Shown: positions 1-64,000 of the stretch, piece after piece
How positions within the stretch are numbered: the stretch's first letter is position 1
Layout of the letters: every line of letters begins with the position of its first letter
Assembly (NCBI RefSeq): GCF_963920485.1
Contig: NZ_OY986431.1
Span: 1,736,001 to 1,800,000 of the forward strand
Source of the DNA: Cyanobium usitatum str. Tous
GTDB lineage: Bacteria > Cyanobacteriota > Cyanobacteriia > PCC-6307 > Cyanobiaceae
DNA length: 64,000 bases
Reading direction: 5' to 3'
Made by a program: the position numbers and the translations under genes
The notes under the pieces: generated by a model
What the model was told of the DNA's origin: nothing
What the model saw: only the letters and a program-made list of their open reading frames with translations
Database searches by the model: none

Positions 1-183
1 GCCAGACGCCAACCGGGCTGGGAGCAGGTGGCCTTGCTCGATTGCCAGCAAATGGAAGTGGCCGGCGATCTGCCTCGCTGTATCCGCCTACTGGCCCATG
101 CCTGGCTGCAACCGCAGCAGATACCGGTGCACCCCTACCTGCGCGAGGCAGCTGGCCTACGTCCCGATCGGGCTCAGCCCTAG
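1..183 (+). CDS. C-terminal end of an unidentified protein (partial)
   Basis: Frame 1 is open from the left edge to a TAG at 181-183, giving the last 60 residues of a protein whose start lies outside the window. The tail is rich in Ala, Leu, Arg and Gln, has no recognisable motif and ends in RAQP. Cyanobacterial codon use and the absence of a competing frame suggest a real gene end, but I cannot name the family. Confidence 0.5.
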   Translation, partial: ARRQPGWEQVALLDCQQMEVAGDLPRCIRLLAHAWLQPQQIPVHPYLREAAGLRPDRAQP

Positions 184-271
184 GCCCGCCGCCACCTTTG
201 GGGCCGGCCACCTCAGGCACCGGGGCAGCAGCTCCCTGCTGAGAATCAAATTACTTATTGGTGCAGCCCTG

Positions 272-865
272 ATGGTTTTCCCTCGCCTTCGCCACCAACT
301 CGCCCTCCCGGCCCTAGCCGCCGGCGCCGCTCTCGTTACTGGAGCATTTGCGCTTAGCACCGGATCCCAGCCGAGCCTGGCCCAGGGCACGCCCAGCCTG
401 ATGGAGTTTCGCTGGGATAACACCAAGGACTACCGCAAGCTCTACTTCTTCATGACCGACACCCAGCGCCTCAAGCGCTCGGAGTACTACTTAATTCTCA
501 GACCAAAAGATCGCAAGACGGCAATTCTCAAACTAAGCATCACCGTGCCTAGCTATTTCGACGCCAAGATTGACCCCAAGCGAGTCAAGCTCTGCAAGAT
601 GAGTGAGGGCGGCATGATGTCGCGCACCAAGTGCCAGGAGATCATCCCAGCCACGATCGAAGTGGCTGCCAACGGCAGTGCCATTGAGATTTTCCCAGAC
701 ACGCCCGTACCAGACACCGGCACCATTGGGGTGTACATGAACATCTTCAATCCCTTCAACATCGGCATGTATCAGTTCAATGCCCTAGCCCAAGCGCCCG
801 GCGACGTGCCGATAGCCGGCTACCTGGGCAGCTGGCTGATTCAGATCGATCCGCCTAACAACTGA
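272..865 (+). CDS. DUF2808 family exported protein
   Basis: The 197-residue product starts with a basic stretch, a hydrophobic segment (about residues 8-28) and an Ala-rich end near LAQG, which looks like a signal peptide, so the mature protein should be periplasmic or lumenal. The body (MEFRWDN, LYFFMTDTQ, YYLILRP) fits the cyanobacterial DUF2808 family as I remember it; its function is unknown. The ATG at 272 places the signal peptide at the N-terminus. The frame stays open upstream to 98, but that extension overlaps the previous gene and is low-complexity. It lies upstream of rpmH with about 95 bp between. Confidence 0.75.
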   Translation: MVFPRLRHQLALPALAAGAALVTGAFALSTGSQPSLAQGTPSLMEFRWDNTKDYRKLYFFMTDTQRLKRSEYYLILRPKDRKTAILKLSITVPSYFDAKIDPKRVKLCKMSEGGMMSRTKCQEIIPATIEVAANGSAIEIFPDTPVPDTGTIGVYMNIFNPFNIGMYQFNALAQAPGDVPIAGYLGSWLIQIDPPNN

Positions 866-961
866 GTAGGGGCAGTACTGGGTGGGGGCGGCGCCAACCC
901 CGCCTGATAGGTTGGCCCTTACGCCCATTACCGACGCAATAAGCGCAGCGAAGAGCCAGCC

Positions 962-1099
962 ATGACCAAGCGCACCCTGGAAGGAACGAGTCGTAAGCGC
1001 AAGCGCGTATCTGGCTTCCGAGTGCGCATGCGCAGCCACACAGGCCGCCGCGTGATCCGCACCCGCCGTCGCCGCGGCCGGGCCCGCCTCGCCGTTTAA
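962..1099 (+). CDS. rpmH: 50S ribosomal protein L34
   Basis: A 45-residue, extremely basic protein beginning [15 protein letters not shown] and ending RARLAV. L34 is a small protein of the large ribosomal subunit, and length and the internal motif [15 protein letters not shown] match the family. Start ATG 962, stop TAA 1097-1099. It is followed after 5 nt by rnpA, the near-universal bacterial order rpmH-rnpA, so they are probably co-transcribed. Confidence 0.97.
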
Positions 1100-1104
1100 G
1101 AGCC

Positions 1105-1488
1105 TTGGCCCTGCCCCAGTGCCACCGGCTCAAGGGGCAACGGGTGTTTGACCGTGTGTATCAGAAGGGCCGCAAAACGCACGGCCCTTTTTTGTTGCTT
1201 CGCGTTTTGGACGCCCTGCCCCAACTCCTGCCTGCCAAGCAGCAGGCAAGTCCGCCCAGCAGCTGGCGCTGCGGGATTGTGATCAGCAGCAAGGTGCACA
1301 AACGATCCGTGCGCCGCAATCGCCTGCGCCGCCTGCTGCACGAGCACCTACTTGCCCAGCAAATCGGCGATGACCAGCGCTGCCTTTGGCTGCTACTCAG
1401 CCTCAAACCCGGTAGCGCTGAGCAATGCCCCCAGGCCTTGCTGGGAGAATGCAGCCAACTTCTTCACCAAGCAGGCCTGACGCGATGA
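1105..1488 (+). CDS. rnpA: ribonuclease P protein component
   Basis: A 127-residue basic protein that partners the catalytic RNase P RNA in tRNA 5' maturation. The family signature is visible as the RNR-type helix KRSVRRNRLRRLLHE at about residues 66-80, after the N-terminal MALPQCHRLKGQRVF. It begins with TTG 1105, 5 nt after rpmH; no better start exists before the conserved RLKG motif. Its stop overlaps the next gene's ATG (ATGA at 1485-1488), implying translational coupling. A terminator-like hairpin lies inside its 5' coding part. Confidence 0.95.
   Translation: MALPQCHRLKGQRVFDRVYQKGRKTHGPFLLLRVLDALPQLLPAKQQASPPSSWRCGIVISSKVHKRSVRRNRLRRLLHEHLLAQQIGDDQRCLWLLLSLKPGSAEQCPQALLGECSQLLHQAGLTR
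1165..1193 (+). terminator. intrinsic-terminator-like hairpin inside rnpA
   Basis: Left arm AAGGGCCG at 1165-1172, a 9-nt loop at 1173-1181, a perfectly complementary right arm CGGCCCTT at 1182-1189, then a run of T at 1190-1193. This is the classic rho-independent layout, but it lies within the first quarter of rnpA. It could act as a partial terminator that lowers rnpA and downstream expression relative to rpmH. The geometry is read directly; the function is inferred. Confidence 0.5.
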
Positions 1489-1892
1489 GCACTGCCCCCG
1501 CCGCCTCCATTCAGGAAAGCGTTTTCTACGAAGGCGGGCCCGCCAAGGGAGACCTGATCTTCAATTTGGTGCTCGGGCTCACCCTCATCGGCATTCCTTT
1601 CGCCGTTGGAGCGATCGTGCGGGCTCTTTGGCTGCGTTTCCGGATCACCAGTCGCCGCATCGAGGTGAATGGTGGCTGGCTGGGGCGCGACCGCACCCAG
1701 GTTGTATACAGCCAAATCAGGGAGGTGCGCAGTGTGCCCCGGGGCTTCGGCCTCTGGGGCGACATGGTGCTGGTGCTCAACGACGGCTCCAAGCTCGAGA
1801 TGCGCGCAGTGCCAGGGTTCCGGGAGCTCGAGGCCTACATCGAGGAGCGCCGCCAAGCCAAAAGCTCCACACCCAAGGGCATGGCCGCCTAG
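1485..1892 (+). CDS. PH domain-containing membrane protein
   Basis: A 135-residue protein with a hydrophobic segment at about 25-50 (LIFNLVLGLTLIGIPF onward), then a small bacterial PH-like (bPH2/DUF304) fold: FRITSRRIEVNGGW, VVYSQIREVRSV, LNDGSKLEM. The role is unknown; the position between rnpA and yidC is typical of picocyanobacteria, as far as I recall. ATG 1485 overlaps the rnpA stop. The longer frame from 1425 runs entirely inside rnpA and is not needed. Confidence 0.8.
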   Translation: MSTAPAASIQESVFYEGGPAKGDLIFNLVLGLTLIGIPFAVGAIVRALWLRFRITSRRIEVNGGWLGRDRTQVVYSQIREVRSVPRGFGLWGDMVLVLNDGSKLEMRAVPGFRELEAYIEERRQAKSSTPKGMAA

Positions 1893-1945
1893 ACCATCAG
1901 TCACACTGAGCCCACGCTCCCCCCTACCCCGAGAGCCCCTCTGCC

Positions 1946-3073
1946 GTGATCGGCTACATCTCCGACAACCTGCTGCTCCCAATCCTCGATTTCTTCTACG
2001 GATTGGTGCCCAGCTACGGCCTGGCAATCATCGCCCTCACCGTGGTGATCCGCCTGGCCCTGTTCCCGCTCAGCGCCGGCTCGATCCGCAACGCCCGCCG
2101 CATGCGGATCGCCCAGCCCGCCATGCAGAAGCGGCAGGCCGAGATCAAGGCCAAATACGCCAGCAACCCCCAGAAGCAGCAGGAGGAGCTGGGCCAACTG
2201 ATGAAGGAGTTCGGCAGCCCCCTGGCTGGCTGCCTGCCCCTGCTAGTGCAGATGCCGATCCTGTTTGCCCTGTTTGCCACCCTGCGGGGCTCACCTTTCG
2301 CGGATGTGCCCTACACCCTCAACCTCAAGGTGCTGCCTGCTGAGCAAATCGCGGCAGTCGAGCCCAAGCCTTTCAACAGCGCCAGCCATTCGATCTTCGT
2401 TACTGAAACCAACCACGTGCCTGTGATCGCCAGCCTCGAAGGCGGCACCAAGCTGGGGGTGGGTGATTCGGCCCAAGTGAAGCTGCACACCAAAGACGGC
2501 TCGAGCTTTGCTTCGGTGCTGCAGGGAATTGAGAACGGCGACGCCTACACGCCCGCTTGGAGCGTGACCAAGGGAGAAGGCGTCGTGAGCGTGGCAGTTG
2601 ATGGCACGATCACGGCCCTAGGCACCGGCGACGCCACAGTCGAAGCCAAGATCCCTGGTCTGGCAGCCCGCAGCGGCTTCCTGTTCATCAAGGCTCTCGG
2701 CCAGGTGGGCTTTATGACCGATGGCGCCGTGAACTGGGACATCGCCATTTTGGTGGCAGGTTTCGGGGCCAGCCTGTTTGCCTCCCAGATCCTTTCTGGC
2801 ATGGGCATGCCCGCCAATCCTCAGCAATCCACCGCCAACAAGATCACCCCGGTGATGATCACCGGCATGTTCCTGTTCTTCCCCCTGCCGGCTGGGGTGC
2901 TGCTCTACATGGTGGTGGCCAACATCTTCCAGGCCCTGCAGACCTTCCTGCTCAGCCGCGAAGCCTTGCCTGACAACCTGCAGGCGATCCTTGACCAGCA
3001 AATGGCGCAGCAACCAGTGACTGTGTCAGCCAGCGGCGGTCGCCTGCCCTTCGAACCCAAGGGCAAGAAGTGA
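1946..3073 (+). CDS. yidC: membrane protein insertase YidC (Oxa1/Alb3 family)
   Basis: A 375-residue inner/thylakoid membrane insertase. The Oxa1 core is visible: helix 1 with [15 protein letters not shown], the cytoplasmic hairpin [17 protein letters not shown], helix 2 with [16 protein letters not shown], and C-terminal helices around [20 protein letters not shown]. Between helices 2 and 3, about residues 155-250, is a long soluble insert ending in a bacterial Ig-like (BIG2) pattern ([20 protein letters not shown]). The GTG at 1946 is the only start before the first helix. It is followed 3 nt later by the DUF177 gene. Confidence 0.95.
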
Positions 3074-3076
3074 TCC

Positions 3077-3616
3077 GTGTCCAATTCACCCAAGCCAGAG
3101 CACTCTGAGCCGCTTGTCGGGGAGCGGCTTCGGCCTGTTCCCCTCTCGGATCTGCGCCACCTGGATGCTGGGCGCCATTGGCAAATCGATCAAACCATCG
3201 AGGGTCTAGCCAGCCTCACACCGGTGCGCGGCCAACTGCACGTCAGCCATCGGGGCAACCTGCTGGAGGTGGTGGGCAAAGCTGAAACGATCGTCACCCT
3301 CTGCTGCGATCGCTGCCTCCAGCACTTCAACCATCCCCTGCGCGCCAGCAACCAGGAACTGCTTTGGATCGGCGAACCCACCCCCATCCAATCCGACTCG
3401 ATGGCCATCGAGAGCGAGGCTGACGACAGCGGCCTGATGGAGCAGCTCGATCCCAGGGGCAATTTCGATCCAGAACACTGGGTATTTGAGCAACTAAACC
3501 TGCTGCTACCGATCGTTAACCACTGCGGCAAAGACTGCCCCGGTCCGGCCACCTGGAGCAGCGACGACGCCGGCATCGATTCCCGCTGGAGTGCCCTGCA
3601 GGGCCTGAACCCCTGA
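3077..3616 (+). CDS. DUF177/YceD family protein
   Basis: A 179-residue soluble protein with the DUF177 pattern: ETIVTLCCDRCLQHF near residue 75 and a second Cys pair in CGKDCPG near 155, which could bind a metal together. In plants and bacteria the family is linked to large-subunit rRNA metabolism, but here the role is only inferred. It starts with GTG 3077, 3 nt after yidC, and is followed 10 nt later by the AAA ATPase, so the three probably form one operon. Confidence 0.85.
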   Translation: MSNSPKPEHSEPLVGERLRPVPLSDLRHLDAGRHWQIDQTIEGLASLTPVRGQLHVSHRGNLLEVVGKAETIVTLCCDRCLQHFNHPLRASNQELLWIGEPTPIQSDSMAIESEADDSGLMEQLDPRGNFDPEHWVFEQLNLLLPIVNHCGKDCPGPATWSSDDAGIDSRWSALQGLNP

Positions 3617-3626
3617 GACTCCCTCC

Positions 3627-5129
3627 GTGACCGACAGCTGGGCCGACCAACTCGATCTACTGATCCGGGCACGCACGCCGATTCTGTGGATCCGCAGCCT
3701 CGAGGAGGAACGGGTTGATGGCCTGCTGGAGCAAGCAGCCCAGCGACTGGGCGGCCGCACCCTGCTGCGCTGGGACTTCATTGATGGCTTGAGCGGTGCC
3801 CCAAACCGGAGCGGCGAGGCCACCCGCAACCCGATGGCGGCCCTGGCCTGTCTCGACACCCTGCCGCCCGAGCAGGGGGCCCTGCTGGTGCTGCGCGATT
3901 TTCACCGCTATTGCGAAGACGCCGGCGTCTGCCGCAGGCTGCGCAACCTGGCCTCGAGCCTGCGCCAGGCACCCCGCACCCTGGTGATCACCGCCCCCGA
4001 CTGGGCCATTCCTCGGGAACTGGAAGACAGCATCACCCTGCTGGACCTGCCCCTGCCTGATGCCGAAGAGATCCGGCAACTGCTCAGCACAATTGCTGGC
4101 GTCAGTGGCTATCCGCTGGCACCGGCCGTGTGCGAACAGCTCACCGCCGCCTGCCACGGCCTCAGCGAGCAGCGGGTGCGCCAGCTAGCTGCCCGGGCCC
4201 TGGCCCGGCGCGGCCAACTCGGCGAGGCGGATTTAGCCGAGGTGCTGGAGGAGAAACGTCAGGCGATCGCCAAGAGCGAGCTGCTGGAGTACTGCCCGAG
4301 CGAAGCCAGCCCCGCTGATATCGGAGGCCACGAAGCCCTCAAGCACTGGCTGGAGCAACGCCACATGGCCTTCAGCGAAGAAGCGATGCGCTACGGCCTG
4401 CCCCTACCCCGGGGCGTGCTGCTGGTGGGGCCCCAGGGCACCGGCAAATCGCTCACCGCCAAAGCGATAGCCCACAGCTGGAGCATGCCACTGCTGCGCC
4501 TGGATGTGGGCCGGCTTTTTGCCGGTTTGGTGGGGGCTTCGGAGGCCCGCACCCGCGACATGATCCAGCGGGCGGAGGCGATGGCGCCCTGCGTGCTCTG
4601 GATCGATGAGATCGACAAAGGCTTTGGGGGCGATTCCCGCAGTGATGGGGGCACCAGCCAGCGGGTGCTGGGCACGGTGCTCACCTGGATGGCGGAGAAA
4701 ACCAGCGCCGTGTTTGTGGTGGCCACTGCCAATGGCGTCGACAAGTTGCCAGGCGAACTGCTGCGCAAGGGGCGCTTCGACGAGATTTTCCTGCTGGATC
4801 TGCCCAGCGCTGAGGAGCGCCACTCCATTCTTGATCTGCAGCTGCGTCGCCGCCGGCCTAAGCACAGCATCACCCTGGAAGTGCTGGTAGATCGCACTGC
4901 GGGATTCTCAGGCGCCGAACTGGAGCAGACCGTGATCGAGGCCATGCACCTGGCCTTCGCCGAGCAGCGGGAATTCGGCGAAGCCGACCTCATCGCTGCC
5001 GCTAGCCAGGTGGTGCCCCTTTCGCGCACCGCCCGGGAGCAACTGGAGGCGCTGCAGGCCTGGGCCAGCGGCGGCCGGGCCAGGCCGGCTTCCCTGCACA
5101 ATGGAATACCCAACAACAGCCAGGGCTAG
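3627..5129 (+). CDS. Ycf46-like AAA ATPase
   Basis: A 500-residue protein. The N-terminal half (LIRARTPILWIRSLEEER) matches the Ycf46 group of chloroplast and cyanobacterial ATPases. The C-terminal AAA module has Walker A GPQGTGKS near residue 272, Walker B CVLWIDEIDKG near 323, an arginine-finger segment LLRKGRFDEIF and a sensor-2 region GFSGAELEQ. Ycf46 mutants in cyanobacteria have been tied to CO2/photosynthesis phenotypes, but the biochemical role is open. GTG start at 3627. Confidence 0.88.
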   Translation: MTDSWADQLDLLIRARTPILWIRSLEEERVDGLLEQAAQRLGGRTLLRWDFIDGLSGAPNRSGEATRNPMAALACLDTLPPEQGALLVLRDFHRYCEDAGVCRRLRNLASSLRQAPRTLVITAPDWAIPRELEDSITLLDLPLPDAEEIRQLLSTIAGVSGYPLAPAVCEQLTAACHGLSEQRVRQLAARALARRGQLGEADLAEVLEEKRQAIAKSELLEYCPSEASPADIGGHEALKHWLEQRHMAFSEEAMRYGLPLPRGVLLVGPQGTGKSLTAKAIAHSWSMPLLRLDVGRLFAGLVGASEARTRDMIQRAEAMAPCVLWIDEIDKGFGGDSRSDGGTSQRVLGTVLTWMAEKTSAVFVVATANGVDKLPGELLRKGRFDEIFLLDLPSAEERHSILDLQLRRRRPKHSITLEVLVDRTAGFSGAELEQTVIEAMHLAFAEQREFGEADLIAAASQVVPLSRTAREQLEALQAWASGGRARPASLHNGIPNNSQG

Positions 5130-5228
5130 CCAGTTTCACAACGGGTATGCCCATCTACATGAAGGTTATGGGTCGTAGCTAGATCAGTAGCAGATTTCTT
5201 ACGACACCTAGCCCACGGGGCGACAACC

Positions 5229-6194
5229 ATGGGATTCCCATTTCTGCCGATCTCAAACAACCGGCTCGCCGCTCCTTCCTTGGCGATGGCCCTACTGATG
5301 GCGAGCACAGGATCACTACCGGTTTTGGCAGCTAACAGAGCCAGCGGAGAGGCTAACAACTCAGAATCTGGCGCACCTGGCTGGCAAATGATCGCCAACC
5401 AAGACTCAGACGCAGAGGAAAAGAAAAAGAAAAAGAAGAAAAATCAACCGGATACGCAACAGAATTCAGGCCAAGGCAATAAACAAAATCAAAACATAAA
5501 CCAGAAAGAACGAGAGCGCATCTACCAAGAGGGACTGGAAAAGGGCAAGAAAAAGGGCTACGAAAAAGGCACCACAAAGGGCTACGAGGAAGGCCTTCAA
5601 TATGGCAAAGAGAAAGGCAAGGAAAAGGGCTATGAGCGCGGCTACGACCAGGGCTGGGACGATCGAAAAGTTAAAGACAAAAACCAGTGGAAAGACTGGA
5701 ACAGCAACAGCTGGCGCGAATACAATCGCAAAAAACGCGACATCTGGACCCGACGAGTTATTGTAAACAACAATTACTACAGCAACCCAGGCTGGGCCAG
5801 GGGTCCCGGTTGGTACAACAACAGGCCATGGGGCGGCAGTTGGTATGGAGTGTCCAGCTCGCCACCTTGGGGCTGGTGGGTTGGCCAATCCGTTGTATGG
5901 GGAGTCACCGCCCTAACAACAGCAGCCATAATTAATAGCGCCATTGATCGAGCCATTGCTCGCCAGCAGGCCTACGTTCTTGTGCCGAACACCAATTGGC
6001 AGCTGTATTACGGCAGCGTTCAGCCCATGGCGCAGTCCGGGGTGAGCTTCGCCGTCAATAATGGCTATGGCACTTACCAGATGGAAGCCGATTGCCAGCA
6101 AGGCTTGCTTAATGGCGGCGTACCTACTACCCCTGCGGAAGCTCAGCTCATCAATGCCGCTTGCCAGGTCACTTTTGGTGGCGGAGGAATTTGA
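5229..6194 (+). CDS. secreted protein with poly-Lys tract, xxxG repeat array and Trp/Gly-rich domain
   Basis: A 321-residue protein of no family I recognise. Residues 1-36 look like a signal peptide ending at LAANRA. Seven Lys follow at 65-71, then an Asn/Gln-rich stretch. Residues 99-142 are eleven consecutive tetrads ending in Gly (YQEG, LEKG, KKKG, YEKG and so on). After that comes a basic Arg/Trp segment, a Trp/Gly/Pro-rich stretch (about 190-225), a hydrophobic helix and a C-terminal domain with two Cys. Regular xxxG spacing resembles the GxxxG helices of FliH/YscL, but no export genes are nearby. ATG 5229 fits the signal peptide. It stands alone between the ATPase and a hairpin. Confidence 0.75.
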   Translation: MGFPFLPISNNRLAAPSLAMALLMASTGSLPVLAANRASGEANNSESGAPGWQMIANQDSDAEEKKKKKKKNQPDTQQNSGQGNKQNQNINQKERERIYQEGLEKGKKKGYEKGTTKGYEEGLQYGKEKGKEKGYERGYDQGWDDRKVKDKNQWKDWNSNSWREYNRKKRDIWTRRVIVNNNYYSNPGWARGPGWYNNRPWGGSWYGVSSSPPWGWWVGQSVVWGVTALTTAAIINSAIDRAIARQQAYVLVPNTNWQLYYGSVQPMAQSGVSFAVNNGYGTYQMEADCQQGLLNGGVPTTPAEAQLINAACQVTFGGGGI

Positions 6195-6253
6195 AGACGT
6201 GTCGGCGAGTAACGAACTCCGACGCTAGGTAACAAGCTCAGAGCCAACCAGGG

Positions 6254-6278
6254 ACGTAGAGGGAAATCACCTCTACGT
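6254..6278. other. perfect 9-bp stem-loop
   Basis: ACGTAGAGG at 6254-6262 pairs exactly with CCTCTACGT at 6270-6278 around a 7-nt loop; two further outer pairs (one G-T) are possible. No T run follows, so it is not a standard intrinsic terminator. It sits between the secreted xxxG protein and the small ORF at 6304 and could be an mRNA 3' end, a processing site or a protein-binding site. Confidence 0.4.
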
Positions 6279-6303
6279 TCTGGCCCAAGCCGCCAGAGCA
6301 TCC

Positions 6304-6477
6304 GTGAGCCCCACCCCAAACAGCCGCCCTGAAGTGCTTAGCCAACTGGCGGTGGCCTGCCTTGGGGCAGGGATCGTGACCACCGTGGCGGTGGCTCAGG
6401 GACAGAACCCACTCACCGCCTTGGGCATCACGCTGTTTTCTGCGATCGCTGCCGTAATGGTTGGCCAGGTGCTCTAG
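6304..6477 (+). CDS. 57-residue small membrane protein, possibly DUF3188-like
   Basis: GTG at 6304 opens a 57-residue frame with a first hydrophobic segment (VLSQLAVACLGAGIVTTVAVA) and a second (ALGITLFSAIAAVMVGQVL) joined by GQNPL: a two-helix membrane protein. Size and pattern recall the short cyanobacterial DUF3188 proteins, though I am not certain. Its TAG shares the palindrome CTAG (6474-6477) with the original stop codon of the opposing MscS pseudogene. Confidence 0.5.
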   Translation: MSPTPNSRPEVLSQLAVACLGAGIVTTVAVAQGQNPLTALGITLFSAIAAVMVGQVL

Positions 6478-7318
6478 TTAGCGCCCATCGCCAGCGGAAT
6501 CCTGGGCACGGGGAAGCCGTTGGCGCCAAGCACATCGATGATCATGCGATTGGTATCGAAATAACCTGCCAATAGTTGCTGGTGTGGGTGTACGGACGCA
6601 CCGCCAGCCGGGGGCCACGCTAACTGAACTCGAGCACCTCGACGACTGCTTCCATGCCAGAAAACTGATTTGGCACCTGCTTAATGCCCTCTTTAAGCAG
6701 GGCGATTGCTCGGCCTACATCAGCGGAATTATCGAGCTGGGCCACTAGCTCAACGCGACGATAACCATGGACCGAATAGTTATGGATGGTGTCGCCAAAC
6801 AACTTGCCGTTGGGCACGATGATACGCACGTTGTCTGGAGCCAGCAGCGAGGTAACAAACATGCCGATTTCCTCAACTGTGCCGGTGACCCCACCAGCTG
6901 TGATGAAGTCGCCAACACTGAAGGGGCGGAACATCTGTAGAAAAACTCCGGCTGCAAAGTTGCCGAGCATGCCACTCCAGGCCGCCCCGATGGCTACGCC
7001 GGCACCTGCAAGCAGGGCAGCAAAGCTAGCTGTCTGGATACCAAAGGAGCCCAGGATCGCAACCACCAAGATCACTCGCAAAACCGCAGCGAGGATGTTG
7101 ATCAGATAGCCAACAACCGTCGCGTCGAGGCTGCTACTGCGCAGACTTTTGCGCACAATTCGCATTGCCAGCTGAATCAGCCAGCCACCAGCGATCCAGA
7201 GAGCTACTGCCCCCACCAACTTCAAAACAAAGGGAACAATCGTGGATACCACGAGCACTGACAGATCTGGAATTGGCATCGCCAACAATCTATAAATTGA
7301 ACCCACTAAAACTGTCAT
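6474..7318 (-). pseudogene. MscS-type mechanosensitive channel, decayed C-terminus
   Basis: The open part (6620-7318, 232 residues) has three hydrophobic helices, the pore helix pattern GAGVAIGAAWSGMLGNFAAG and the MscS beta domain (FSVGDFITAGGVTGTVEEIG, VPNGKLFGDTI). It stops at a TAG at 6620-6622 right after VEVLEFS. Reading on in the same frame gives RGPRLAVRPYTHTSNYWQV, a normal MscS continuation. A one-base loss near 6563-6566 then moves the remaining YFDTNRMIIDVLGANGFPVP to another frame ending at 6474. Two lesions indicate a decaying gene; a shortened channel might still be made. Small MscS proteins are usually about 280 residues. Confidence 0.8.
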
Positions 7319-7373
7319 ATCATTCGATCTATCGGCAATAAAATGCCAGGATCAGAGCATATAAACACTCCTA

Positions 7374-8537
7374 ATGCCAGCTGATTTCCGCGCCCAGCTA
7401 CCCGCCCTGGCCAACAAGACCTACTTCAACTACGGCGGCCAAGGCCCCCTGCCGAGCTCCTCCCTCGATGCCATCACGGCCGCCTGGCGCACCATCCAGG
7501 AGCTGGGCCCCTTTTCCGGCGCGGTATGGCCTTTTGTGGAACAGACCACCAGCCAGCTGCGCCAGCACCTGGCCGACTGGTTTGGCGTGCCGGCGCACCG
7601 GCTGGCCTTCAGCGAAAACGTGACCAGTGGCTGCGTACTGCCGCTCTGGGGCCTGCCCTGGCAGGCCGGCGACGAACTCCTAATCAGCGACTGCGAGCAT
7701 CCGGGGGTGGTGGCCGCCTGCCGCGAACTAGCCCACCGCCAAGGGCTTGTGCTCACCACCTTGCCAGTAGCGGATCTGCGCGGCACTGCCGCTGACACAA
7801 ACGAGCAGGTGCTGCAGCGATTGGATCGCCAGCTCAGCCCCGCCACCCGATTGGTTGTGCTTTCACACCTGCTCTGGAATACGGGCCAGGTGATGCCGAT
7901 TGCAGCGGTAGCAGGCCAGCTCAGCTCACACCCCAAGCATCCCTGGCTGCTGGTGGACGGGGCCCAATCCCTTGGGGCCATTCCGATCGCAACTGCAGCC
8001 GCGGCCGCCGACATCTACGGCTGCACCGGCCACAAATGGTGCTGTGGCCCCGAGGGACTGGGAGCAGTAGCCCTATCGGAGCGGGTGGTGCGAGAGGCCA
8101 GACCAACCCTGATCGGCTGGCGCAGCCTTAGCCACGAAGCCAGCGGCCAGAGCGAATTTCACACCGACAGCCGCCGCTTTGAAGTGGCCACCTCCTGCAT
8201 ACCCCTTTGCGCTGGGCTGGAGCAATCCCTGCACCTGCTGGAGGCAGAAGGCACTGCCGAAGAGCGCCTGGCCCTGATTCAGCAGCGCAGCGGCTATCTC
8301 TGGCAAGGACTGCAGGCCAACCCTCGGGCCCGCACCCTGTTGGAGGTGCCGCCACCAGCGGGGCTGGTGAGCTTTGAGCTCAGGGGCGAAGATCCGCAAA
8401 GGGTGGTGAAGCGCCTGGGCGAGCAAGGCATCTGGCTGCGCAGCCTCGACGATCCCCACTGCCTGCGGGCCTGCACCCACATCACCAGCACCGAAGCCGA
8501 GATTGACCAGCTGCTTGGAGCTTTGCAAGCGCTCTGA
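7374..8537 (+). CDS. PLP-dependent class V aminotransferase, cystine C-S lyase (C-DES)-like
   Basis: A 387-residue fold-type I PLP enzyme. The cofactor lysine lies in the YGCTGHKWCCGPEG motif near residue 223, with FNYGGQGPLP at the N-terminus and the FSENVTSG and CEHPGV substrate/PLP loops. The pattern resembles the Synechocystis L-cysteine/cystine lyase (C-DES), which releases persulfide for Fe-S cluster assembly, more than IscS/SufS. Substrate is an inference; a kynureninase-like role is less likely. Monocistronic, ending at a terminator shared with aqpZ. Confidence 0.8.
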   Translation: MPADFRAQLPALANKTYFNYGGQGPLPSSSLDAITAAWRTIQELGPFSGAVWPFVEQTTSQLRQHLADWFGVPAHRLAFSENVTSGCVLPLWGLPWQAGDELLISDCEHPGVVAACRELAHRQGLVLTTLPVADLRGTAADTNEQVLQRLDRQLSPATRLVVLSHLLWNTGQVMPIAAVAGQLSSHPKHPWLLVDGAQSLGAIPIATAAAAADIYGCTGHKWCCGPEGLGAVALSERVVREARPTLIGWRSLSHEASGQSEFHTDSRRFEVATSCIPLCAGLEQSLHLLEAEGTAEERLALIQQRSGYLWQGLQANPRARTLLEVPPPAGLVSFELRGEDPQRVVKRLGEQGIWLRSLDDPHCLRACTHITSTEAEIDQLLGALQAL

Positions 8538-8560
8538 GTTGCTCCCAACGCCAAACAAAA

Positions 8561-8578
8561 AAGGGGCTTACGCCCCTT
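8561..8578. terminator. bidirectional intrinsic terminator
   Basis: AAGGGGC (8561-8567), loop TTAC, GCCCCTT (8572-8578). It is flanked by an A-rich run on the left (CAAACAAAA) and a pyrimidine run on the right (CTCTTG), so it can serve both the plus-strand gene ending at 8537 and the minus-strand aqpZ ending at 8612. Confidence 0.75.
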
Positions 8579-8611
8579 CTCTTGATCTAGCTTGCCTAGA
8601 TCTAATTGCGA

Positions 8612-9370
8612 TCAGGAAGCCTGGTCACTGAACACATTGCGGTACACCCAGCCAGCCAGCAGGGCTCCCACAATCGGTGCTACCCAGAACAACCAGAGCT
8701 GACCCATCGCTTCTACTCCCGCCCAAACAGCTACTGCAGTGCTACGGGCAGGATTTACCGATGTGTTTGTCACCGGGATGCTGATCATGTGAATCAGGGC
8801 CAGGGTGAGGCCGATAGCAAGGCCCGCAAAGCCAGAGGGAGCTAAGCGATCAGTAGCACCAATAATCACCAAAAGGAAGAAGAAGGTGAGCACTAGCTCC
8901 ACGATCAAGGCTGCCCAGAAGCCATAGCCACCTGGTGAATGGGTGCCCCAACCATTTGTAGCCAGCGGATTACTACCAGCCATCACCAAATCAAAAGCAG
9001 GGCCACCGGCCATCACCAACTTGATGAAGCCTCCGGCGAGCACGCCGCCGATCACCTGAGCCAGGATGTAAGGCAGAAGCTCCGATCCCTTCATGCGGCC
9101 GCTGGCCCAAAGACCGAAGCTCACCGCCGGATTGAGATGACAACCAGAGATGTGGCCAATTGCATAGGCCATCGTTACCACCGTGAGGCCAAAGGCCAGC
9201 GACACGCCAAGGAAGCCCAGACCAAAGGGGTTACCCGAAGCAATATCTGCTCCAGTGAGATACGGGAAATTAGCGGCGATTGCGGCACTACCGCACCCTC
9301 CCAACACCAGCCAAAAAGTACCGAAACCTTCAGCAAGAAGCTTCTTGCCCATCGGAACAGAGGTTGTCAC
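8612..9370 (-). CDS. aqpZ: aquaporin Z, water channel
   Basis: A 252-residue MIP-family channel with six hydrophobic helices and both NPA boxes: HLNPAVS near residue 68 and SVNPARS near 205. The residues around the second box and the His in the helix-5 segment [15 protein letters not shown] fit a water-selective AqpZ rather than a glycerol facilitator. A long periplasmic loop ([17 protein letters not shown]) matches cyanobacterial and enterobacterial AqpZ. Convergent with the preceding gene. Confidence 0.93.
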
Positions 9371-9453
9371 AAAAGTGGTTGATACAACAAGAGATTTATA
9401 CCCAGAGCACCTTGCACAAACCAGACACTGGGTATATTCGATACATTTAGACC

Positions 9454-10947
9454 CTAAGTGGCCCGCCGGCGGCGCAGGGCTTTCTCCGCCTCTTCCCGGT
9501 CGTCGAAGTGAACCTTGGTAGTGCCGAGGATCTGGTAGTCCTCATGGCCCTTGCCGGCGATCAGCACCAGATCCCCAGGTTCGGCCGCGGCGATGGCGGC
9601 GGCGATCGCTACCGCCCGGTCGGCCTCCACCTGCATGGAGGCTCCAGGGGCAATGCCGGCAGTCACATCGGCCAGGATTTGCTGGGCATCCTCGGTGCGG
9701 GGGTTGTCGGAGGTCACATAGAGCTGGTCAGCGAGCTGGGCGGCGATCGCTCCCATCTGGGGCCGCTTGCTGCGGTCGCGGTCGCCGCCGCAGCCAAACA
9801 CGCAGATCAGCCGCCCCACCGTGAAGGGCCGGCAAGCAGCCAGGGCGTTGGCCAGGCCATCGGGGGTGTGGGCGTAATCCACCAGCACGGCTGGATCGCC
9901 GCCGCCGTCGCCAACCACCACCCGCTCCATGCGACCAGGCACGCCGCGGAAGTTGGCCAGCCCCTCCAGCAACTGGGGCAGGGGGACGCCCTGCTGGACC
10001 AGGGCCCCAACCGCCTGCAGCAGGTTCATCAGGTTGAAGCGCCCCACCAAAGGCGAGTGGAATGCCCCCTCCCCCGCCGGCGTCTGCAGCACCCCGCGCA
10101 CGCCGCCTGCCCCCAGCTGCAAATCGCGGATGAACAGCTCGGCGCTGGGGTCTTCCAGGGAGCTGCGCCAGCAGGCTTTACCTAGACGGCTCACCAGCTG
10201 GGCGCCCCAGGGGTCGTCGCCATTCACCACCGCCCCCCCAGCCAGCAGCGGCTCCGCAAACAACCGCGCCTTGGCCTCGAAATAGGCCTGCATCGAGGGG
10301 TGATAGTCGAGGTGATCCTGGGTGAGGTTGGTAAACACGGCGCCCGAGAAGTGGCAGCCAGCCACCCGCTGCTGATCAAGGGCATGGGAGCTCACCTCCA
10401 TGGCACCGATCTGGGCGCCGGCCTCAACGGCCTGGGCCAGCTGGGCCTGGAGCAGATCGGCGAAGGCCGTGGTGTGCTGGGCCGTCACGCTGTGGCCTGG
10501 CCAGCGATTCACCAAAGTGCCAAATAGGGCCGAAGGCCTGCCTGACGAAACCGCCAGATGTTCAATTAAATAGGTGGTGGTGGTTTTGCCGTTGGTGCCA
10601 GTGACGCCAATCAGGGCTAACCGGCGACTGGGCTGGGACCAGAAGGCAGCCGCCAGCTCTCCGGCCCAGCGGGCCAACGGCTCAGGCGCTACAAGCACCG
10701 CATCGCCTGGACCAGGCGGCTGCAGGGCCGCCGCGGCCTCGCTAATCACCGCAGCTACCGCACCGGCCTGCAGGGCCTGGGGCCAGAAGCAGCCCCCATC
10801 CACCTGGCTGCCAGGCAGCCCCACAAACAAAGTGCCCCGCCCAATGCGGCGGGAATCACAGCTGATGCCGCTCAGCTCTCCGTTGGCCACGCCCACCGGC
10901 AGCTCCAAACCCACCTGCTGCAGGACTGGGTGGAGCAGCTGGGTCAT
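9454..10947 (-). CDS. murE: UDP-MurNAc-L-Ala-D-Glu:meso-diaminopimelate ligase
   Basis: A 497-residue Mur ligase that adds the third stem-peptide amino acid in the cytoplasmic stage of peptidoglycan synthesis. Visible motifs: [14 protein letters not shown] in the N-terminal domain, P-loop [12 protein letters not shown] near residue 115, carbamylated-Lys region, [10 protein letters not shown] and the SDNPRTED box, whose DNPR signature marks meso-DAP specificity. Divergent from aqpZ by strand context but in the same direction; the next gene upstream (glutaredoxin) ends 27 bp before its start. Confidence 0.96.
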
Positions 10948-10974
10948 GGCGTCGCCAGTAAAACTGGGGCCTAT

Positions 10975-11283
10975 CTAAGCGTCCTGGCTGGAAAAACCAT
11001 GCTTCTGCAACCAAACCTGCAAGCTGGCTCCAGTTAGCCGTGGCGGCACCCTAGGCAGCTGCCGATCTCCCTGGGCGGAGCGCACCTGCAGAACCGGCAC
11101 CTCCAGCCCAAAGCGGGCCTGCAGGGCGGGATCGCCATCCACATCGATCGTCTCAAGGGCTAGAGGGAGATCGAGGGCGCGCAACTTCTGCTCCAGTCCC
11201 TCGCACAAACAGCACCCCTTGCGGGTTAGCAGCAGCAAAACCGGCAGCCCGGGGGAGGGCGAAGTGGTAGTGGAGGAGAGCAT
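10975..11283 (-). CDS. glutaredoxin-like protein (DUF836)
   Basis: A 102-residue thioredoxin-fold protein. VLLLLTRKGCCLCEGL at about 13-28 carries the CxxC redox pair (CCLC), and the segment GLEVPVLQV supplies the cis-Pro (VP). This fits the short glutaredoxin-like family rather than classical Grx. ATG 11283 is chosen because it overlaps the yidD stop as TGATG, a coupling arrangement, and gives the normal length. The open frame continues upstream to 11454 but lacks family similarity. Confidence 0.85.
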   Translation of the reverse strand: MLSSTTTSPSPGLPVLLLLTRKGCCLCEGLEQKLRALDLPLALETIDVDGDPALQARFGLEVPVLQVRSAQGDRQLPRVPPRLTGASLQVWLQKHGFSSQDA

Positions 11284-11510
11284 CAATCGGGCACGGGATC
11301 GCAACCGCAGGGGGTGAAGGGATGGCAGCGCAGCAGCCGGCGCAGGGTGAGCCAGCTGCCCCGCCAGGGCCCATGGCGGCTGATCGCCTCGAGGCCGTAG
11401 GCGCTGCAACTGGGAATGAAACGGCAGCGGGGCCCAAGCAAGGGCGAAATCCACTGGCGATAAAAGCCGATCAAGGCGAGCAGTAGTGCCGCCAGGCCAC
11501 GACTAAGCAA
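11283..11510 (-). CDS. yidD: membrane protein insertion efficiency factor YidD
   Basis: About 75 residues with the family hallmark [16 protein letters not shown], then CSAYGLEAI and the C-terminal Cys-containing [11 protein letters not shown]. The family helps YidC-dependent insertion. I start it at TTG 11510 because this gives the usual length with a short hydrophobic N-terminus. The frame is open to an ATG at 11651, which would add 47 residues without family resemblance. In many bacteria yidD sits between rnpA and yidC; here it lies about 8-10 kb away, coupled to the glutaredoxin gene. Confidence 0.85.
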
Positions 11511-11719
11511 TTGGGTCGGCAGTTGGGTTGAGCTCCCAAGCTCGGCCGCTTGCAGCGAGGCGAGGCCCGGCTCAGGCTGGAGATCGAGGCTGCGCGGCCC
11601 AACCGATAAGATCGATCGTTGGCGCGGCACAGCTCGAGTTAGCGGGATCATCCCAGCATGCTCGATACCGCAGCGCCTTGCCTCCCCAGGGAGGTACTTC
11701 GTCCTTTGAATTGGTTTTC

Positions 11720-12328
11720 ATGTCTCGCTACCGCGGCCCTCGTCTGAGGATCACGCGGCGCTTGGGAGACCTTCCCGGTCTCACCCGTAAGTCCGCTAAG
11801 CGGTCTTATCCCCCCGGTCAGCACGGCCAAGCCCGTCGCAAGCGCTCCGAATACGCAATCCGCCTCGAAGAAAAGCAAAAGCTTCGCTTCAACTACGGCA
11901 TCTCCGAACGTCAGCTGGTTCGCTACGTCAAGAAAGCCCGGGCCCAGGAGGGTTCCACGGGTACCAACCTGCTGAAACTGCTCGAGAACCGTCTCGATAA
12001 TGTTTGCTTCCGTCTGGGTTTTGGCCCCACCGTCCCCGGTGCCCGCCAGCTGGTGAACCATGGCCACCTGACCGTGAACGGCCGCGTCGTGGACATCCCC
12101 AGCTACCAGTGCAAGGCCGGCGATGTGGTCGCCGTGCGCGAGCGCAAGCAGAGCAAGCAATTGGCTGAAGGCAACTTGGCCTTCCCCGGTCTGGCCAACA
12201 TCCCGCCCCACCTTGAACTCGATAAGAACAAGCTCGTCGCCAAGGTGATCAGCAAGTGCGAGCGCGAATGGGTCGCCCTTGAGATCAACGAACTGCTGGT
12301 GGTTGAGTTTTACTCCCGCAAGGTGTGA
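11720..12328 (+). CDS. rpsD: 30S ribosomal protein S4 (uS4)
   Basis: A 202-residue primary rRNA-binding protein of the small subunit. [20 protein letters not shown] and the S4 RNA-binding domain ([25 protein letters not shown]) are clear. ATG 11720 gives the standard cyanobacterial N-terminus; the frame upstream to 11528 is the divergent control region. Ends in VVEFYSRKV and is followed by an intrinsic terminator, so it is a single-gene unit. Confidence 0.97.
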
Positions 12329-12372
12329 GCACCTGGCTGCTGCGGCAGCTTCGTTCAGCACTGCGCTCCCCA

Positions 12373-12401
12373 AGCCCTCGCCCTTGCGGCGGGGGCTTTT
12401 T
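12373..12401 (+). terminator. rpsD intrinsic terminator
   Basis: AGCCCTCGCC (12373-12382) pairs with GGCGGGGGCT (12388-12397, one T-G wobble) around a 5-nt loop and is followed by TTTTTG. It begins 45 bp after the rpsD stop. Confidence 0.85.
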
Positions 12402-12468
12402 GTTGCATTCATCTTTGCGGCAACTGGCGTGGCATCTGGGATGGCGGCAGCGCCCAACCTGCGCGCTT

Positions 12469-12494
12469 CTTAGCTAAACTAAGACTTAGCTAAG
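12469..12494. repeat. inverted repeat of CTTAGCTAA
   Basis: CTTAGCTAA at 12469-12477 and its exact complement TTAGCTAAG at 12486-12494, separated by 8 nt, lie between the convergent rpsD and trpC genes. The same TTAGCTAAG word recurs between genes at 20236-20244 and 54591-54599. A T run is absent, so a simple terminator is unlikely; a protein-binding or repeat element is possible. Confidence 0.4.
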
Positions 12495-12511
12495 CCTTGC
12501 AAACACATACA

Positions 12512-13399
12512 TCAGCCGCTGCCGATCAAGCTCTCCAGGGCGGCGGTCACATCGGCCTGACGCATCAGCGCTTCGCCCACCAGCACCGCATCGGCGCCAG
12601 CACCCTGCACCCGGTCGAGGTCGTCGCGGGTGAACAGGCCCGACTCGCTCACCAGCAGGCAGCCCTTGGCGAGGATACGTTCGCCATAAACGGCAGTGAG
12701 CTGCTCGGTGGTGGCCAGATCGGTATGGAAGCTGGCCAAATCGCGGTTGTTGATACCGATAAGTTGCACGCCATCAAGGCCCAGCACCCGCTCTAGTTCC
12801 TCGCCGTCGTGCACCTCCACCAGCACGGCCAGGCCCAGAGCCCTGGCCACCTTGAGCAGGTAAGCCAAATCCTGGTCGCTGAGAATTGCGGCGATCAGCA
12901 GGGCCGCATCGGCCCCGGCGGCGCGGGCCTGAAAAAGCTGATACGGACTCAGGATGAAGTCCTTGCAGAGCAGGGGTAAATCAACTGCCTGGCGCACCTG
13001 CACCAGCACCTCAAAGCCACCCTGGAAAAACTGCTTATCGGTGAGCACCGAGAGGCAGCTAGCACCACCGGCGGCGTAGCCCTTGGCGATCGCTTCGGGA
13101 TCGAAATCCTCGCGGATCACGCCCTTGCTGGGGCTGGCCTTTTTCACCTCGGCGATCACCGCTGGCTTGCGGCAGGAGGCCCGCAGGGCCGCCAAAAAAT
13201 CCCTAGTCGCCGGTAGCTCAGCCACCTGCTGTTTAAGCTTCTCCAAGGGCACCCGCTCCCGCGCGGCCGTTATCTCCCGATCCTTTTCCCAAAGGATCTG
13301 CTCAAGAATGTGACGTGGTTCGCTGTCCTCGTGGCGGATGGCGTATTCGAGAAAGGCCACCTTCACCTTGGGGTTGGGCGGCCGGCGACGGATCTCCAT
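12512..13399 (-). CDS. trpC: indole-3-glycerol phosphate synthase
   Basis: A 295-residue TIM-barrel enzyme of tryptophan synthesis that closes CdRP to indole-3-glycerol phosphate. The family motif [16 protein letters not shown] (catalytic Lys) is near residue 87, [12 protein letters not shown] near 140, and [12 protein letters not shown] and [12 protein letters not shown] follow. The N-terminal extension [12 protein letters not shown] is usual in cyanobacteria. It lies 5 bp downstream of lpdA on the same strand; no other trp gene is in the window. Confidence 0.96.
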
Positions 13400-13404
13400 G
13401 GTGC

Positions 13405-14865
13405 TCAGCCTGCCACCGCCATGGCTGCTTGCTTGTAGGCCACTTCCACCACTTCACTCAAGGTGGGATGGGTGTGCACCTCCGTGGCCAGTTGCACCAC
13501 GCTCTGGCGGCGCGCCACGGCGTTAGCGATCTCCTGGATTAGGTCGGCCGCATGCAAGCCAAAGATGTGGGCGCCCAGCACCTCACCGCTAGCTTTGTTG
13601 AATAGCAATTTCATCAAGCCTTCCCCCTCTAGTTCAGCCAGGGCCTTGGAATTGGCCTTGAAGTAGCTGCGCACCAGGCCCAGCTCAAAGCCCTCTTGCT
13701 CAGCCAGTGCTTTGGCATCGGCCTCGCTCAGGCCCACCGAGCTGATCTCCGGATGGGTGAAGGTGGCCGCTGGGATTGAGCGGTAGTCGATCTGGCGGCT
13801 GTGGCCAAGAATGTTGTCTACGGCCACGGTGCCTTGGGCGGCGGCGGTGTGGGCCAGCATCATCTTGCCAGTCACATCGCCTACGGCCCAAAGGTGCGGC
13901 ACCGGCTCACCGCCCACCAGCACCCGCATCCGCTCGTCGACTGGCACAAAGCCCCGCTCGGTTTCCACACCAACGGCAGACAGGTTGAGCTCGGCGCTAG
14001 TGGGCACCCGCCCAGTGGCCACCAGCACCGCATCAACCTCGAGGATTTCCACCAGCTCCTTGGTGGCCATGTCTGCCAGCTCGATCTTCACCGGGCAGCC
14101 GGGGGTCACCTTGCGGGCCAGCACCCCGGCGCGAGCATCAATGTCGCGGCCATTGATCAAGGTGCGCGCAGCGAGCTTGGCGATGTCGGGATCGAAGGTG
14201 GGCATAACCCGATCGAGGGCCTCAATCATCGTGACCTCACAGCCCAAGGCCGTGTAGACATCAGCAAATTCCAGGCCGATGTAACCGCTGCCGATGATCG
14301 CTAGCCAGCGGGGCAGCCACTCAAGGTTCACCGCCTCATCACTGGTGAACACGGTGCGCCCATCGGTCTCGATGCCGCGGGGAACGAAAGGCTCGGAACC
14401 GGTAGCCAGAATCACGTCGCGGGCGCTGATCGTGCGCTCAATGCCACTGCCGCTCTCGCGCACCGTGACCTGCTGATGGCCGGCCAGGCGGCCCTGGCCC
14501 CGCAGGATCGTGGCACCGGCGCGCTCCAGGGTTTTGGTGAGATTGCTGCGGATAGTTGCCACCAGCTGGTTGGCATGGTCGGCGATCTTTTGGCGCTCAA
14601 AGCGCACCGGGGCGGCGTGGATACCGAAGCCAGCCAGGTGCTCGGCGTCGGCCAGCTCCCGCACCCGGCCGCTGGCCGCCAGCAGGGCCTTGGAGGGCAC
14701 ACAGCCCCTGTTCACACAGGTGCCGCCCATGTCGCGCGACTCAACAATGGCGACCCGCAGACCATGGTCGGCAGCGTGCTTCGCCGCATCGAAACCGCCA
14801 TAGCCGGCACCGATCACGACCACGTCGTAATCGAAGCTCGAACCATCAAGGGGGGCGTCGCTCAC
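13405..14865 (-). CDS. lpdA: dihydrolipoyl dehydrogenase (E3)
   Basis: A 486-residue flavoprotein disulfide reductase, the E3 of pyruvate dehydrogenase and possibly the glycine cleavage system. FAD Rossmann motif [14 protein letters not shown], redox disulfide [17 protein letters not shown] motif [13 protein letters not shown] and the C-terminal active-site [12 protein letters not shown] (His-Glu) are all present. I use GTG 14865, which gives the N-terminus [16 protein letters not shown] expected for the family. A frame extension to 14907 would overlap the upstream gene. Confidence 0.95.
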
Positions 14866-14903
14866 CGGGCAGCACTGCGGTTGTTGAAAGGCATTCTCCC
14901 CCG

Positions 14904-15770
14904 TCAAGCTCCAGCCTGCTGGCGCAGGCGTTCGAGCAGTAGCGGAGCTGCCGCCACGGCCACGTTGAGGGATTCCACCGCTGGGCTGTGGGGAATGGTG
15001 ACGCGCTGGCTGGCCAGGGCCTGGAGCTCCGCTGATACCCCAGCCCCCTCATTGCCAAGCAGCAACACCGTGGGCCGAGTCCAATCGAGCTGCCAATAGG
15101 GCATGGGTGACGCAGTAACAGCCACCGATTCGGTCTCGGGGCGCAGCGCAACCACCAGCTGCAGGCCGGCAGCCGTTGCCGCCTGTAACCGCTCCGCCAG
15201 TTCCTGCCTGCTCTCTCGCAGCAGGGGCAGAGCCAAGGCAGCCCCAGCCGAGGCGCGCAACACCTTGGGTTGAAAGGGGTCAGCCCCATCGGCCAACCAC
15301 AGGGCCCCAACCCCCGCCGCTAAGGCAGTGCGCATCAAGGTGCCGAGGTTGCCGGGATCCTGGATCCCATCGAGGGCCAGCACAAAGCTGGCCGCGCCTG
15401 GAGCCACTGCCGTCGGAGGCAGCAGGCTGGCCACCACTCCGTCGGGATGTTGGGTAGTGGCTATGGCCTCGAGCACCTCGCCACTCACCAGTCGCCAACG
15501 GCAACCTGGAGGCAGGGCTGCCACCAGCTCGCCATGGTTGGCCAGCCAAGCGGCGGTAGCCAACACGTCTTGGGGCTGAAGCCCTAAACGCAGCGCCTCC
15601 TGCAGGAGGTGGGTGCCTTCCAGCAGCAACAGACCCTGCTCGCGGCGACCGCGAGACTCGTGCAGAAGACGCAGCTGCTTTACCAGCGGGTTGCGGCGGC
15701 TAGTGAGCGGCTCCGCAGCACCCAAGCCATCGCGAGGGATCACTTCAGAAAGCCTGGTGACGGCGCACAT
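14904..15770 (-). CDS. SpoU/TrmH-family RNA 2'-O-methyltransferase
   Basis: A 288-residue SPOUT methyltransferase. The N-terminal substrate-binding domain shows SRRNPLVKQLRLLHESRGRR. The knotted domain shows motif 1 LDGIQDPGNLGTLMRTA, motif 2 LLLGNEGAGVS and motif 3 IPHSPAVESLNVAVA. It resembles RlmB/TsnR-like rRNA methyltransferases more than TrmH; the target nucleotide cannot be read from sequence. ATG 15770. Its first 26 nt overlap the end of the next gene upstream. Confidence 0.88.
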   Translation of the reverse strand: MCAVTRLSEVIPRDGLGAAEPLTSRRNPLVKQLRLLHESRGRREQGLLLLEGTHLLQEALRLGLQPQDVLATAAWLANHGELVAALPPGCRWRLVSGEVLEAIATTQHPDGVVASLLPPTAVAPGAASFVLALDGIQDPGNLGTLMRTALAAGVGALWLADGADPFQPKVLRASAGAALALPLLRESRQELAERLQAATAAGLQLVVALRPETESVAVTASPMPYWQLDWTRPTVLLLGNEGAGVSAELQALASQRVTIPHSPAVESLNVAVAAAPLLLERLRQQAGA

Positions 15771-15993
15771 TCAAACCGTCGTGCACTACGAGCTCCTTGC
15801 CATCTAAATCAAGACCTCGTACTGAGGCGACCTCACCCTTGAGGCCTTCAGCCTGCAGGTTTTCGACCAATTTCTTGACGACAATGTCCTCGATCGTGGA
15901 TTGATCGAGACTTTCGGGAGTAAGGCTCTCAAGGAATTTGCCTAACTTCGAGGCCATCACCTCGGAAGCGTTTGAGATCTTGAGAATGATCAT
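15745..15993 (-). CDS. conserved hypothetical protein, 82 residues
   Basis: An acidic/amphipathic small protein beginning MIILKISNASEVMASKLGKF and containing alternating helix-forming segments (STIEDIVVKKLVENL). It has no signal peptide or membrane helix and no family I can name. It starts 9 bp downstream of the tRNA-Leu 3' end and overlaps the SpoU gene by 26 nt, so the two are likely co-transcribed. Confidence 0.65.
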   Translation of the reverse strand: MIILKISNASEVMASKLGKFLESLTPESLDQSTIEDIVVKKLVENLQAEGLKGEVASVRGLDLDGKELVVHDGLNVRRHQAF

Positions 15994-16001
15994 GAGAAAA
16001 G

Positions 16002-16085
16002 TGCGGATGGGGAGACTTGAACTCCCACGACATTGCTGCCACTAGTACCTGAAACTAGCGCGTCTACCAATTCCGCCACATCCGC
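16002..16085 (-). tRNA. tRNA-Leu (anticodon CAG)
   Basis: Read on the minus strand: acceptor GCGGATG pairs with CATCCGC, D-arm GCGGAATTGGTAGACGC, anticodon stem CTAGT/ACTAG with loop TTCAGGT giving CAG, a long variable arm as in class II tRNAs, and T-loop GTTCAAGTC. Discriminator A at 16002; CCA is not encoded. Confidence 0.95.
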
Positions 16086-16238
16086 GTGGCTGTCGCTAGA
16101 GCGGAGCTCGCTGCGACGAGGAAAACATACGCCATCGGCAACCCGCACCAGCGGTCGGAGCCACTTCCGGCGGCGGCCGGCTAGACCGCCTCACCTTTTA
16201 TTGTCAATATGCTGCGACGTGAGTCGGGCAGTCGTTCC

Positions 16239-17555
16239 ATGGGTCTGATCGCTGTCCAGCCACCAAGCAAGACCCGTTCTCTTCAAAATCCTCAGCTGGA
16301 AATCAGAGGCGGCCGGCGCCTCTCCGGCGAGCTCCATGTGAGTGGTGCCAAGAATTCAGCCTTGGTGCTGATGGCTGCCTGTCTGTTGACCAGGGACACC
16401 ATCCGACTGAGAAACGTCCCTCCGCTCACCGACATCGCCGCCATGAGCGAAATGCTCAGCAGCCTCGGCGGCCAGGTCCACCGTCATGGTGACTCGCTGG
16501 AATTAAAGGGCGACTCAATCAATAGCTCTACAGCCCCATATGAGCTGGTGAACAGCCTCAGGGCCAGCTTCTTCTGCATCGGCCCCCTGCTTGCCCGCAC
16601 TGGCATGGCCAAGGTGCCCCTGCCAGGCGGCTGCCAGATCGGCACCCGGCCCGTTGTTGAGCATGTCAAAGGACTCAAGGCCCTCGGCGCCCAGGTCACT
16701 ATTGAGCATGGGGTCGTTACGGCCGTAGTGCCAGGCAGCGGCCATCGCCTCACGGGCGGCCGCATCCACATGGACTGCCCCAGCGTTGGCGCCACCGAGA
16801 CCCTGATGATGGCGGCCTCGCTCGCCGATGGCGAGACGGTGATTGACAACGCCGCCCTTGAGCCAGAGGTGGTTGATTTGGCGGGCCTGCTGATCGCCAT
16901 GGGGGCCAAGGTGCGCGGAGCTGGCACCTCCACGATCACAATCGTGGGCGTGGAGCGCCTGCATGGCGCCGACTACGCCGTGATTCCCGATCGCATCGAA
17001 GCTGGCACGTTTCTGCTGGCAGCCGCCATCACCCGCTCCCATTTGCGGGTAACCCCAGTGATCCCAGATCACCTTGGCGCCGTCCTCACCAAGCTCGAGG
17101 AGGCGGGTTGCACCTTGGAACACGACGGCGTTGGGATCACCATCAAGGCTGACCAGATCAATGCAGTCGACCTGCGCACCCAGCCATTCCCTGGCTTCCC
17201 CACCGACCTGCAAGCCCCTTTCATGAGCCTGCTGGCCACAGCCCGGGGCACCAGCGTGATCACCGAAAACATCTTTGAAAATCGCCTGCAGCACGTGGGC
17301 GAACTGCAACGCATGGGTGCCGCAATCCGCATGCAGGCCAACACCGCTTTTGTGGAAGGGGTGGCCCGCCTCAGCGGTGCTCCAGTGCAAGGCAGCGACC
17401 TGCGCGCCTCCGCCGCCATGGTGCTGGCCGGCCTAGCCGCCGACGGCATCACCAGCGTGCGCGGCCTGGAATACCTAGACCGTGGCTACGCAAATCTTGA
17501 GGGCAAGCTCAATGCCGCCGGTGCCAGCATTGAGCGTGTCTGCTCGGCGGCTTAA
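16239..17555 (+). CDS. murA: UDP-N-acetylglucosamine 1-carboxyvinyltransferase
   Basis: A 438-residue enolpyruvyl transferase for the first committed step of peptidoglycan synthesis. LHVSGAKNSALVLMAA carries the catalytic Lys/Asn near residue 40. The PEP-reactive loop is LPGGCQIGTRPV with the usual Cys. HMDCPSVGATETLMMAA and FPTDLQAPFMSL are further family motifs. ATG 16239 gives MGLIAVQPP; an in-frame ATG at 16209 is also possible. It is followed by tRNA-Leu(CAA). Confidence 0.95.
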   Translation: MGLIAVQPPSKTRSLQNPQLEIRGGRRLSGELHVSGAKNSALVLMAACLLTRDTIRLRNVPPLTDIAAMSEMLSSLGGQVHRHGDSLELKGDSINSSTAPYELVNSLRASFFCIGPLLARTGMAKVPLPGGCQIGTRPVVEHVKGLKALGAQVTIEHGVVTAVVPGSGHRLTGGRIHMDCPSVGATETLMMAASLADGETVIDNAALEPEVVDLAGLLIAMGAKVRGAGTSTITIVGVERLHGADYAVIPDRIEAGTFLLAAAITRSHLRVTPVIPDHLGAVLTKLEEAGCTLEHDGVGITIKADQINAVDLRTQPFPGFPTDLQAPFMSLLATARGTSVITENIFENRLQHVGELQRMGAAIRMQANTAFVEGVARLSGAPVQGSDLRASAAMVLAGLAADGITSVRGLEYLDRGYANLEGKLNAAGASIERVCSAA

Positions 17556-17567
17556 GCTCTCAATTGC

Positions 17568-17649
17568 GGGAGCGTGCCGGAATTGGTAGACGGACTCGAC
17601 TCAAAATCGAGCGCCTTCGGGTTTGTGGGTTCGAGTCCCACCGCTCCCA
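17568..17649 (+). tRNA. tRNA-Leu (anticodon CAA)
   Basis: Acceptor GGGAGCG (17568-17574) pairs with CGCTCCC (17642-17648), discriminator A 17649, D-arm with AATTGGTAGAC, anticodon stem CTCGA/TCGAG around loop CTCAAAA giving CAA, a long variable arm and T-arm GTGGGTTCGAGTCCCAC. It lies 12 bp after murA and 23 bp before argD. Confidence 0.95.
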
Positions 17650-17672
17650 TCTCGCCCATCACCCCCTCAGGA

Positions 17673-18887
17673 ATGGCTGCCTCAGCCGTGATGGACACCT
17701 ACGCCCGCTTCCCGATCAGCCTCACCAGGGGCCGGGGAGTCTGGGTTTGGGATAGCAATGGCAAGCGCTATCTCGACTGCGTAGCCGGCATTGCCGTCTG
17801 CACCCTCGGCCACAGCGACGGGCGGCTGAAGCGGGCCTTAAGCCGCCAGCTGGGCAAGCTGCAGCACGTATCCAATCTGTATCGAATCCCCGAGCAGGAG
17901 GAACTCGCCGCTGCGATCACCGCCAGCAGCTGCCTGGATCGGGTTTTCTTCTGCAACTCCGGCGCTGAGGCCAATGAGGCCGCCATCAAGCTGGCCCGGA
18001 AGCACGGCCACACGGTGAGGGGCATCTCCACTGGCGACGGCAAGGCGCCCCTAATCCTCACCGCCCAGGCCAGCTTCCACGGCCGCACCCTGGCTGCGGT
18101 TACGGCCACGGGCCAGCCCAAGTACCACCAGGGCTTTGAGCCGATGGTGCAGGGCTTCCGCTACTTCCCTTACAACGACACTGCCGCCTTTGAAGCCCTG
18201 CTCGCCACCTGCGAAGTGCAGGGTCCGCGGGTGGCCGCCGTGCTGCTCGAACCAATTCAGGGCGAAGGCGGCGTGCATCCCGGCAACAGGGCCTTTTTTC
18301 AGCGGGTGCGCGAGCTCTGTGACGCCCACCACATCCTGCTGATCTTTGATGAAGTGCAGATCGGCGTTGGCCGTAGCGGCCAGCTCTGGGGCTACGAGCA
18401 GCTGGGTGTCGAGCCCGATGCCATCACCCTGGCCAAGGGCCTCGGCGGCGGCATCCCCATCGGTGCCCTGGCGGTGAAAGCCTCAGTGGATCACTTCCGC
18501 CCCGGCGAACACGCCAGCACCTTCGGCGGCAACCCCTTCGCCTGCCGCGCCGGCCTCACCGTGCTAGCCGAACTGGAGCGGCGCGACCTGGTCAGCCACG
18601 TGCAGCGGATGGGCGGACTGCTGCAGGAGCTGCTGGCCGAGCTAGTGAGCCGCCATCCCACCCTGCTGGAGGGGGTACGGGGCTGGGGGCTGCTGCAAGG
18701 CCTGGTGCTGCGCGAAGAGGCCCCCAGCGCTCCTGACATCGTCAAGGCGGCCATGGAGCAGGGGCTGCTGCTGGTGCCCGCCGGCCCACGGGTGGTGCGC
18801 TTCGTGCCCCCGCTGGTGATCCAGCCCCGCCACCTGCGCCTGGCTGTCGACCGCCTCGAGCGCGCCCTAGTCAGCCTTGGTCGCTAA
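17673..18887 (+). CDS. argD: acetylornithine aminotransferase
   Basis: A 404-residue class III PLP aminotransferase for the fourth step of arginine synthesis. FCNSGAEANEAAIKLARK, LLEPIQGEGG, the PLP-binding aspartate in LLIFDEVQIGVGRSG and the Schiff-base lysine in ITLAKGLGGGIPIGA (near residue 255) are all present. ATG 17673 is the first good start after the tRNA. The frame is open further upstream only because it reads through the tRNA gene. Its end overlaps folC by 11 nt. Confidence 0.95.
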   Translation: MAASAVMDTYARFPISLTRGRGVWVWDSNGKRYLDCVAGIAVCTLGHSDGRLKRALSRQLGKLQHVSNLYRIPEQEELAAAITASSCLDRVFFCNSGAEANEAAIKLARKHGHTVRGISTGDGKAPLILTAQASFHGRTLAAVTATGQPKYHQGFEPMVQGFRYFPYNDTAAFEALLATCEVQGPRVAAVLLEPIQGEGGVHPGNRAFFQRVRELCDAHHILLIFDEVQIGVGRSGQLWGYEQLGVEPDAITLAKGLGGGIPIGALAVKASVDHFRPGEHASTFGGNPFACRAGLTVLAELERRDLVSHVQRMGGLLQELLAELVSRHPTLLEGVRGWGLLQGLVLREEAPSAPDIVKAAMEQGLLLVPAGPRVVRFVPPLVIQPRHLRLAVDRLERALVSLGR

Positions 18888-20133
18888 ACACGACCCCTTC
18901 GCCGACCTGATCGAGCCATTCAGCCGCCGCGGCGTCGACTTGGGCCTCGATCGCCTCCAGGCGGCCCTAGCCGAGCTTGGTAACCCCGAGCGCCGCTTTG
19001 CCGCCGTGCAGGTGGCGGGCACCAACGGCAAGGGCTCGATCTGCACCCTGGTGCACCAGGCCCTGCTGGCCAGCGGCATCCGCGCCGGCCTCTACACCTC
19101 GCCCCACCTGGTGAGCTGGACCGAGCGCATCCGGCTGGGCGACACCCCAATCGCCGCACCAGACCTGCGCCGCCACCTGGAAACCGCCACACCGATCGCC
19201 CAACGCCACCAGCTCACGCCGTTTGAGCTGGTGACCGCCGCGGCCTTCCTGGCCTTCGCGGAGGCGAACTGTGAGCTGGTGGTGCTGGAGGTGGGACTGG
19301 GGGGCCGGCTCGACGCCACCACCTGCCATCCCCACCGGCCCGTGATCGGCTTTGCCTCGGTGGGGCTCGACCACGCCGAGTTCCTCGGGCCAGATCCAGC
19401 CACGATTGCCGCCGAGAAAGCCGGCGTGCTCCAGCCGGGGGCCGTGGCAATTAGCGCTCCCCAGAGCCCGGAGGTGGCGGCGGTGCTGGTGGAGCGGGCT
19501 GCCGCAGTGGGAGCCAAACTGCGCTGGGTGGAGCCGCTGGATCTCAACCAGTGGACCCTGGGGCTTTCAGGAGCCGTGCAGGCCGCCAATGGCGCCGTCG
19601 CCCTGGGCCTGCTGCAGGCCTTAGGGGCGCGGGGCTGGCCGGTCAACGACCCAGTCATACGCCGCGGTTTCGCAGCAGCCCGCTGGCCAGGCCGCCTGCA
19701 ACAACTGAGTTGGGGCGGCCAGCCCCTGCTGCTCGATGGCGCCCACAACCTGCCGGCCGCCCTCGCCCTGCGCTCTGAGCTCGACGCCCATCCCGAGCGC
19801 CACGGCCTGACCTCCGGCCCGCGCCACTGGCTGCTCGGCATGCTGGCTAATAAGCAGGGGCCGGAGATAGCCGCGGCCCTGCTAGCCCCAGGCGACCGGG
19901 CCTGGATCGTGCCGGTGCCGGGGCACGCCTGCTGGAGCCTTGAGGCCCTTACCGCCGCCTGTCCCAGACTCGCTAGCCAGCTGCACAGCGCTCCCTGCCT
20001 CGAGGCCGGACTGGCCCAAGCGGGAAGTGGCTTGCAGCGCGTGGTAGTTGCTGGCTCTCTCTACCTAATCGGCCAGATAGCCCCATCAGAGCAAGCCCCA
20101 GTTGCAAGCCCAGGGACTTCTGGTTTTGGTTAA
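18877..20133 (+). CDS. folC: folylpolyglutamate synthase / dihydrofolate synthase
   Basis: A 418-residue Mur-ligase-like enzyme that adds glutamate to folates. P-loop VQVAGTNGKGSICTLVHQ near residue 48, TSPHLVSWTERIR, VLEVGLGGRLDATT and the C-terminal LLDGAHNLPAALAL are diagnostic. It begins at TTG 18877 inside the last codons of argD, suggesting coupling, and is followed by a stem-loop with a T run. Confidence 0.93.
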   Translation: MVAKHDPFADLIEPFSRRGVDLGLDRLQAALAELGNPERRFAAVQVAGTNGKGSICTLVHQALLASGIRAGLYTSPHLVSWTERIRLGDTPIAAPDLRRHLETATPIAQRHQLTPFELVTAAAFLAFAEANCELVVLEVGLGGRLDATTCHPHRPVIGFASVGLDHAEFLGPDPATIAAEKAGVLQPGAVAISAPQSPEVAAVLVERAAAVGAKLRWVEPLDLNQWTLGLSGAVQAANGAVALGLLQALGARGWPVNDPVIRRGFAAARWPGRLQQLSWGGQPLLLDGAHNLPAALALRSELDAHPERHGLTSGPRHWLLGMLANKQGPEIAAALLAPGDRAWIVPVPGHACWSLEALTAACPRLASQLHSAPCLEAGLAQAGSGLQRVVVAGSLYLIGQIAPSEQAPVASPGTSGFG

Positions 20134-20198
20134 TTCGCCGGTTAATTCGCCTGCTGCTCATCGCCACCAACCCACCAACCCACTAGCCCATCAACCAA

Positions 20199-20225
20199 GC
20201 TCAAGCCCCCCTTGAGCATGTTTTT
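20199..20225 (+). terminator. folC intrinsic terminator
   Basis: GCTCAAG (20199-20205), a CCCCC loop and CTTGAGC (20211-20217) form a perfect 7-bp stem, followed by ATG and five T at 20221-20225. It lies 66 bp after the folC stop. Confidence 0.65.
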
Positions 20226-20334
20226 GCTGATTAGCTTAGCTAAGGCTAAGTCAAGTCGTAAAACACCCATCTACTCCTCCCCTTCTGCCACCGCACACCA
20301 TCCAGGCCAGAGTGAGGTCCCGCGGCCGATCCCC

Positions 20335-20889
20335 ATGGCTCCCCTCTTCGAGCTCCTATCAGCGGCCCAGTCAGGAGCTAATTCAGTGGCGAAATCAATA
20401 GCGCAATCATTAGCCCTTTCCCTAGTCCTAGGGCTGCTGCTGCTTTCTCCACTGTTTTCCCCATTGCCGGCGGCGGCCGACTTCTCCGGCGTGGACTACA
20501 CGCTCACCAACCAGAACGAGCAGGATTTCAGCGGCCAGGATCTAGCCAATACCTCCTTCGCTGGAGCCACGGGACGACACGCCAACTTCAGCGGCGCAGA
20601 TCTGCACGGGGCGATTCTCACCCAGGCGGCCTTCCCCTATGCCAATTTCGCCGGCGCCGATCTCAGCGGCACCCTGATGGACAAGGTGGACCTCTCCGGC
20701 GCCGATCTCAGCGGGGCAATCCTCGCCGGGGCAATCGCCTCGGGCAGCAGCTTTCGCGGCGCCAACGTCACCGATGCCGACTTCAGCGACGCCCTGATCG
20801 ACCGGGTAGACCAGCGCTCCCTCTGCCGCGATGCCGAAGGCACCAACCCGATCACCGGCGCCGATACCCGCCTCAGCCTGGGCTGTTAA
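20335..20889 (+). CDS. pentapeptide-repeat protein, exported (lumen type)
   Basis: A 184-residue protein with a hydrophobic N-terminal segment (LALSLVLGLLLLSPLF) ending in AAADF, a probable Sec signal. It then has about 18-20 pentapeptide repeats of the A(D/N)xxx type (ANFSGADLHGAILTQAAF) that should fold into a right-handed beta helix. Its C-terminus has a Cys pair (SLCRDAEG and the final LGC). Similar thylakoid-lumen pentapeptide proteins occur in cyanobacteria and plants; function is unknown. Start ATG 20335 chosen to place the signal peptide. The 3' end overlaps the opposing gene by 17 nt. Confidence 0.82.
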   Translation: MAPLFELLSAAQSGANSVAKSIAQSLALSLVLGLLLLSPLFSPLPAAADFSGVDYTLTNQNEQDFSGQDLANTSFAGATGRHANFSGADLHGAILTQAAFPYANFAGADLSGTLMDKVDLSGADLSGAILAGAIASGSSFRGANVTDADFSDALIDRVDQRSLCRDAEGTNPITGADTRLSLGC

Positions 20890-22252
20890 CCCAGCCGCGC
20901 AATTTGCCGGGGTTGAGCAGGCCGGCCGGGTCGTAGGCGGCCTTTGCTGCCACCTGGTCGGCATCGATCACACCCAAGCCGCCATCTTCGACGCTGATCA
21001 CGTGGGGGTTGAACAGCACGGCACCGCAGCGGCGGCAATCGTCTAGTAGCCGCTGCAGGGCCGCCTCGCCGCGCCAGCGCAGCAGTGGCAGGGCCGCCAG
21101 CCGGGCCGCACCCTGCTGCCTCACGGCCTCCAGGTGCCAAAGCAGGTCGTCGCCCCACTGCTCCCTCAATCGCTCCAGGCAGGGGGCCTCCGGCTGGGGC
21201 AGCAGCATCTGCAGGTAGGTCCAATCCGGATGCTGGGCGCGCCAATGCAGGGTGGTGTGGTTCCAGCTGAGCTCCCGCAGCGGCAGCCCCCGGCTCTGGC
21301 CCTGGGGGGCCTGCCAGCGCAGCGCTCCGCCCCGGGCCGCCAGCCAGCTCGGCAACCCCTCCAGGGCAGCGGGGGCGGCCAGCAACAACAGGCGCTGCTC
21401 ACCAGGCTCGGGCGCCGGACAGCCCGCCGGCCAGGGGAGCTGGCTAGCCAGCGGCCCCTCCAGCACGGTGATTGCATTGAGCTCAAAGGCCGTGCTGGCA
21501 AGGGCCTGAGCCGCCGCCAGGGCCTGCCCCCACTGTTCGAAACCCACCACCAGCTGCTGCCAAACCACTGCCTCGCTGGTGGGCAGCCGCAGGGCCGTGA
21601 TGATGCCATTGGTGCCGTAGGCGTGGTTGAGCGGGGCGCTGGCGGCGGCATCGAGCTGCAGCAGCCGCGGCTCGGGCTCGAGGGTTACCACCTCCAGGCC
21701 CAGCAAGTTGCCGGGATCGCGCAGAAAACCCCAGCGCAGGGAGCCGATGCCGCCGGAGCCACCGGCGATAAAGCCACCGATGCTGGCGCTGCGCACCGTG
21801 CTGGGCACCAGCCGCAGGGCCCGGCCCCGGGGGGCCAACTGCTGCTCGATCGCCCCCATCAAGGCGCCTGCCTCCACCTCGAGCACGCCGGTGGCTTCAT
21901 CCAACTGGCGTAGCTGATTGAGGCCGCTGAGATCCAGCACCAAGCCGCCTTGCAGCGGCACGCACTGGCCGTAGTTGCCCGTGCCGGCACCCCGCACCGT
22001 CAAGGGCACGCCGTGGCGAGCACAGGCTCCTGCCACCAGCAGCACCTGCTCCACCGTGGTGGCTCTAGCCACCAGCTGGGCGCGGCAGCCTTGCAGCAAG
22101 GGCACCAGCACTGGCGAGTAGTCGTAGTAGTCGCGGGAGAGCCGCTCGAGCTCCATAGGCGACTCGGCCCCCAGCAGCAGCAGGGCCGAATCCAACCGGC
22201 CCAGCTCAGCTGCCAGGGCAGTGATCTGGGCCTCAGGGCAACGCTCAGCCAT
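20873..22252 (-). CDS. FAD-binding oxidoreductase (GlcD/VAO-PCMH family)
   Basis: A 459-residue flavoprotein. The PCMH FAD domain is visible in VPLTVRGAGTGNYGQCVP and LDLSGLNQLRQLDEATGVLEVEAG, followed by GGFIAGGSGGIGSLRWG, which is typical of the D-lactate/glycolate oxidase subunit group. The C-terminal end (CGAVLFNPHVISVEDG) belongs to the substrate domain. The actual substrate cannot be assigned. ATG 22252 overlaps the upstream amidohydrolase stop by 8 nt, so it is the last gene of a three-gene overlapping unit. Confidence 0.82.
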   Translation of the reverse strand: MAERCPEAQITALAAELGRLDSALLLLGAESPMELERLSRDYYDYSPVLVPLLQGCRAQLVARATTVEQVLLVAGACARHGVPLTVRGAGTGNYGQCVPLQGGLVLDLSGLNQLRQLDEATGVLEVEAGALMGAIEQQLAPRGRALRLVPSTVRSASIGGFIAGGSGGIGSLRWGFLRDPGNLLGLEVVTLEPEPRLLQLDAAASAPLNHAYGTNGIITALRLPTSEAVVWQQLVVGFEQWGQALAAAQALASTAFELNAITVLEGPLASQLPWPAGCPAPEPGEQRLLLLAAPAALEGLPSWLAARGGALRWQAPQGQSRGLPLRELSWNHTTLHWRAQHPDWTYLQMLLPQPEAPCLERLREQWGDDLLWHLEAVRQQGAARLAALPLLRWRGEAALQRLLDDCRRCGAVLFNPHVISVEDGGLGVIDADQVAAKAAYDPAGLLNPGKLRGWVNSPG

Positions 22253-23528
22253 GGGGTGGCAAAAGGGGTGAAGGCAGCTCAGCTTCGGGCGGCGGCAGCC
22301 AGACGCCTTGACGCAACACCCGCCGCTGGGGCGGCCGGGCCAGCAGCTCCCCCCAGCTACCAGCCCCAAGCAGCACTAAATCGGCGGGTGCCCCAAGCCG
22401 CACCACCCCATCCCAGGCCAGCTCCAGCACGGCTGCGGCGGCGGTGCTGAAGGGGGCCAGGCCCAGCCGCTGCCAGGGCATCAATTGGCAGAGCGGCGCC
22501 GACCAGCGCAGCAGCTCAATGGGATCGAAATCACCACCTGGATACCAGGGGTCTTGCACGTTGTCGCCGCCAATGGCCAGCCGCACGCCCGCCTGCTGCA
22601 GGCTGCGGATCGGCGCCAGGGGCCGCCGCCAGGGGGTGCGCCCGGGCCGGCGCCCCAGCAGCCAGAAATTGGTGGTGGGCAGAGCTACCACGGCGATGTT
22701 GGCGGCGGCCAGCCAATCGGCCAGCCGGTCGCAGTTGCGTTGCGGCAACAGGGCCATGCTGCTGGCGTGGCTGCAGGTGATCGCCACGGCGCGGCGCTGC
22801 TCCAACACCAACTGGGCCACCATCGCCACCCCCTCGCCAGGGCAGGAATCGGCCTCATCAACGTGCAGATCCACCCCGCAACCATGGCGCTCGGCCAGGT
22901 CAAGCAGGGCCAGCAGGGCCTCGCGGTCGGCGCTGCGGCGAGCGGCACCCTGGCCATAGGGCGGCCCGATCACCCCACCCAGCAGTCCCTGGCCAGCGGC
23001 CACCCGCCGGGCCAGGGACTGCCCCTCCGCCGTGAGCCAATGGGCCATCGGTGCCAGGGCCACCAGCTGCAGCTCCAGCCGCTCGCGCCAGCGCTCACGG
23101 GCCGCCAGCAGGGCTTCCCAGCTGGGCTCGGCCCCAACCCCCACGCTATCGATGTGGCTGCGGATCGCCCGCACGCCATTGCGCCAGGCCCGCTCTAGGG
23201 CCCGCTCAGCCCGCTCAGCCACCTGCTCAACGCTGCGCTGAACGTATTCGCGTTGGTTGGCAGCTAAGGCCGCCGCCATCGTGCCGGCCCGGTTGGGAAA
23301 GGCGGCGGCGCTGAAAGCCTTATCCAGGTGGGCGTGGGGCTCAACCAGGGGGGTTAGGGCCAGGGGCAAGTTGGCCGCAGTAGCAGTCTGGGCGGGCAGG
23401 GGCGAAATGGCCGTGATCCGTCCCGCCTCGAAAGCGATGCGCAGGGACACCAAGCCATCCGCATCGGCGCGAAACCCGGCTCCGCCCAGGCGCGGATCCA
23501 GCAGCCCCCGGGGCAGACGCAGCTCCAC
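22245..23528 (-). CDS. amidohydrolase, cytosine-deaminase-like
   Basis: A 427-residue metal-dependent hydrolase. Visible metal ligands and motifs: LVEPHAHLDKAF, IRSHIDSVG, VDLHVDEADSCPG, ITCSHASSM and IGGDNVQDPWYPGGDFDP, which matches the CodA/AtzC-like branch of the amidohydrolase superfamily. It should deaminate or hydrolyse a nitrogen heterocycle, but the substrate is unknown. GTG 23528 shares its G with the upstream TAG, and its stop overlaps the next ATG, so the operon is tightly coupled. Confidence 0.82.
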   Translation of the reverse strand: MELRLPRGLLDPRLGGAGFRADADGLVSLRIAFEAGRITAISPLPAQTATAANLPLALTPLVEPHAHLDKAFSAAAFPNRAGTMAAALAANQREYVQRSVEQVAERAERALERAWRNGVRAIRSHIDSVGVGAEPSWEALLAARERWRERLELQLVALAPMAHWLTAEGQSLARRVAAGQGLLGGVIGPPYGQGAARRSADREALLALLDLAERHGCGVDLHVDEADSCPGEGVAMVAQLVLEQRRAVAITCSHASSMALLPQRNCDRLADWLAAANIAVVALPTTNFWLLGRRPGRTPWRRPLAPIRSLQQAGVRLAIGGDNVQDPWYPGGDFDPIELLRWSAPLCQLMPWQRLGLAPFSTAAAAVLELAWDGVVRLGAPADLVLLGAGSWGELLARPPQRRVLRQGVWLPPPEAELPSPLLPPHG

Positions 23529-24001
23529 TAGGGGCTCTCGGAACCGTCGGTGGCAGCGCTGATCAAGACAAATTGACCGGCTACTCCCACCACGGTGGAG
23601 CGAAAGCGCGGCACCTGCCAGCGCAGCAGCGATTGGCCGCCCAGCTCAGTTTCGAAAACACTCACCACCCCGTAGTTGCGGCGGCGGGTGTGGCTGAGCA
23701 CCACGGCCGCCAAGGCCTCTCGCTGGGCCTCAACAAGTCCCACACAGTTGTTGATCGCCATCCGCAACAGAACCGGCACGCCGCCATCGGCGCAGAGCTC
23801 CTTGCTGATCTCTTCCACTAGGCGATCACTGGCGTAGGAGCGAAAGTCGGCAGGGGCTGGATTGGTGAGGGCAAGCCCGCCGCCAGCTAGGGCGAGCACG
23901 AGCAAGCCAGGCGCCCAGGCAAAGCGGGCCGGGGTGTCCGAACGGCAAACCAAACGGTGCAAAGTTGCAGGCAAGCAAGGTTGGCACCCTTTGCTCGCCA
24001 C
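23528..24001 (-). CDS. DUF4359 protein, membrane-anchored or exported
   Basis: A 157-residue protein with one hydrophobic segment (WAPGLLVLALAGGGLALTNPAP, about 29-50) followed by DFRSYASDRLVEEI. This matches the cyanobacterial DUF4359 pattern of a single helix, TNP and then a short extracytoplasmic domain with two Cys. Function is unknown. It is the first gene of the unit with the amidohydrolase and FAD oxidoreductase. GTG start at 24001; the exact start is uncertain. Confidence 0.7.
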   Translation of the reverse strand: MASKGCQPCLPATLHRLVCRSDTPARFAWAPGLLVLALAGGGLALTNPAPADFRSYASDRLVEEISKELCADGGVPVLLRMAINNCVGLVEAQREALAAVVLSHTRRRNYGVVSVFETELGGQSLLRWQVPRFRSTVVGVAGQFVLISAATDGSESP

Positions 24002-24060
24002 CGCAGGCGCCTTGCCCCAAGCCTCAACGTCCTGTCTAATGCGAGCTCAGGGGCAAGGGC

Positions 24061-24273
24061 ATGGACCAGAAGCTCATTGGTACGGCCTTTCTGGCTGCCC
24101 TGGCAGCAGCCCTGCTCGACGCCGACTCAGCAGCATTTCTGCGCGACCTAGTCGGGCCCTGGCTGCGCTCACCGCTGCTGGTGCCCCTGGCCGGCGCGCT
24201 GCCCCAACTGCAAACAGGCGCGGGGATTCTCTGCCTGGTGGCAATTCCAATCATGTGGCTGAGGCCGCGGTAG
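24061..24273 (+). CDS. 70-residue hypothetical membrane protein
   Basis: ATG 24061 opens MDQKLIGTAFLAALAAALLD, then a second hydrophobic run LPQLQTGAGILCLVAIPIMW and a short basic end LRPR, which predicts two membrane helices. It is divergent from the DUF4359 gene and upstream of tRNA-His. No family is recognised; the predicted protein character is the only support. Confidence 0.45.
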   Translation: MDQKLIGTAFLAALAAALLDADSAAFLRDLVGPWLRSPLLVPLAGALPQLQTGAGILCLVAIPIMWLRPR

Positions 24274-24345
24274 CTGGGCTGAAGCAGGTCGCCGCAACGG
24301 GTGAGAAGCCTTGACAGGCCACGACTTGCTACATTCAAACGGCGC

Positions 24346-24419
24346 GGCGGGCGTCGCCAAGCGGTTAAGGCAGCGGCTTGTGGTGCCGCCATCCGGGGGT
24401 TCGAATCCCCTCGCTCGCC
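24346..24419 (+). tRNA. tRNA-His (anticodon GTG)
   Basis: The extra 5' G (24346) opposite C73 (24419) is the tRNA-His hallmark. Acceptor GCGGGCG pairs with CGCTCGC, anticodon stem GCGGC/GCCGC around TTGTGGT gives GTG, and T-arm GGGGGTTCGAATCCCCT follows. CCA is not encoded. A rho-independent terminator follows. Confidence 0.95.
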
Positions 24420-24430
24420 CTTGATTCCCT

Positions 24431-24463
24431 AGCCGTCCCCACCACTTTTGGGGCGGCTTTTTT
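24431..24463 (+). terminator. intrinsic terminator after tRNA-His
   Basis: AGCCG-T-CCCC (24431-24440, one bulged T) pairs with GGGGCGGCT (24450-24458) and is followed by five further T. It ends the tRNA-His transcript just before the convergent minus-strand gene ending at 24469. Confidence 0.75.
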
Positions 24464-24468
24464 GTGGC

Positions 24469-25530
24469 TTACTGCAGCGCCTGCAGCAAAACTTCAGCCC
24501 CATCACGCACCGGATCGGCGCAGGGCAAGCCGAGCTCAGCCGCGGTGGCGTCAACAGCAAGCTGGGCTGCGGCGGCGTCCAATTGGGCGGTGTTGAGCGC
24601 CACCGCCCGCACCCGCGGCCGCAGGCCATCGGGCCGCCCCAAGGCCGCCAGGGCCTCCAGCGCCGCGATCAACTCGCTCAGGGGCGCGATCGCCACCGGC
24701 ACCTCCCCTGGTCGGGTGCGCACGTGGCTCTGGCCAGCGCGGTGCACCAGCAGCAGCTCGGTGGGCTGGCTGCCACGCAGCAGGGGCAAGGTGGCGCTGG
24801 AGCCCGGATGGCAAAGGGACCCCTGGCCCTCCACCAGCAGCAACGCCTCCGGCCCGGCCCCAGCGGCGGCGGCCAGCACGGCCGTCTCCACGGCACCGGC
24901 GGCGTAATCAATCCGCACGGCATCGAGGGCCACGCCCTGGCCGCTGATCAAGATTCCCGCCTGCCCCGTGCCCACAAAGCGAGCATCGAGGCCGCGGCGC
25001 CTGGCCTCAGCCTGCAACTCCAAGCAGGCGCTCATCTTGCCCACGGCCATATCCGAACCAACTGCCAGCACCCGGCGGCAGGGCAGGGCAGCGGCTCGCG
25101 CTGCGGCCACCTCCAAGCCAGCCGGCTCCTGGCGCAGGTCCCAGATCCACTGGCCGGCTCGGCTGCAGGCAGCAGCCAGCTCGGGATCATCGCCAAGGCG
25201 GCTGTGCAGGCCACTGGCCAGGTTCAGCCCCGCCTGCAGCGCCACCAGCAGATCGGCCCGCATCGCTTGTGGCAGGCGGCCACCGGAGGGGGCCAGCCCC
25301 ACCACCGCCACCTCGGGCCCGTAGGCCAGGGCCGCCGCCATGTCAGCCACCACCGGCACAGCCCGCTCAATGCCGCTCACCTGCTGCAGGTCGGAGCCAG
25401 CGAAAGCCGGATCGATCACCGCCACGATCGGCCCACTGCGATAGCGCAACATCGCCAAACCGGTCTTGCCGCTGAGGTCGTTGAGGCCGCCGTGCTGCAG
25501 CAGCACGACCGGAGCGCTTGGGCTCAACAT
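24469..25530 (-). CDS. DUF1611 protein, DgcN-like
   Basis: A 353-residue protein. The N-terminal half carries a Rossmann-like region (GPIVAVIDPAFAGSD) and the C-terminal half a P-loop-like VGSDMAVGKMSACLEL motif near residue 175, plus EGQGSLCHPGSS, the DUF1611 signature. DgcN proteins of this family are described as acting with a DgcA racemase in D-glutamate metabolism by N-acetylation. Here that role is inferred from family and neighbour. It overlaps the epimerase gene by 7 nt. Confidence 0.82.
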   Translation of the reverse strand: MLSPSAPVVLLQHGGLNDLSGKTGLAMLRYRSGPIVAVIDPAFAGSDLQQVSGIERAVPVVADMAAALAYGPEVAVVGLAPSGGRLPQAMRADLLVALQAGLNLASGLHSRLGDDPELAAACSRAGQWIWDLRQEPAGLEVAAARAAALPCRRVLAVGSDMAVGKMSACLELQAEARRRGLDARFVGTGQAGILISGQGVALDAVRIDYAAGAVETAVLAAAAGAGPEALLLVEGQGSLCHPGSSATLPLLRGSQPTELLLVHRAGQSHVRTRPGEVPVAIAPLSELIAALEALAALGRPDGLRPRVRAVALNTAQLDAAAAQLAVDATAAELGLPCADPVRDGAEVLLQALQ

Positions 25531-26621
25531 GACGACTGCCCCATGGCAACACCCAGATCGATGCCAAGGCCGGGGCCCGCTGGCGGAATCAGCACGTCTC
25601 CCTGCACAGGCAGCCCCTTGAAGGGGTCGTCCACCAGGTTGAGGTGGCTATCGAGGTCGGGCCAGGTCACCAGGGGCAGCAGCTGGGCTGCGGCGCCATT
25701 GAGCAGGGCGCCATCGGAGTAGCAGCCCACCATCACCCCTAAACCCAAGCGACGAGCCGTCTGGGCCAGCAGCAGGGCCTCGCTGAGGCCACCGCTCTTG
25801 AGCAACTTGATGTTGATGCCATCTACGTGGGGGGCCAGCCGCAGCAGATCGGCCAGCTGCCAGCAGCTCTCATCGGCCACCAGGGGCAGGGGGCAAAGGC
25901 CGTGCAGAGCTGCAAAGCCAGCGGTATCCAGCTGGGGATCCAGCAGGGGCGCCAGGGGCTGCTCCAGCAGCACCACGCCGGCCCGCTCCAGGGGCTCGAG
26001 CATGGCCCGGGCTGTGGCCAGATCCCAGCCGCCGTTGGCATCCACCTGCAGCTCGCAGGCGCTGCCGGTCTGCTGGCGCCGCTGCTCGAGGGCGCTAGCC
26101 ACCCCCTCCAGCAGGGCCAGGTCGTGGGCGATGCCAGCGGGACTGCCCAGCTTGAGCTTGATGCGGGTGGCAGGCAGCTGCAGCCACCAGCGCTCGAGCC
26201 GCGCCAGGACAGCCTCGGGCGTACCTAAGCCAAGGGTGACGCTGGTGGCGACACAGGCGCCTGGATCCAGGCCCCAGAGCCGGTGCAGCGGCTGGTTCAA
26301 CCTTTTGCCCCACCAATCGTGCAGGGCCAGATCCAAGCCACAACGGGCGGGGGGGCTCAGGGCGGCCAGCAGGGGCTCCAGGGCCTGCAGGGGCTGGGGC
26401 GCCAGAGCCGCAAGCTGGGGGGCAACCGCCTCCAGCTCCGCCGCAACGGCATCGGTGTCGTAATGGCGGTGGCCGGTCTCAAAGCCGCCGGTCTCGCCGA
26501 TGCCCGTGAGTCCGTCGTGCTCAAGGCTCACCAGCAGGTGCTCCACCGCAGCCGTCGTGCCGCGGCTGATGGCCAGGGGCACGGCCTTGGTGAGCTGAAA
26601 GCGGCGCAGGCGAAGCTGCAT
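25524..26621 (-). CDS. dipeptide epimerase / N-acyl amino acid racemase-like enolase (DgcA-like)
   Basis: A 365-residue member of the enolase superfamily, muconate-lactonizing branch. TRIKLKLGS carries the KxK acid/base pair near residue 155, metal ligands appear in LQVDANGGWD, LLEQPL and LVADESCW, and NIKLLKSGG holds the second catalytic lysine. It fits L-Ala-D/L-Glu epimerases (YcjG) or the DgcA racemase; pairing with the DUF1611 gene favours DgcA. ATG 26621 puts the capping domain MQLRLRRFQLTKAVPL at the N-terminus; the longer frame to 26903 is antisense to miaB. Confidence 0.85.
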   Translation of the reverse strand: MQLRLRRFQLTKAVPLAISRGTTAAVEHLLVSLEHDGLTGIGETGGFETGHRHYDTDAVAAELEAVAPQLAALAPQPLQALEPLLAALSPPARCGLDLALHDWWGKRLNQPLHRLWGLDPGACVATSVTLGLGTPEAVLARLERWWLQLPATRIKLKLGSPAGIAHDLALLEGVASALEQRRQQTGSACELQVDANGGWDLATARAMLEPLERAGVVLLEQPLAPLLDPQLDTAGFAALHGLCPLPLVADESCWQLADLLRLAPHVDGINIKLLKSGGLSEALLLAQTARRLGLGVMVGCYSDGALLNGAAAQLLPLVTWPDLDSHLNLVDDPFKGLPVQGDVLIPPAGPGLGIDLGVAMGQSSC

Positions 26622-26759
26622 CAGGGCTAAGGCGCTGCTCTCAAGCTGACACGGGTCTGGCACCCGTCCTGGAATCCGGACAGCGTGTACAGATTCCAGG
26701 ACACCAGCCCAGGCCCCTTTGCCCGCCAGCCGCCAACCCTGATGGCCGAAACTAGTTGC

Positions 26760-28133
26760 ATGACGGCCACCAACCTCAGCACCAACGTCGCCCGCGGCAG
26801 CTACTGGATCACCACCTTTGGCTGCCAGATGAACAAGGCGGATTCCGAGCGCATGGCCGGGATCCTGGAAGCCATGGGCTACCAGGAGGGGACAGACGAG
26901 CACAGCGCCGATCTGGTGCTCTACAACACCTGCACAATCCGCGATAGCGCCGAGCAGAAGGTTTACAGCTACCTAGGCCGCCAGGCCCAACGCAAGCGCC
27001 TCAACCCCAACCTCACCCTGGTGGTGGCGGGCTGTGTGGCCCAGCAGGAGGGCGAATCCTTGCTGCGGCGCGTGCCCGAGCTGGATCTGGTGATGGGCCC
27101 CCAGCACGCCAACCGACTGGACACCTTGCTGGCCCAGGTGGAGCAGGGTCAGCAGGTGCTGGCCACCGGTGAGCAGCACATCCTTGAAGACATCACCACC
27201 GCTCGCCGAGATAGCCAGGTATGCGGCTGGGTGAATGTGATCTACGGCTGCAATGAACGCTGCACCTACTGCGTGGTGCCCTCGGTGCGCGGCCAGGAGC
27301 AGTCGCGGCTGCCGGGCGCCATCAAGCTGGAGATGGAGGGCCTGGCGGCGCGCGGCTTTAAAGAGATCACCCTGCTGGGCCAAAACATCGATGCCTACGG
27401 CCGTGACCTGCCCGGCATCAGCCCGGAGGGCCGCCGGGCCCACACCCTCACCGACCTGCTGCATCACGTTCACGACGTGGCCGGAATTGAGCGGATTCGC
27501 TTTGCCACCAGCCACCCGCGCTACTTCACCGAGCGCCTGATCGATGCTTGCGCCGACCTACCCAAGGTGTGCGAGCACTTCCATGTGCCCTTCCAGAGCG
27601 GCGACGACGATGTGCTCAAAGCCATGGCCCGCGGTTACACGGTGGATCGCTACCGCCGCATCGTTGAGCGCATCCGCGAGCGCATGCCCGATGCCGCCAT
27701 CAGCGCCGATGCGATCGTGGCCTTCCCGGGCGAAAGCGACGCCCAATACCGCCGCACCCTGGCCCTGATTGAGGAGATCGGCTTCGACCTGGTCAATACC
27801 GCCGCCTACTCGCCGCGGCCCCACACCCCAGCGGCCGACTGGCCAGACCAGCTCAGCGAGGCGGTGAAGGTGGAGCGCCTGCAGGAGCTCAACGCCCTGG
27901 TGGAGCGCACCGCCCAGCAGCGCAGCAACCGCTACGCCGGCCGCTGTGAAGAGATCCTGGTGGAAAGCAGCAATCCCAAAAACTCCAACCAGGTGATGGG
28001 CCGCACCCGCACCAACCGGCTCACCTTTTTCCCCGGCCAAAACCTCGATGGCAGCCCGATCAAACCGGGCGACCTAGTGACGGTCCAAATCGAAGAGGTG
28101 CGCGCCTTCTCCTTGAGCGGCAAACTGGCCTGA
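26760..28133 (+). CDS. miaB: tRNA-2-methylthio-N6-dimethylallyladenosine synthase
   Basis: A 457-residue radical-SAM methylthiotransferase modifying A37 of tRNAs. The UPF0004 domain shows [22 protein letters not shown] and [11 protein letters not shown], the three Cys of the auxiliary cluster. The radical SAM CxxxCxxC is [14 protein letters not shown] near residue 165, followed by [13 protein letters not shown]-terminal TRAM domain ([13 protein letters not shown]) completes it. ATG 26760 gives MTATNLS; ATG 26742 is also possible. Confidence 0.95.
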
Positions 28134-28166
28134 GTTTTGGGCCCCCTGGGCCGCGTACCGGCTGGC

Positions 28167-29264
28167 ATGACTCCCACCCCCATCGCCGTTGGTCTGATCT
28201 TTGGGGGAGCCTCCGGCGAACACGCCGTGTCAATCCGTTCCGCCGCCACGGTGGCTGCCGCCGTGCGGGATGCCGAAAACGCGTCTTCATACGCGCTGCA
28301 TTGCTTCTACATCGACCCCGAAGGGCGCTGGTGGGGAGCTGAGTTGGCCGATGCTGTGCTGCGCCAGGGCAGCCCGGCCCGGCCCGAGCAACTGCCCCAA
28401 CCGCTGCCGCCGCCTGGATTTCGGGGCTTACCCCCAGGCGCCCTGGAGATTGATGTGTGGCTGCCGGTGCTGCACGGCCCCAACGGCGAAGACGGCACGA
28501 TCCAGGGGCTATTCACCCTGATGCAGGTTCCCTATGTGGGTTCGGGGGTGCTGGGCTCGGCGGTGGGCATGGATAAGCAGGCGATGAAGGCCGCCTTCGC
28601 CGCCGCCGGCCTGCCCCAGGTGCCCTATGCCTGCGTGTCGGCCAGCGCGGTGGCGAGCGGCGGTACAGCCCTGCTCGACCAGCTGGAGAGCCAGCTCGGC
28701 TACCCCTGCTTCGTTAAACCCGCCAACCTGGGCTCTTCAGTGGGCATCAGTAAGGCCACTGATCGGCCCAGCCTGCAGGCCGGACTAAAGCTTGCGGCCG
28801 CCCTTGATCCGCGGCTGGTGGTGGAGCAGGGGGTCACGGCCCGGGAATTGGAATGCGCCGTGCGGGGCGGCGGCCACCAGCCCCTGCAGGCCTCGGTGCT
28901 GGGCGAAATCTGCTTTGAAGCTGATTGGTACGACTACGACACCAAATACAGCGAGGGCAAAAGCCACACCGTGATCCCGGCGCTGGTGCCAGAGGCGGTG
29001 GCTGAACGCTGCCGGGCCATGGCGATCGAGGCCTGTGAGGCAGTTGGTGCCATGGGGCTTTCGCGGGTTGACTTCTTCTTCTGCGAAGCCAGCGGCGAGC
29101 TGTGGCTCAACGAGATCAACACCCTGCCGGGCTTTACCAGCCAGAGCATGTACCCGATGCTCTGGGCCGCCACCGGTGTGACGCTGCCCACCTTGGTGCG
29201 CGAATTGATTGAAGGGGCCCGAGAATGGCACTTGCAAGTTTTCAGCGGAGGCCCTTCGACATGA
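28167..29264 (+). CDS. ddl: D-alanine-D-alanine ligase
   Basis: A 365-residue ATP-grasp enzyme making the D-Ala-D-Ala dipeptide for peptidoglycan. [19 protein letters not shown] opens the protein, [14 protein letters not shown] near residue 105, the ATP-binding [16 protein letters not shown] near 190 and the C-terminal [17 protein letters not shown] follow. ATG 28167 gives [10 protein letters not shown]; the frame is open from 28137 but the shorter form fits the family. Its stop overlaps the next gene's ATG (ATGA). Confidence 0.96.
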
Positions 29265-29671
29265 GTCACGGCCTGCTTTGGCTGCCACTGCTTTTGGTGT
29301 TCGTGCTGCTCACCGCCTTGGGCTGGCTCGAGCGACGGCGGCAGCGCTTGTTTCGCGAATGGGCCGAGGGCTCCGAGCTCGCCAAGCTCGACAGCTGCGG
29401 CGGCGCCCGGCTGGTGGATGGCCTGCTGAGTTGGTGCTCCTTCGAAGCCGGCCAGCTCAAGCAGGACGACTTTTTTGTGATTAAGCAGCTCGAATTGGTT
29501 GAGCTGCTGTCGCTGGGTTCGGGCGAGGCGCCCCTCACCGAGGAGAGCCAGGGGGCTTGCCGCCTGCGCCTAGTGGGAGGTGGCGAACAAAAAGACCTGC
29601 CCTTCGCCGATGCGGAGCGGGCCCGCCGCTGGATCGCTGAGCTGATGTCCCGCTCGCGCTGCGAGCTGTGA
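29261..29671 (+). CDS. hypothetical single-helix membrane protein between ddl and ftsQ
   Basis: A 136-residue protein with an N-terminal membrane helix ([19 protein letters not shown]), a basic RRRQRLF stop-transfer segment, then a soluble domain ([30 protein letters not shown]). ATG 29261 overlaps the ddl stop. Position between ddl and ftsQ, with 7 bp to ftsQ, suggests a link with cell wall or division, but I recognise no family. Confidence 0.75.
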
Positions 29672-29678
29672 GACAGGA

Positions 29679-30512
29679 GTGGAACCTGTTGCGGTGAGTA
29701 CCACCCCTGCCCCACCTGGATCGGAGCGACGGCGCCAACTGCGCCAGCAGCGGCAGCGAGAGCGACTGCGCAATCTTTGGCGTTTTCTTGTGCTGCTAGC
29801 CCTCGCCGGCGGCCTGGGCTACGGCCTGCTGCGCCAGGGCTGGGTGCTAACCGGCCCCGACCAGGTGGAGGTGGTGGGCAGCCAGCAGGTGGGAACCGAC
29901 CAGGTGGTGCAAGCCATCCGGCTGACCTTTCCCCAACCCCTGCTGGGCCTGCACCCCAAACGCATCGCCGAGTCGCTGGCCAGTGCCCTGCCGGTGGAAC
30001 AGGTGCAGGTCAGTCGGCTGATGGCACCGCCGCGGCTGCGGGTTGAACTGGTCGACCGCCAGGCGGTAGCCCGGGCCCAGCGACGCACCTCCAAGGGAAG
30101 CGAGCAGGGCTATGTCGATCGACTCGGCCACTGGATGAGCATGGGCCAGGGCCAGAGGGCCGCGGCCAAAGCCAGTGCCGGCTTGCTGGTGCTGGGTTGG
30201 CAGGCCCGCTACCGCCCGGCCCTCGCCCTGGTGCTCGAACAACGGGGGCGGCTTGGTGGCGACATCAGCCAGATCCGCTTTGAACCAGACAGCAGCCTCT
30301 GGCTGCAGAGCAAGCGGCTCGGCAAGGTGCGCCTCGGGCCGGCTGATGCCCAGCTGGAGCGGCGCCTGGAGGTGCTGGAGCACCTGCAACAGGAACTGCC
30401 GGCAAAGGTGAAGGGGCGCCAGCTGCAATCCATCGATCTCAGCGATCCGGAACAACCTGAACTGGGACTGCCTTTCACCCCTAGCCGGGCGGCCGCAGTC
30501 AGTTCGCCGTGA
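29679..30512 (+). CDS. ftsQ: cell division protein FtsQ
   Basis: A 277-residue bitopic protein: a basic cytoplasmic tail (SERRRQLRQQRQRERLRNLW), one helix (FLVLLALAGGLGYGLL, about 35-50) and a POTRA domain beginning GPDQVEVVGSQQVGTDQVV, then the FtsQ beta domain. It recruits later divisome proteins in the septal membrane. The FtsQ family is weakly conserved, but topology, POTRA and the position just upstream of ftsZ support the call. Confidence 0.88.
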   Translation: MEPVAVSTTPAPPGSERRRQLRQQRQRERLRNLWRFLVLLALAGGLGYGLLRQGWVLTGPDQVEVVGSQQVGTDQVVQAIRLTFPQPLLGLHPKRIAESLASALPVEQVQVSRLMAPPRLRVELVDRQAVARAQRRTSKGSEQGYVDRLGHWMSMGQGQRAAAKASAGLLVLGWQARYRPALALVLEQRGRLGGDISQIRFEPDSSLWLQSKRLGKVRLGPADAQLERRLEVLEHLQQELPAKVKGRQLQSIDLSDPEQPELGLPFTPSRAAAVSSP

Positions 30513-30589
30513 GGAATCCAGCAGAGATGCGCCAGGAAACCCGTAAAGGTGAGAAACTCGCCTAATACAGGCATGCAAACGTTGTCATA

Positions 30590-31771
30590 ATGCAGCCGCA
30601 GATTGATCGCACCGCCTCTCCCGATGCCGCAATGCCTGAAAGCTTTTCCCAATACAACGGTGTCCAGCCTGTGAACGAACCGTCCTTGGGGGGTGCGTCT
30701 GGCGAAATCGTACCGAGCCAGTCGGCACGCATCGAAGTGATCGGGGTCGGCGGTGGCGGCAGCAATGCGGTGAACCGGATGATTGCCTCCGACCTCCAGG
30801 GTGTGGGCTACCGGGTGCTTAATACGGACGCCCAGGCGCTGCTGCAGTCGGCATCGCAGAAGCGCATCCAGCTCGGACAAAAACTGACTCGCGGCCTGGG
30901 TGCCGGCGGTAATCCGGTAATCGGCCAAAAGGCTGCGGAAGAGTCCCGGGCCGAACTGCAGGAATCGCTTCAGGGTGCCGACCTTGTTTTCATCGCCGCT
31001 GGCATGGGTGGCGGCACCGGCACCGGCGCTGCACCAATCCTTGCCGAGGTCGCCAAAGAAGTTGGCGCCCTCACCGTAGGCATCGTCACCAAGCCCTTCG
31101 GGTTTGAAGGTCGCAAGCGGCTGCGTCAGGCTGAAGAGGGCATTGCCCGGCTGGCCGAAAGCGTGGACACCTTGATCGTGATCCCCAACGATCGCCTGCG
31201 CGATGCCATTGCCGGTGCCCCCCTGCAAGAGGCCTTCCGCGCCGCCGATGACGTGCTGCGGATGGGCGTTAAGGGCATCAGCGACATCATCACCAGGCCT
31301 GGCTTGGTGAACGTCGACTTCGCCGACGTGCGCTCGGTGATGGCTGGCGCCGGCACCGCCCTGCTCGGCATCGGTGTGGGCTCAGGCCGCTCCCGCGCCC
31401 TTGAGGCGGCTCAGGCGGCGATGAGCAGCCCCCTGCTGGAATCGGCCCGCATCGACGGTGCCAAGGGTTGTGTGATCAATATCAGCGGCGGCAAAGACAT
31501 GACCCTCGAGGACATGACCACCGCCTCTGAAGTGATCTACGAGGTTGTCGATCCTGACGCCAACATCATTGTGGGTGCCGTGGTGGATGAACGCCTCGAG
31601 GGAGAAATCCATGTGACCGTGATCGCCACCGGCTTTGAGAGCGGCGCCCCTTACCGCACCGAGCGCACCGTGGTCAGCTTTGCCGGCACCCCCCTGTTCA
31701 GAAGCAACCAGGAGGAACGGGGCGCCAAAATTCCGACCTTCCTGCTCAACCGCCAGAGCCAGGACAGCTAG
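30590..31771 (+). CDS. ftsZ: cell division GTPase FtsZ
   Basis: A 393-residue tubulin homologue that forms the Z ring. [18 protein letters not shown] near residue 45, the tubulin signature [14 protein letters not shown] near 145 and [11 protein letters not shown] are clear. The T7 loop NVDFADV carries the catalytic acid. An N-terminal extension of about 40 residues before the GTPase core is usual for cyanobacteria. The C-terminal peptide is short ([14 protein letters not shown]). ATG 30590, 77 bp after ftsQ. Confidence 0.97.
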
Positions 31772-31789
31772 CTAGCGGTTTGTGATTGG

Positions 31790-31885
31790 GGTGACCCGGA
31801 TTCCACGCCTGCCCTGAGCATCCCGTGTGGCTGCTCCCTTCCGGTCCTGACCAGATTTGGGCGTCGGAGCCGCATGGGTCCGAGT
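31790..31885 (-). ncRNA. ffs: bacterial signal recognition particle RNA (4.5S type)
   Basis: On the minus strand the universally conserved SRP domain IV core appears as GGTCAGGACCGGAAGGGAGC followed by AGCC (about 31830-31853). Flanking halves pair into a long hairpin: GACCC at 31876-31880 with GGGTC at 31793-31797 (minus-strand reading) and ACGCC with GGCGT further in. Length about 95 nt fits a small bacterial SRP RNA. Ends are approximate. It lies antisense to the ftsZ/panB direction in the gap between them. Confidence 0.88.
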
Positions 31886-31892
31886 CGATTAG

Positions 31893-32771
<879 letters not shown>

Positions 32772-34077
32772 GGGCCAGGCCAGCTGGATCGCTGAGTCGC
32801 CAGCGGGGCCCCTCAATCCGCAGCAGCCCCTCACTGGTCCACAGCTCCAGGCGGCCGCGCAAGGCCGCAAGCGCCTCTGGCCCCAGCCCCACCTGGGCCA
32901 GCAGGGCGGGCATGGAAACCCCCTCGCGGCGGCGCAACCCCACCAGCAAGCGCTCATCCAGCGGCATGCCTGGGCAAGCCGGGCCAGGGCTAGCGGGCGG
33001 CGAGCCCGGCTGGGCCAACCAGTCGGCGTAGGCCTCGCGGGTGCGCGGCCGGGCCAGCCGCTCACCCCAGGGTGCCGCGGTGGCTCCCATCCCAAAGCCC
33101 CACCAGCCGGCGCCGCTCCAGTAGACGCGGTTGTGGCGAGAGGCGTGTCCGGGGAGGGCGTAGTTGGAGATCTCGTAGTGGCCGTAGCCAGCGGCGCTGA
33201 GCTCGGCCCAGGTGAGTTCCATCAAGTCGGCGCCCAGGTCGGCATCGGGGAGCTGCAGCTGGCCGCGATCGTGACGCTGGGCAAACACGGTGCCGGGCTC
33301 CAAGGTGAGGTCGTAGACGGAGAGGTGGGGCGGTGCCAGGGCAATCGCTTGGCGCAGTTGGTGGCGCCACTGGCCCAGGTCCTGACCCGGCAGCCCCTGG
33401 ATCAGATCCAGGCTCCAGCTGCTGAGGGCCCCTCCGGCCAGGGCTTGGGCCAGCCAGCCGGCGGCCTCCAGCAGGTCCGCGCCGCGGTGGCGGCGACCCA
33501 GGCCGGCGAGCACGGCATCGTCAAAGCTCTGGCCACCCAAGCTCACCCGGTTTACCCCGGCCTGCAGATAGCCCGCCAGGCGATCCTGGTCAAAACTGGC
33601 TGGATCAAGCTCCAGGCTGATCTCAGCTCCGGGAGCCAAGCCAAACCGGCAGCTCAGAGCCGCCAGCAGGGCCTCCAGCTGGGAAGGCGTCAGCAGCGAG
33701 GGCGTGCCGCCACCGAAATAAACCGTGGACAGCGGTGGGCCGGGGGGCGAGGCGGCAATCTCCTGCAGCAGCAGGCTGAGGTAGGCCGCAATCGAGGCCG
33801 ACCCCGGCGCCGGCGCTTCGCCGCTGGCACGGTCGCCAAGGGGCACCACAGGAAAGTCGCAATAAAAGCAACGCCGGTGACAAAAAGGGATGTGCAAATA
33901 GGCACTGCGCGGCGGCCAGGGCTGGGCGACTGCCGGGCCTGGAACCCCTTCTGGGATTGAAACTGGATGGGGAAATTGGGCAGTCACAACGACAAGTGCG
34001 GAAACCCCTTCAGGCCAAGGGCACCGAAATCAGGCATGCTGCAGGCCAGATCAGCTGGGTAGCCACGCACGACGGGA

Positions 34078-35232
34078 ATGGTGAACTCCCTCATCCTGAT
34101 CCTGTTTGTGATCTCTGGCGCTGCCGCCGGCTGGCTGGGGGTAGACCTGCTACCCGAGCAGCTGCTGCTGCAGGTGGACAAGCCAGAAGGGCTGCGCACG
34201 GTGCTGGGCGGCTTCGGTTCCTTCTTTGGAGTGATCGCTGGAGTTTTCTTCCAGCAGCTGCGGCGCAAGCTGATGCAGCAGGTGCGCACCATGCCCACCG
34301 ATCTGCTGGTAAGCCGCGCCGTGGGTCTGATCCTCGGCCTGCTGGTGGCCAACTTGCTGCTTGCGCCGATCCTGCTGCTGCCCCTGCCCTGGGAGGTGAT
34401 CTTCGTCAAACCGCTGGCGGCGGTGGTGAGCAACGTCTTTTTCGGCGTATCTGGCTACAACCTGGCCGAAGTCCATGGCCGCACCCTGCTGCGCCTGTTT
34501 AACCCCAGCAGCACGGAGGCGATGTTGGTGGCCGATGGGGTGCTGCAACCGGCCAGCGCCAAGATCCTCGACACCAGCGTGATCATTGATGGCCGCATCC
34601 GCGGACTGCTCGCCTCAGGGCTGCTGGAGGGCCAGGTGATCGTGGCCCAGAGCGTGATCGATGAGCTGCAGGCCCTGGCCGACTCTGGCAACGCCGAGAA
34701 GCGCGGCCGGGGCCGCCGCGGCCTCAAGCTGCTGAGCGAGCTGCGCGAGCAGTACGGCCGGCGCCTAGTGGTCAACATCACCCGCTACGAGGGCAACGGC
34801 GTTGACGACAAGCTGCTGCTGCTCACCGCCGACACCGGCGGCACCTTGCTCACCGCCGACTACAACCTGGCCAAGGTGGCTGAGGTGAAAGAGCTCAAGG
34901 TGCTCAACCTCAGCGAGCTGGTGATCGCCCTGCGGCCCGAGGTGCAGCCTGGCGACGAGCTGCTGCTCAAGATTGCCCGCGATGGCAAGGAGGCCGATCA
35001 GGGCGTGGGCTACCTCGACGACGGCACCATGGTGGTGGTGGAAGGCGCCCGGGGCCGCATTGGCGAGCGCCTGCCAGTGGTGGTCACCGGAGCCCTGCAA
35101 AACCCAACGGGCCGGATCGTTTTCGCCCGGGGCGACGGAGCCCCAGCCGAGTCCAATGGGGAAGCCACCGCCAAGCGCAAACCACGGCAAGAACGCAGCA
35201 AGGCCAATCCGCAGGCGGACGGCCCCCGCTAG
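34078..35232 (+). CDS. PIN/TRAM domain membrane protein (YacL-like)
   Basis: A 384-residue protein with four N-terminal hydrophobic helices (about 5-130), a PIN nuclease-like domain starting KILDTSVIIDGRIRG near residue 162 with acidic residues in VIDELQALAD and GVDDKLLLLTAD, and a TRAM domain (GYLDDGTMVVVEGARGRIG) near 300. YacL-type proteins are widespread, with an uncertain RNA-related role. The C-terminal tail is basic (KRKPRQERSK). ATG 34078 is preceded by GGGA. Upstream of clpR by 30 bp. Confidence 0.88.
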   Translation: MVNSLILILFVISGAAAGWLGVDLLPEQLLLQVDKPEGLRTVLGGFGSFFGVIAGVFFQQLRRKLMQQVRTMPTDLLVSRAVGLILGLLVANLLLAPILLLPLPWEVIFVKPLAAVVSNVFFGVSGYNLAEVHGRTLLRLFNPSSTEAMLVADGVLQPASAKILDTSVIIDGRIRGLLASGLLEGQVIVAQSVIDELQALADSGNAEKRGRGRRGLKLLSELREQYGRRLVVNITRYEGNGVDDKLLLLTADTGGTLLTADYNLAKVAEVKELKVLNLSELVIALRPEVQPGDELLLKIARDGKEADQGVGYLDDGTMVVVEGARGRIGERLPVVVTGALQNPTGRIVFARGDGAPAESNGEATAKRKPRQERSKANPQADGPR

Positions 35233-35262
35233 GCTCCGGACACCTGCTTCCATTAACCGCGG

Positions 35263-35949
35263 ATGTCGGTTTCAGCCCCCTACTACGGCGATTCCGCGGC
35301 CATGCGCACGCCGCCGCCCGATCTGCCCAGCCTGCTGCTGAAGGAGCGGATCGTCTATCTGGGCTTGCCCCTGTTCAGCGACGACGACGCCAAGCGCCAA
35401 ATGGGCATTGACGTCACCGAGCTGATCATTGCCCAGCTGCTCTACCTGGAGTTTGACAACCCGGAGAAGCCGATTTTCTTCTACATCAACTCCACCGGCA
35501 CCAGCTGGTACACCGGCGACGCCGTTGGCTTTGAAACCGAAGCCTTCGCCATCGCCGACACGCTCCGCTACGTGAAGCCGCCGGTGCACACCATCTGCAT
35601 CGGCCAGGCGATGGGCACCGCAGCCATGATCCTCAGCGCTGGCACCAAGGGCCACCGGGCCGCCCTGCCCCACGCCTCGATCGTGCTGCACCAGCCCCGC
35701 AGCGGCGCCCGCGGCCAGGCCACCGACATCCAGATCCGGGCCCAGGAGGTGCTGCACAACAAGCGCACTCTGCTGGAGATGCTTTCTCTCAACACCGGTA
35801 AATCGGTGGAGCAGCTATCCCGCGATTCCGATCGCATGACCTACTTCACCGCTGAAGAAGCCAAGGAGTACGGACTGATCGATCGGGTACTGACCAGCCA
35901 AAAAGACCTTCCAACCGCTCCGCCGGCCACGGCAGCCGGCCTGGGCTGA
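35263..35949 (+). CDS. clpR: ClpR, catalytically inactive Clp protease subunit
   Basis: A 228-residue ClpP-fold protein. The nucleophile loop reads [13 protein letters not shown] instead of the usual GxAASMGA, so the active-site Ser is missing, the hallmark of ClpR. The His region ([18 protein letters not shown]) is kept. The insertion [25 protein letters not shown] is also characteristic of cyanobacterial ClpR. It forms a mixed ring with ClpP3, whose gene follows 47 bp downstream. Confidence 0.93.
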
Positions 35950-35996
35950 GCCGCCCTCAGGCACCCCGCCCTCCACCGACCACCCCAACCAAACCC

Positions 35997-36599
35997 ATGC
36001 CCATCGGCACCCCCAGCGTTCCCTACCGCCTGCCCGGCAGCCAATACGAGCGCTGGGTTGACATCTACACCCGGCTGGGCGTGGAGCGCATTCTCTTCCT
36101 CGGCTCGGAGGTCACCGATGCGGTGGCCAACGCCCTGGTGGCCCAGATGCTCTATCTGGATTCGGAAGACAATTCAAAACCGATTTACCTGTACATCAAC
36201 TCCCCCGGCGGCTCGGTGACCGCGGGCCTGGCGATCTACGACACCATGCAGTACGTCAAGAGCGACGTGGTGACGATCTGCGTCGGCCTGGCCGCCTCGA
36301 TGGGCGCCTTCCTGCTGGGCGCCGGCACCAAAGGCAAGCGGTTGGCCCTGCCCCACAGCCGGATCATGATTCACCAGCCCCTGGGCGGCACTAGCCAGCG
36401 CCAGGCCAGTGACATCGAGATTGAGGCGAAGGAAATCCTGCGCATGAAGGACATGCTCAACCACTCGATGGCTGACATGACCGGCCAGTCTTTCGAGAAG
36501 ATCGAGAAGGACACCGACCGCGACTACTTCCTCAGCGCCGCAGAGGCCAAGGAGTATGGCCTGATCGACCGGGTGATAGCCAACCCCAGTGAGGCCTGA
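35997..36599 (+). CDS. clpP3: ATP-dependent Clp protease proteolytic subunit ClpP3
   Basis: A 200-residue serine protease subunit. [19 protein letters not shown], the catalytic Ser in [15 protein letters not shown] near residue 101, the His in [14 protein letters not shown] near 126 and the Asp in [14 protein letters not shown] near 175 make a full triad. With ClpR it forms the essential ClpP3/R core in cyanobacteria. ATG 35997. Confidence 0.95.
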
Positions 36600-36636
36600 A
36601 GGTCGTTTGCGTAAACTCGTCTTTGGATCTGCCTAG

Positions 36637-37641
<1,005 letters not shown>

Positions 37642-37688
37642 TCCAGCCCCTGCTGCTGGTTGCCCTCGCCTGCGGCCTCGATCGCCTG

Positions 37689-38648
37689 GTGGGGGACCCG
37701 CGCTGGTGCCCCCATCCAGTGGTGGTAATGGGCTGGTGGATCAGCATGCTGCGCCGCGGCGCTGAAGCCTGGGCGGGCACAAGAGCCTGGAAGCTGCGGT
37801 TGGCGGGGGGCTTAATCACGCTGGTGTTGGTGGGCGGCAGCGGCCTGGCCGGCTGGGCCGTGGAGCAGCTGGCCCCCACGCCCCTGCTGGTGGTGGCCTT
37901 GGCCAGCGCCCTGGCCGGCCGCAGCCTCGAGCAGGCGGTGGTTGGGGTGCTGAAAGCTCTCCCTAATTCCGAACAGCCTGTACAGAACCAGGCAGGCCAG
38001 GCCCTCCAGCCTGCCCGCCAGGCCCTTGCCTGGATAGTGGGCCGCGACACGGCCGATCTAGACGCCCCGGAAATCCTGCGAGCCCTGGCAGAAACGGCCA
38101 GCGAGAACGGCGTGGACGGTCTGTTTGCGCCACTGTTTTGGATGCTGCTGGGGGCTGGGCTGTGGAACCTCAACCCCGCATGGCCCGGCCCCCTGGCCCT
38201 GACCTGGGGCTTCAAGGCGGCCAGCACGCTCGATTCGATGCTTGGCTACCGGCGCGGCCGGCTGCGCTGGCTGGGCACGGCCGGCGCCCGGCTAGACGAC
38301 CTACTGGTTTGGCTGCCCTGCCGGCTGGTGGCGATGAGCCTGCCGCTGGCGGCTGGCCAGCCCGGCCGCTGCCTCGGGGTGCTGGCAGCGGCCCGGCGCG
38401 ATGGCGCCGCCGACCCCTCACCCAATGCGGGCCTATCCCAGGCCGCCTATGCCCACGTCATCGGAGTGCGGCTGGGAGGCAGCAATAGCTATGGCGGCCA
38501 AATACGCCAAAAGCCCCTGCTGGCAGCTGGCCTGCCGGCACCAGATCAGGCCGCGGTGCTGCAAATGCTGCAACTGAATCGGCGGCTTGAGTTGCTGTGG
38601 CTCACCGCAGCCGCGGCGGGGGCGTTCATCACGAAAACTCTCAGCTGA
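37689..38648 (+). CDS. cbiB: adenosylcobinamide-phosphate synthase
   Basis: A 319-residue (or longer) integral membrane enzyme of cobalamin synthesis. VGDPRWCPHPVVVMGWW, ALAETASENGVDGLFAPLFWMLLG, FKAASTLDSMLGY and LDDLLVWLPCRL are family signatures. GTG 37689 is the first canonical start, but the 17 codons before it encode [17 protein letters not shown] in frame, which looks like the conserved first helix. The true start may be the CTG at 37638, which overlaps the ilvC stop. Confidence 0.9.
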   Translation: MGDPRWCPHPVVVMGWWISMLRRGAEAWAGTRAWKLRLAGGLITLVLVGGSGLAGWAVEQLAPTPLLVVALASALAGRSLEQAVVGVLKALPNSEQPVQNQAGQALQPARQALAWIVGRDTADLDAPEILRALAETASENGVDGLFAPLFWMLLGAGLWNLNPAWPGPLALTWGFKAASTLDSMLGYRRGRLRWLGTAGARLDDLLVWLPCRLVAMSLPLAAGQPGRCLGVLAAARRDGAADPSPNAGLSQAAYAHVIGVRLGGSNSYGGQIRQKPLLAAGLPAPDQAAVLQMLQLNRRLELLWLTAAAAGAFITKTLS

Positions 38649-38697
38649 TTGCCGCCGCCAAAGCCCCTGCCGAAGCTGCGCGCAGATCACTGAGACC

Positions 38698-38940
38698 ATG
38701 GCGATTCGCGAGCTGCTCGAAGATGCCCTCAAGGAGCCGAACATCGGCCTGACCCCTTGCTTTCGCTGGCACGCCACGCCTGTGGGAATTGCAGCCCTGT
38801 GGCAGGCCGGGGCAGCGCCCACTGCTCCTCCCTACGAGGATGCCCTCAAGGAAGGTCTGCAGGTTGGGCTCGATCTAAGTCGCGAAGAGCGGGAGTTTCA
38901 CCAGCTCAATTCAGGCTTGGTGTTGCTGTTTCACAGCTAG
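38698..38940 (+). CDS. conserved hypothetical protein, 80 residues
   Basis: MAIRELLEDALKEPNIGLTP opens a small soluble protein that contains two similar acidic patches, LEDALKEPN and YEDALKEGL, and ends LVLLFHS. No signal peptide, no known family. ATG 38698 is chosen; the frame is open to 38587 but that part lies inside cbiB. It converges with the YciI gene and overlaps it by 30 nt. Confidence 0.6.
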   Translation: MAIRELLEDALKEPNIGLTPCFRWHATPVGIAALWQAGAAPTAPPYEDALKEGLQVGLDLSREEREFHQLNSGLVLLFHS

Positions 38941-39237
38941 GTCTGCTGGCGGAAACACCAGGGCCCATTGATGCAGCGTCCAGCTGACGCATCCCTGGAC
39001 GATCAGCGGATCTGTTCGAACAAGGGCATCGGCCTCTTCCCAACTGGCGGCCCTAAACAGCAACATGCCGCCAGCCCCATCGCCACTGCGGCCGACCCGA
39101 TCGGCCCAATAACCGCTGCGGGGCTCATGGCCCTTGCGCTCCAGCTCTGCCAGCCAGGCCAGGTGGGCTGGGATCACCGCGTCGAATTGGGGCTTGGAAA
39201 CCAGACCCAGCTCAAGCTTCACAAAGGTAGGCCTCAT
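38911..39237 (-). CDS. YciI-like protein
   Basis: A 108-residue protein with the dimeric alpha/beta-barrel pattern of the YCII family: HLAWLAELERKGH (the conserved His), SGYWADRVGRSGDGAGGMLLFRAASWEEADALVRTDP. The family's enzymatic role is mostly unknown. ATG 39237 sits 3 bp downstream of the DUF2256 stop, so the two are probably one transcript. Confidence 0.8.
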   Translation of the reverse strand: MRPTFVKLELGLVSKPQFDAVIPAHLAWLAELERKGHEPRSGYWADRVGRSGDGAGGMLLFRAASWEEADALVRTDPLIVQGCVSWTLHQWALVFPPADLAVKQQHQA

Positions 39238-39240
39238 CCT

Positions 39241-39387
39241 CTAAACCCCCTTGGCGCTGCGCTGCCGGCGGCACCTTTCCGAGCAGTAGCGCACCTCATC
39301 CCAAACATCCTTCCACTTGCGCCGCCACTGGAAAGATCGCTCACAGACAGGGCAGATTTTGGTGGGGCGATTCTCGTGGTGAGGCAT
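39241..39387 (-). CDS. DUF2256 small zinc-finger-like protein
   Basis: A 48-residue ORF beginning [19 protein letters not shown] and containing RYCSERCRR. Two Cys pairs (CPVC and CSERC) around [13 protein letters not shown] match the DUF2256 family, which is probably zinc-binding. In other bacteria it sits near cryptochrome/photolyase genes, but none is visible here. ATG 39387, TAG 39241-39243. Confidence 0.85.
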
Positions 39388-39509
39388 CTCCAGGGGCTGG
39401 GCGCAGATCAGCGATGGGAAATTTAGGCAACTGAAGCCAAACCCAGATCAGGGAAACCACAAAAAGCGACCAAACCATAGTAAGATTATGAAGATTTCAT
39501 AAGGCAGTC

Positions 39510-39809
39510 ATGTTGTTGAGTTTCTTTGGATTCTTATTTGCCGCCCTTTCGTTTGTTCAAGTTCCCCAATGGGACAACGACTGGACAAAATGCTCGGTTG
39601 CAGTCCCAGACACCGCCTGCCATTGGTATGTGGTCAACCCCGACAACACATTTGGCAAAGGATTCAGCTGGATCACCGCCCCTGAGTACGACGTAACGGC
39701 CTTAAGGGATATCGGCCTCCAACACGAAGTGACCGTAGCCCAGGGCTTTCAAACGACCGTAGAGCTGATGAATGCATCTACCGAAGTCAAGTACGGCGAC
39801 AACTACTAA
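39510..39809 (+). CDS. hypothetical exported protein
   Basis: A 99-residue ORF starting MLLSFFGFLFAALSFVQVPQW, a short hydrophobic leader, followed by a polar domain with two Cys (KCSVAVPDTACHWY) that could form a disulfide. No family recognised. It is the first gene of an A+T-richer stretch. ATG 39510 lies after AGGCAGTC. Confidence 0.55.
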   Translation: MLLSFFGFLFAALSFVQVPQWDNDWTKCSVAVPDTACHWYVVNPDNTFGKGFSWITAPEYDVTALRDIGLQHEVTVAQGFQTTVELMNASTEVKYGDNY

Positions 39810-39914
39810 AGCCAAAATCAAAGCAGAGCCAAAACGAACTAGCGCAGCATCAAGCTGCCGGCTACTTATTTTCTTAAGGCCAAGGGATGTGCCGAAATCC
39901 CCTTCCGGCGGCTT

Positions 39915-40136
39915 ATGGGGTTAGGGTTTGAAGACAATAAATCAGTCGTCCTTGCACCAGGGTGGCCTCAATACCCTGCCATGGACTCTTCAATTCTGTT
40001 TGCCTTAAACTGGAATTCGCTCGGAGAGCTAGCCACCGAAGACCTTGAGTACGTGCTCAATTCAATGGCCCATGCCATGGATTCAGGCAAAGAAGAATTC
40101 AGTTCGCTATACAGCAAAGTGAATATCTGTGCATGA
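39915..40136 (+). CDS. hypothetical protein, 73 residues
   Basis: A small acidic ORF (SILFALNWNSLGELATEDLE) with a helical C-terminal half and no recognised family. Composition is unlike the G+C-rich shadow frames elsewhere, and no better frame covers the region. An ATG at 39981 (MDSSILF) is an alternative start. Confidence 0.35.
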   Translation: MGLGFEDNKSVVLAPGWPQYPAMDSSILFALNWNSLGELATEDLEYVLNSMAHAMDSGKEEFSSLYSKVNICA

Positions 40137-40216
40137 GCCGCAAAATCAATAGCAATTAGTTGTCAAGCCCTGAATTAGGGTATGGGCAACATGCAAAGTC
40201 TAAAAATACAGGAATA

Positions 40217-40441
40217 TCACTTTTGACGCTTTAAGCAATTGGCGAGGTTCTCCTTGGCTATTGCCAGTGCCTCCGTACAGGTCTCCTTGTCGTCCTTATC
40301 AATATCGCCCTGCTCGCCACGAAGACGCTGTTCCAGAAAATCAATTTCCTCCTGCCAGTGCTCAGTGCCCATATCAAAGACAGGCCGCTCCCCATCATTG
40401 GCATCGTCGTCGATCAAAGAGAAATCGTCGTCCCTCATCAT
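40217..40441 (-). CDS. small acidic hypothetical protein
   Basis: A 74-residue, strongly acidic protein (MMRDDDFSLIDDDANDGERP) with a helical, coiled-coil-like middle (EEIDFLEQRLRGEQGDID) and a C-terminal KRQK. No family recognised. The opposite-strand frame over the same bases is Ser-rich and less plausible. Confidence 0.4.
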   Translation of the reverse strand: MMRDDDFSLIDDDANDGERPVFDMGTEHWQEEIDFLEQRLRGEQGDIDKDDKETCTEALAIAKENLANCLKRQK

Positions 40442-40538
40442 AAGTAGTGATGGAAATCAACCCAAGGATGCCGCAGGAAGCAGGAAAGGGAAATCCCCTT
40501 AATTCACTGCCACACTGCAACCACCCGACCAAGCAGCA

Positions 40539-41000
40539 ATGAACGAACAGCCAGGCGCTCCAAAGCAGTTCGGAAGTCGCCTTGATGAGGAGACGATTGA
40601 AGAAAATAGGGAACTTCTTGGCAAAATTGGTAGCGATAGCATCTCAGAGGCAGCTGAAATCAAAGGAAGCATATACTTCTATACCAATACTTGCGTCGAC
40701 GGCCAGCAAAACAAAGAAGAATTAATTGACGACCCGACAGCGCTAGATGCTGCGATTAAAAATCTTACAGTAGAGATAAAATACGAACATAAGCACCATC
40801 GATGGGCCGCCCAGCTGCCTCACGCATTAAAAATATTGGAGTTTGCTGCAGCACGCTTAAGGCTAAATAACAATATCTCGCCCGACAATATAGGCATTAA
40901 TGCTGAGCTAAGGTGGCGGGACGAGAAAGACTTTGAAAATATCATTCATCTTACTCAAAGCAAAGGCAATGCCGAATGGCAGGTATCACGATTTGCCTGA
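40539..41000 (+). CDS. hypothetical protein with N-terminus shared with the ORF at 43557
   Basis: A 153-residue soluble protein. Residues 6-22 (GAPKQFGSRLDEETIEE) resemble the start of the small DNA-binding-like protein at 43557-43808 (DAPKQFGIRLSEATM), while the rest does not. The remainder is alpha-rich (ALDAAIKNLTVEIKYEHKHH) without a known domain. It may be a fusion or recombination product. ATG 40539. Confidence 0.5.
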   Translation: MNEQPGAPKQFGSRLDEETIEENRELLGKIGSDSISEAAEIKGSIYFYTNTCVDGQQNKEELIDDPTALDAAIKNLTVEIKYEHKHHRWAAQLPHALKILEFAAARLRLNNNISPDNIGINAELRWRDEKDFENIIHLTQSKGNAEWQVSRFA

Positions 41001-41206
41001 TGGAATCATGGTATTGCAGTAACCAGATCCAGTAGCAAAGACGCTCTTCATCAAGTGCTCAAGCGAAGGGAGAGGAGCGGGTCGTCAGCGACGGGAGAGA
41101 AACTTCCGCCCACTTCCTCGACCTATGGACGGGTCGAACTCCGCCATAGAGGGGTATTTGAGTCAGGCAGAGGCATGGAGCGCGAGCAGTAGCAAGGTTT
41201 GTTCAC

Positions 41207-41241
41207 AAAAAAATCCCTGGCGTGTTCGACTCCACCAGGGA
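41207..41241 (-). terminator. minus-strand intrinsic-terminator-like hairpin
   Basis: TCCCTGG (41214-41220) pairs with CCAGGGA (41235-41241). On the minus strand the stem is followed by seven T (A run at 41207-41213 on the plus strand), the layout of a rho-independent terminator for a leftward transcript. No convincing minus-strand gene ends here, so it may end an unannotated small RNA. Confidence 0.45.
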
Positions 41242-41419
41242 CATGCTTCCCGTCGCTCATCACGACCTGCATAGGCTATTAGGCATTTACACTCACGGCA
41301 TGGCGTGATTACCGCAGGTGTTCATGCGGACACACTCAAGGCGCCTCACCCAGCCACAGAACACCACTGGCTCAGATGTTCCCTTGAGGAATCAGAATCT
41401 GGTGGAGCGGCAGCGTCTT

Positions 41420-41522
41420 TTGGAGGCGTGACCTGGCTCGACCGTTGAGCGATGGGGAGTTCCGCAAATCGCTGGAACGTATCTGGGCGAAAGGAAAGCG
41501 CTTGCAAACCATAATATCTTAA
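41420..41522 (+). pseudogene. decayed short coding sequence, copy 1
   Basis: The frame TTG GAG GCG is interrupted by TGA, and one extra base before 41445 shifts the rest, which reads LSDGEFRKSLERIWAKGKRL to TAA 41520-41522. The second copy at 42047 encodes TLSDKGFRKTLDRIWKKEQR in one open frame, so this copy has a stop and a frameshift relative to it. Family unknown. Confidence 0.5.
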
Positions 41523-41598
41523 AAAAGTTTTAAATGGTATTCCTGGCAACATGAGAAGGAAGGGTTGGACAGGGGCGCCTGTTAACTTAAACTAAAAG

Positions 41599-41907
41599 AT
41601 GGCCCTTTACCAGTGGATTACTTGCATAGAGCATGTCGATGTGAATCGGCAACTTCTTATATGCCTGCAGGAAAATAATCTAGAACTAGACCCAGAATTC
41701 TCTAGCCGCAAGATCATCTATGCCAGGGACGGCAACAAAAGCAAGTGCGCCTGGAATACACGAGTAGATATCATTATATCTCCCAATAATGGCATGACGG
41801 ATGAATATGTAGTTGAGGTAAGAAGTTCTGAACCGATGCTCAAAAAAGGAACGCGATGCGAAGAAGTCGCCACTCTGCTCAAAACTGTAATTCCGCCGAA
41901 ATCATAA
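41599..41907 (+). CDS. hypothetical protein, 102 residues
   Basis: MALYQWITCIEHVDVNRQLL opens a compact alpha/beta protein with a middle strand-rich part (VDIIISPNNGMTDEYVVEVR) and KKGTRCEEVATLLKTV at the end. Three Cys, no signal peptide, no recognised family. A+T-rich codon use matches the surrounding segment rather than the core genome. Confidence 0.5.
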   Translation: MALYQWITCIEHVDVNRQLLICLQENNLELDPEFSSRKIIYARDGNKSKCAWNTRVDIIISPNNGMTDEYVVEVRSSEPMLKKGTRCEEVATLLKTVIPPKS

Positions 41908-42046
41908 GATGCGCCACACAATAAAGAGCTGGGACGCCGCCTCGCCTCCGCTGAAACCCTAGGGATGGGCGCTTAATTTAATTAATCAACTTGTGGATTA
42001 AAATCACCTCCAACCAGTTCTAAATCCCAAAATCTGTCAGCGACCT

Positions 42047-42130
42047 TTGGAGGCGAGATCAGGCAAAACGCTGAGCGATAAAGGGTTCCGCAAAACACTA
42101 GATCGGATCTGGAAGAAGGAACAGCGGTAG
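42047..42130 (+). pseudogene. fragment of the same short coding sequence, copy 2
   Basis: An open run of 27 codons (LEARSGKTLSDKGFRKTLDR and on) ending at TAG 42128-42130. It matches copy 1 at 41420-41522 over about 80 bp at the nucleotide level, including TTTGGAGGCG, GAGCGAT, GTTCCGCAAA and ATCTGG. There is no convincing start codon or upstream similarity, so it looks like the 3' end of a lost gene. The rest of the 340-bp gap 41908-42248 shows nothing else. Confidence 0.5.
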
Positions 42131-42248
42131 AGTGAGCGGCGCAATGGTTGCTCAGGCGACTGGGAGGAAAGGTCTCAAGTCAGCCGAAGACGAAAGCATG
42201 GAATCATCCTAAGTGCTAAATTAATGACTCAGAATTGACCAACTTTTT

Positions 42249-42902
42249 ATGAGTTTTGAATTTGGCGATCCAGATATTTTTGATAAGATTTACGAGAATT
42301 CATACTGGGGCAAGGGTTCTGGGGGCGGAAGCTCCCCTGAAGCAACTGAACCCTACAAAATATTCCTCGAAGGCTTCATTCGTCAACATGATATTAAATC
42401 CATCATTGACCTCGGCTGCGGTGATTGGCAGTTTTCCCAGTTTTTAGACTTTGGCGGCGCAACATATATTGGCGTCGATGCCTCTAAAAATGTAATCGCA
42501 GATAATCAGCGTTCATTCTCGCGGCCAGGGGTCTCCTTTGCAAATCTTCCAGATAGCTATAGCGAGCTCCCCTCCGCCGACCTACTAGTTTGCAAAGACG
42601 TACTGATGCATTTAGACACAAAGAAAGTTCAAGATGTTCTATCAATTCTTCCAAGCTTCAAATACGCGCTGATTACTAATGACATTCCTTGCCTATCTGC
42701 TTTCGGGAGAGTTCTTCAAAAGATGCGCAAACCATTTTCGCCCGTAATCAACAAAGAAATAAAAACAGGAGACTACAGAACCCTTGACCCGACTCAACCC
42801 CCATTCAACCTCAAGATGAAAAAGGTATTCGAATGGAAGGGCAATAATCTAATACTTGGCAAAAACTGTGATTGGAAAAAGAGAACTTATTTGCATCAGT
42901 AA
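42249..42902 (+). CDS. class I SAM-dependent methyltransferase
   Basis: A 217-residue Rossmann-fold methyltransferase. Motif I is SIIDLGCGDWQFSQFL near residue 56, the acidic end of strand 2 is YIGVDASKNVI, and motif IV is DLLVCKDVLMHLD near 115. The N-terminal SYWGKGSGGGSSPEATEPY resembles methyltransferases found in surface-polysaccharide or peptide clusters, but no such cluster is present. Substrate unknown. A+T-rich codon use suggests acquisition by transfer. Confidence 0.8.
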   Translation: MSFEFGDPDIFDKIYENSYWGKGSGGGSSPEATEPYKIFLEGFIRQHDIKSIIDLGCGDWQFSQFLDFGGATYIGVDASKNVIADNQRSFSRPGVSFANLPDSYSELPSADLLVCKDVLMHLDTKKVQDVLSILPSFKYALITNDIPCLSAFGRVLQKMRKPFSPVINKEIKTGDYRTLDPTQPPFNLKMKKVFEWKGNNLILGKNCDWKKRTYLHQ

Positions 42903-42903
42903 T

Positions 42904-43155
42904 TCAATCGTCAACAACCTCCAACAAATCCTCAATCCTGCAATCCAACACCGTCACCACCTTCCCCGCCAGATCCAAAGAAAGTGCTGACGCCGCTTTC
43001 TGATCGTTCCGTGCCAGTCGGGTAATTGTGGTTGCCGCCACTCCTGCCGCCACTGCCAAGGCATTCATCGTGATTGCCTTCTCGCCCGCCACAGCACGAC
43101 GCATATTTGCCTTAGCAATTGCCTTGGCAAGGGTCAGACGAACTTGCTTTGCCAT
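42904..43155 (-). CDS. small helix-turn-helix (XRE/Cro-like) regulator
   Basis: An 83-residue basic protein. ITMNALAVAAGVAATTITRLAR at about 29-50 is a helix-turn-helix, followed by a dimerisation-like end LSLDLAGKVVTVLDCRIEDL. This is the layout of short Cro/CI-type or YozG-like regulators. ATG 43155 (MAKQVRLTLAK) is preferred over 43164. It converges with the methyltransferase gene, 1 bp apart, and is divergent from the ORF at 43238. Confidence 0.75.
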   Translation of the reverse strand: MAKQVRLTLAKAIAKANMRRAVAGEKAITMNALAVAAGVAATTITRLARNDQKAASALSLDLAGKVVTVLDCRIEDLLEVVDD

Positions 43156-43237
43156 AAAAAGCACTATAGCTCAAGCGCCATAGCAGGGCAAATAAGCACG
43201 TATTACTTATACTTCTGTACTTAGCGCAGGAAATAGA

Positions 43238-43504
43238 GTGTCAGGCACCAAGCTTAAGCACTGCTTGAACCACCACAAATCCCACCAGGGCAACCAAGGC
43301 AAGAAGCGATGGGAAACCAGTTGTAACCATACCGACTCCGCTTACAACACCATTTCTAAAGCAATTCTAAATAGAGGTGTGTCGCAAGAAGCACAGGTCA
43401 ATGCCAGCCGACTTCTCCGCCACTCAGTAGCCGATCAACCGCTGGAGACGGTTGCCATGGGGGTGACAGCATCACCGGATGCTGTCGAACTAATTACCAG
43501 ATAA
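43238..43504 (+). CDS. hypothetical protein, 88 residues
   Basis: A His/Asn/Lys-rich N-terminus (KLKHCLNHHKSHQGNQGKK) followed by a helical part (VSQEAQVNASRLLRHSVADQ). GTG start. No family recognised; divergent from the helix-turn-helix gene. Moderate doubt that it is expressed. Confidence 0.35.
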   Translation: MSGTKLKHCLNHHKSHQGNQGKKRWETSCNHTDSAYNTISKAILNRGVSQEAQVNASRLLRHSVADQPLETVAMGVTASPDAVELITR

Positions 43505-43556
43505 TTGCTTTTGAGTATCAAACGCACAATATTGGTGATTTGAGACAGTAATTTCA

Positions 43557-43808
43557 GTGTTGAGCGGGAAGAAACTCAAAGCAGTTCGCCCCTCCAACCC
43601 CTTTTCCCAGAAACCCACAGAGGTTCAAACCGATGCTCCCAAGCAATTCGGTATCCGCCTCAGTGAGGCCACGATGAAACTGGTATCCGAAATCCAGCAT
43701 CACCGCCAGCGCACCAATCAACCCATCACCCTCGCTTCCATCGTGGAAGACGCCATTCAGTGTCACTACAACCGATTGGTGAATGAGGGTGTCATCAAAA
43801 ACGACTGA
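43557..43808 (+). CDS. small ribbon-helix-helix-like protein
   Basis: An 83-residue protein: APKQFGIRLSEATMKLVSEI, then a linker TNQPITLASIVEDAIQCHYN. A strand followed by two helices is the pattern of plasmid/antitoxin-type MetJ/Arc regulators. Its N-terminal motif recurs in the ORF at 40539. GTG start at 43557 is likely but not certain. Confidence 0.55.
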   Translation: MLSGKKLKAVRPSNPFSQKPTEVQTDAPKQFGIRLSEATMKLVSEIQHHRQRTNQPITLASIVEDAIQCHYNRLVNEGVIKND

Positions 43809-43871
43809 TGACTCCACCAATCCCCTTGAGATCTAGGGGAATTTTGCAATCTGCCGGAAAACTTGTAAAAG

Positions 43872-43956
43872 CGGAGAGGGTGGGATTCGAACCCACGGAA
43901 GGTTTCCCTTCAAACGATTTCGAGTCGTTCGCTTTCGACCACTCAGCCACCTCTCC
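43872..43956 (-). tRNA. tRNA-Ser (anticodon CGA)
   Basis: Minus-strand reading: acceptor GGAGAGG pairs with CCTCTCC, D-arm TGGCTGAGTGGTCGA, anticodon stem AACGA/TCGTT around CTCGAAA gives CGA, a long class II variable arm, T-arm GTGGGTTCGAATCCCAC, discriminator G. Its 3' end faces the A+T-rich segment at lower coordinates, the usual side for elements that integrate into tRNA 3' ends. Confidence 0.95.
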
Positions 43957-43992
43957 AAAGACCCGCTGGGCCAACAACACTCTAAGGATCGG

Positions 43993-45972
43993 TCAGCCGA
44001 GGGCGGCCTGCAGGTATCCACTGGGACCGCTGGCTGCCCAGGCCGCTGGCAAGCCGGCCGGGATGGTGCCACTGAACCAGAGCCGCTTGGCGCCAAGCTC
44101 CTTGAGGTAGCGGCGCTCGCGGGCGGAGGGCGCAAAACCCAGCCAGACGCCATCAAGCCGGCCGCGCTGCACGCTGGGCTGCCGCCAGGCCCAGAGCGCC
44201 TGGCGGTCGGGCAACAGCAGCCAGCGCCAGCGGCCCAGCTGCAGCTGGATGGCCCGGCTCTCGATCGCCACCGGTGCGGCGCTAAGCCCAGGGCTAGCCA
44301 GCCTTTGACCAGGCTGAAACGGCAAACTGCCATCGGCACTGGCCAGCACCAGGCCCGCCTGCCCCTGCCAGCAGTGCGGCTGCTCGGGCGCCAGCGGATC
44401 TAGCAGTAGGGCCCAGTCGTAGCGCTGCACCCCCAGGCCCCGGGCCAGCTGGCTGGCCTGGCTGCAACTGAAGCCATCACCAGAACTGCTCACCAGCACC
44501 GCCCGGCCCTGGTGCCGCGCCACCAGCAGATCCAGCCTTCCCTGGTGCACCAGCAACAACTGGTCGGCACTTAGCAATCTGAACTGCACCGCCACCACCA
44601 ACGCAAACAGGGCAGCACCCAGCAGGCGCCAGCGCCGGGCCAGGGCAGGCCAGACCAGGGCCAGCAGCGCCACAGTGAAGAGCAGCACCAGGCCCGGGGC
44701 GGGGCGTCCCAATTGCCACTGGGCCATGGGCAGCGCCGCAAACAGCTTGACCACCGCCACCAACACATTGGAGAGCCAGGCCACGGGCGCGGTGACCAGC
44801 GGTAGCAGCGGCGGCAGTATCACCGCCAGGCAGGCCAGGGCCATCGCCCCCAGGGTGAGGGGTGTGAGCAGGGGCGCCACCACCAAATTGGCCGGCACCG
44901 CATAAAGGGGCACCACGCCGAAGTGCAGCAGCTGCAGCGGCAGGGTGTAGAGCGAAGCCGCCAGCGGCACCGCCGTGGCCACGGCCAACCAACCCGGCAG
45001 CCAGCGGCGCAGGCCCAGCTCCAGCGGCCGGGCCGACACCACCAGCGCAGCAGTCGCCACAACGCTGAGCTGGAAGCCCACATCGAGCAGCCAGTCGGGC
45101 CGCGCCAGCAGCAACACCAGGGCACTGGCGGCCAGGATGCCCAGGGGCCTGCCGCGGTAGCCGCACTCCACAATCCCCAGGGCCAGGGCCCCCATCAGCA
45201 CCGCCCTGAGCACCGAGGGCTGGGGGCCGGCCAGCAGCACAAACAGGCCCATCGCCGCCGCCGCCAAGGTGAGCCGCCCCAGCCGCGGCAAGCGCTTGCC
45301 CAGGGGCAGCACCACGCCCAGCAGCACCGACAAATGGAAGCCGGAAGCCGCCAGGGCATGGGATAGCCCGGCTGCTCGAAAGGCCTCGCGCAGCTCCGCC
45401 GGCACGGGCACCACGGCGCTACCAAGCACCAGGGCAGCCAGCACGCTGCCGTTGTTTGGGCCGGCATGCTGCACGAGCGCCTGGGCCATGCGGCGGCGCA
45501 GGTCTGCCACCGGCGTTGGCGCACGCTGCAGCACCTCAAAATCCTGCACCTGCAGCTGGCTGAAACTTCCCTGGCGCGCCAGTCGCTCTGCCGGTGCGGC
45601 CAGCAGCGGATGGGGCGACACCTGGGGGCGCCGCAAGCGGCCCTGCACCTGCAGGCGCCAACCCTGCTGCAGCTCCGGGCACTGGCCGAAGCGCAGTTCG
45701 GTGCGGCCCACGGGCAGCTGCAGCAGGGCCCGGCAGCCATCACCGCTAGGCACCGGATCACTGAGCAGGGTGCCCCGCAGCGTCAGCTCCAGCGGGCCAG
45801 CTGCTGCCTGGAGTTGAAGCACTGGATCACCAGCCGCCGGCTGGAGCGGCGTGAAGGCCAGCCAGCCCACCCGCAGCAGCAGCAGCAGGGCCAAAAGCAG
45901 GCCCCACAAAAGCGGCTTCAGGCGCAGCCTGGCTGCGCCGGCAGTGTTCGCCCCACCCCCACAACAGGCCAC
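43993..45972 (-). CDS. comEC: ComEC/Rec2-like DNA uptake channel
   Basis: A 659-residue polytopic membrane protein. An N-terminal OB-type DUF4131 region (LRGTLLSDPVPSGDGC) precedes the Competence domain with AALVLGSAVVPVPAELREAF, RAAGLSHALAASGFHLSVL and MGALALGIVECGYRGRPLG, then many helices. ComEC carries single-stranded DNA across the inner membrane during transformation. The C-terminal part (VHQGRLDLLVARHQGRAV) corresponds to the beta-lactamase-like domain, but the HxHxDH metal motif is absent. Supports natural competence together with the pilin at 62.8 kb. Confidence 0.9.
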   Translation of the reverse strand: MACCGGGANTAGAARLRLKPLLWGLLLALLLLLRVGWLAFTPLQPAAGDPVLQLQAAAGPLELTLRGTLLSDPVPSGDGCRALLQLPVGRTELRFGQCPELQQGWRLQVQGRLRRPQVSPHPLLAAPAERLARQGSFSQLQVQDFEVLQRAPTPVADLRRRMAQALVQHAGPNNGSVLAALVLGSAVVPVPAELREAFRAAGLSHALAASGFHLSVLLGVVLPLGKRLPRLGRLTLAAAAMGLFVLLAGPQPSVLRAVLMGALALGIVECGYRGRPLGILAASALVLLLARPDWLLDVGFQLSVVATAALVVSARPLELGLRRWLPGWLAVATAVPLAASLYTLPLQLLHFGVVPLYAVPANLVVAPLLTPLTLGAMALACLAVILPPLLPLVTAPVAWLSNVLVAVVKLFAALPMAQWQLGRPAPGLVLLFTVALLALVWPALARRWRLLGAALFALVVAVQFRLLSADQLLLVHQGRLDLLVARHQGRAVLVSSSGDGFSCSQASQLARGLGVQRYDWALLLDPLAPEQPHCWQGQAGLVLASADGSLPFQPGQRLASPGLSAAPVAIESRAIQLQLGRWRWLLLPDRQALWAWRQPSVQRGRLDGVWLGFAPSARERRYLKELGAKRLWFSGTIPAGLPAAWAASGPSGYLQAALG

Positions 45973-46018
45973 AGGTCACTCCGCACGAACCCAGCCAGGG
46001 TTCCCACACGGGCTGGAG

Positions 46019-46213
46019 TTAGAGGCGCGGAAGCTGCAGCAGCAGCTCGCAGAGCTCCCGGCTCGGCATCTCCTGGCCCATTAGGGGTGCCACCAGCTTG
46101 GCCACCGGGCGCAGCCGGCAGGGCCACACGGCCCGCTCACTCAGGCGCCCCAACTGGAAGCTGCCGCCGGCCAGCACCACCACCAGCAAGCTGCGCTGCA
46201 GCAGCTTCTTCAC
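46019..46213 (-). CDS. 64-residue hypothetical membrane protein downstream of glyQ
   Basis: GTG 46213 overlaps the glyQ stop (GTGA). The product [20 protein letters not shown] has an N-terminal signal-anchor-like helix, then a short tail with two Cys (VWPCRLRP and ELCELL). No family named; the coupling to glyQ supports it being real. Confidence 0.55.
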
Positions 46214-47100
46214 ACCACCACGGGGCGCTTGGCCTCACTCAGCAGCGGAAAACCGAGGGCTTCCCGTTCGGCCAGCCAGGCCTCCGCCACCTGACGGGCC
46301 AGGGTGCGGATGCGACCGATCGTGGCGGTGCGCTCCGTGACCGAGATCACGCCGCGGGCCTCCAGCAGGTTGAAGGTGTGGCTGCACTTGAGCACGAAAT
46401 CCAGGGCTGGAGCTGCTAGCTGCTTGGCCACCAGATCGGCCGCCTCCGCCTCATAGATGGCGAACAGCTGCTTGAGCCGCTCGGGGTTGGAGGCTTCGAA
46501 GTTGTAGGTGCACTGGCCCTTTTCAAAGGGCAGCCAGATCTCGCCGTAGGAGCGTTCGCCGTTCCAGCTGAGATCCCAGATGCTCTCCACATCCTGGAGA
46601 TACATGGCCAGGCGCTCGAGGCCGTAGGTGATTTCAATCGACACCGGCCGGCAGTCGAGGCCGCCGCACTGCTGGAAATAGGTGAACTGGGTGACCTCCA
46701 TGCCATCTAGCCACACCTCCCAGCCCACGCCCCAGGCGCCCAGCGTCGGCGATTCCCAGTTGTCTTCGACGAAGCGGATGTCGTGATCCTTGGCGCGGAT
46801 GCCCAGGGCTTCCAGCGAGGCCAGATAGGTCTCCTGGATGCCATCGGGGCTGGGCTTGATCAGCACCTGATATTGGAAGTAGTGCTGGGCCCGGTTGGGG
46901 TTGTCGCCGTAGCGGCCATCGGTGGGGCGGCGACAGGGTTCGGGGTAGGCCACGGCCCAGGGCTCGGGCCCGATCGCCCGCAGCACCGTGTGGGGGCTCA
47001 TGGTGCCGGCGCCCTTTTCGGTGTCGTAGGGCTGCAGGAGCAGGCAGCCCTGGTCGGCCCAGAAGCGGTTCAGGGTGCTGATGATGTCCTGGAAATTCAC
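46210..47100 (-). CDS. glyQ: glycyl-tRNA synthetase alpha subunit
   Basis: A 296-residue class II synthetase subunit of the alpha2beta2 enzyme. [57 protein letters not shown] and [16 protein letters not shown] are strict family motifs. The beta subunit (glyS) is not in the window, as is common in cyanobacteria. ATG 47100. Confidence 0.97.
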
Positions 47101-47166
47101 GAAGCCGAGGGCCGGATCATCAGCCCATTGTCGATGGCGGCAGTCCTGAGCGATCCCCCACAGAGC

Positions 47167-47940
47167 TCAGGAGGCGTTGAGCATGCGGCCTAGCGACTCG
47201 GTGACGGCTTCGCTGGGCACGGTGAGATCTTCAAACTGGTCAGCAGGTATGGCCTTGCTCCACAGCCAGCCCTGACCCTGGTTGACGCCGATGCGGCGCA
47301 GGAAAGTGGCCTCCGATTCCGTTTCCACGCCCTCGGCGCAGACATCGACATTGATGGCGTGACAACCAGAAACCAGCCATTTGAGGAAGCGCTGGCGGTA
47401 CGAATCGGCATCGATGCCAGAAACGATCGAACGATCAACCTTCACCTTGCTGAAGTTGAGATTCAGCATGTGAGAGAGGGGCGCATCGCCAGTGCCGAAG
47501 TCGTCAACAGCAATGGAATGCAGCGAGGCGAGTTCATTGATAAACGCAGACTCATGATGGCCCGCAACCCCTCGCTCAGTGACCTCCACCACAAGCCGAC
47601 GACCCACCTTCCGGCGGAGAGCGTCAAGGTCTCCGACCGCAGTGGAGATCGGCCGGAAAAACCTCTTGCCGGATCCGATGTACTGGCAGGAGAGGTTGAC
47701 AGACAGCCATACGTTTGACTGCATCCGCTCGAGAGCCTGCAGAGCGAAAATGAAAGAGTCCTGGGTGACTGCGATGTTTAGAGACGCTTCCTCCTCTAAG
47801 GCCTGGATATCTTCGCTACTAGGAGGGGCGTCGTTGGGGCGCCATAAAACTTCACCCCCGCAGACGCGACCGGAGACCAAATCAATAATGGGTTGGATAA
47901 AAAACTTTTCCAAAGCCCTATGGCTATCGCATTTATCCAT
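47167..47940 (-). CDS. EAL-domain protein (c-di-GMP phosphodiesterase-like)
   Basis: A 257-residue stand-alone EAL domain: GGEVLWRP takes the place of the EAL loop (as EVL), then WLSVNLSCQYI, VEVTERG with the metal Glu, AVDDFGTGDAPLSHM, KVKVDRSIVSG with the catalytic Lys, CAEGVETESEA and NQGQGWLWSKAIP. All main catalytic positions seem kept, so activity is plausible. No GGDEF or sensor domain is attached. ATG 47940. Confidence 0.87.
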   Translation of the reverse strand: MDKCDSHRALEKFFIQPIIDLVSGRVCGGEVLWRPNDAPPSSEDIQALEEEASLNIAVTQDSFIFALQALERMQSNVWLSVNLSCQYIGSGKRFFRPISTAVGDLDALRRKVGRRLVVEVTERGVAGHHESAFINELASLHSIAVDDFGTGDAPLSHMLNLNFSKVKVDRSIVSGIDADSYRQRFLKWLVSGCHAINVDVCAEGVETESEATFLRRIGVNQGQGWLWSKAIPADQFEDLTVPSEAVTESLGRMLNAS

Positions 47941-47985
47941 AAATACTAGGCCAAAGAGCGTTTTTGGGCACGGTATTGACCCAGA

Positions 47986-48690
47986 TCAGGCCACCAGCTC
48001 CAGCAAACCCATCAGGCCTCCGGCCAGGGGCCGATGCCTCACTTGGCTGAAGCCCGCCCGCCACGCCAGCTGCTGCTGCTCGGAGCCGGTGGGGAAGCGC
48101 TGCAGGCTCTCCTCCAGGTAGGCGTAGTGCTCGGGGATGCCGAACCGCTCGGCGGTGGGCACCACCAACCGGCGTAGATAAAAGCGCTGGAAGCTCGCAA
48201 CCGCCCCAGAGGGGCGGTTGAAATCAAGCACTGCGGCGCGGCCGCCATCGCGCAAAAGTCGCCGCAACTCCAGCAGGCCTGCCCCTGGATCAGCGAGGTT
48301 GCGCAACCCGTAGGCGATCACGGCCCCATCGCAACTAGCGCTCGCCAAACCGGTGGCCAGGGCATCCCCCTGCTGCCAGCTCACCGCTAGCCAGGGCTGG
48401 GCGGCGGCCCGCCGGGCCGCGACTGCCAGGGGGGCAGCGGCCGCATCTATGCCGAGCACGCTGCCACCCGGCCGCAGCCGGGAAGCCAGCACTAGGGCCA
48501 GATCGCCGGTGCCGCAACAGAGATCTAAAAGATGCTGGCCAGGCTGGGGATGCAACCAAGCAATCGCCTGACGTTTCCAGAGGCGATGCAAGCCAAAACT
48601 GAGCAGGTCGTTGAGCTGGTCGTAGCGGGGCGCGATCTGCTCGAACAGCTCCTGAACCGCCTCCGGATCTCCGGGCCTAAAGCTCGCCAT
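47986..48690 (-). CDS. menG: quinone C-methyltransferase (UbiE/MenG type)
   Basis: A 234-residue SAM methyltransferase. ELFEQIAPRYDQLNDLLSFG opens the protein, motif I is LLDLCCGTGDLALVLASRL near residue 50, then VIAYGLRNLADPGAGLLEL and VLDFNRPSG, signatures of the UbiE/MenG family. In cyanobacteria this enzyme methylates demethylphylloquinone for photosystem I. ATG 48690 chosen because it gives MASFRPGDPEAV; the frame is open to 48729 in the next gene. Confidence 0.92.
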   Translation of the reverse strand: MASFRPGDPEAVQELFEQIAPRYDQLNDLLSFGLHRLWKRQAIAWLHPQPGQHLLDLCCGTGDLALVLASRLRPGGSVLGIDAAAAPLAVAARRAAAQPWLAVSWQQGDALATGLASASCDGAVIAYGLRNLADPGAGLLELRRLLRDGGRAAVLDFNRPSGAVASFQRFYLRRLVVPTAERFGIPEHYAYLEESLQRFPTGSEQQQLAWRAGFSQVRHRPLAGGLMGLLELVA

Positions 48691-48961
48691 CCCAGGGCAA
48701 CACGATCGAATCGAGGCTGATGCCCGCATCCACAGCAGGCAGCAAGCTGGGGCTGGTGAAGGTGAGCACCATCACGGTGGCCAGGCCAACTGCAGCTGAG
48801 CACACCATGCAACCAGCCAGCATCAACGAAAATTCCCTGCGATCACTGGCGGCCTGCATCAGCTGCAGGGCCCACGCAATCAAAGCCACCACAGCCGCCA
48901 CCATGCCGAGGGCAATTGCGGTAGAGGCGGGAGGCGGCAGTACGGGAAGGGCGGAAAACAA
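48677..48961 (-). CDS. hypothetical two-helix membrane protein
   Basis: A 94-residue protein with helices at about 12-37 (STAIALGMVAAVVALIAWAL) and 45-70 (LMLAGCMVCSAAVGLATVMV) and a short acidic end. No family recognised. Its end overlaps menG by 14 nt in the same direction, suggesting co-transcription with menG. Confidence 0.6.
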   Translation of the reverse strand: MFSALPVLPPPASTAIALGMVAAVVALIAWALQLMQAASDRREFSLMLAGCMVCSAAVGLATVMVLTFTSPSLLPAVDAGISLDSIVLPWDGEL

Positions 48962-49006
48962 GTGCTGGCCGGGCCAAGTGAAGGTCTTTAAGCAATGTAA
49001 CGACGC

Positions 49007-49792
49007 TTAACAACTCGATGCGAGGGGCCGGATCGGCAAACCGCGGCGCAGCAGCTCAATTTTGATCTGCTCAACACTGAGGATGCCATCGTGGAGCAAG
49101 GAAGCCAATAGGGCTGCCGAGGCATGGCCACCCGCCGGACCGGGGTCGAGGGCCTCAGCTAGGTGGTCGATGCAGCCGGCACCACCGGAGGCGATCACTG
49201 GCACCGGCACCGCATCGGCCACGGCGCGGGTGAGCTCCAGGGCGTAGCCCGCCTGGGTGCCATCACCATCCATGGAGGTGAGCAGGATCTCGCCAGCCCC
49301 GAGGGCCACCACCTGCCGGGCCCAGGCCACCGCATCGAGGCCCGTGTTCTCGCGGCCACCTTTGACGTACACATCCCACCCCCCACCAGCTCTGGCCCGG
49401 GCATCGATGGCCACCACGATGCATTGGCAGCCAAAGCGCTCGGCGCCCCGGGCCACCAGCTCGGGGTCGCGCACGGCCGATGAGTTGAGGCTCACCTTGT
49501 CGGCGCCGGCGCGCAGCAGGGCGGTGATGCCGTCAACGCTGCTGATGCCACCACCCACAGTGAAGGGGATCGTGACCGCCTCAGCGGTGCGTTGCACCAG
49601 CTCCACCAGGGTGCCGCGGCCCTGGTGGCTGGCGGCGATGTCGAGGAAAACAAGCTCATCGGCCCCAGCGGCGCTGTAGCGACAGGCCAGCTCCACCGGA
49701 TCACCGGCATCGCGCAGCCCAACAAAATTCACCCCCTTCACCACCCGGCCGTCGGCCACGTCGAGACAGGGAATGATCCGCTTGGCAACCAT
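49007..49792 (-). CDS. hisF: imidazole glycerol phosphate synthase cyclase subunit
   Basis: A 261-residue TIM barrel of histidine synthesis. [18 protein letters not shown] holds the catalytic Asp near residue 11, [10 protein letters not shown] and [10 protein letters not shown] bind phosphate, and [15 protein letters not shown] holds the second catalytic Asp near 130. [15 protein letters not shown] ends the barrel. Partner hisH is not in the window. ATG 49792; divergent from the DUF2862 gene. Confidence 0.96.
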
Positions 49793-49849
49793 GGGCTGGG
49801 GCTCCGTTAGGCACTGTTAAGGTTGCGCCACTTTCCAGTCGCGCCGGCC

Positions 49850-50065
49850 ATGTCCCAGGCTGCCACCATCAACATCGGCTCGAAGGTGCGGATCACCCGG
49901 GTTCGGGATCGCATCTCCAGTGAGATGGTCGATTCCCTTAAAGCTGATTCCACCGGCACCGTGACCGGCTTCCGCACGGTGGATGGCAAGGGCATCGGCG
50001 TGGTGGTGGAGCTAAGCGGTGGTCAAATCGCCTGGTTCTTTGACGACGAACTCACCCTCGCCTGA
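49850..50065 (+). CDS. DUF2862 small cyanobacterial protein
   Basis: A 71-residue SH3-like protein: INIGSKVRITRVRDRISSEM, TGTVTGFRTVDGKGIGVVVE and IAWFFDDELTLA match DUF2862, a family seen in cyanobacteria and plastid relatives. Function unknown. It precedes chlG by 11 bp on the same strand, which hints at a shared transcript with chlorophyll synthesis. Confidence 0.85.
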   Translation: MSQAATINIGSKVRITRVRDRISSEMVDSLKADSTGTVTGFRTVDGKGIGVVVELSGGQIAWFFDDELTLA

Positions 50066-50076
50066 GGCCTAGGCCG

Positions 50077-51057
50077 TTGAGCAACAGCCCCAATCCCGAA
50101 GCGGCCAGCGGCGGCGGCGCCCGTCAGCTGCTCGGCATGAAGGGTGCCAGCGGCACCAGCAGCATCTGGAAAATCCGGCTGCAGCTGATGAAGCCGGTCA
50201 CCTGGATACCCCTGATTTGGGGTGTGTTGTGTGGTGCTGCCGCCTCAGGCAATTTCCACTGGACCTTCAGCGAGGTGGGCGCCTCGATCGCCTGCATGCT
50301 GATGAGTGGGCCCCTGCTGGCCGGCTACACCCAAACGATCAACGACTACTACGACCGCGAAATCGACGCGATCAACGAGCCCTACCGGCCCATTCCTTCA
50401 GGAGCGATTCCTTTGGGCCAGGTGAAGGCCCAGATCTGGATCCTGCTGCTATCAGGGCTTGGAGTGGCCTACGGCCTTGATCTCTGGGCCGCGCACACCA
50501 CCCCGGTGCTGCTGCTGCTGGCCCTGGGCGGCTCCTTTGTGAGCTTTATCTATTCAGCTCCGCCCCTGAAGCTCAAGCAAAACGGTTGGCTGGGCAACTA
50601 CGCCCTGGGCGCCAGCTACATCGCCCTGCCCTGGTGGGCCGGCCAGGCTCTTTTTGGCCAGCTCACCTGGACCACTGCCCTGCTCACCCTCGCCTACTCC
50701 CTAGCAGGCCTGGGCATCGCCGTGGTCAACGACTTCAAGAGCGTCGAGGGCGACCGGGCCATGGGCCTGCAATCCCTGCCGGTGGCTTTCGGTATCGAGA
50801 AAGCCAGCTGGATCAGCGCCGGCATGATCGATGTGTTTCAGCTGGCGATGGTGGCCGTACTGATCGCCATCGGCCAACACTTCGCGGCCGTGTTGTTGGT
50901 GCTGCTGATCATTCCCCAGATCACCTTCCAGGACATCTGGCTGCTGCGTGATCCGGTCGCCTTCGATGTCAAATACCAGGCAAGCGCCCAACCCTTCCTG
51001 GTGCTGGGCATGCTCGTGACCGCCCTGGCAATTGGGCACAGCTCCCTCGTTAGCTGA
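50077..51057 (+). CDS. chlG: chlorophyll synthase
   Basis: A 326-residue UbiA-type prenyltransferase attaching phytyl or geranylgeranyl to chlorophyllide in the thylakoid membrane. LMKPVTWIPLIWGVLCGAAA, the first Asp-rich motif QTINDYYDREIDAINEPYRP near residue 88 and the second NDFKSVEGDRAMGLQSLPVAFG near 218 are diagnostic of ChlG. Eight or more hydrophobic helices. It begins with TTG 50077; no ATG is available before the conserved region at a sensible distance. Confidence 0.95.
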   Translation: MSNSPNPEAASGGGARQLLGMKGASGTSSIWKIRLQLMKPVTWIPLIWGVLCGAAASGNFHWTFSEVGASIACMLMSGPLLAGYTQTINDYYDREIDAINEPYRPIPSGAIPLGQVKAQIWILLLSGLGVAYGLDLWAAHTTPVLLLLALGGSFVSFIYSAPPLKLKQNGWLGNYALGASYIALPWWAGQALFGQLTWTTALLTLAYSLAGLGIAVVNDFKSVEGDRAMGLQSLPVAFGIEKASWISAGMIDVFQLAMVAVLIAIGQHFAAVLLVLLIIPQITFQDIWLLRDPVAFDVKYQASAQPFLVLGMLVTALAIGHSSLVS

Positions 51058-51058
51058 G

Positions 51059-53161
51059 GTGAACCGCCAACGGCCCGCCACCGGCAAAGCTCCCCAGCCC
51101 CGCCGCACCAACCTGGTGGGAGTGGGGCTGCTTGCCGCCCTGATTGGTGGCGGCGTTGCCTGCGGCCAGGCGGCGCTAGTGGCGGGCTTTGACAGCCTGC
51201 TGCCCGACGCCCGTGGCATCAACCACTTCAACCGCCCAGGCACCCTCACCATCCTCTCGGCCGATGGCCAGGTGGTGCACAAAATCGGGCCGGTAACTCG
51301 CGAAAAGCTAACGCCCGAAACGATGCCGCCCTTGGTGCAGCAGGCTTTTATCGCCGCGGAAGACCGGCGCTTTTATCAGCACAACGGCATTGACCCGGTG
51401 GGTATCGCCCGGGCCATGGTGCGCAACCTGCGCAAGGGCTCGGTGGAGGAGGGGGCCAGCACGATCACCCAGCAGCTGGCCCGCACCGTATTTCTGAGCC
51501 AGGACCGCACCCTGATTCGCAAGCTCAAAGAGGCCGCCCTGGCCGGCAAGCTCGAGCGCCAGCTCAGCAAACCGCAGATCCTCACCGAATACCTCAACGT
51601 TGTTTATCTCGGCTCGAGCGCCTACGGCGTTGCCGACGCGGCCTGGGTGTATTTCACAAAAACCCCGGACCAGCTAACCCTCCCGGAAGCCGCCCTGATC
51701 GCAGGGCTGCCACCGGCCCCCTCGGTTTATTCACCCCTGGTGAATCCAGACCTGGCCCTAGAGCGGCGGGCCGTGGTGCTGCGCCGCATGGAGGAGGCGG
51801 GCTTCATCAGTGTCAGTGAGCAACAGCAGGCTGAAGCGGCACCGCTGCAACTCAAGCCAGCTGAACCCAAATACTGGGACAGCCGAGCCCCCTACTTCAG
51901 CGGTTGGGTGCAGCAGGAACTACCCAAGGTGCTCAGCCCCGAGCAGCTCGAGGTGGGTGGTTTGACAGTGCGCAGCAGCGTCAATTTGGCCTGGCAGGAG
52001 AAGGCCCAGTCGGCCGTGAACAGATATGCCAGCGGCAGCATGCAGGGCGCTCTGGTGGCGATGGAGCCAGGAACCGGCCTAGTGCGGGCGATGGTGGGCG
52101 GCACCGACTTCAAGGACAGCCAGTTCAATCGGGCAGCCCAGGCCCTGCGCTCGCCCGGCTCCACCTTCAAGTTGTTTGTTTATCTCACGGCCCTGCAGCA
52201 GGGAATGCTGCCGGAGCGGCTATTCCGCGATTCGGCCCGCTGCTTTGCTGGCTATTGCCCCAAGAATTTCGGCAACCGTTACTTCGGCTCGGTGTCGATG
52301 GTGATGGCGCTGCAAAACTCGCTCAACACGGTGGCGGTGGGGCTGCTCAAAGAGCTGGGCTTCGACAAGGTGATCGAAACGGCCAAGAGCCTCGGCATCA
52401 CCCGAGAGCTGGGGCGCTTCTACCCCCTCGCCCTCGGCGCCACCGAGCAAACCGTGGTGGACATGACCGCCGCCTACGCCGCCATCAATAACGGTGGCAT
52501 CTACGTGAAACCAACACCATTTGAGGAGATCCTCGGCCCCGATGGCGAGCTGCTGTGGAGCCGCCGGGTGGATGGTGATCAAGGGCGCCGGGCCGTCAAT
52601 AGCGACATCGCGGCCCTGATGCTGTGGATGCTGGAGCGGGCGGTGCGGTCGGGCACGGGCGGCGGCGCGGCCCTGCCGGACCGGCCCGTGGCCGGCAAGA
52701 CGGGCACCTCAGAGGGGGGGCGCGACCTGTGGTTTATCGGCTCGATTCCCCAGCTCACCACCGGGGTGTGGCTGGGCTACGACGACAGCCGCACCACCAA
52801 GAGCACCAGCGTGGTGGCCACCTACGCCTGGCGGGCTTTTATGGCGCCGATCAGCAAGGACCTGCCAGTGCGCCAGTTTCCGCCCAAGCCGCAGCTAGCG
52901 GACACCTACCGGCTCGATAAAAAGCCAGCTGAGCGCCGCCGTGAACCGGCAGCCAGCCCCGAAAGCTTGGGCGAGCCGGCACCCCAGCCGTTGGAGGAGC
53001 TAGATCCCACCCCCAGCCTCAACGAGCAGCCCAACGCCCCAGCCGCAGCCCAGCCCCAAACACCAAGCACCCCTGCTGCCCCCAGCCCGGCACCGGCCCC
53101 ACCGCCGCCGCCGCTGGAAGCTCCGCCACCCCCGGTGGTGGCGCCACCACCATCCCCTTAA
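51059..53161 (+). CDS. class A penicillin-binding protein (PBP1A-type)
   Basis: A 700-residue bifunctional peptidoglycan synthase. An N-terminal helix (VGVGLLAALIGGGVACG) is followed by a glycosyltransferase domain (FIAAEDRRFYQHNGIDPVG with the catalytic Glu, GASTITQQLARTVFLSQDRT, LNVVYLGSSAYGV). The transpeptidase domain has SPGSTFK (Ser nucleophile), NSLNTVA and AGKTGTSEGG. From about 620 on the tail is Pro/Ala/Glu-rich and probably disordered. GTG 51059 just after the chlG stop; the frame from 51032 overlaps chlG. Confidence 0.94.
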   Translation: MNRQRPATGKAPQPRRTNLVGVGLLAALIGGGVACGQAALVAGFDSLLPDARGINHFNRPGTLTILSADGQVVHKIGPVTREKLTPETMPPLVQQAFIAAEDRRFYQHNGIDPVGIARAMVRNLRKGSVEEGASTITQQLARTVFLSQDRTLIRKLKEAALAGKLERQLSKPQILTEYLNVVYLGSSAYGVADAAWVYFTKTPDQLTLPEAALIAGLPPAPSVYSPLVNPDLALERRAVVLRRMEEAGFISVSEQQQAEAAPLQLKPAEPKYWDSRAPYFSGWVQQELPKVLSPEQLEVGGLTVRSSVNLAWQEKAQSAVNRYASGSMQGALVAMEPGTGLVRAMVGGTDFKDSQFNRAAQALRSPGSTFKLFVYLTALQQGMLPERLFRDSARCFAGYCPKNFGNRYFGSVSMVMALQNSLNTVAVGLLKELGFDKVIETAKSLGITRELGRFYPLALGATEQTVVDMTAAYAAINNGGIYVKPTPFEEILGPDGELLWSRRVDGDQGRRAVNSDIAALMLWMLERAVRSGTGGGAALPDRPVAGKTGTSEGGRDLWFIGSIPQLTTGVWLGYDDSRTTKSTSVVATYAWRAFMAPISKDLPVRQFPPKPQLADTYRLDKKPAERRREPAASPESLGEPAPQPLEELDPTPSLNEQPNAPAAAQPQTPSTPAAPSPAPAPPPPPLEAPPPPVVAPPPSP

Positions 53162-54543
53162 GCCTGCAGCAGGGCGGCAAAAAAGCCGTCGCCACCGCTG
53201 GCGGCTGGCCAGCGCTGCCAGCTCTGCTGCAGCTGCCAGCCGGGGTGATCGGCAAGGAAGCCAGCTAGCAACTCGCCGTTTTCAGCCGGATGCACGGTGC
53301 AGGTGGCATACACCAGCTGGCCGCCCGGCTTGAGCAGGGGCAGCAGGGACTCCAGCAGGGCCCGCTGCAGGGGCACCAACTCTGTGACTGTTTCAGGGCT
53401 GATCCGCCAGCGGGCATCGGCATGGCGGGCCAGGGTGCCGAGGCCCGAGCAGGGGGCATCCAGCAGGATGCGATCAAACCAGCCAAGCCACTCGGGCTTT
53501 TCAGCCGCCAGGGCGGTGGCATCGGCGGCCAGGGTGTGGATGCACTGCAGGCCAAGGCGGGCGGCATTGACGCCCACCCGGCGCAGGCGCCCCTCGGAGC
53601 GATCCACTGCCCACACCTCACCCTCGTTGCCCATGAGCTCAGCGAGATGGGTGCTCTTGCCACCCGGGGCGGCGCAGGCATCGAGGATCCGCTCGCCGGG
53701 CTGGGGATCGAGCAGCAGACCCACCGCCTGGGCAGTGCGATCTTGCACGCACCAGTGGCCCTCGGCGTAGCCGGGCAGGGCGCGCAACTCGCCGCTGCGG
53801 CCCAACAGCGTGAGGCCCCCGGGCAGATCCGGCAGGGGGGCCGCCTCGATCCCGGCGGCAGTGAAGGCCGCCAAAGCACCAGCAGGCGTGGTGCGCAGCA
53901 GGTTGAGGCGCAGGTCGAGGGCGGGGGGTTGGTTGCAGGCCAGACCGAAGGCCTCGGGATCAGGCCACTGCAAAGCAAGCTCAGCGAGCCAGGCGGGCAG
54001 GGAATGGCGCAGGCCATAGCTGGCCGCGGGGTCGCTGGGCAGGGGGCCCAGACCATCCCAGGGCTCAGGCCCGGCCTCCGAGCGCCGGCGCCCGCAGGCC
54101 CGCAGCAGGCCATTGGCCACCGGCGCCAGCCGGCCGAGTCCGCCCCGTTTCGCCAGCTCCACGGTGGTGCTCACCGCCGCAGAGGCAGGCACCCGGCTGC
54201 TGAACAGCAGCTGGTAGAGGCCCAGGTGCAGCAGCCAGCGCAACTTGGGCGGCTGGCGGGCGGCGGGCACCTTGCCGAGGGCATCAAGCCAGGCATCGAG
54301 CAAGCGCCGCTGGCGGATGGCGCCGTAGGCAAGTTCGGTGGCTAGGGCCCGGTCGGCGCCCTCAAGGGGATGGCGCTGCAGCTCCCGCTCGAGCGCCAGA
54401 TCGGCGTAGGCACCAGCGCCCACAGCCAGCAACACCTGCCAGGCGAGCTGGCGCGGCGCCAGGCCAATCGCGGGGGTTTCGGTTGGGGTTTCGGCGGGGG
54501 GGGCGGGTGCCAGGGAGTGGGGCGGGGGAGGGCAAGGCTCCAC
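53158..54543 (-). CDS. rsmB: 16S rRNA (cytosine-C5) methyltransferase RsmB/Sun
   Basis: A 461-residue protein: N-terminal NusB-like domain (LAYGAIRQRRLLDAWLDAL) and a Rossmann methyltransferase domain with motif I ILDACAAPGGKSTHLAEL near residue 290, LLDAPCSGLGTLARHAD (motif IV Cys) and VYATCTVHPAEN (catalytic Cys of motif VI). RsmB methylates C967 in E. coli. GTG start at 54543. Its 3' end overlaps the penicillin-binding protein by 4 nt, tail to tail. Confidence 0.93.
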   Translation of the reverse strand: MEPCPPPPHSLAPAPPAETPTETPAIGLAPRQLAWQVLLAVGAGAYADLALERELQRHPLEGADRALATELAYGAIRQRRLLDAWLDALGKVPAARQPPKLRWLLHLGLYQLLFSSRVPASAAVSTTVELAKRGGLGRLAPVANGLLRACGRRRSEAGPEPWDGLGPLPSDPAASYGLRHSLPAWLAELALQWPDPEAFGLACNQPPALDLRLNLLRTTPAGALAAFTAAGIEAAPLPDLPGGLTLLGRSGELRALPGYAEGHWCVQDRTAQAVGLLLDPQPGERILDACAAPGGKSTHLAELMGNEGEVWAVDRSEGRLRRVGVNAARLGLQCIHTLAADATALAAEKPEWLGWFDRILLDAPCSGLGTLARHADARWRISPETVTELVPLQRALLESLLPLLKPGGQLVYATCTVHPAENGELLAGFLADHPGWQLQQSWQRWPAASGGDGFFAALLQA

Positions 54544-54590
54544 AACTAGCGCAGGGGGGAGCGGCGGCGGAGGTGGATGTTTTTTGCTAG

Positions 54591-54599
54591 TTAGCTAAG
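54591..54599. repeat. TTAGCTAAG intergenic motif
   Basis: The nine-base word occurs in the short gap between rsmB and the alkyltransferase-like gene, preceded by TTTTTGCTAG. A closely similar context (TTTTTGCTGATTAGCTTAGCTAAGG) lies at 20221-20245, and an inverted pair lies at 12469-12494. Meaning unknown. Confidence 0.3.
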
Positions 54600-54643
54600 G
54601 AGGACTAATTGATAAACACACCATCTCCATCCCCAGCTCCAGC

Positions 54644-54964
54644 TCAAGCCCGCCAACGGTGCTGGGCCAGGGGCAACTGGCCCGCTGCATCCACGGGGAT
54701 GCCTTCAGCGAGCAGCAGCTCACGCTGAATCCAGTCACTGCCTTCGCGGCTGGGGTTGAAGCTGATCTGGCCTTTGGCATTAACAACTCGCTGCCACGGG
54801 ATCTCCGACGGCAGGGGCAGGCGGCGCAGGGCCCAACCCACCTGGCGCGCCGCACCCCAGACGCCGATCAGCTCGGCGATCTGGCCGTAGGTAGCCAGCT
54901 GGCCGCGGGGGATGCGGGCCACGGCGGCGTAGACCTGCTGGTCGAAGGCGTTTGGGCTTGGCAT
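54644..54964 (-). CDS. alkyltransferase-like protein (ATL, MGMT family)
   Basis: A 106-residue protein with the DNA-binding fold of O6-alkylguanine-DNA alkyltransferase: FDQQVYAAVARIPRGQLATYGQIA and ARQVGWALRRLP. The active-site PCHRV is replaced by PWQRV, so the acceptor Cys is Trp, as in ATL proteins. ATLs bind alkylated guanine and hand it to nucleotide excision repair in studied species. ATG 54964. Confidence 0.9.
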   Translation of the reverse strand: MPSPNAFDQQVYAAVARIPRGQLATYGQIAELIGVWGAARQVGWALRRLPLPSEIPWQRVVNAKGQISFNPSREGSDWIQRELLLAEGIPVDAAGQLPLAQHRWRA

Positions 54965-55065
54965 CGGCAGGACTGTGCCATCTCCTGGACTCTGTCATCT
55001 CCTGGAAGGCATGATCACGGTGCATGACCGGCAGGGCTTTCTTGGCATAGCCCTGCTTACGGTTG

Positions 55066-55716
55066 ATGTCTAACTTTCACTACGTCTCCATGCCCTCCGG
55101 CGCGACCTTCAACACACCAGACGATGAATCTGGCGCCGGTCCCCAGGGGCGAAGGGCGGAGGAGGAGGGCAGGTTGCGGGGCCTGACCCAGGCCGAAGGA
55201 ATCGTCATGATCGTTCTGGGCCTCCTGGCCCTCGGCTTTCCCGTGGTGGCCTCCGCCTCGGTGACGTTGATGGTGGCGATTGCCTTCCTAGTGAGCGGCA
55301 TCGTGGGCTGGATCGACAACATCTCACGGGCGAAGCGCCTCGGACGCTGGCACTGTTTCTGGCGGCTGGTGGTCTCAACCCTGTTCCTGGTCACGGGGCT
55401 CTGGATGCTCCTGCAATTCAAGGCGGGCATCGTGCCGGCGGCCTTCCAGGTGAAAGCCCTGGCCACGGCCATAGGCATCGTGTTCCTAGCCGAGGGAGTA
55501 GTGACTGCAATCCTCTCGCTCAGCCATCGCTCCACCAAGGGATGGGTTTGGGGGCTGGCCAACGGCATCGTCACCCTTGTACTGGGTTTCCTGATCCTCT
55601 CGATGAGTCCGGCCGGGCTGCTCTCCGTGATCGGGACCCTGGTGGGCATCAGCTTTGTGTTCAGCGGGTTCGATTTGCTCGCCTTCAGCAGCCGCTTCCA
55701 TCCTCGTGTCGAGTGA
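55066..55716 (+). CDS. HdeD/DUF308 family membrane protein
   Basis: A 216-residue protein. A polar N-terminus (SMPSGATFNTPDDESGAGP) is followed by six hydrophobic helices in pairs (EGIVMIVLGLLALGFPVVAS, WRLVVSTLFLVTGLWML, LANGIVTLVLGFLIL), the DUF308 repeat pattern. HdeD in E. coli is linked to acid resistance; in cyanobacteria the role is open. ATG 55066; a TTG just upstream at 55063 is equally in frame. Confidence 0.85.
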   Translation: MSNFHYVSMPSGATFNTPDDESGAGPQGRRAEEEGRLRGLTQAEGIVMIVLGLLALGFPVVASASVTLMVAIAFLVSGIVGWIDNISRAKRLGRWHCFWRLVVSTLFLVTGLWMLLQFKAGIVPAAFQVKALATAIGIVFLAEGVVTAILSLSHRSTKGWVWGLANGIVTLVLGFLILSMSPAGLLSVIGTLVGISFVFSGFDLLAFSSRFHPRVE

Positions 55717-55750
55717 ATTGCGGCCATGAATCCGCAGCTCACCTGACGCC

Positions 55751-56446
55751 ATGCCCCTGCTGCCCCGCCGCTTTGAGCGGCTCAAGGCCGTGCTCGATCG
55801 CCGCATGGGTGATCTCACCGTGGTGCTCGAGCACGTGGATAAGCCCCACAACCTTTCGGCGATCCTGCGCAGCTGCGATGCGGTGGGGGTGCTGGAGGCC
55901 CATGTGGTGAGCCTGGCGGGCCGCACGCCCACCTTCAATTGCACCTCTAAGGGCAGCGAAAAGTGGGTGCCGCTGCATCGTCACAGCGACGGCGACAGCG
56001 TGGCCCTGCTGCGCCAACTCAAGGACCAGGGCTTTCGGCTCTATGGCACCCACCTGTCGGTGGAAGCGGTGGACTACCGCCAGTGCGACTTCACCGGCCC
56101 AAGCGCCCTGGTGCTGGGGGCGGAGAAGTGGGGTTTAAGCGCTGAAGCGGCGGCATTGGTAGATCAGCCGATCGTGATCCCGATGCACGGCATGGTGCAG
56201 TCGCTGAATGTGAGCGTGGCCTGCGCCACCTTGCTGTTTGAGGCGCTGCGTCAGCGGCAGGTGGCCGGGGTGCTGCCACTCCACGGCGAAGGGGTGACGG
56301 ACGGGCGCTACGACACCCTGCTGTTTGAGTGGGCCTATCCGGAGGTGGCTGCCTGGTGCCAGCGCGAAGGCCGCCCCTATCCAAGCCTTGATGCCGAGGG
56401 GGCCATCAGCGAAACCCTGCCCCGCACGATCAAGCTCAGGCACTGA
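55751..56446 (+). CDS. trmH: tRNA (guanosine(18)-2'-O)-methyltransferase
   Basis: A 231-residue SPOUT methyltransferase. FERLKAVLDRRMGDLTVVLE, motif 1 VDKPHNLSAILRSCDAVGV, LVLGAEKWGLSAEA and IPMHGMVQSLNVSVACATLL fit TrmH, which methylates G18 in the D-loop. The C-terminal extension (LLFEWAYPEVAAWCQREGRPYP) is typical of TrmH. ATG 55751. Confidence 0.93.
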   Translation: MPLLPRRFERLKAVLDRRMGDLTVVLEHVDKPHNLSAILRSCDAVGVLEAHVVSLAGRTPTFNCTSKGSEKWVPLHRHSDGDSVALLRQLKDQGFRLYGTHLSVEAVDYRQCDFTGPSALVLGAEKWGLSAEAAALVDQPIVIPMHGMVQSLNVSVACATLLFEALRQRQVAGVLPLHGEGVTDGRYDTLLFEWAYPEVAAWCQREGRPYPSLDAEGAISETLPRTIKLRH

Positions 56447-56467
56447 AGCTGCGCTACTGATGCTGGG

Positions 56468-56680
56468 TTACTGATATCTGCGGGCACTGGGCAGCCACAG
56501 GGCCAGGCCGAGGCCCAGCAGCTCAAGGAAAATCTGGCGGCCGCCGAGCAGCACCACCGCCGTGGCAACGGCAGCGAGAAACTTCTGGAACAGGCTCCAA
56601 ACGTCGTCGGCGTTGGCAATGCCGCTGCACCAAAGGGCCACCGCGGCAGAGAGCAGGAGCAGATCCAACCACCAGGGCAT
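56468..56680 (-). CDS. 70-residue hypothetical membrane protein
   Basis: MPWWLDLLLLSAAVALWCSG is a clear membrane helix, then FLAAVATAVVLLGGRQIFLE and a final GLALWLPSARRYQ, so two or three helices. ATG 56680 selected because the frame further upstream (to 56875) reads antisense to the DUF6165 fragment. No family identified. Confidence 0.55.
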   Translation of the reverse strand: MPWWLDLLLLSAAVALWCSGIANADDVWSLFQKFLAAVATAVVLLGGRQIFLELLGLGLALWLPSARRYQ

Positions 56681-56734
56681 GACTATCCACAGGGTGACGG
56701 GGGTGCTTCCATTGTGGGCTTCTTCTCGTAGGCC

Positions 56735-56911
56735 GTGTCCACTAGACCTGCCAACTTGCAGATTCCGGCTTCGATCGGGGAGGTGGTCGACAAGATCACG
56801 ATCCTGGAGCCCAAGGCCGCGCGGCTCAGCGGCGAGCGGCAGATCAACGCCAAGCCCGGGAGCATCAAGAAACAAGCGAACAAACGCCTAGATCCCGTGC
56901 AAAATGGCTAA
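56735..56911 (+). pseudogene. truncated DUF6165 family fragment
   Basis: GTG 56735 to TAA 56909-56911, 58 residues. LQIPASIGEVVDKITILEPK is the conserved N-terminal block of DUF6165 proteins, which I recall as about 130 residues long and with ITILEIK at that point. After this block the sequence drifts (INAKPGSIKKQANKRL) and stops, with an ATPase gene beginning 25 bp on. It looks like the front half of a lost gene. Confidence 0.55.
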
Positions 56912-56935
56912 CAAAACTCCATTTTGGCTGCGGAT

Positions 56936-58075
56936 ATGGCGGCAGTGCGGCGATTTTTGCAGCCACCCCCTGGCAGCTTCTTCCTGTTTGGCCCCCGCGG
57001 CACTGGCAAGTCGACCTGGCTGGCACAGGTGTTTCCCGAAGCCCTGCGGCTGGATCTGCTGGCACCGGATGTACTGAGGGCCTACCAGGCCCGGCCGGAG
57101 CGGCTGTCGGAATTCGTTGCTGCCGCTGGCAAGACAGCGCACACGGTGGTGATCGACGAAATCCAGAAGGCCCCCCAGTTGCTCGACGTGGTGCATGCCC
57201 TGGTGGAGCAGCGGCGTGATCTGCGATTTGTGCTCACTGGTTCAAGTGCTCGCAAGCTGCGCCACGGGGCTGCCAACCTGCTCGGCGGGCGGCTGGTGGC
57301 AGTGCACATGGGGCCCTTCATGGCTGCTGAGCTCGGCGAGGATTTTGATCTGATGCGGGCCCAGACCAACGGACTAGTGCCCCTCGTATGGCAGGCAGTG
57401 GACCCCCAGGCCACCCTGGCGGCCTATGCCTTGCTGTATCTGCAGGAAGAGGTGCAGGCAGAAGCCCTGGTGCGTCAGATCGGCGATTTCGCAAGGTTTT
57501 TAGAAGTGATCAGCTTTTCGCAGGGCTCATTACTAAACCTGGCAAACCTGGCCCGGGAAGCCGAGATACCCCGCAAAAGGGCTGAAAGCTATCTGGGAAT
57601 TCTTGAGGATCTGTTGATCAGCTTTCGGCTGCCGGTGTTTCAACGGCGGGCCCAGCGGCAGCTGGTGCAGCACCAGAAGTTTTTCTGCTTCGATGCCGGA
57701 GTTTTTCGCTCCCTCAGGCCCCGCGGCCCGCTTGATGCACCGGAAGAGATTGGCGGCATCGCTCTGGAATCCCTGGTGGCACAGCACCTGCGGGCGCTCT
57801 GCCAGCTGCGAGCAGGAGGGGCCCAACTCAGCTTCTGGCGCACCCGATCTGGATTGGAGGTGGATTTCGTCGTGTATGGCCCAGATCTGTTTATGGCCAT
57901 CGAGGTGAAACACAGCAGGCGCATCGATCGGAGCGACCTCAAGGCGCTGCGGGCCTTCGGCGAGGACTACCCGGAGGCAGAGCGCTTGCTGCTCTCCTTT
58001 TGCCCAGAACCGCTGCTGATCGATGGCATCCGCTGTGAACCGCTGGAAGCCTGGCTGAGGCAGCTGCGCCCCTGA
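56936..58075 (+). CDS. DUF4143 AAA-type ATPase
   Basis: A 379-residue protein of the AAA_14/DUF4143 family. Walker A FLFGPRGTGKSTWL near residue 18, Walker B VVIDEIQKAPQLLDVV near 70 and VLTGSSARKLRHGAANLL follow. The C-terminal DUF4143 domain carries LEVDFVVYG and MAIEVKHS, a restriction-nuclease-like D...ExK pattern. Such genes are common in accessory regions and have been discussed as antitoxin- or defence-like; the role here is unknown. An in-frame TTG at 56924 is an alternative start. Confidence 0.88.
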   Translation: MAAVRRFLQPPPGSFFLFGPRGTGKSTWLAQVFPEALRLDLLAPDVLRAYQARPERLSEFVAAAGKTAHTVVIDEIQKAPQLLDVVHALVEQRRDLRFVLTGSSARKLRHGAANLLGGRLVAVHMGPFMAAELGEDFDLMRAQTNGLVPLVWQAVDPQATLAAYALLYLQEEVQAEALVRQIGDFARFLEVISFSQGSLLNLANLAREAEIPRKRAESYLGILEDLLISFRLPVFQRRAQRQLVQHQKFFCFDAGVFRSLRPRGPLDAPEEIGGIALESLVAQHLRALCQLRAGGAQLSFWRTRSGLEVDFVVYGPDLFMAIEVKHSRRIDRSDLKALRAFGEDYPEAERLLLSFCPEPLLIDGIRCEPLEAWLRQLRP

Positions 58076-58114
58076 AGGAGAAAGGCTTCTGCTCTGGGCT
58101 TCAGGATCTGGACT

Positions 58115-58978
58115 TCAAGAACCAGTCCGCTGAGCGCTGCCACCGCTGAGCCAGGTCTCGAGGCCTTCACCTAAAAACGACAGCCCCAGCACCAGCACAA
58201 ACATGGCCAGGCCCGGGTAGAGGGCGGTCCACCAGATGCCGGTGGGCACGGCGGTGAGGGCCTGCTGCAGGTCGCCGCCCCATTCGGGGATGGTTTCAGG
58301 CAGGCCCAGGCCAAGAAAGCCGAGGCCACCGAGCACCAGCACGGCATCGGCGGCGTTGAGGGTGAGCAGCACCGGCACCGAGGTGATCACGTTGCGCAGC
58401 AGGTAGCGGCGCAGGATCCAGATCGGGCCGGCGCCAAGCGACTGGGCCGCCTCCACAAACAACTCGGCCTTCACCTGGGCGGTTTGGTTGCGCACCACCC
58501 GGAAGTATTGGGGGATGTAGACGACGCAAAGGGCGGCGGCAGCATTGGGCAAGCCCCGGCCCAGCAGGAAGGCCAGCACCACCGAGAGCAGCAGCACCGG
58601 CAGGGTGTAGAGGGTGTCCATCAGCAGCACCAGCACCCGATCCACCCAGCCGCCCAGGTAGCCGCTCACCATGCCCAGCGGCACACCGGTCAGCAGGGCG
58701 ATCACCAGGGCCAGCAGCACCACCTGCAGGGCCACGCCACTGCCGGCGAGGGTGCGCACGCACACATCGCGCCCCAAACGATCGGTGCCGCACCAGTGGC
58801 TCAGGGAGGGCTGGGCATAGATCGGATTTTGCAAGCCGGCGTTGGGATCGCTCAGCCAGCCGGCATGCACCAGCAGGGGCGTGAGCAGGGCCACCAGGGC
58901 GTAGGCCACCACGATCACCAAACCCCAGCGGGCCATGCGGACCGAGAGGCTGGGGGCGCGGCGTAACGACAGGAGCAT
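58115..58978 (-). CDS. ABC transporter permease, DppC/OppC type
   Basis: A 287-residue membrane protein with an N-terminal helix, the periplasmic HWCGTDRLGRDVCVRTLAG loop typical of dipeptide/nickel permeases, then the BPD core and the EAA loop EAAQSLGAGPIWILRRYLLR near residue 180. It should form a pair with a DppB-type partner, ATPase and binding protein, but none of those genes is in the window. Confidence 0.88.
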   Translation of the reverse strand: MLLSLRRAPSLSVRMARWGLVIVVAYALVALLTPLLVHAGWLSDPNAGLQNPIYAQPSLSHWCGTDRLGRDVCVRTLAGSGVALQVVLLALVIALLTGVPLGMVSGYLGGWVDRVLVLLMDTLYTLPVLLLSVVLAFLLGRGLPNAAAALCVVYIPQYFRVVRNQTAQVKAELFVEAAQSLGAGPIWILRRYLLRNVITSVPVLLTLNAADAVLVLGGLGFLGLGLPETIPEWGGDLQQALTAVPTGIWWTALYPGLAMFVLVLGLSFLGEGLETWLSGGSAQRTGS

Positions 58979-59036
58979 GGCGCGACCTTACGCAGCTAGG
59001 GCGCGGGCTGCAACAGGTCGATCCACCAACAAGGCT

Positions 59037-59051
59037 TCCTTACCGTAAGGA
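59037..59051. promoter_or_regulatory. palindrome upstream of the AbrB/MazF-like module (candidate operator)
   Basis: TCCTTAC, one C, GTAAGGA: two perfect 7-base arms. A TAAGAT sequence at 59063-59068 resembles a -10 box, so the palindrome sits in the promoter region 48 bp before the antitoxin start. Antitoxins of this kind usually repress their own operon, which makes it a likely binding site. Confidence 0.5.
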
Positions 59052-59098
59052 GAGCTTCGCGCTAAGATAAATACCGGAACAAAACGGTGCCAAGCGCC

Positions 59099-59323
59099 AT
59101 GGAAGTGGCAACCCTGACGGCCAAGGGGCAAGTGACCGTACCCAAGGCGGTGCGTGAAGCATTGGGGCTACGGCAGGGGGATCAACTCAGCTGGGAGATG
59201 GAGGATGGCTCGGTCCGCGTGCGGGCAATTGCTCCGCTCGATCTGGCATACCTACGAAGCCTCGATGCCAGCCTGCAGGAGTGGAGCAGCCCAGCGGATG
59301 AGGAAGCCTTCGCAGGGCTATGA
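59099..59323 (+). CDS. AbrB/SpoVT-type antitoxin
   Basis: A 74-residue protein with the swapped-hairpin AbrB motif LTAKGQVTVPKAVREALGLRQGDQLSW at the N-terminus and an acidic C-terminal tail (DASLQEWSSPADEEAFAGL) of the type that wraps a toxin. ATG 59099 preferred over the upstream in-frame start at 59087. It overlaps the toxin gene as ATGA, the standard two-gene layout. Confidence 0.9.
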   Translation: MEVATLTAKGQVTVPKAVREALGLRQGDQLSWEMEDGSVRVRAIAPLDLAYLRSLDASLQEWSSPADEEAFAGL

Positions 59324-59655
59324 AGCCGTTTGAACGTCATTCACTGGTTCTGGTGCCGTTCCCCTTCACGGATCGCGCCACCCAGAAGCGGCGCCCGGCG
59401 GTGGTGCTGTCGTCACCCGACTTCCAGCGCGCCTCAGGCCATGTGCTGCTGGCAATGGTGACGTCGGCCAAGCAATCCGCGTGGCCCCTGGATTGGAGGA
59501 TCCAACACCACCAGGATGCAGGCCTGACCCAGCCCTGCCTGGTGCGCTTCAAGGTTTTCACGCTGGATGAACGCCTGATCCTGAAGACCCTGGGACACCT
59601 GGCCCCACCCGATCGCGATGGGGTCGCAGCCCAGCTGCACCAACTGGTGGACTAA
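59320..59655 (+). CDS. MazF/PemK-like toxin
   Basis: A 111-residue basic protein. LVLVPFPFTDRATQKRRPAVVLSS is the conserved start of PemK/MazF ribonucleases (the VPF...D and RPAVVLS blocks), and the later segment LTQPCLVRFKVFTLDERLI carries the family's substrate-facing strand. Expected to be an mRNA interferase held by the AbrB-type partner encoded just before. Confidence 0.88.
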   Translation: MKPFERHSLVLVPFPFTDRATQKRRPAVVLSSPDFQRASGHVLLAMVTSAKQSAWPLDWRIQHHQDAGLTQPCLVRFKVFTLDERLILKTLGHLAPPDRDGVAAQLHQLVD

Positions 59656-59903
59656 GAACGACGCTAACGATTGCGGCTAGCGTTGAATTCAGACTTGTTC
59701 CCAGCAGCGTGATAAGCCAGCTGCAACGCAATGGGTTTCCGCTGCTGCCTCTGCAACCAAGCGGAGGTCCCGTGGATCTTGAGCTCGTCAACAGCCTGCG
59801 GGAGGACGGCGGGCAAGGCGCTCTCGAACTGATTGCCACGGAAACCGCAGGCTCGTAGCCACCAATCCTGCCAATCGTTCGATCCCATCGCAGCATTGTC
59901 AGG

Positions 59904-59993
59904 ATTTGGCGCCAGGATTGGCAGGCAACGGCCCTGTGCCGGCACCTGTTTCCGGAGCACCACTACGTGACGCTCGACCTGCCCAGCGGCTGA
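59904..59993 (+). pseudogene. relic of an AAA_14/DUF4143 ATPase N-terminus
   Basis: In one frame the bases read RIWRQDWQATALCRHLFPEH, then HYVTLDLPSG and TGA. The segment LCRHLFPEHHYVTLDLPS matches what normally follows the Walker A of AAA_14 ATPases. The P-loop itself is missing or mutated and the frame ends. The rest of the 59656-60050 gap shows only a 124-residue minus-strand ORF I do not trust. Confidence 0.4.
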
Positions 59994-60016
59994 GCGCATG
60001 CATAACGCATGCACTC
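59992..60016. promoter_or_regulatory. 25-bp inverted repeat upstream of the FitA/VapC-like module (candidate operator)
   Basis: GAGCGCATGC (59992-60001), spacer ATAAC, GCATGCACTC (60007-60016): 10-base arms with a single mismatch, each containing GCATGC. It lies 34 bp before the antitoxin start, the position used by FitAB/VapBC complexes for autorepression. Confidence 0.6.
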
Positions 60017-60050
60017 GCCCTACAGTGGTGCAAAGCACTAGTTAGCGCCG

Positions 60051-60296
60051 ATGCCGTCGCTCCAGATTCGCGACCTGCCCGAACCGCTGCATCAGCTATT
60101 GCAACGGCGTGCCCGGGCCCACAAACGCAGCCTCAGCCAGCAGGCCTTGGCCGACCTGGAAACCCTGGCGGGCGGCGATCCCAGACTGCGGCGTCAACAG
60201 GCCCTGGAACGAATCGAACAGCGCTGGTCGCACAGCCCTCCCCTTAAGTGGCCCCAGTCGCCGGAAGATCTGATCCGGGCCGACCGGGAGCGCTAA
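60051..60296 (+). CDS. FitA-like ribbon-helix-helix antitoxin
   Basis: An 81-residue protein: MPSLQIRDLPEPLHQLLQRR is the Arc/FitA ribbon and first helix, AHKRSLSQQALADLE the second helix, and the C-terminal part (WSHSPPLKWPQSPEDLIR) should contact the toxin. Its TAA overlaps the toxin ATG (TAATG). Confidence 0.88.
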   Translation: MPSLQIRDLPEPLHQLLQRRARAHKRSLSQQALADLETLAGGDPRLRRQQALERIEQRWSHSPPLKWPQSPEDLIRADRER

Positions 60297-60694
60297 TGGC
60301 CGCCATGCCGACTTGCGTGCTGGATGCCTCTGCGGCGATCCGGGTGATAATAGGCGATCCGGTGGCATCCCAATGGCGGGATCAACTCAAAAAGGCCCCG
60401 CTGGTTCTGGCTCCGGAGTTGATGTTGAGCGAAGTGGCCAACACCCTCTGGAAACTGCAACGCGGCGGCAACCTCAACGGGCTTGATCCTCAAACGCTGC
60501 TGGCGGATGCCCGCGATCTGGTGGATCAAATCGAACCGAATCGCCACCTACAGGTGGAGGCCCTGGCCCTCGCCTGCCATCTCGATCATCCTGTATACGA
60601 CTGCCTGTACCTTGCCCTGGCTAGGCGAGAAGCCGCCCAGCTGTTAACGGCGGATCAGCGCCTTGAGAAACTTGCCTCCAAGGTGCTGCCGTGA
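60296..60694 (+). CDS. VapC/FitB-like PIN-domain toxin
   Basis: A 132-residue PIN ribonuclease. Acidic active-site residues are visible in CVLDASAAIRVI, LMLSEVANTLWKL, PVYDCLYLALAR and LLTADQRLEKL. It would cleave RNA unless bound by the FitA-like partner. ATG 60296; the open frame further upstream runs inside the antitoxin gene. Its TGA overlaps the GTG of the response regulator. Confidence 0.9.
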   Translation: MAAMPTCVLDASAAIRVIIGDPVASQWRDQLKKAPLVLAPELMLSEVANTLWKLQRGGNLNGLDPQTLLADARDLVDQIEPNRHLQVEALALACHLDHPVYDCLYLALARREAAQLLTADQRLEKLASKVLP

Positions 60695-61398
60695 AACCCA
60701 TGCCCAGTGCCCGCCTGCTGATCGTCGACGACGACCCGGAGCTGCGCTACTTCCTGCGCACCGAGCTGGAAATCGAGGGCTACACCTGCGCCGAGGCGGC
60801 CAGCGGCCAGCAGGCGCTGATGCAGCTGCGGGAGAGCCCCTGGGACCTGCTGCTGCTGGATTGGACCCTGCCGGATTTCAGCGGTGTGGAGATCTGCCGG
60901 CGCTTGCGGGGCAGCGACGACCAGACCCCGGTGCTGATGCTCACCGCCCGCGATGACGTGCGCGAACGGGTGGAAGCGCTGGATGCGGGCGCCGACGACT
61001 ACCTCACCAAACCCTTTTCAATCGAGGAGCTGCTGGCCCGGGTGAGGGCCAGGCTGCGCAACGCCAGCAAAGCCAGCAGCGAGCCTGAAACACTGCAGCT
61101 GGCTGATCTGCAACTCACTGCAGCCAGCCGGGAGGTGAGCCGCGGCGGCGAAAGCATCAGCCTCACCGGCCGGGAATTTGAGCTGCTGCACCTATTACTG
61201 CGCCAGCCCAACCAGGTGCATGGCCGTGAAGCGATCCTCAACGCGGTGTGGGGCGAGCAGTGGGTAGGCGACGACAACGTGATTGATGTGTATATCCGGG
61301 CGCTGCGCCGCAAGCTGGAGCGAGAAGGCCGGCCAACCCTGATTCAGACCGTCCGCGGCGTGGGCTTCATGCTGAAGGAGGCACCTCCAAAGGCCTGA
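60691..61398 (+). CDS. OmpR-family response regulator
   Basis: A 235-residue two-domain regulator. The receiver shows LLIVDDDPELR, phosphorylation Asp 57 in LLLLDWTLPDFSG, MLTARDD and the Lys in YLTKPFS. The C-terminal winged helix shows ISLTGREFELLHLLLRQPNQ and VIDVYIRALRRKLE. GTG 60691 overlaps the PIN toxin stop; ATG 60700 is an alternative. Its 3' end overlaps the kinase gene on the other strand by 32 nt. Confidence 0.93.
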   Translation: MKPMPSARLLIVDDDPELRYFLRTELEIEGYTCAEAASGQQALMQLRESPWDLLLLDWTLPDFSGVEICRRLRGSDDQTPVLMLTARDDVRERVEALDAGADDYLTKPFSIEELLARVRARLRNASKASSEPETLQLADLQLTAASREVSRGGESISLTGREFELLHLLLRQPNQVHGREAILNAVWGEQWVGDDNVIDVYIRALRRKLEREGRPTLIQTVRGVGFMLKEAPPKA

Positions 61399-62692
61399 TC
61401 ATGGGCAGGTGCAGCTGGAAATCAGCGCCACCACCGGGGGCCTCAGCCACCTGCACCGAGCCACCCATCGCCTCCATCAGCAGCCGCACCACGGACAGGC
61501 CGATGCCACTGCCGCGGCTATTGGCGTTGATGGCGGCGCTGCCGCGGGAAAAGCGCTCAAAGATCGTTTCCCGTTCATGCGATGCCACACCAGGGCCCTG
61601 ATCGCGCACATGCAGTACCAGGCCCTCCGGCAGGCAATCGGCAGCAAGGGTGACCGGCAGCGGCGCGAGGCTGTAACGAAGAGCATTTTCGATCAGGGCG
61701 GCCAGGCATTGCTGCAACCGGTCGGGATCGCCGATTGCCACCGGCAGCTCGGCGGCTGGGGTGTCCAGATGCAGTCGCCAGCCACTGCTGGGGGCCAGCC
61801 GTTCGTAGGCCTGCACCAGGGCCTCATCGGCCAGGATCGGCAGGCGCCGCAACTGCAAGCGGCCGGAATCTTGGCGGGCCAAATCGAGCAGATCGCTCAC
61901 CAGGCTGCCCATGCGCAGGGCCTCCTGCTGGATCAGGCGCAGCGAGGGCGCTGTGGCCTCAAGACCCGGCTGGCGCAGCAGCCGCTGGGCGTGGCCGGAG
62001 ATCAGGGTGATCGGCGTGCGCAGCTCATGGGCCACGCCATCCACGAAGGAGCGCTGCCGCTCCCAGGACGCCCGCAAGCGCTCCTGCAGGTCATTGAAGG
62101 CCTCGGCGATGGGCTGCAGCTCCTCTGGCTGCTCAGCCACGGGGATCTGATTGGAGGGCAGGGGCGGCGCCTGGGTGGCGGCGAGCTGGGCGGTGAATTC
62201 CTGCAGGGGCTGCACCAGGCCACGCTGCAGCACCAGGCGCAGCAGCCCACTGGTAAACAAGCTTGACAAGCCGGCAGCAATCACCAGCAGCCAAAGAGCC
62301 AGCCACTCCTGCTGCACGGAGGCCGTCACGTTTTGCTCCACCTGCAGGGTGGCGCTGCTGCCATCTGCCACTTCCAGCGGCTGCCGGCTCACCAGCCACT
62401 CCTGGCCGCCGCGGCTTTGCAGGGCAGCCGTGCTGGCGGCCTGCAAAGGCACAAGCATTAACTGCAGGCGCAGGCCTGGCAGCAGCGCAGCATTAAGCAG
62501 GGGCTGCAACTGGGAACGCTCGCTGGCCCTGCTGCCGAGCTCGGCAACCAGCTGCTCAGCCAGCTGAAGATGGGCGGCTGTGCGCTGCTGGAACGCGATC
62601 TGCTGGTTAAACAGCAGCAGCAGGCTGTAGCCAGCTACCACCGCCAGCAGGGAGGTGCTCTGCAACCAGATGCGCAGCGGTGAGATCCGCAA
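61367..62692 (-). CDS. sensor histidine kinase
   Basis: A 441-residue membrane kinase. Helix 1 (about 11-30), a periplasmic domain to about 125, helix 2 (LALWLLVIAAGLSSLF), a HAMP-like linker, the HisKA domain with phosphorylated His 222 in FVDGVAHELRTPITLISGH, then the ATPase with N box LAALIENALRYS, G1 VRDQGPGV and G2 RGSGIGLSVVRLL. Probably the partner of the adjacent regulator, although the genes face each other. Confidence 0.92.
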   Translation of the reverse strand: MRISPLRIWLQSTSLLAVVAGYSLLLLFNQQIAFQQRTAAHLQLAEQLVAELGSRASERSQLQPLLNAALLPGLRLQLMLVPLQAASTAALQSRGGQEWLVSRQPLEVADGSSATLQVEQNVTASVQQEWLALWLLVIAAGLSSLFTSGLLRLVLQRGLVQPLQEFTAQLAATQAPPLPSNQIPVAEQPEELQPIAEAFNDLQERLRASWERQRSFVDGVAHELRTPITLISGHAQRLLRQPGLEATAPSLRLIQQEALRMGSLVSDLLDLARQDSGRLQLRRLPILADEALVQAYERLAPSSGWRLHLDTPAAELPVAIGDPDRLQQCLAALIENALRYSLAPLPVTLAADCLPEGLVLHVRDQGPGVASHERETIFERFSRGSAAINANSRGSGIGLSVVRLLMEAMGGSVQVAEAPGGGADFQLHLPMIRPLEVPPSA

Positions 62693-62790
62693 CGGTCAGC
62701 TCTTCAGGGGATTCTCAGATTCTGCTCAGCTTCCTTTGGTTGGTGGTGGCGGCCAAGGGAGCAATACTTGCCAAAGCACGTCTAATTCCC

Positions 62791-63267
62791 ATGGCCTCCC
62801 GCCTTCAGAGCAGATTTCTGGCCCAACGCGCCCTGTTCCAGCGCCTGCAAAGCACTAAGAAGGGCAACAAGCTTCAGGCCGGCTTCACGTTGGTTGAGCT
62901 GCTGATTGTTATAATTATTATCGGCATTCTGGCTGCCATTGCCCTTCCTGCCTTTCTTAACCAACAAAGTCGAGCCAGAATAAATGGCGCCCAAAGTAGT
63001 GCAATGTCAGCAGCACGAGCCTGTGCAGCAGCTCAGGTTACCGGTGACCAAGCTTCCGCAACACCAGCTTCAACAGCTGCAACTACTGGAACTTGTGAAG
63101 CCGCGGGCACACTTAGCACCTTTACTTCGGGTAATACTTCATTTGGCACAACAACTGCAGCTGTAGCGACAGTGGCAACCTCTGGATCGGCTCAACTCAC
63201 CACATGCGCAGCCGCCCCTGGCTTCACTGCCGGCACTGCGCCCATATGCAATCCGGTCAAGGTATGA
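62791..63267 (+). CDS. type IV pilin-like prepilin
   Basis: A 158-residue PilA-like protein. A long basic leader of 31 residues ends in LQAG, followed by FTLVELLIVIIIIGILAAIA, the class III signal with Glu+5, cleaved and methylated by PilD. The mature domain is Ala/Thr/Ser-rich and has four Cys (ARACAAAQ, GTCEAAG, LTTCAAAPG, PICNPV), allowing two disulfides. ATG 62791. It could serve in DNA uptake, adhesion or motility. No other pil gene is in the window. Confidence 0.92.
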   Translation: MASRLQSRFLAQRALFQRLQSTKKGNKLQAGFTLVELLIVIIIIGILAAIALPAFLNQQSRARINGAQSSAMSAARACAAAQVTGDQASATPASTAATTGTCEAAGTLSTFTSGNTSFGTTTAAVATVATSGSAQLTTCAAAPGFTAGTAPICNPVKV

Positions 63268-63351
63268 CGACTAGCGAATAAAAACATATCTTTAGGAGTT
63301 TGCTGAAAAAGCCAGACGACTGCGGGAGAATGGTCCAAGGGAATTGAGTGG

Positions 63352-64000
63352 ATGCGCTACCAGCAGGAACTGATCGTTCCCCTGCTCTCGTACATCTCCA
63401 AAGAAGACCGCATCCCAGCCACCCATCCCCTGCGGCAGGTGCGGCGGCTGGCCGGTCAGGCCTTCGATCGACTGAACCCGACCTTCTGCAAGATCTATCC
63501 CGAGGGCGGCAGGCCCTCAATTCCGCCAGAGTAGATGCTGCTGGCTCTGTTGCTGCAGGCGATCTACTGCATCCGTTCGGAGCGGATGCTGATCTAGCAG
63601 CTCGACTACAACCTGCTGTTCCGCTGGTTTGTTGGCTTCAACCCCGACGACCCGGTTTGGCATTCCACCACGTTCACGAAAATCGGGACCGACTGCTGAA
63701 CGAGGAGCTCATGGCCAAGTTCCTCGAACTCCTGCTTGCAGCGCATGAGGTCAAGCCTCTGCTGAGTTCGGAGCACTTCTCGGTGGATGGCACCCTGCTA
63801 CGGGCCTGGGCGTCACACAGCTCACAGGAGTGGATCGATGGGCTGGATGATGCCCCACCATCGCCCAGTTTTGGCGAAGGGTTTGGCGAGGCAAGCGGCG
63901 GAAAGAAGCGCGCCAAGGGTGCCTTCCGCGGCCTGTTGCTATCCAACCAAATCCACCGCTCCACAAGCGATGGAGAAGCCCGTCTTTTCAAGAAGGCTCC
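63352..64000 (+). pseudogene. IS5/IS1182-like transposase, broken and cut by the window end
   Basis: From ATG 63352 the frame reads MRYQQELIVPLLSYISKEDR and HPLRQVRRLAGQAFDRLNP, the usual start of IS5-group (IS1182-like) transposases. It is interrupted by TAG at 63532-63534 and at 63595-63597. A one-base loss near 63681 (TFTK then NRDRLLNEELMAKFLELLL in another frame) follows. The catalytic region begins FSVDGTLLRAWASHS. The sequence AGGAGTTTGCTGAAAAAGCC at 63294-63313 may be the left inverted repeat. Three lesions mean it is dead. Confidence 0.85.

What the first reader, a model, noticed from the sequence alone, without database searches (positions are those of the whole stretch)
39420..43870. 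A+T-rich accessory segment ending at the 3' side of tRNA-Ser(CGA)
Base composition and codon use change sharply near 39.4 kb and return to normal at the tRNA. The segment holds small unknown ORFs, a methyltransferase, two small DNA-binding proteins and gene relics. Integration beside tRNA 3' ends is typical for mobile islands of picocyanobacteria. I saw no integrase and no second copy of the tRNA end, so it would be a degraded or cargo-only remnant.
Basis: partly seen in the sequence, partly recalled or inferred. Interest (0 to 1): 0.5.

Follow-up and report, generated by a model that had tools for sequence, protein, structure and literature searches.

The report
Eroded remnant at a tRNA-Ser hotspot
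A freshwater cyanobacterium carries the worn-down leftovers of mobile DNA beside one serine tRNA gene, a landing site where its relatives still carry integrase-bearing elements; it is a well-documented example of a known kind of hotspot.

Summary
In detail: 39.42-43.87 kb has 47.7% GC against 65.0% elsewhere in the window, ends at the 3' end of tRNA-Ser(CGA), and shows no integrase and no second tRNA end. Comparison supports the interpretation and sharpens it. Between the same flanking genes relatives carry 1.9 to 39 kb. In 13 genus loci that could be read, 6 have a tyrosine integrase next to this tRNA, 2 have stubs, 5 (window included) none. Three relatives hold an exact second copy of the 18-nt tRNA 3' core. 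In 151 family genomes, 22 of 30 integrase matches lie 164-633 bp from a tRNA-Ser (20 CGA, 2 TGA), always on its strand. Another genus has an empty site. Two corrections: 39510-39809 is a strongly conserved gene, not accessory; and 39.84-41.0 kb is older accreted DNA that lies outside the second tRNA-end copy in one relative. The block 42.89-43.83 kb is the tRNA-distal half of a module that sits inside siblings' elements; it stops 46 bp from the tRNA, as expected if a deletion took the integrase end. The tRNA site is intact and unoccupied. Known kind, moderate interest.

The parts
38911..39387 (-). Conserved left flank of the genus: YCII-like gene (38911-39237) and DUF2256 gene (39241-39387); not part of the remnant
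   Evidence: Pfam YCII 1.9e-07, DUF2256 5.2e-20; YCII in 12 of 15 same-genus relatives
39510..39809 (+). 99-aa gene, A+T-rich but conserved in the genus; relatives in cyanophages (phrog_1187)
   Evidence: dN/dS 0.01-0.06 in seven pairs, two pairs with saturated dS; 181 of 50,697 phage records; phrog_1187 1.4e-31
39842..40500 (.). Old accreted DNA shared with the closest relatives; holds ORFs 39915-40136 (+, 73 aa) and 40217-40441 (-, 74 aa)
   Evidence: blastn to G001, G005, G012 and in part G011; dN/dS 0.11-0.20 against those four
40501..41008 (+). Older remnant with a 153-aa ORF (40539-41000) whose 5' end is homologous to the 5' end of the 43557 gene family
   Evidence: 40501-40597 against the 5' part of that gene in L010, L011, L019, L027, L028, L037; whole block in G001, G005, G012
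41070..41410 (-). Relic: 3' end of a small Cys-rich-protein gene, its intrinsic terminator and downstream DNA
   Evidence: Alignment of 11 copies; intact gene copies e.g. L010:10069 and L020:6549
41388..41510 (+). C-terminal relic, copy 1, of a small membrane-protein gene
41599..41907 (+). 102-aa ORF of unknown kind
   Evidence: No Pfam match; only sub-significant NCBIfam/PHROG matches
42038..42127 (+). C-terminal relic, copy 2, of the small membrane-protein gene
42249..42902 (+). Cargo: class I SAM-dependent methyltransferase gene, apparently under purifying selection
   Evidence: Methyltransf_11 26.2 bits over its cut-off; phrog_3382 1.4e-19; dN/dS 0.12-0.14 against three relatives
42904..43164 (-). 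Module gene 1: Cro/C1-type HTH protein (HTH_26)
   Evidence: PF13443 2e-07; copies in many element loci
43235..43504 (+). Module intergenic DNA and relic of module gene 2 (115-aa protein elsewhere)
   Evidence: blastn 43235-43396 and 43417-43647 against module copies; the intact protein has no tblastn match here
43557..43808 (+). Module gene 3: 83-aa protein, possibly ribbon-helix-helix (fold not confirmed)
   Evidence: 93% identity to own-genome copies over residues 26-83 and 26-81; alignment of 12; model two helices, pTM 0.46, no significant PDB match
43809..43825 (+). First bases of module gene 4 (127 aa elsewhere); homology to the module stops at 43825
43826..43870 (.). Junction DNA between the truncated module and the tRNA; no integrase, no tRNA-proximal repeats
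43871..43956 (-). tRNA-Ser(CGA); the 18-nt core duplicated in relatives is 43873-43890
   Evidence: ARAGORN; core copies

Best explanation
The 3' end of tRNA-Ser(CGA) is the landing site (attB) of integrative elements of picocyanobacteria. Each element brings a P4-type tyrosine integrase (arm-binding domain plus recombinase domain) and an AlpA-like protein. Recombination between the element's copy of the tRNA 3' end and the gene rebuilds the tRNA and leaves a partial copy at the far end. Elements have come and gone here more than once. In the window's genome none is present now. What remains is an eroded pile: old accreted DNA (39.84-41.0 kb), relics plus one apparently functional cargo gene (the methyltransferase), and the tRNA-distal half of a regulator/recombination module whose other half, with the AlpA/integrase end, was lost by a deletion that stops 46 bp short of the tRNA. 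Shown by sequence: variable locus, integrases at this tRNA in relatives, duplicated tRNA ends in relatives, module homology and orientation, truncation point, no match to this integrase family in this genome at E<=1e-30. Inferred: the deletion, the reaction itself, and that the site is still usable.
For: Length between the same flanks 1.9-39 kb in six contiguous loci. Integrase beside the tRNA in 6 of 13 readable genus loci, stubs in 2; Pfam integrase and AlpA domains in the four full-length pairs. 22 of 30 family-wide matches beside tRNA-Ser, 22 of 22 on its strand. Exact second copies of the 18-nt core in G004, G012, G015; exact repeat 47, 22 and 25 bp. Empty site in G020, 91 bp between gene and tRNA. 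The module lies between att copy and tRNA in G004 and has the same orientation to the tRNA in the window, G001, G004 and G005.
Against: The window itself has no integrase, no att copy and no tRNA-proximal repeats, so its element history rests on relatives. The module also sits complete at two own-genome places (L010, L011) with no tRNA in 18 kb, so the module alone does not prove tRNA integration. Blocks are rearranged relative to G001, G005 and G012, so other recombination acted too. In G012 and G015 att copy and tRNA lie on different contigs. The G005 stub is weak on its own (E 0.15, 0.004). 8 of 30 family integrases show no tRNA in the fetched flank.
Confidence: 0.82

Rival explanations
1. 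The segment never was part of a tRNA-integrated element: homologous recombination, insertion sequences and decay assembled an A+T-rich patch, and the elements of relatives merely insert beside it.
For: No integrase, att copy or tRNA-proximal repeats in the window. Module copies exist away from tRNAs. Block order is rearranged among the closest relatives. 39.84-41.0 kb lies outside the att copy in G012.
Against: The module of 42.89-43.83 kb lies inside the att-bounded element in G004, in the same orientation to the tRNA, and the homology stops 46 bp from the attachment core. G005 keeps module relics together with an integrase stub beside the tRNA.
Confidence: 0.13
2. Clean excision: the last element left precisely, so the window shows a restored attB, and the A+T-rich DNA is only the outer flank of former elements, not their remains.
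For: The tRNA and its 3' flank are intact with a single core copy; by eye the flank resembles the outer flank of the att copies of G004 and G015. 39.84-41.0 kb is outer flank in G012.
Against: 42.89-43.83 kb is element-type DNA in G004, so at least one earlier element was not cleanly removed. This reading and the best one can both be true for different elements.
Confidence: 0.25
3. Degraded prophage.
For: A tRNA-Ser-bounded relic prophage is reported in Synechococcus RS9917 (PMC2784084, passages); 39510-39809 has cyanophage relatives.
Against: 39510-39809 is a conserved host-side gene. Five window proteins scanned against PHROGs gave no convincing virion match (one methyltransferase stretch hits a structural family at E 0.04); the other ORFs were not scanned against PHROGs except through own-genome copies of the module.
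Confidence: 0.04

Closest known systems
tRNA-integrated genomic islands with tyrosine integrases (Islander-type; PMC4383910, start of abstract seen in a listing)
   Same: 3' end of a tRNA gene as target; in relatives a tyrosine integrase beside it and a displaced tRNA fragment at the far end
   Different: The window copy has lost integrase and displaced fragment; it is a remnant
P4-type integrative elements / satellites (P4 integrase plus AlpA; features recalled)
   Same: Arm-DNA-bind_3 plus Phage_integrase domains and an AlpA gene in relatives
   Different: No P4 replication or packaging-hijack genes shown; the DUF5906 match in one G012 protein (24.4 bits) is below its cut-off of 27.6
Tycheposons of Prochlorococcus and others (known to me only through PMC10872708 passages; primary paper not held)
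   Same: tRNA at the border, tyrosine recombinase, variable cargo
   Different: Recombinase relationship not tested; the tRNA set of tycheposons was not seen; window copy lacks the recombinase
tRNA-Ser-bounded relic-prophage island in Synechococcus RS9917 (PMC2784084, passages)
   Same: Degraded island bounded by a tRNA-Ser in a picocyanobacterium, with an integrase
   Different: Prophage genes reported there; none found in the part of the window scanned; the isoacceptor was not in the passages read

Membership tests
tRNA-integrated genomic island | Lies at the 3' end of a tRNA gene | tested here: met
   tRNA-Ser(CGA) 43871-43956, minus strand, 3' end facing the segment
tRNA-integrated genomic island | Atypical composition and variable presence among relatives | tested here: met
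   GC 0.477 against 0.650; 1.9-39 kb between the same flanks; empty site in G020
tRNA-integrated genomic island | Integrase gene in the island | tested here: not met
   None in the window and no match in the genome at E<=1e-30; present in 6 of 13 genus loci
tRNA-integrated genomic island | Direct repeat of the tRNA 3' end at the far border | tested here: not met
   No second core in the window; present in G004, G012, G015
P4-type integrative element | P4-type integrase plus AlpA | tested here: not met
   Absent from the window; present in four relatives with Pfam support
P4-type integrative element | Satellite replication and packaging functions | tested here: inconclusive
   One sub-threshold DUF5906 match in G012; element proteins only partly scanned
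Tycheposon | Recombinase of the tycheposon lineage | not tested
   No reference recombinases compared
Prophage | Virion or packaging genes | tested here: inconclusive
   Five of ten window ORFs scanned against PHROGs, no convincing virion match

The most novel reading that the evidence does not exclude
One tRNA 3' end, tRNA-Ser(CGA), is a shared dock across a whole cyanobacterial family for at least four groups of P4-type integrases, each with its own set of tRNA-proximal repeats. A conserved module (HTH / 115 aa / 83 aa / 127 aa / often Nif11 / annealing-protein-like) and cargo such as the methyltransferase move between this dock, tRNA-Ser(GCT) and places without a tRNA; the module would be an undescribed regulator/recombination core of small cyanobacterial elements.
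Probability: 0.4. Interest if true: 0.5.

Novelty: new member of a known kind. Interest (0 to 1): 0.38.

Why it matters
It gives freshwater picocyanobacteria a concrete, sequence-level integration hotspot: attachment core, several integrase groups, and empty, occupied and eroded states in related genomes, with an intact unoccupied target in one single-contig genome. That makes integration, excision and the order of decay of cyanobacterial islands directly testable. By itself the window segment is an ordinary remnant.

Tried and rejected
The repeated ~100-bp stretches 41400-41500 and 42038-42139 were first thought to be recombination sites between cassettes; alignment and reading frames showed C-terminal relics of small membrane-protein genes. 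The 41070-41367 block was considered a structured RNA; it reads as the 3' end of a small Cys-rich-protein gene with an intrinsic terminator (no covariation test was run). Rfam on 38.9-44.0 kb: only the tRNA reaches its family's gathering score. Ribbon-helix-helix fold of the 43557 gene: the single-sequence model was weak and PDB matches not significant. PF00589 alone missed the G004 integrase; it was found as an ORF and by tblastn and by PF22022. Viral contigs: three relatives of the annealing-protein-like gene, but no other module protein beside them at E<=1e-6 in the fetched DNA. Distant methyltransferase relatives in other phyla (L014-L018) were not followed.
Full report
OBSERVATION. The window is 1,736,001-1,800,000 of a single-contig genome of 2.66 Mb. 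The segment 39420-43870 has 47.7% GC; the rest of the window has 65.0%, and none of 1013 overlapping 4450-base windows outside it falls below 57.5%. The drop is at about 39.3-39.4 kb and the return at the tRNA. tRNA-Ser(CGA) is on the minus strand at 43871-43956, so its 3' end faces the segment. GC3 of eight ORFs inside is 0.44-0.65 against 0.67-0.86 in five flanking genes. The window shows no integrase and no second tRNA end; the genome shows no match to this integrase family at E<=1e-30 and no displaced tRNA-Ser(CGA) end.

RELATIVES. I searched 40 genomes (the window's own, 15 of its genus, 24 more distant) with ComEC (right flank), YCII (left flank) and the segment, and fetched loci. On single contigs the distance from YCII to the tRNA is 1.9 kb (G013), 2.0 kb (G014), 3.4 kb (G007), 4.6 kb (window), 5.7 kb (G005) and 39.3 kb (G004). 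G020, of another genus, has the 80-aa gene that in the window precedes YCII 91 bp from tRNA-Ser(CGA), with ComEC on the other side: an empty site.

INTEGRASES. Next to the tRNA 3' end lie full-length integrases with an AlpA gene in G001 (L027:15229-16494), G004 (L019:2829-4169), G012 (L029:2388-3620) and G015 (L030:2740-4023). Pfam gives Arm-DNA-bind_3 and Phage_integrase for three, only Phage_int_M for the G004 one, and Phage_AlpA for all four small proteins. Integrases cut by contig ends are in G008 and G009, and G024 of another genus has one with AlpA. Stubs are in G010 (two N-terminal pieces, 133 bp from the tRNA) and G005 (18 residues, 132 bp from the tRNA; E 0.15, 0.004). Of 13 genus loci whose tRNA 3' side could be read: integrase in 6 (G001, G004, G008, G009, G012, G015), stub in 2 (G005, G010), none in 5 (window, G002, G007, G013, G014). 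For G003, G006 and G011 the contig ends there. A further stub (G001:C50, L037:3390-3527) is on a contig without the tRNA. In 151 genomes of the family the G015 integrase has 30 matches in 26 genomes at E<=1e-30; 22 of 30 fetched loci hold a tRNA-Ser (20 CGA, 2 TGA), 22 of 22 on the same strand, gap 164-633 bp, median 186. The other 8 show no tRNA in the fetched flank, some of which is short.

DUPLICATED tRNA END. The core GGAGAGGGTGGGATTCGA occurs exactly a second time in G004 (L020:7012, 24.3 kb from the tRNA on one contig), G012 (L028:12647) and G015 (L031:7702), the last two on the contig that carries YCII. The exact repeat is 47, 22 and 25 bp. Chance expectation over the 781,574 bases held at that point, with equal base frequencies, is about 2e-5. 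Short repeats between tRNA and integrase go with the integrase group: G001 with G009, G015 with G024, G012 with G008, and G004 alone; that they are arm-type binding sites is inference. By eye, repeats of the G004 type also lie inside the att copies of G004, G012 and G015, which points to layered insertions; the G012 and G015 drafts do not join across the element.

ANATOMY. (a) 39510-39809 was found in nine of nine genus loci searched for it with enough left flank (dN/dS 0.01-0.06 in seven, dS saturated in two); in G010 the contig ends and a copy is on another contig. It matches 181 of 50,697 phage records, all cyanophage, none over 80% of its length. (b) 39842-41008 is shared with G001, G005, G012 and in part G011; in G012 it lies outside the att copy. 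The 5' end of the ORF at 40539 is homologous to the 5' end of the 43557 family, so I read it as an older module remnant. In G001, G005 and G012 other pieces stand between 40499 and 40501. (c) 41070-41410, 41388-41510 and 42038-42127 are relics. (e) 42890-43825 matches a module that is complete at two other places of the same genome (L010:5281-7644, L011:8742-11538; no tRNA in those 18-kb loci): HTH, 115 aa, 83-aa type, 127 aa, Nif11, annealing-protein-like; G001 has it without Nif11. The last label rests on sub-threshold matches (PF06378 E 0.0063, phrog_3290 E 0.0022). In the window gene 2 is a relic and homology stops at 43825, 46 bp from the tRNA. The module has the same orientation to the tRNA in the window, G001, G004 and G005, in G012 by contig inference; in G004 it lies between att copy and tRNA. 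A relative of the annealing-like protein is in 15 of 151 family genomes.

MECHANISM. Elements enter at the tRNA 3' end by integrase-mediated recombination and leave a partial copy at the far side. Here the integrase-proximal end was most likely removed by deletion, leaving the tRNA intact and the distal half of the module. Deletion and present usability of the site are inferred.

KNOWN OR NEW. tRNA-directed islands with tyrosine integrases are well known (Islander, PMC4383910: start of abstract in a listing). In picocyanobacteria, island borders were set with the help of tRNA and integrase genes in PMC2441476 (passages); PMC2784084 describes a tRNA-Ser-bounded relic-prophage island in Synechococcus RS9917 (passages); PMC9361551 reports phage integrases in the majority of strains and asks for closed freshwater genomes (passages). 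My searches listed no title or abstract start that describes this tRNA-Ser(CGA) hotspot in Cyanobium; the lists were capped, and the primary tycheposon paper was not among the papers they listed. I file it as a new member of a known kind.

Noticed in passing
Own genome 1,435,597-1,453,959 (L039:5598 to L040:4959): An 18.3-kb element at tRNA-Ser(TGA), bounded by a 64-bp, 98% direct repeat of the tRNA end, with type I restriction-modification genes (HsdM, HsdS, R subunit), a Phage_integrase-family gene and an AAA_25 gene. The 370-aa ORF beside the tRNA matches no Pfam family.
   Followed up: partly
39510-39809: A strongly conserved host gene whose relatives occur in 181 cyanophage records, many annotated carboxylesterase although only about 70 residues match.
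   Followed up: partly
41070-41367; L036:4114-4411, L060:78-374, L061:9114-9408, L064:2050-2248: The block lies 250-320 bp downstream of tRNA-Ser(GCT) in G012, G004 and G015 and of tRNA-Cys in G010, always in the same orientation.
   Followed up: partly
L034:1382-1638, L036:4796-5115, and relics in the window: A pair of adjacent small single-membrane-segment protein genes with similar C-termini recurs in these islands; function unknown.
   Followed up: no
L019:16863 to L020:4965 (G004): The G004 element at tRNA-Ser(CGA) carries type I restriction-modification genes, with the R subunit C-terminal domain split over two ORFs.
   Followed up: partly
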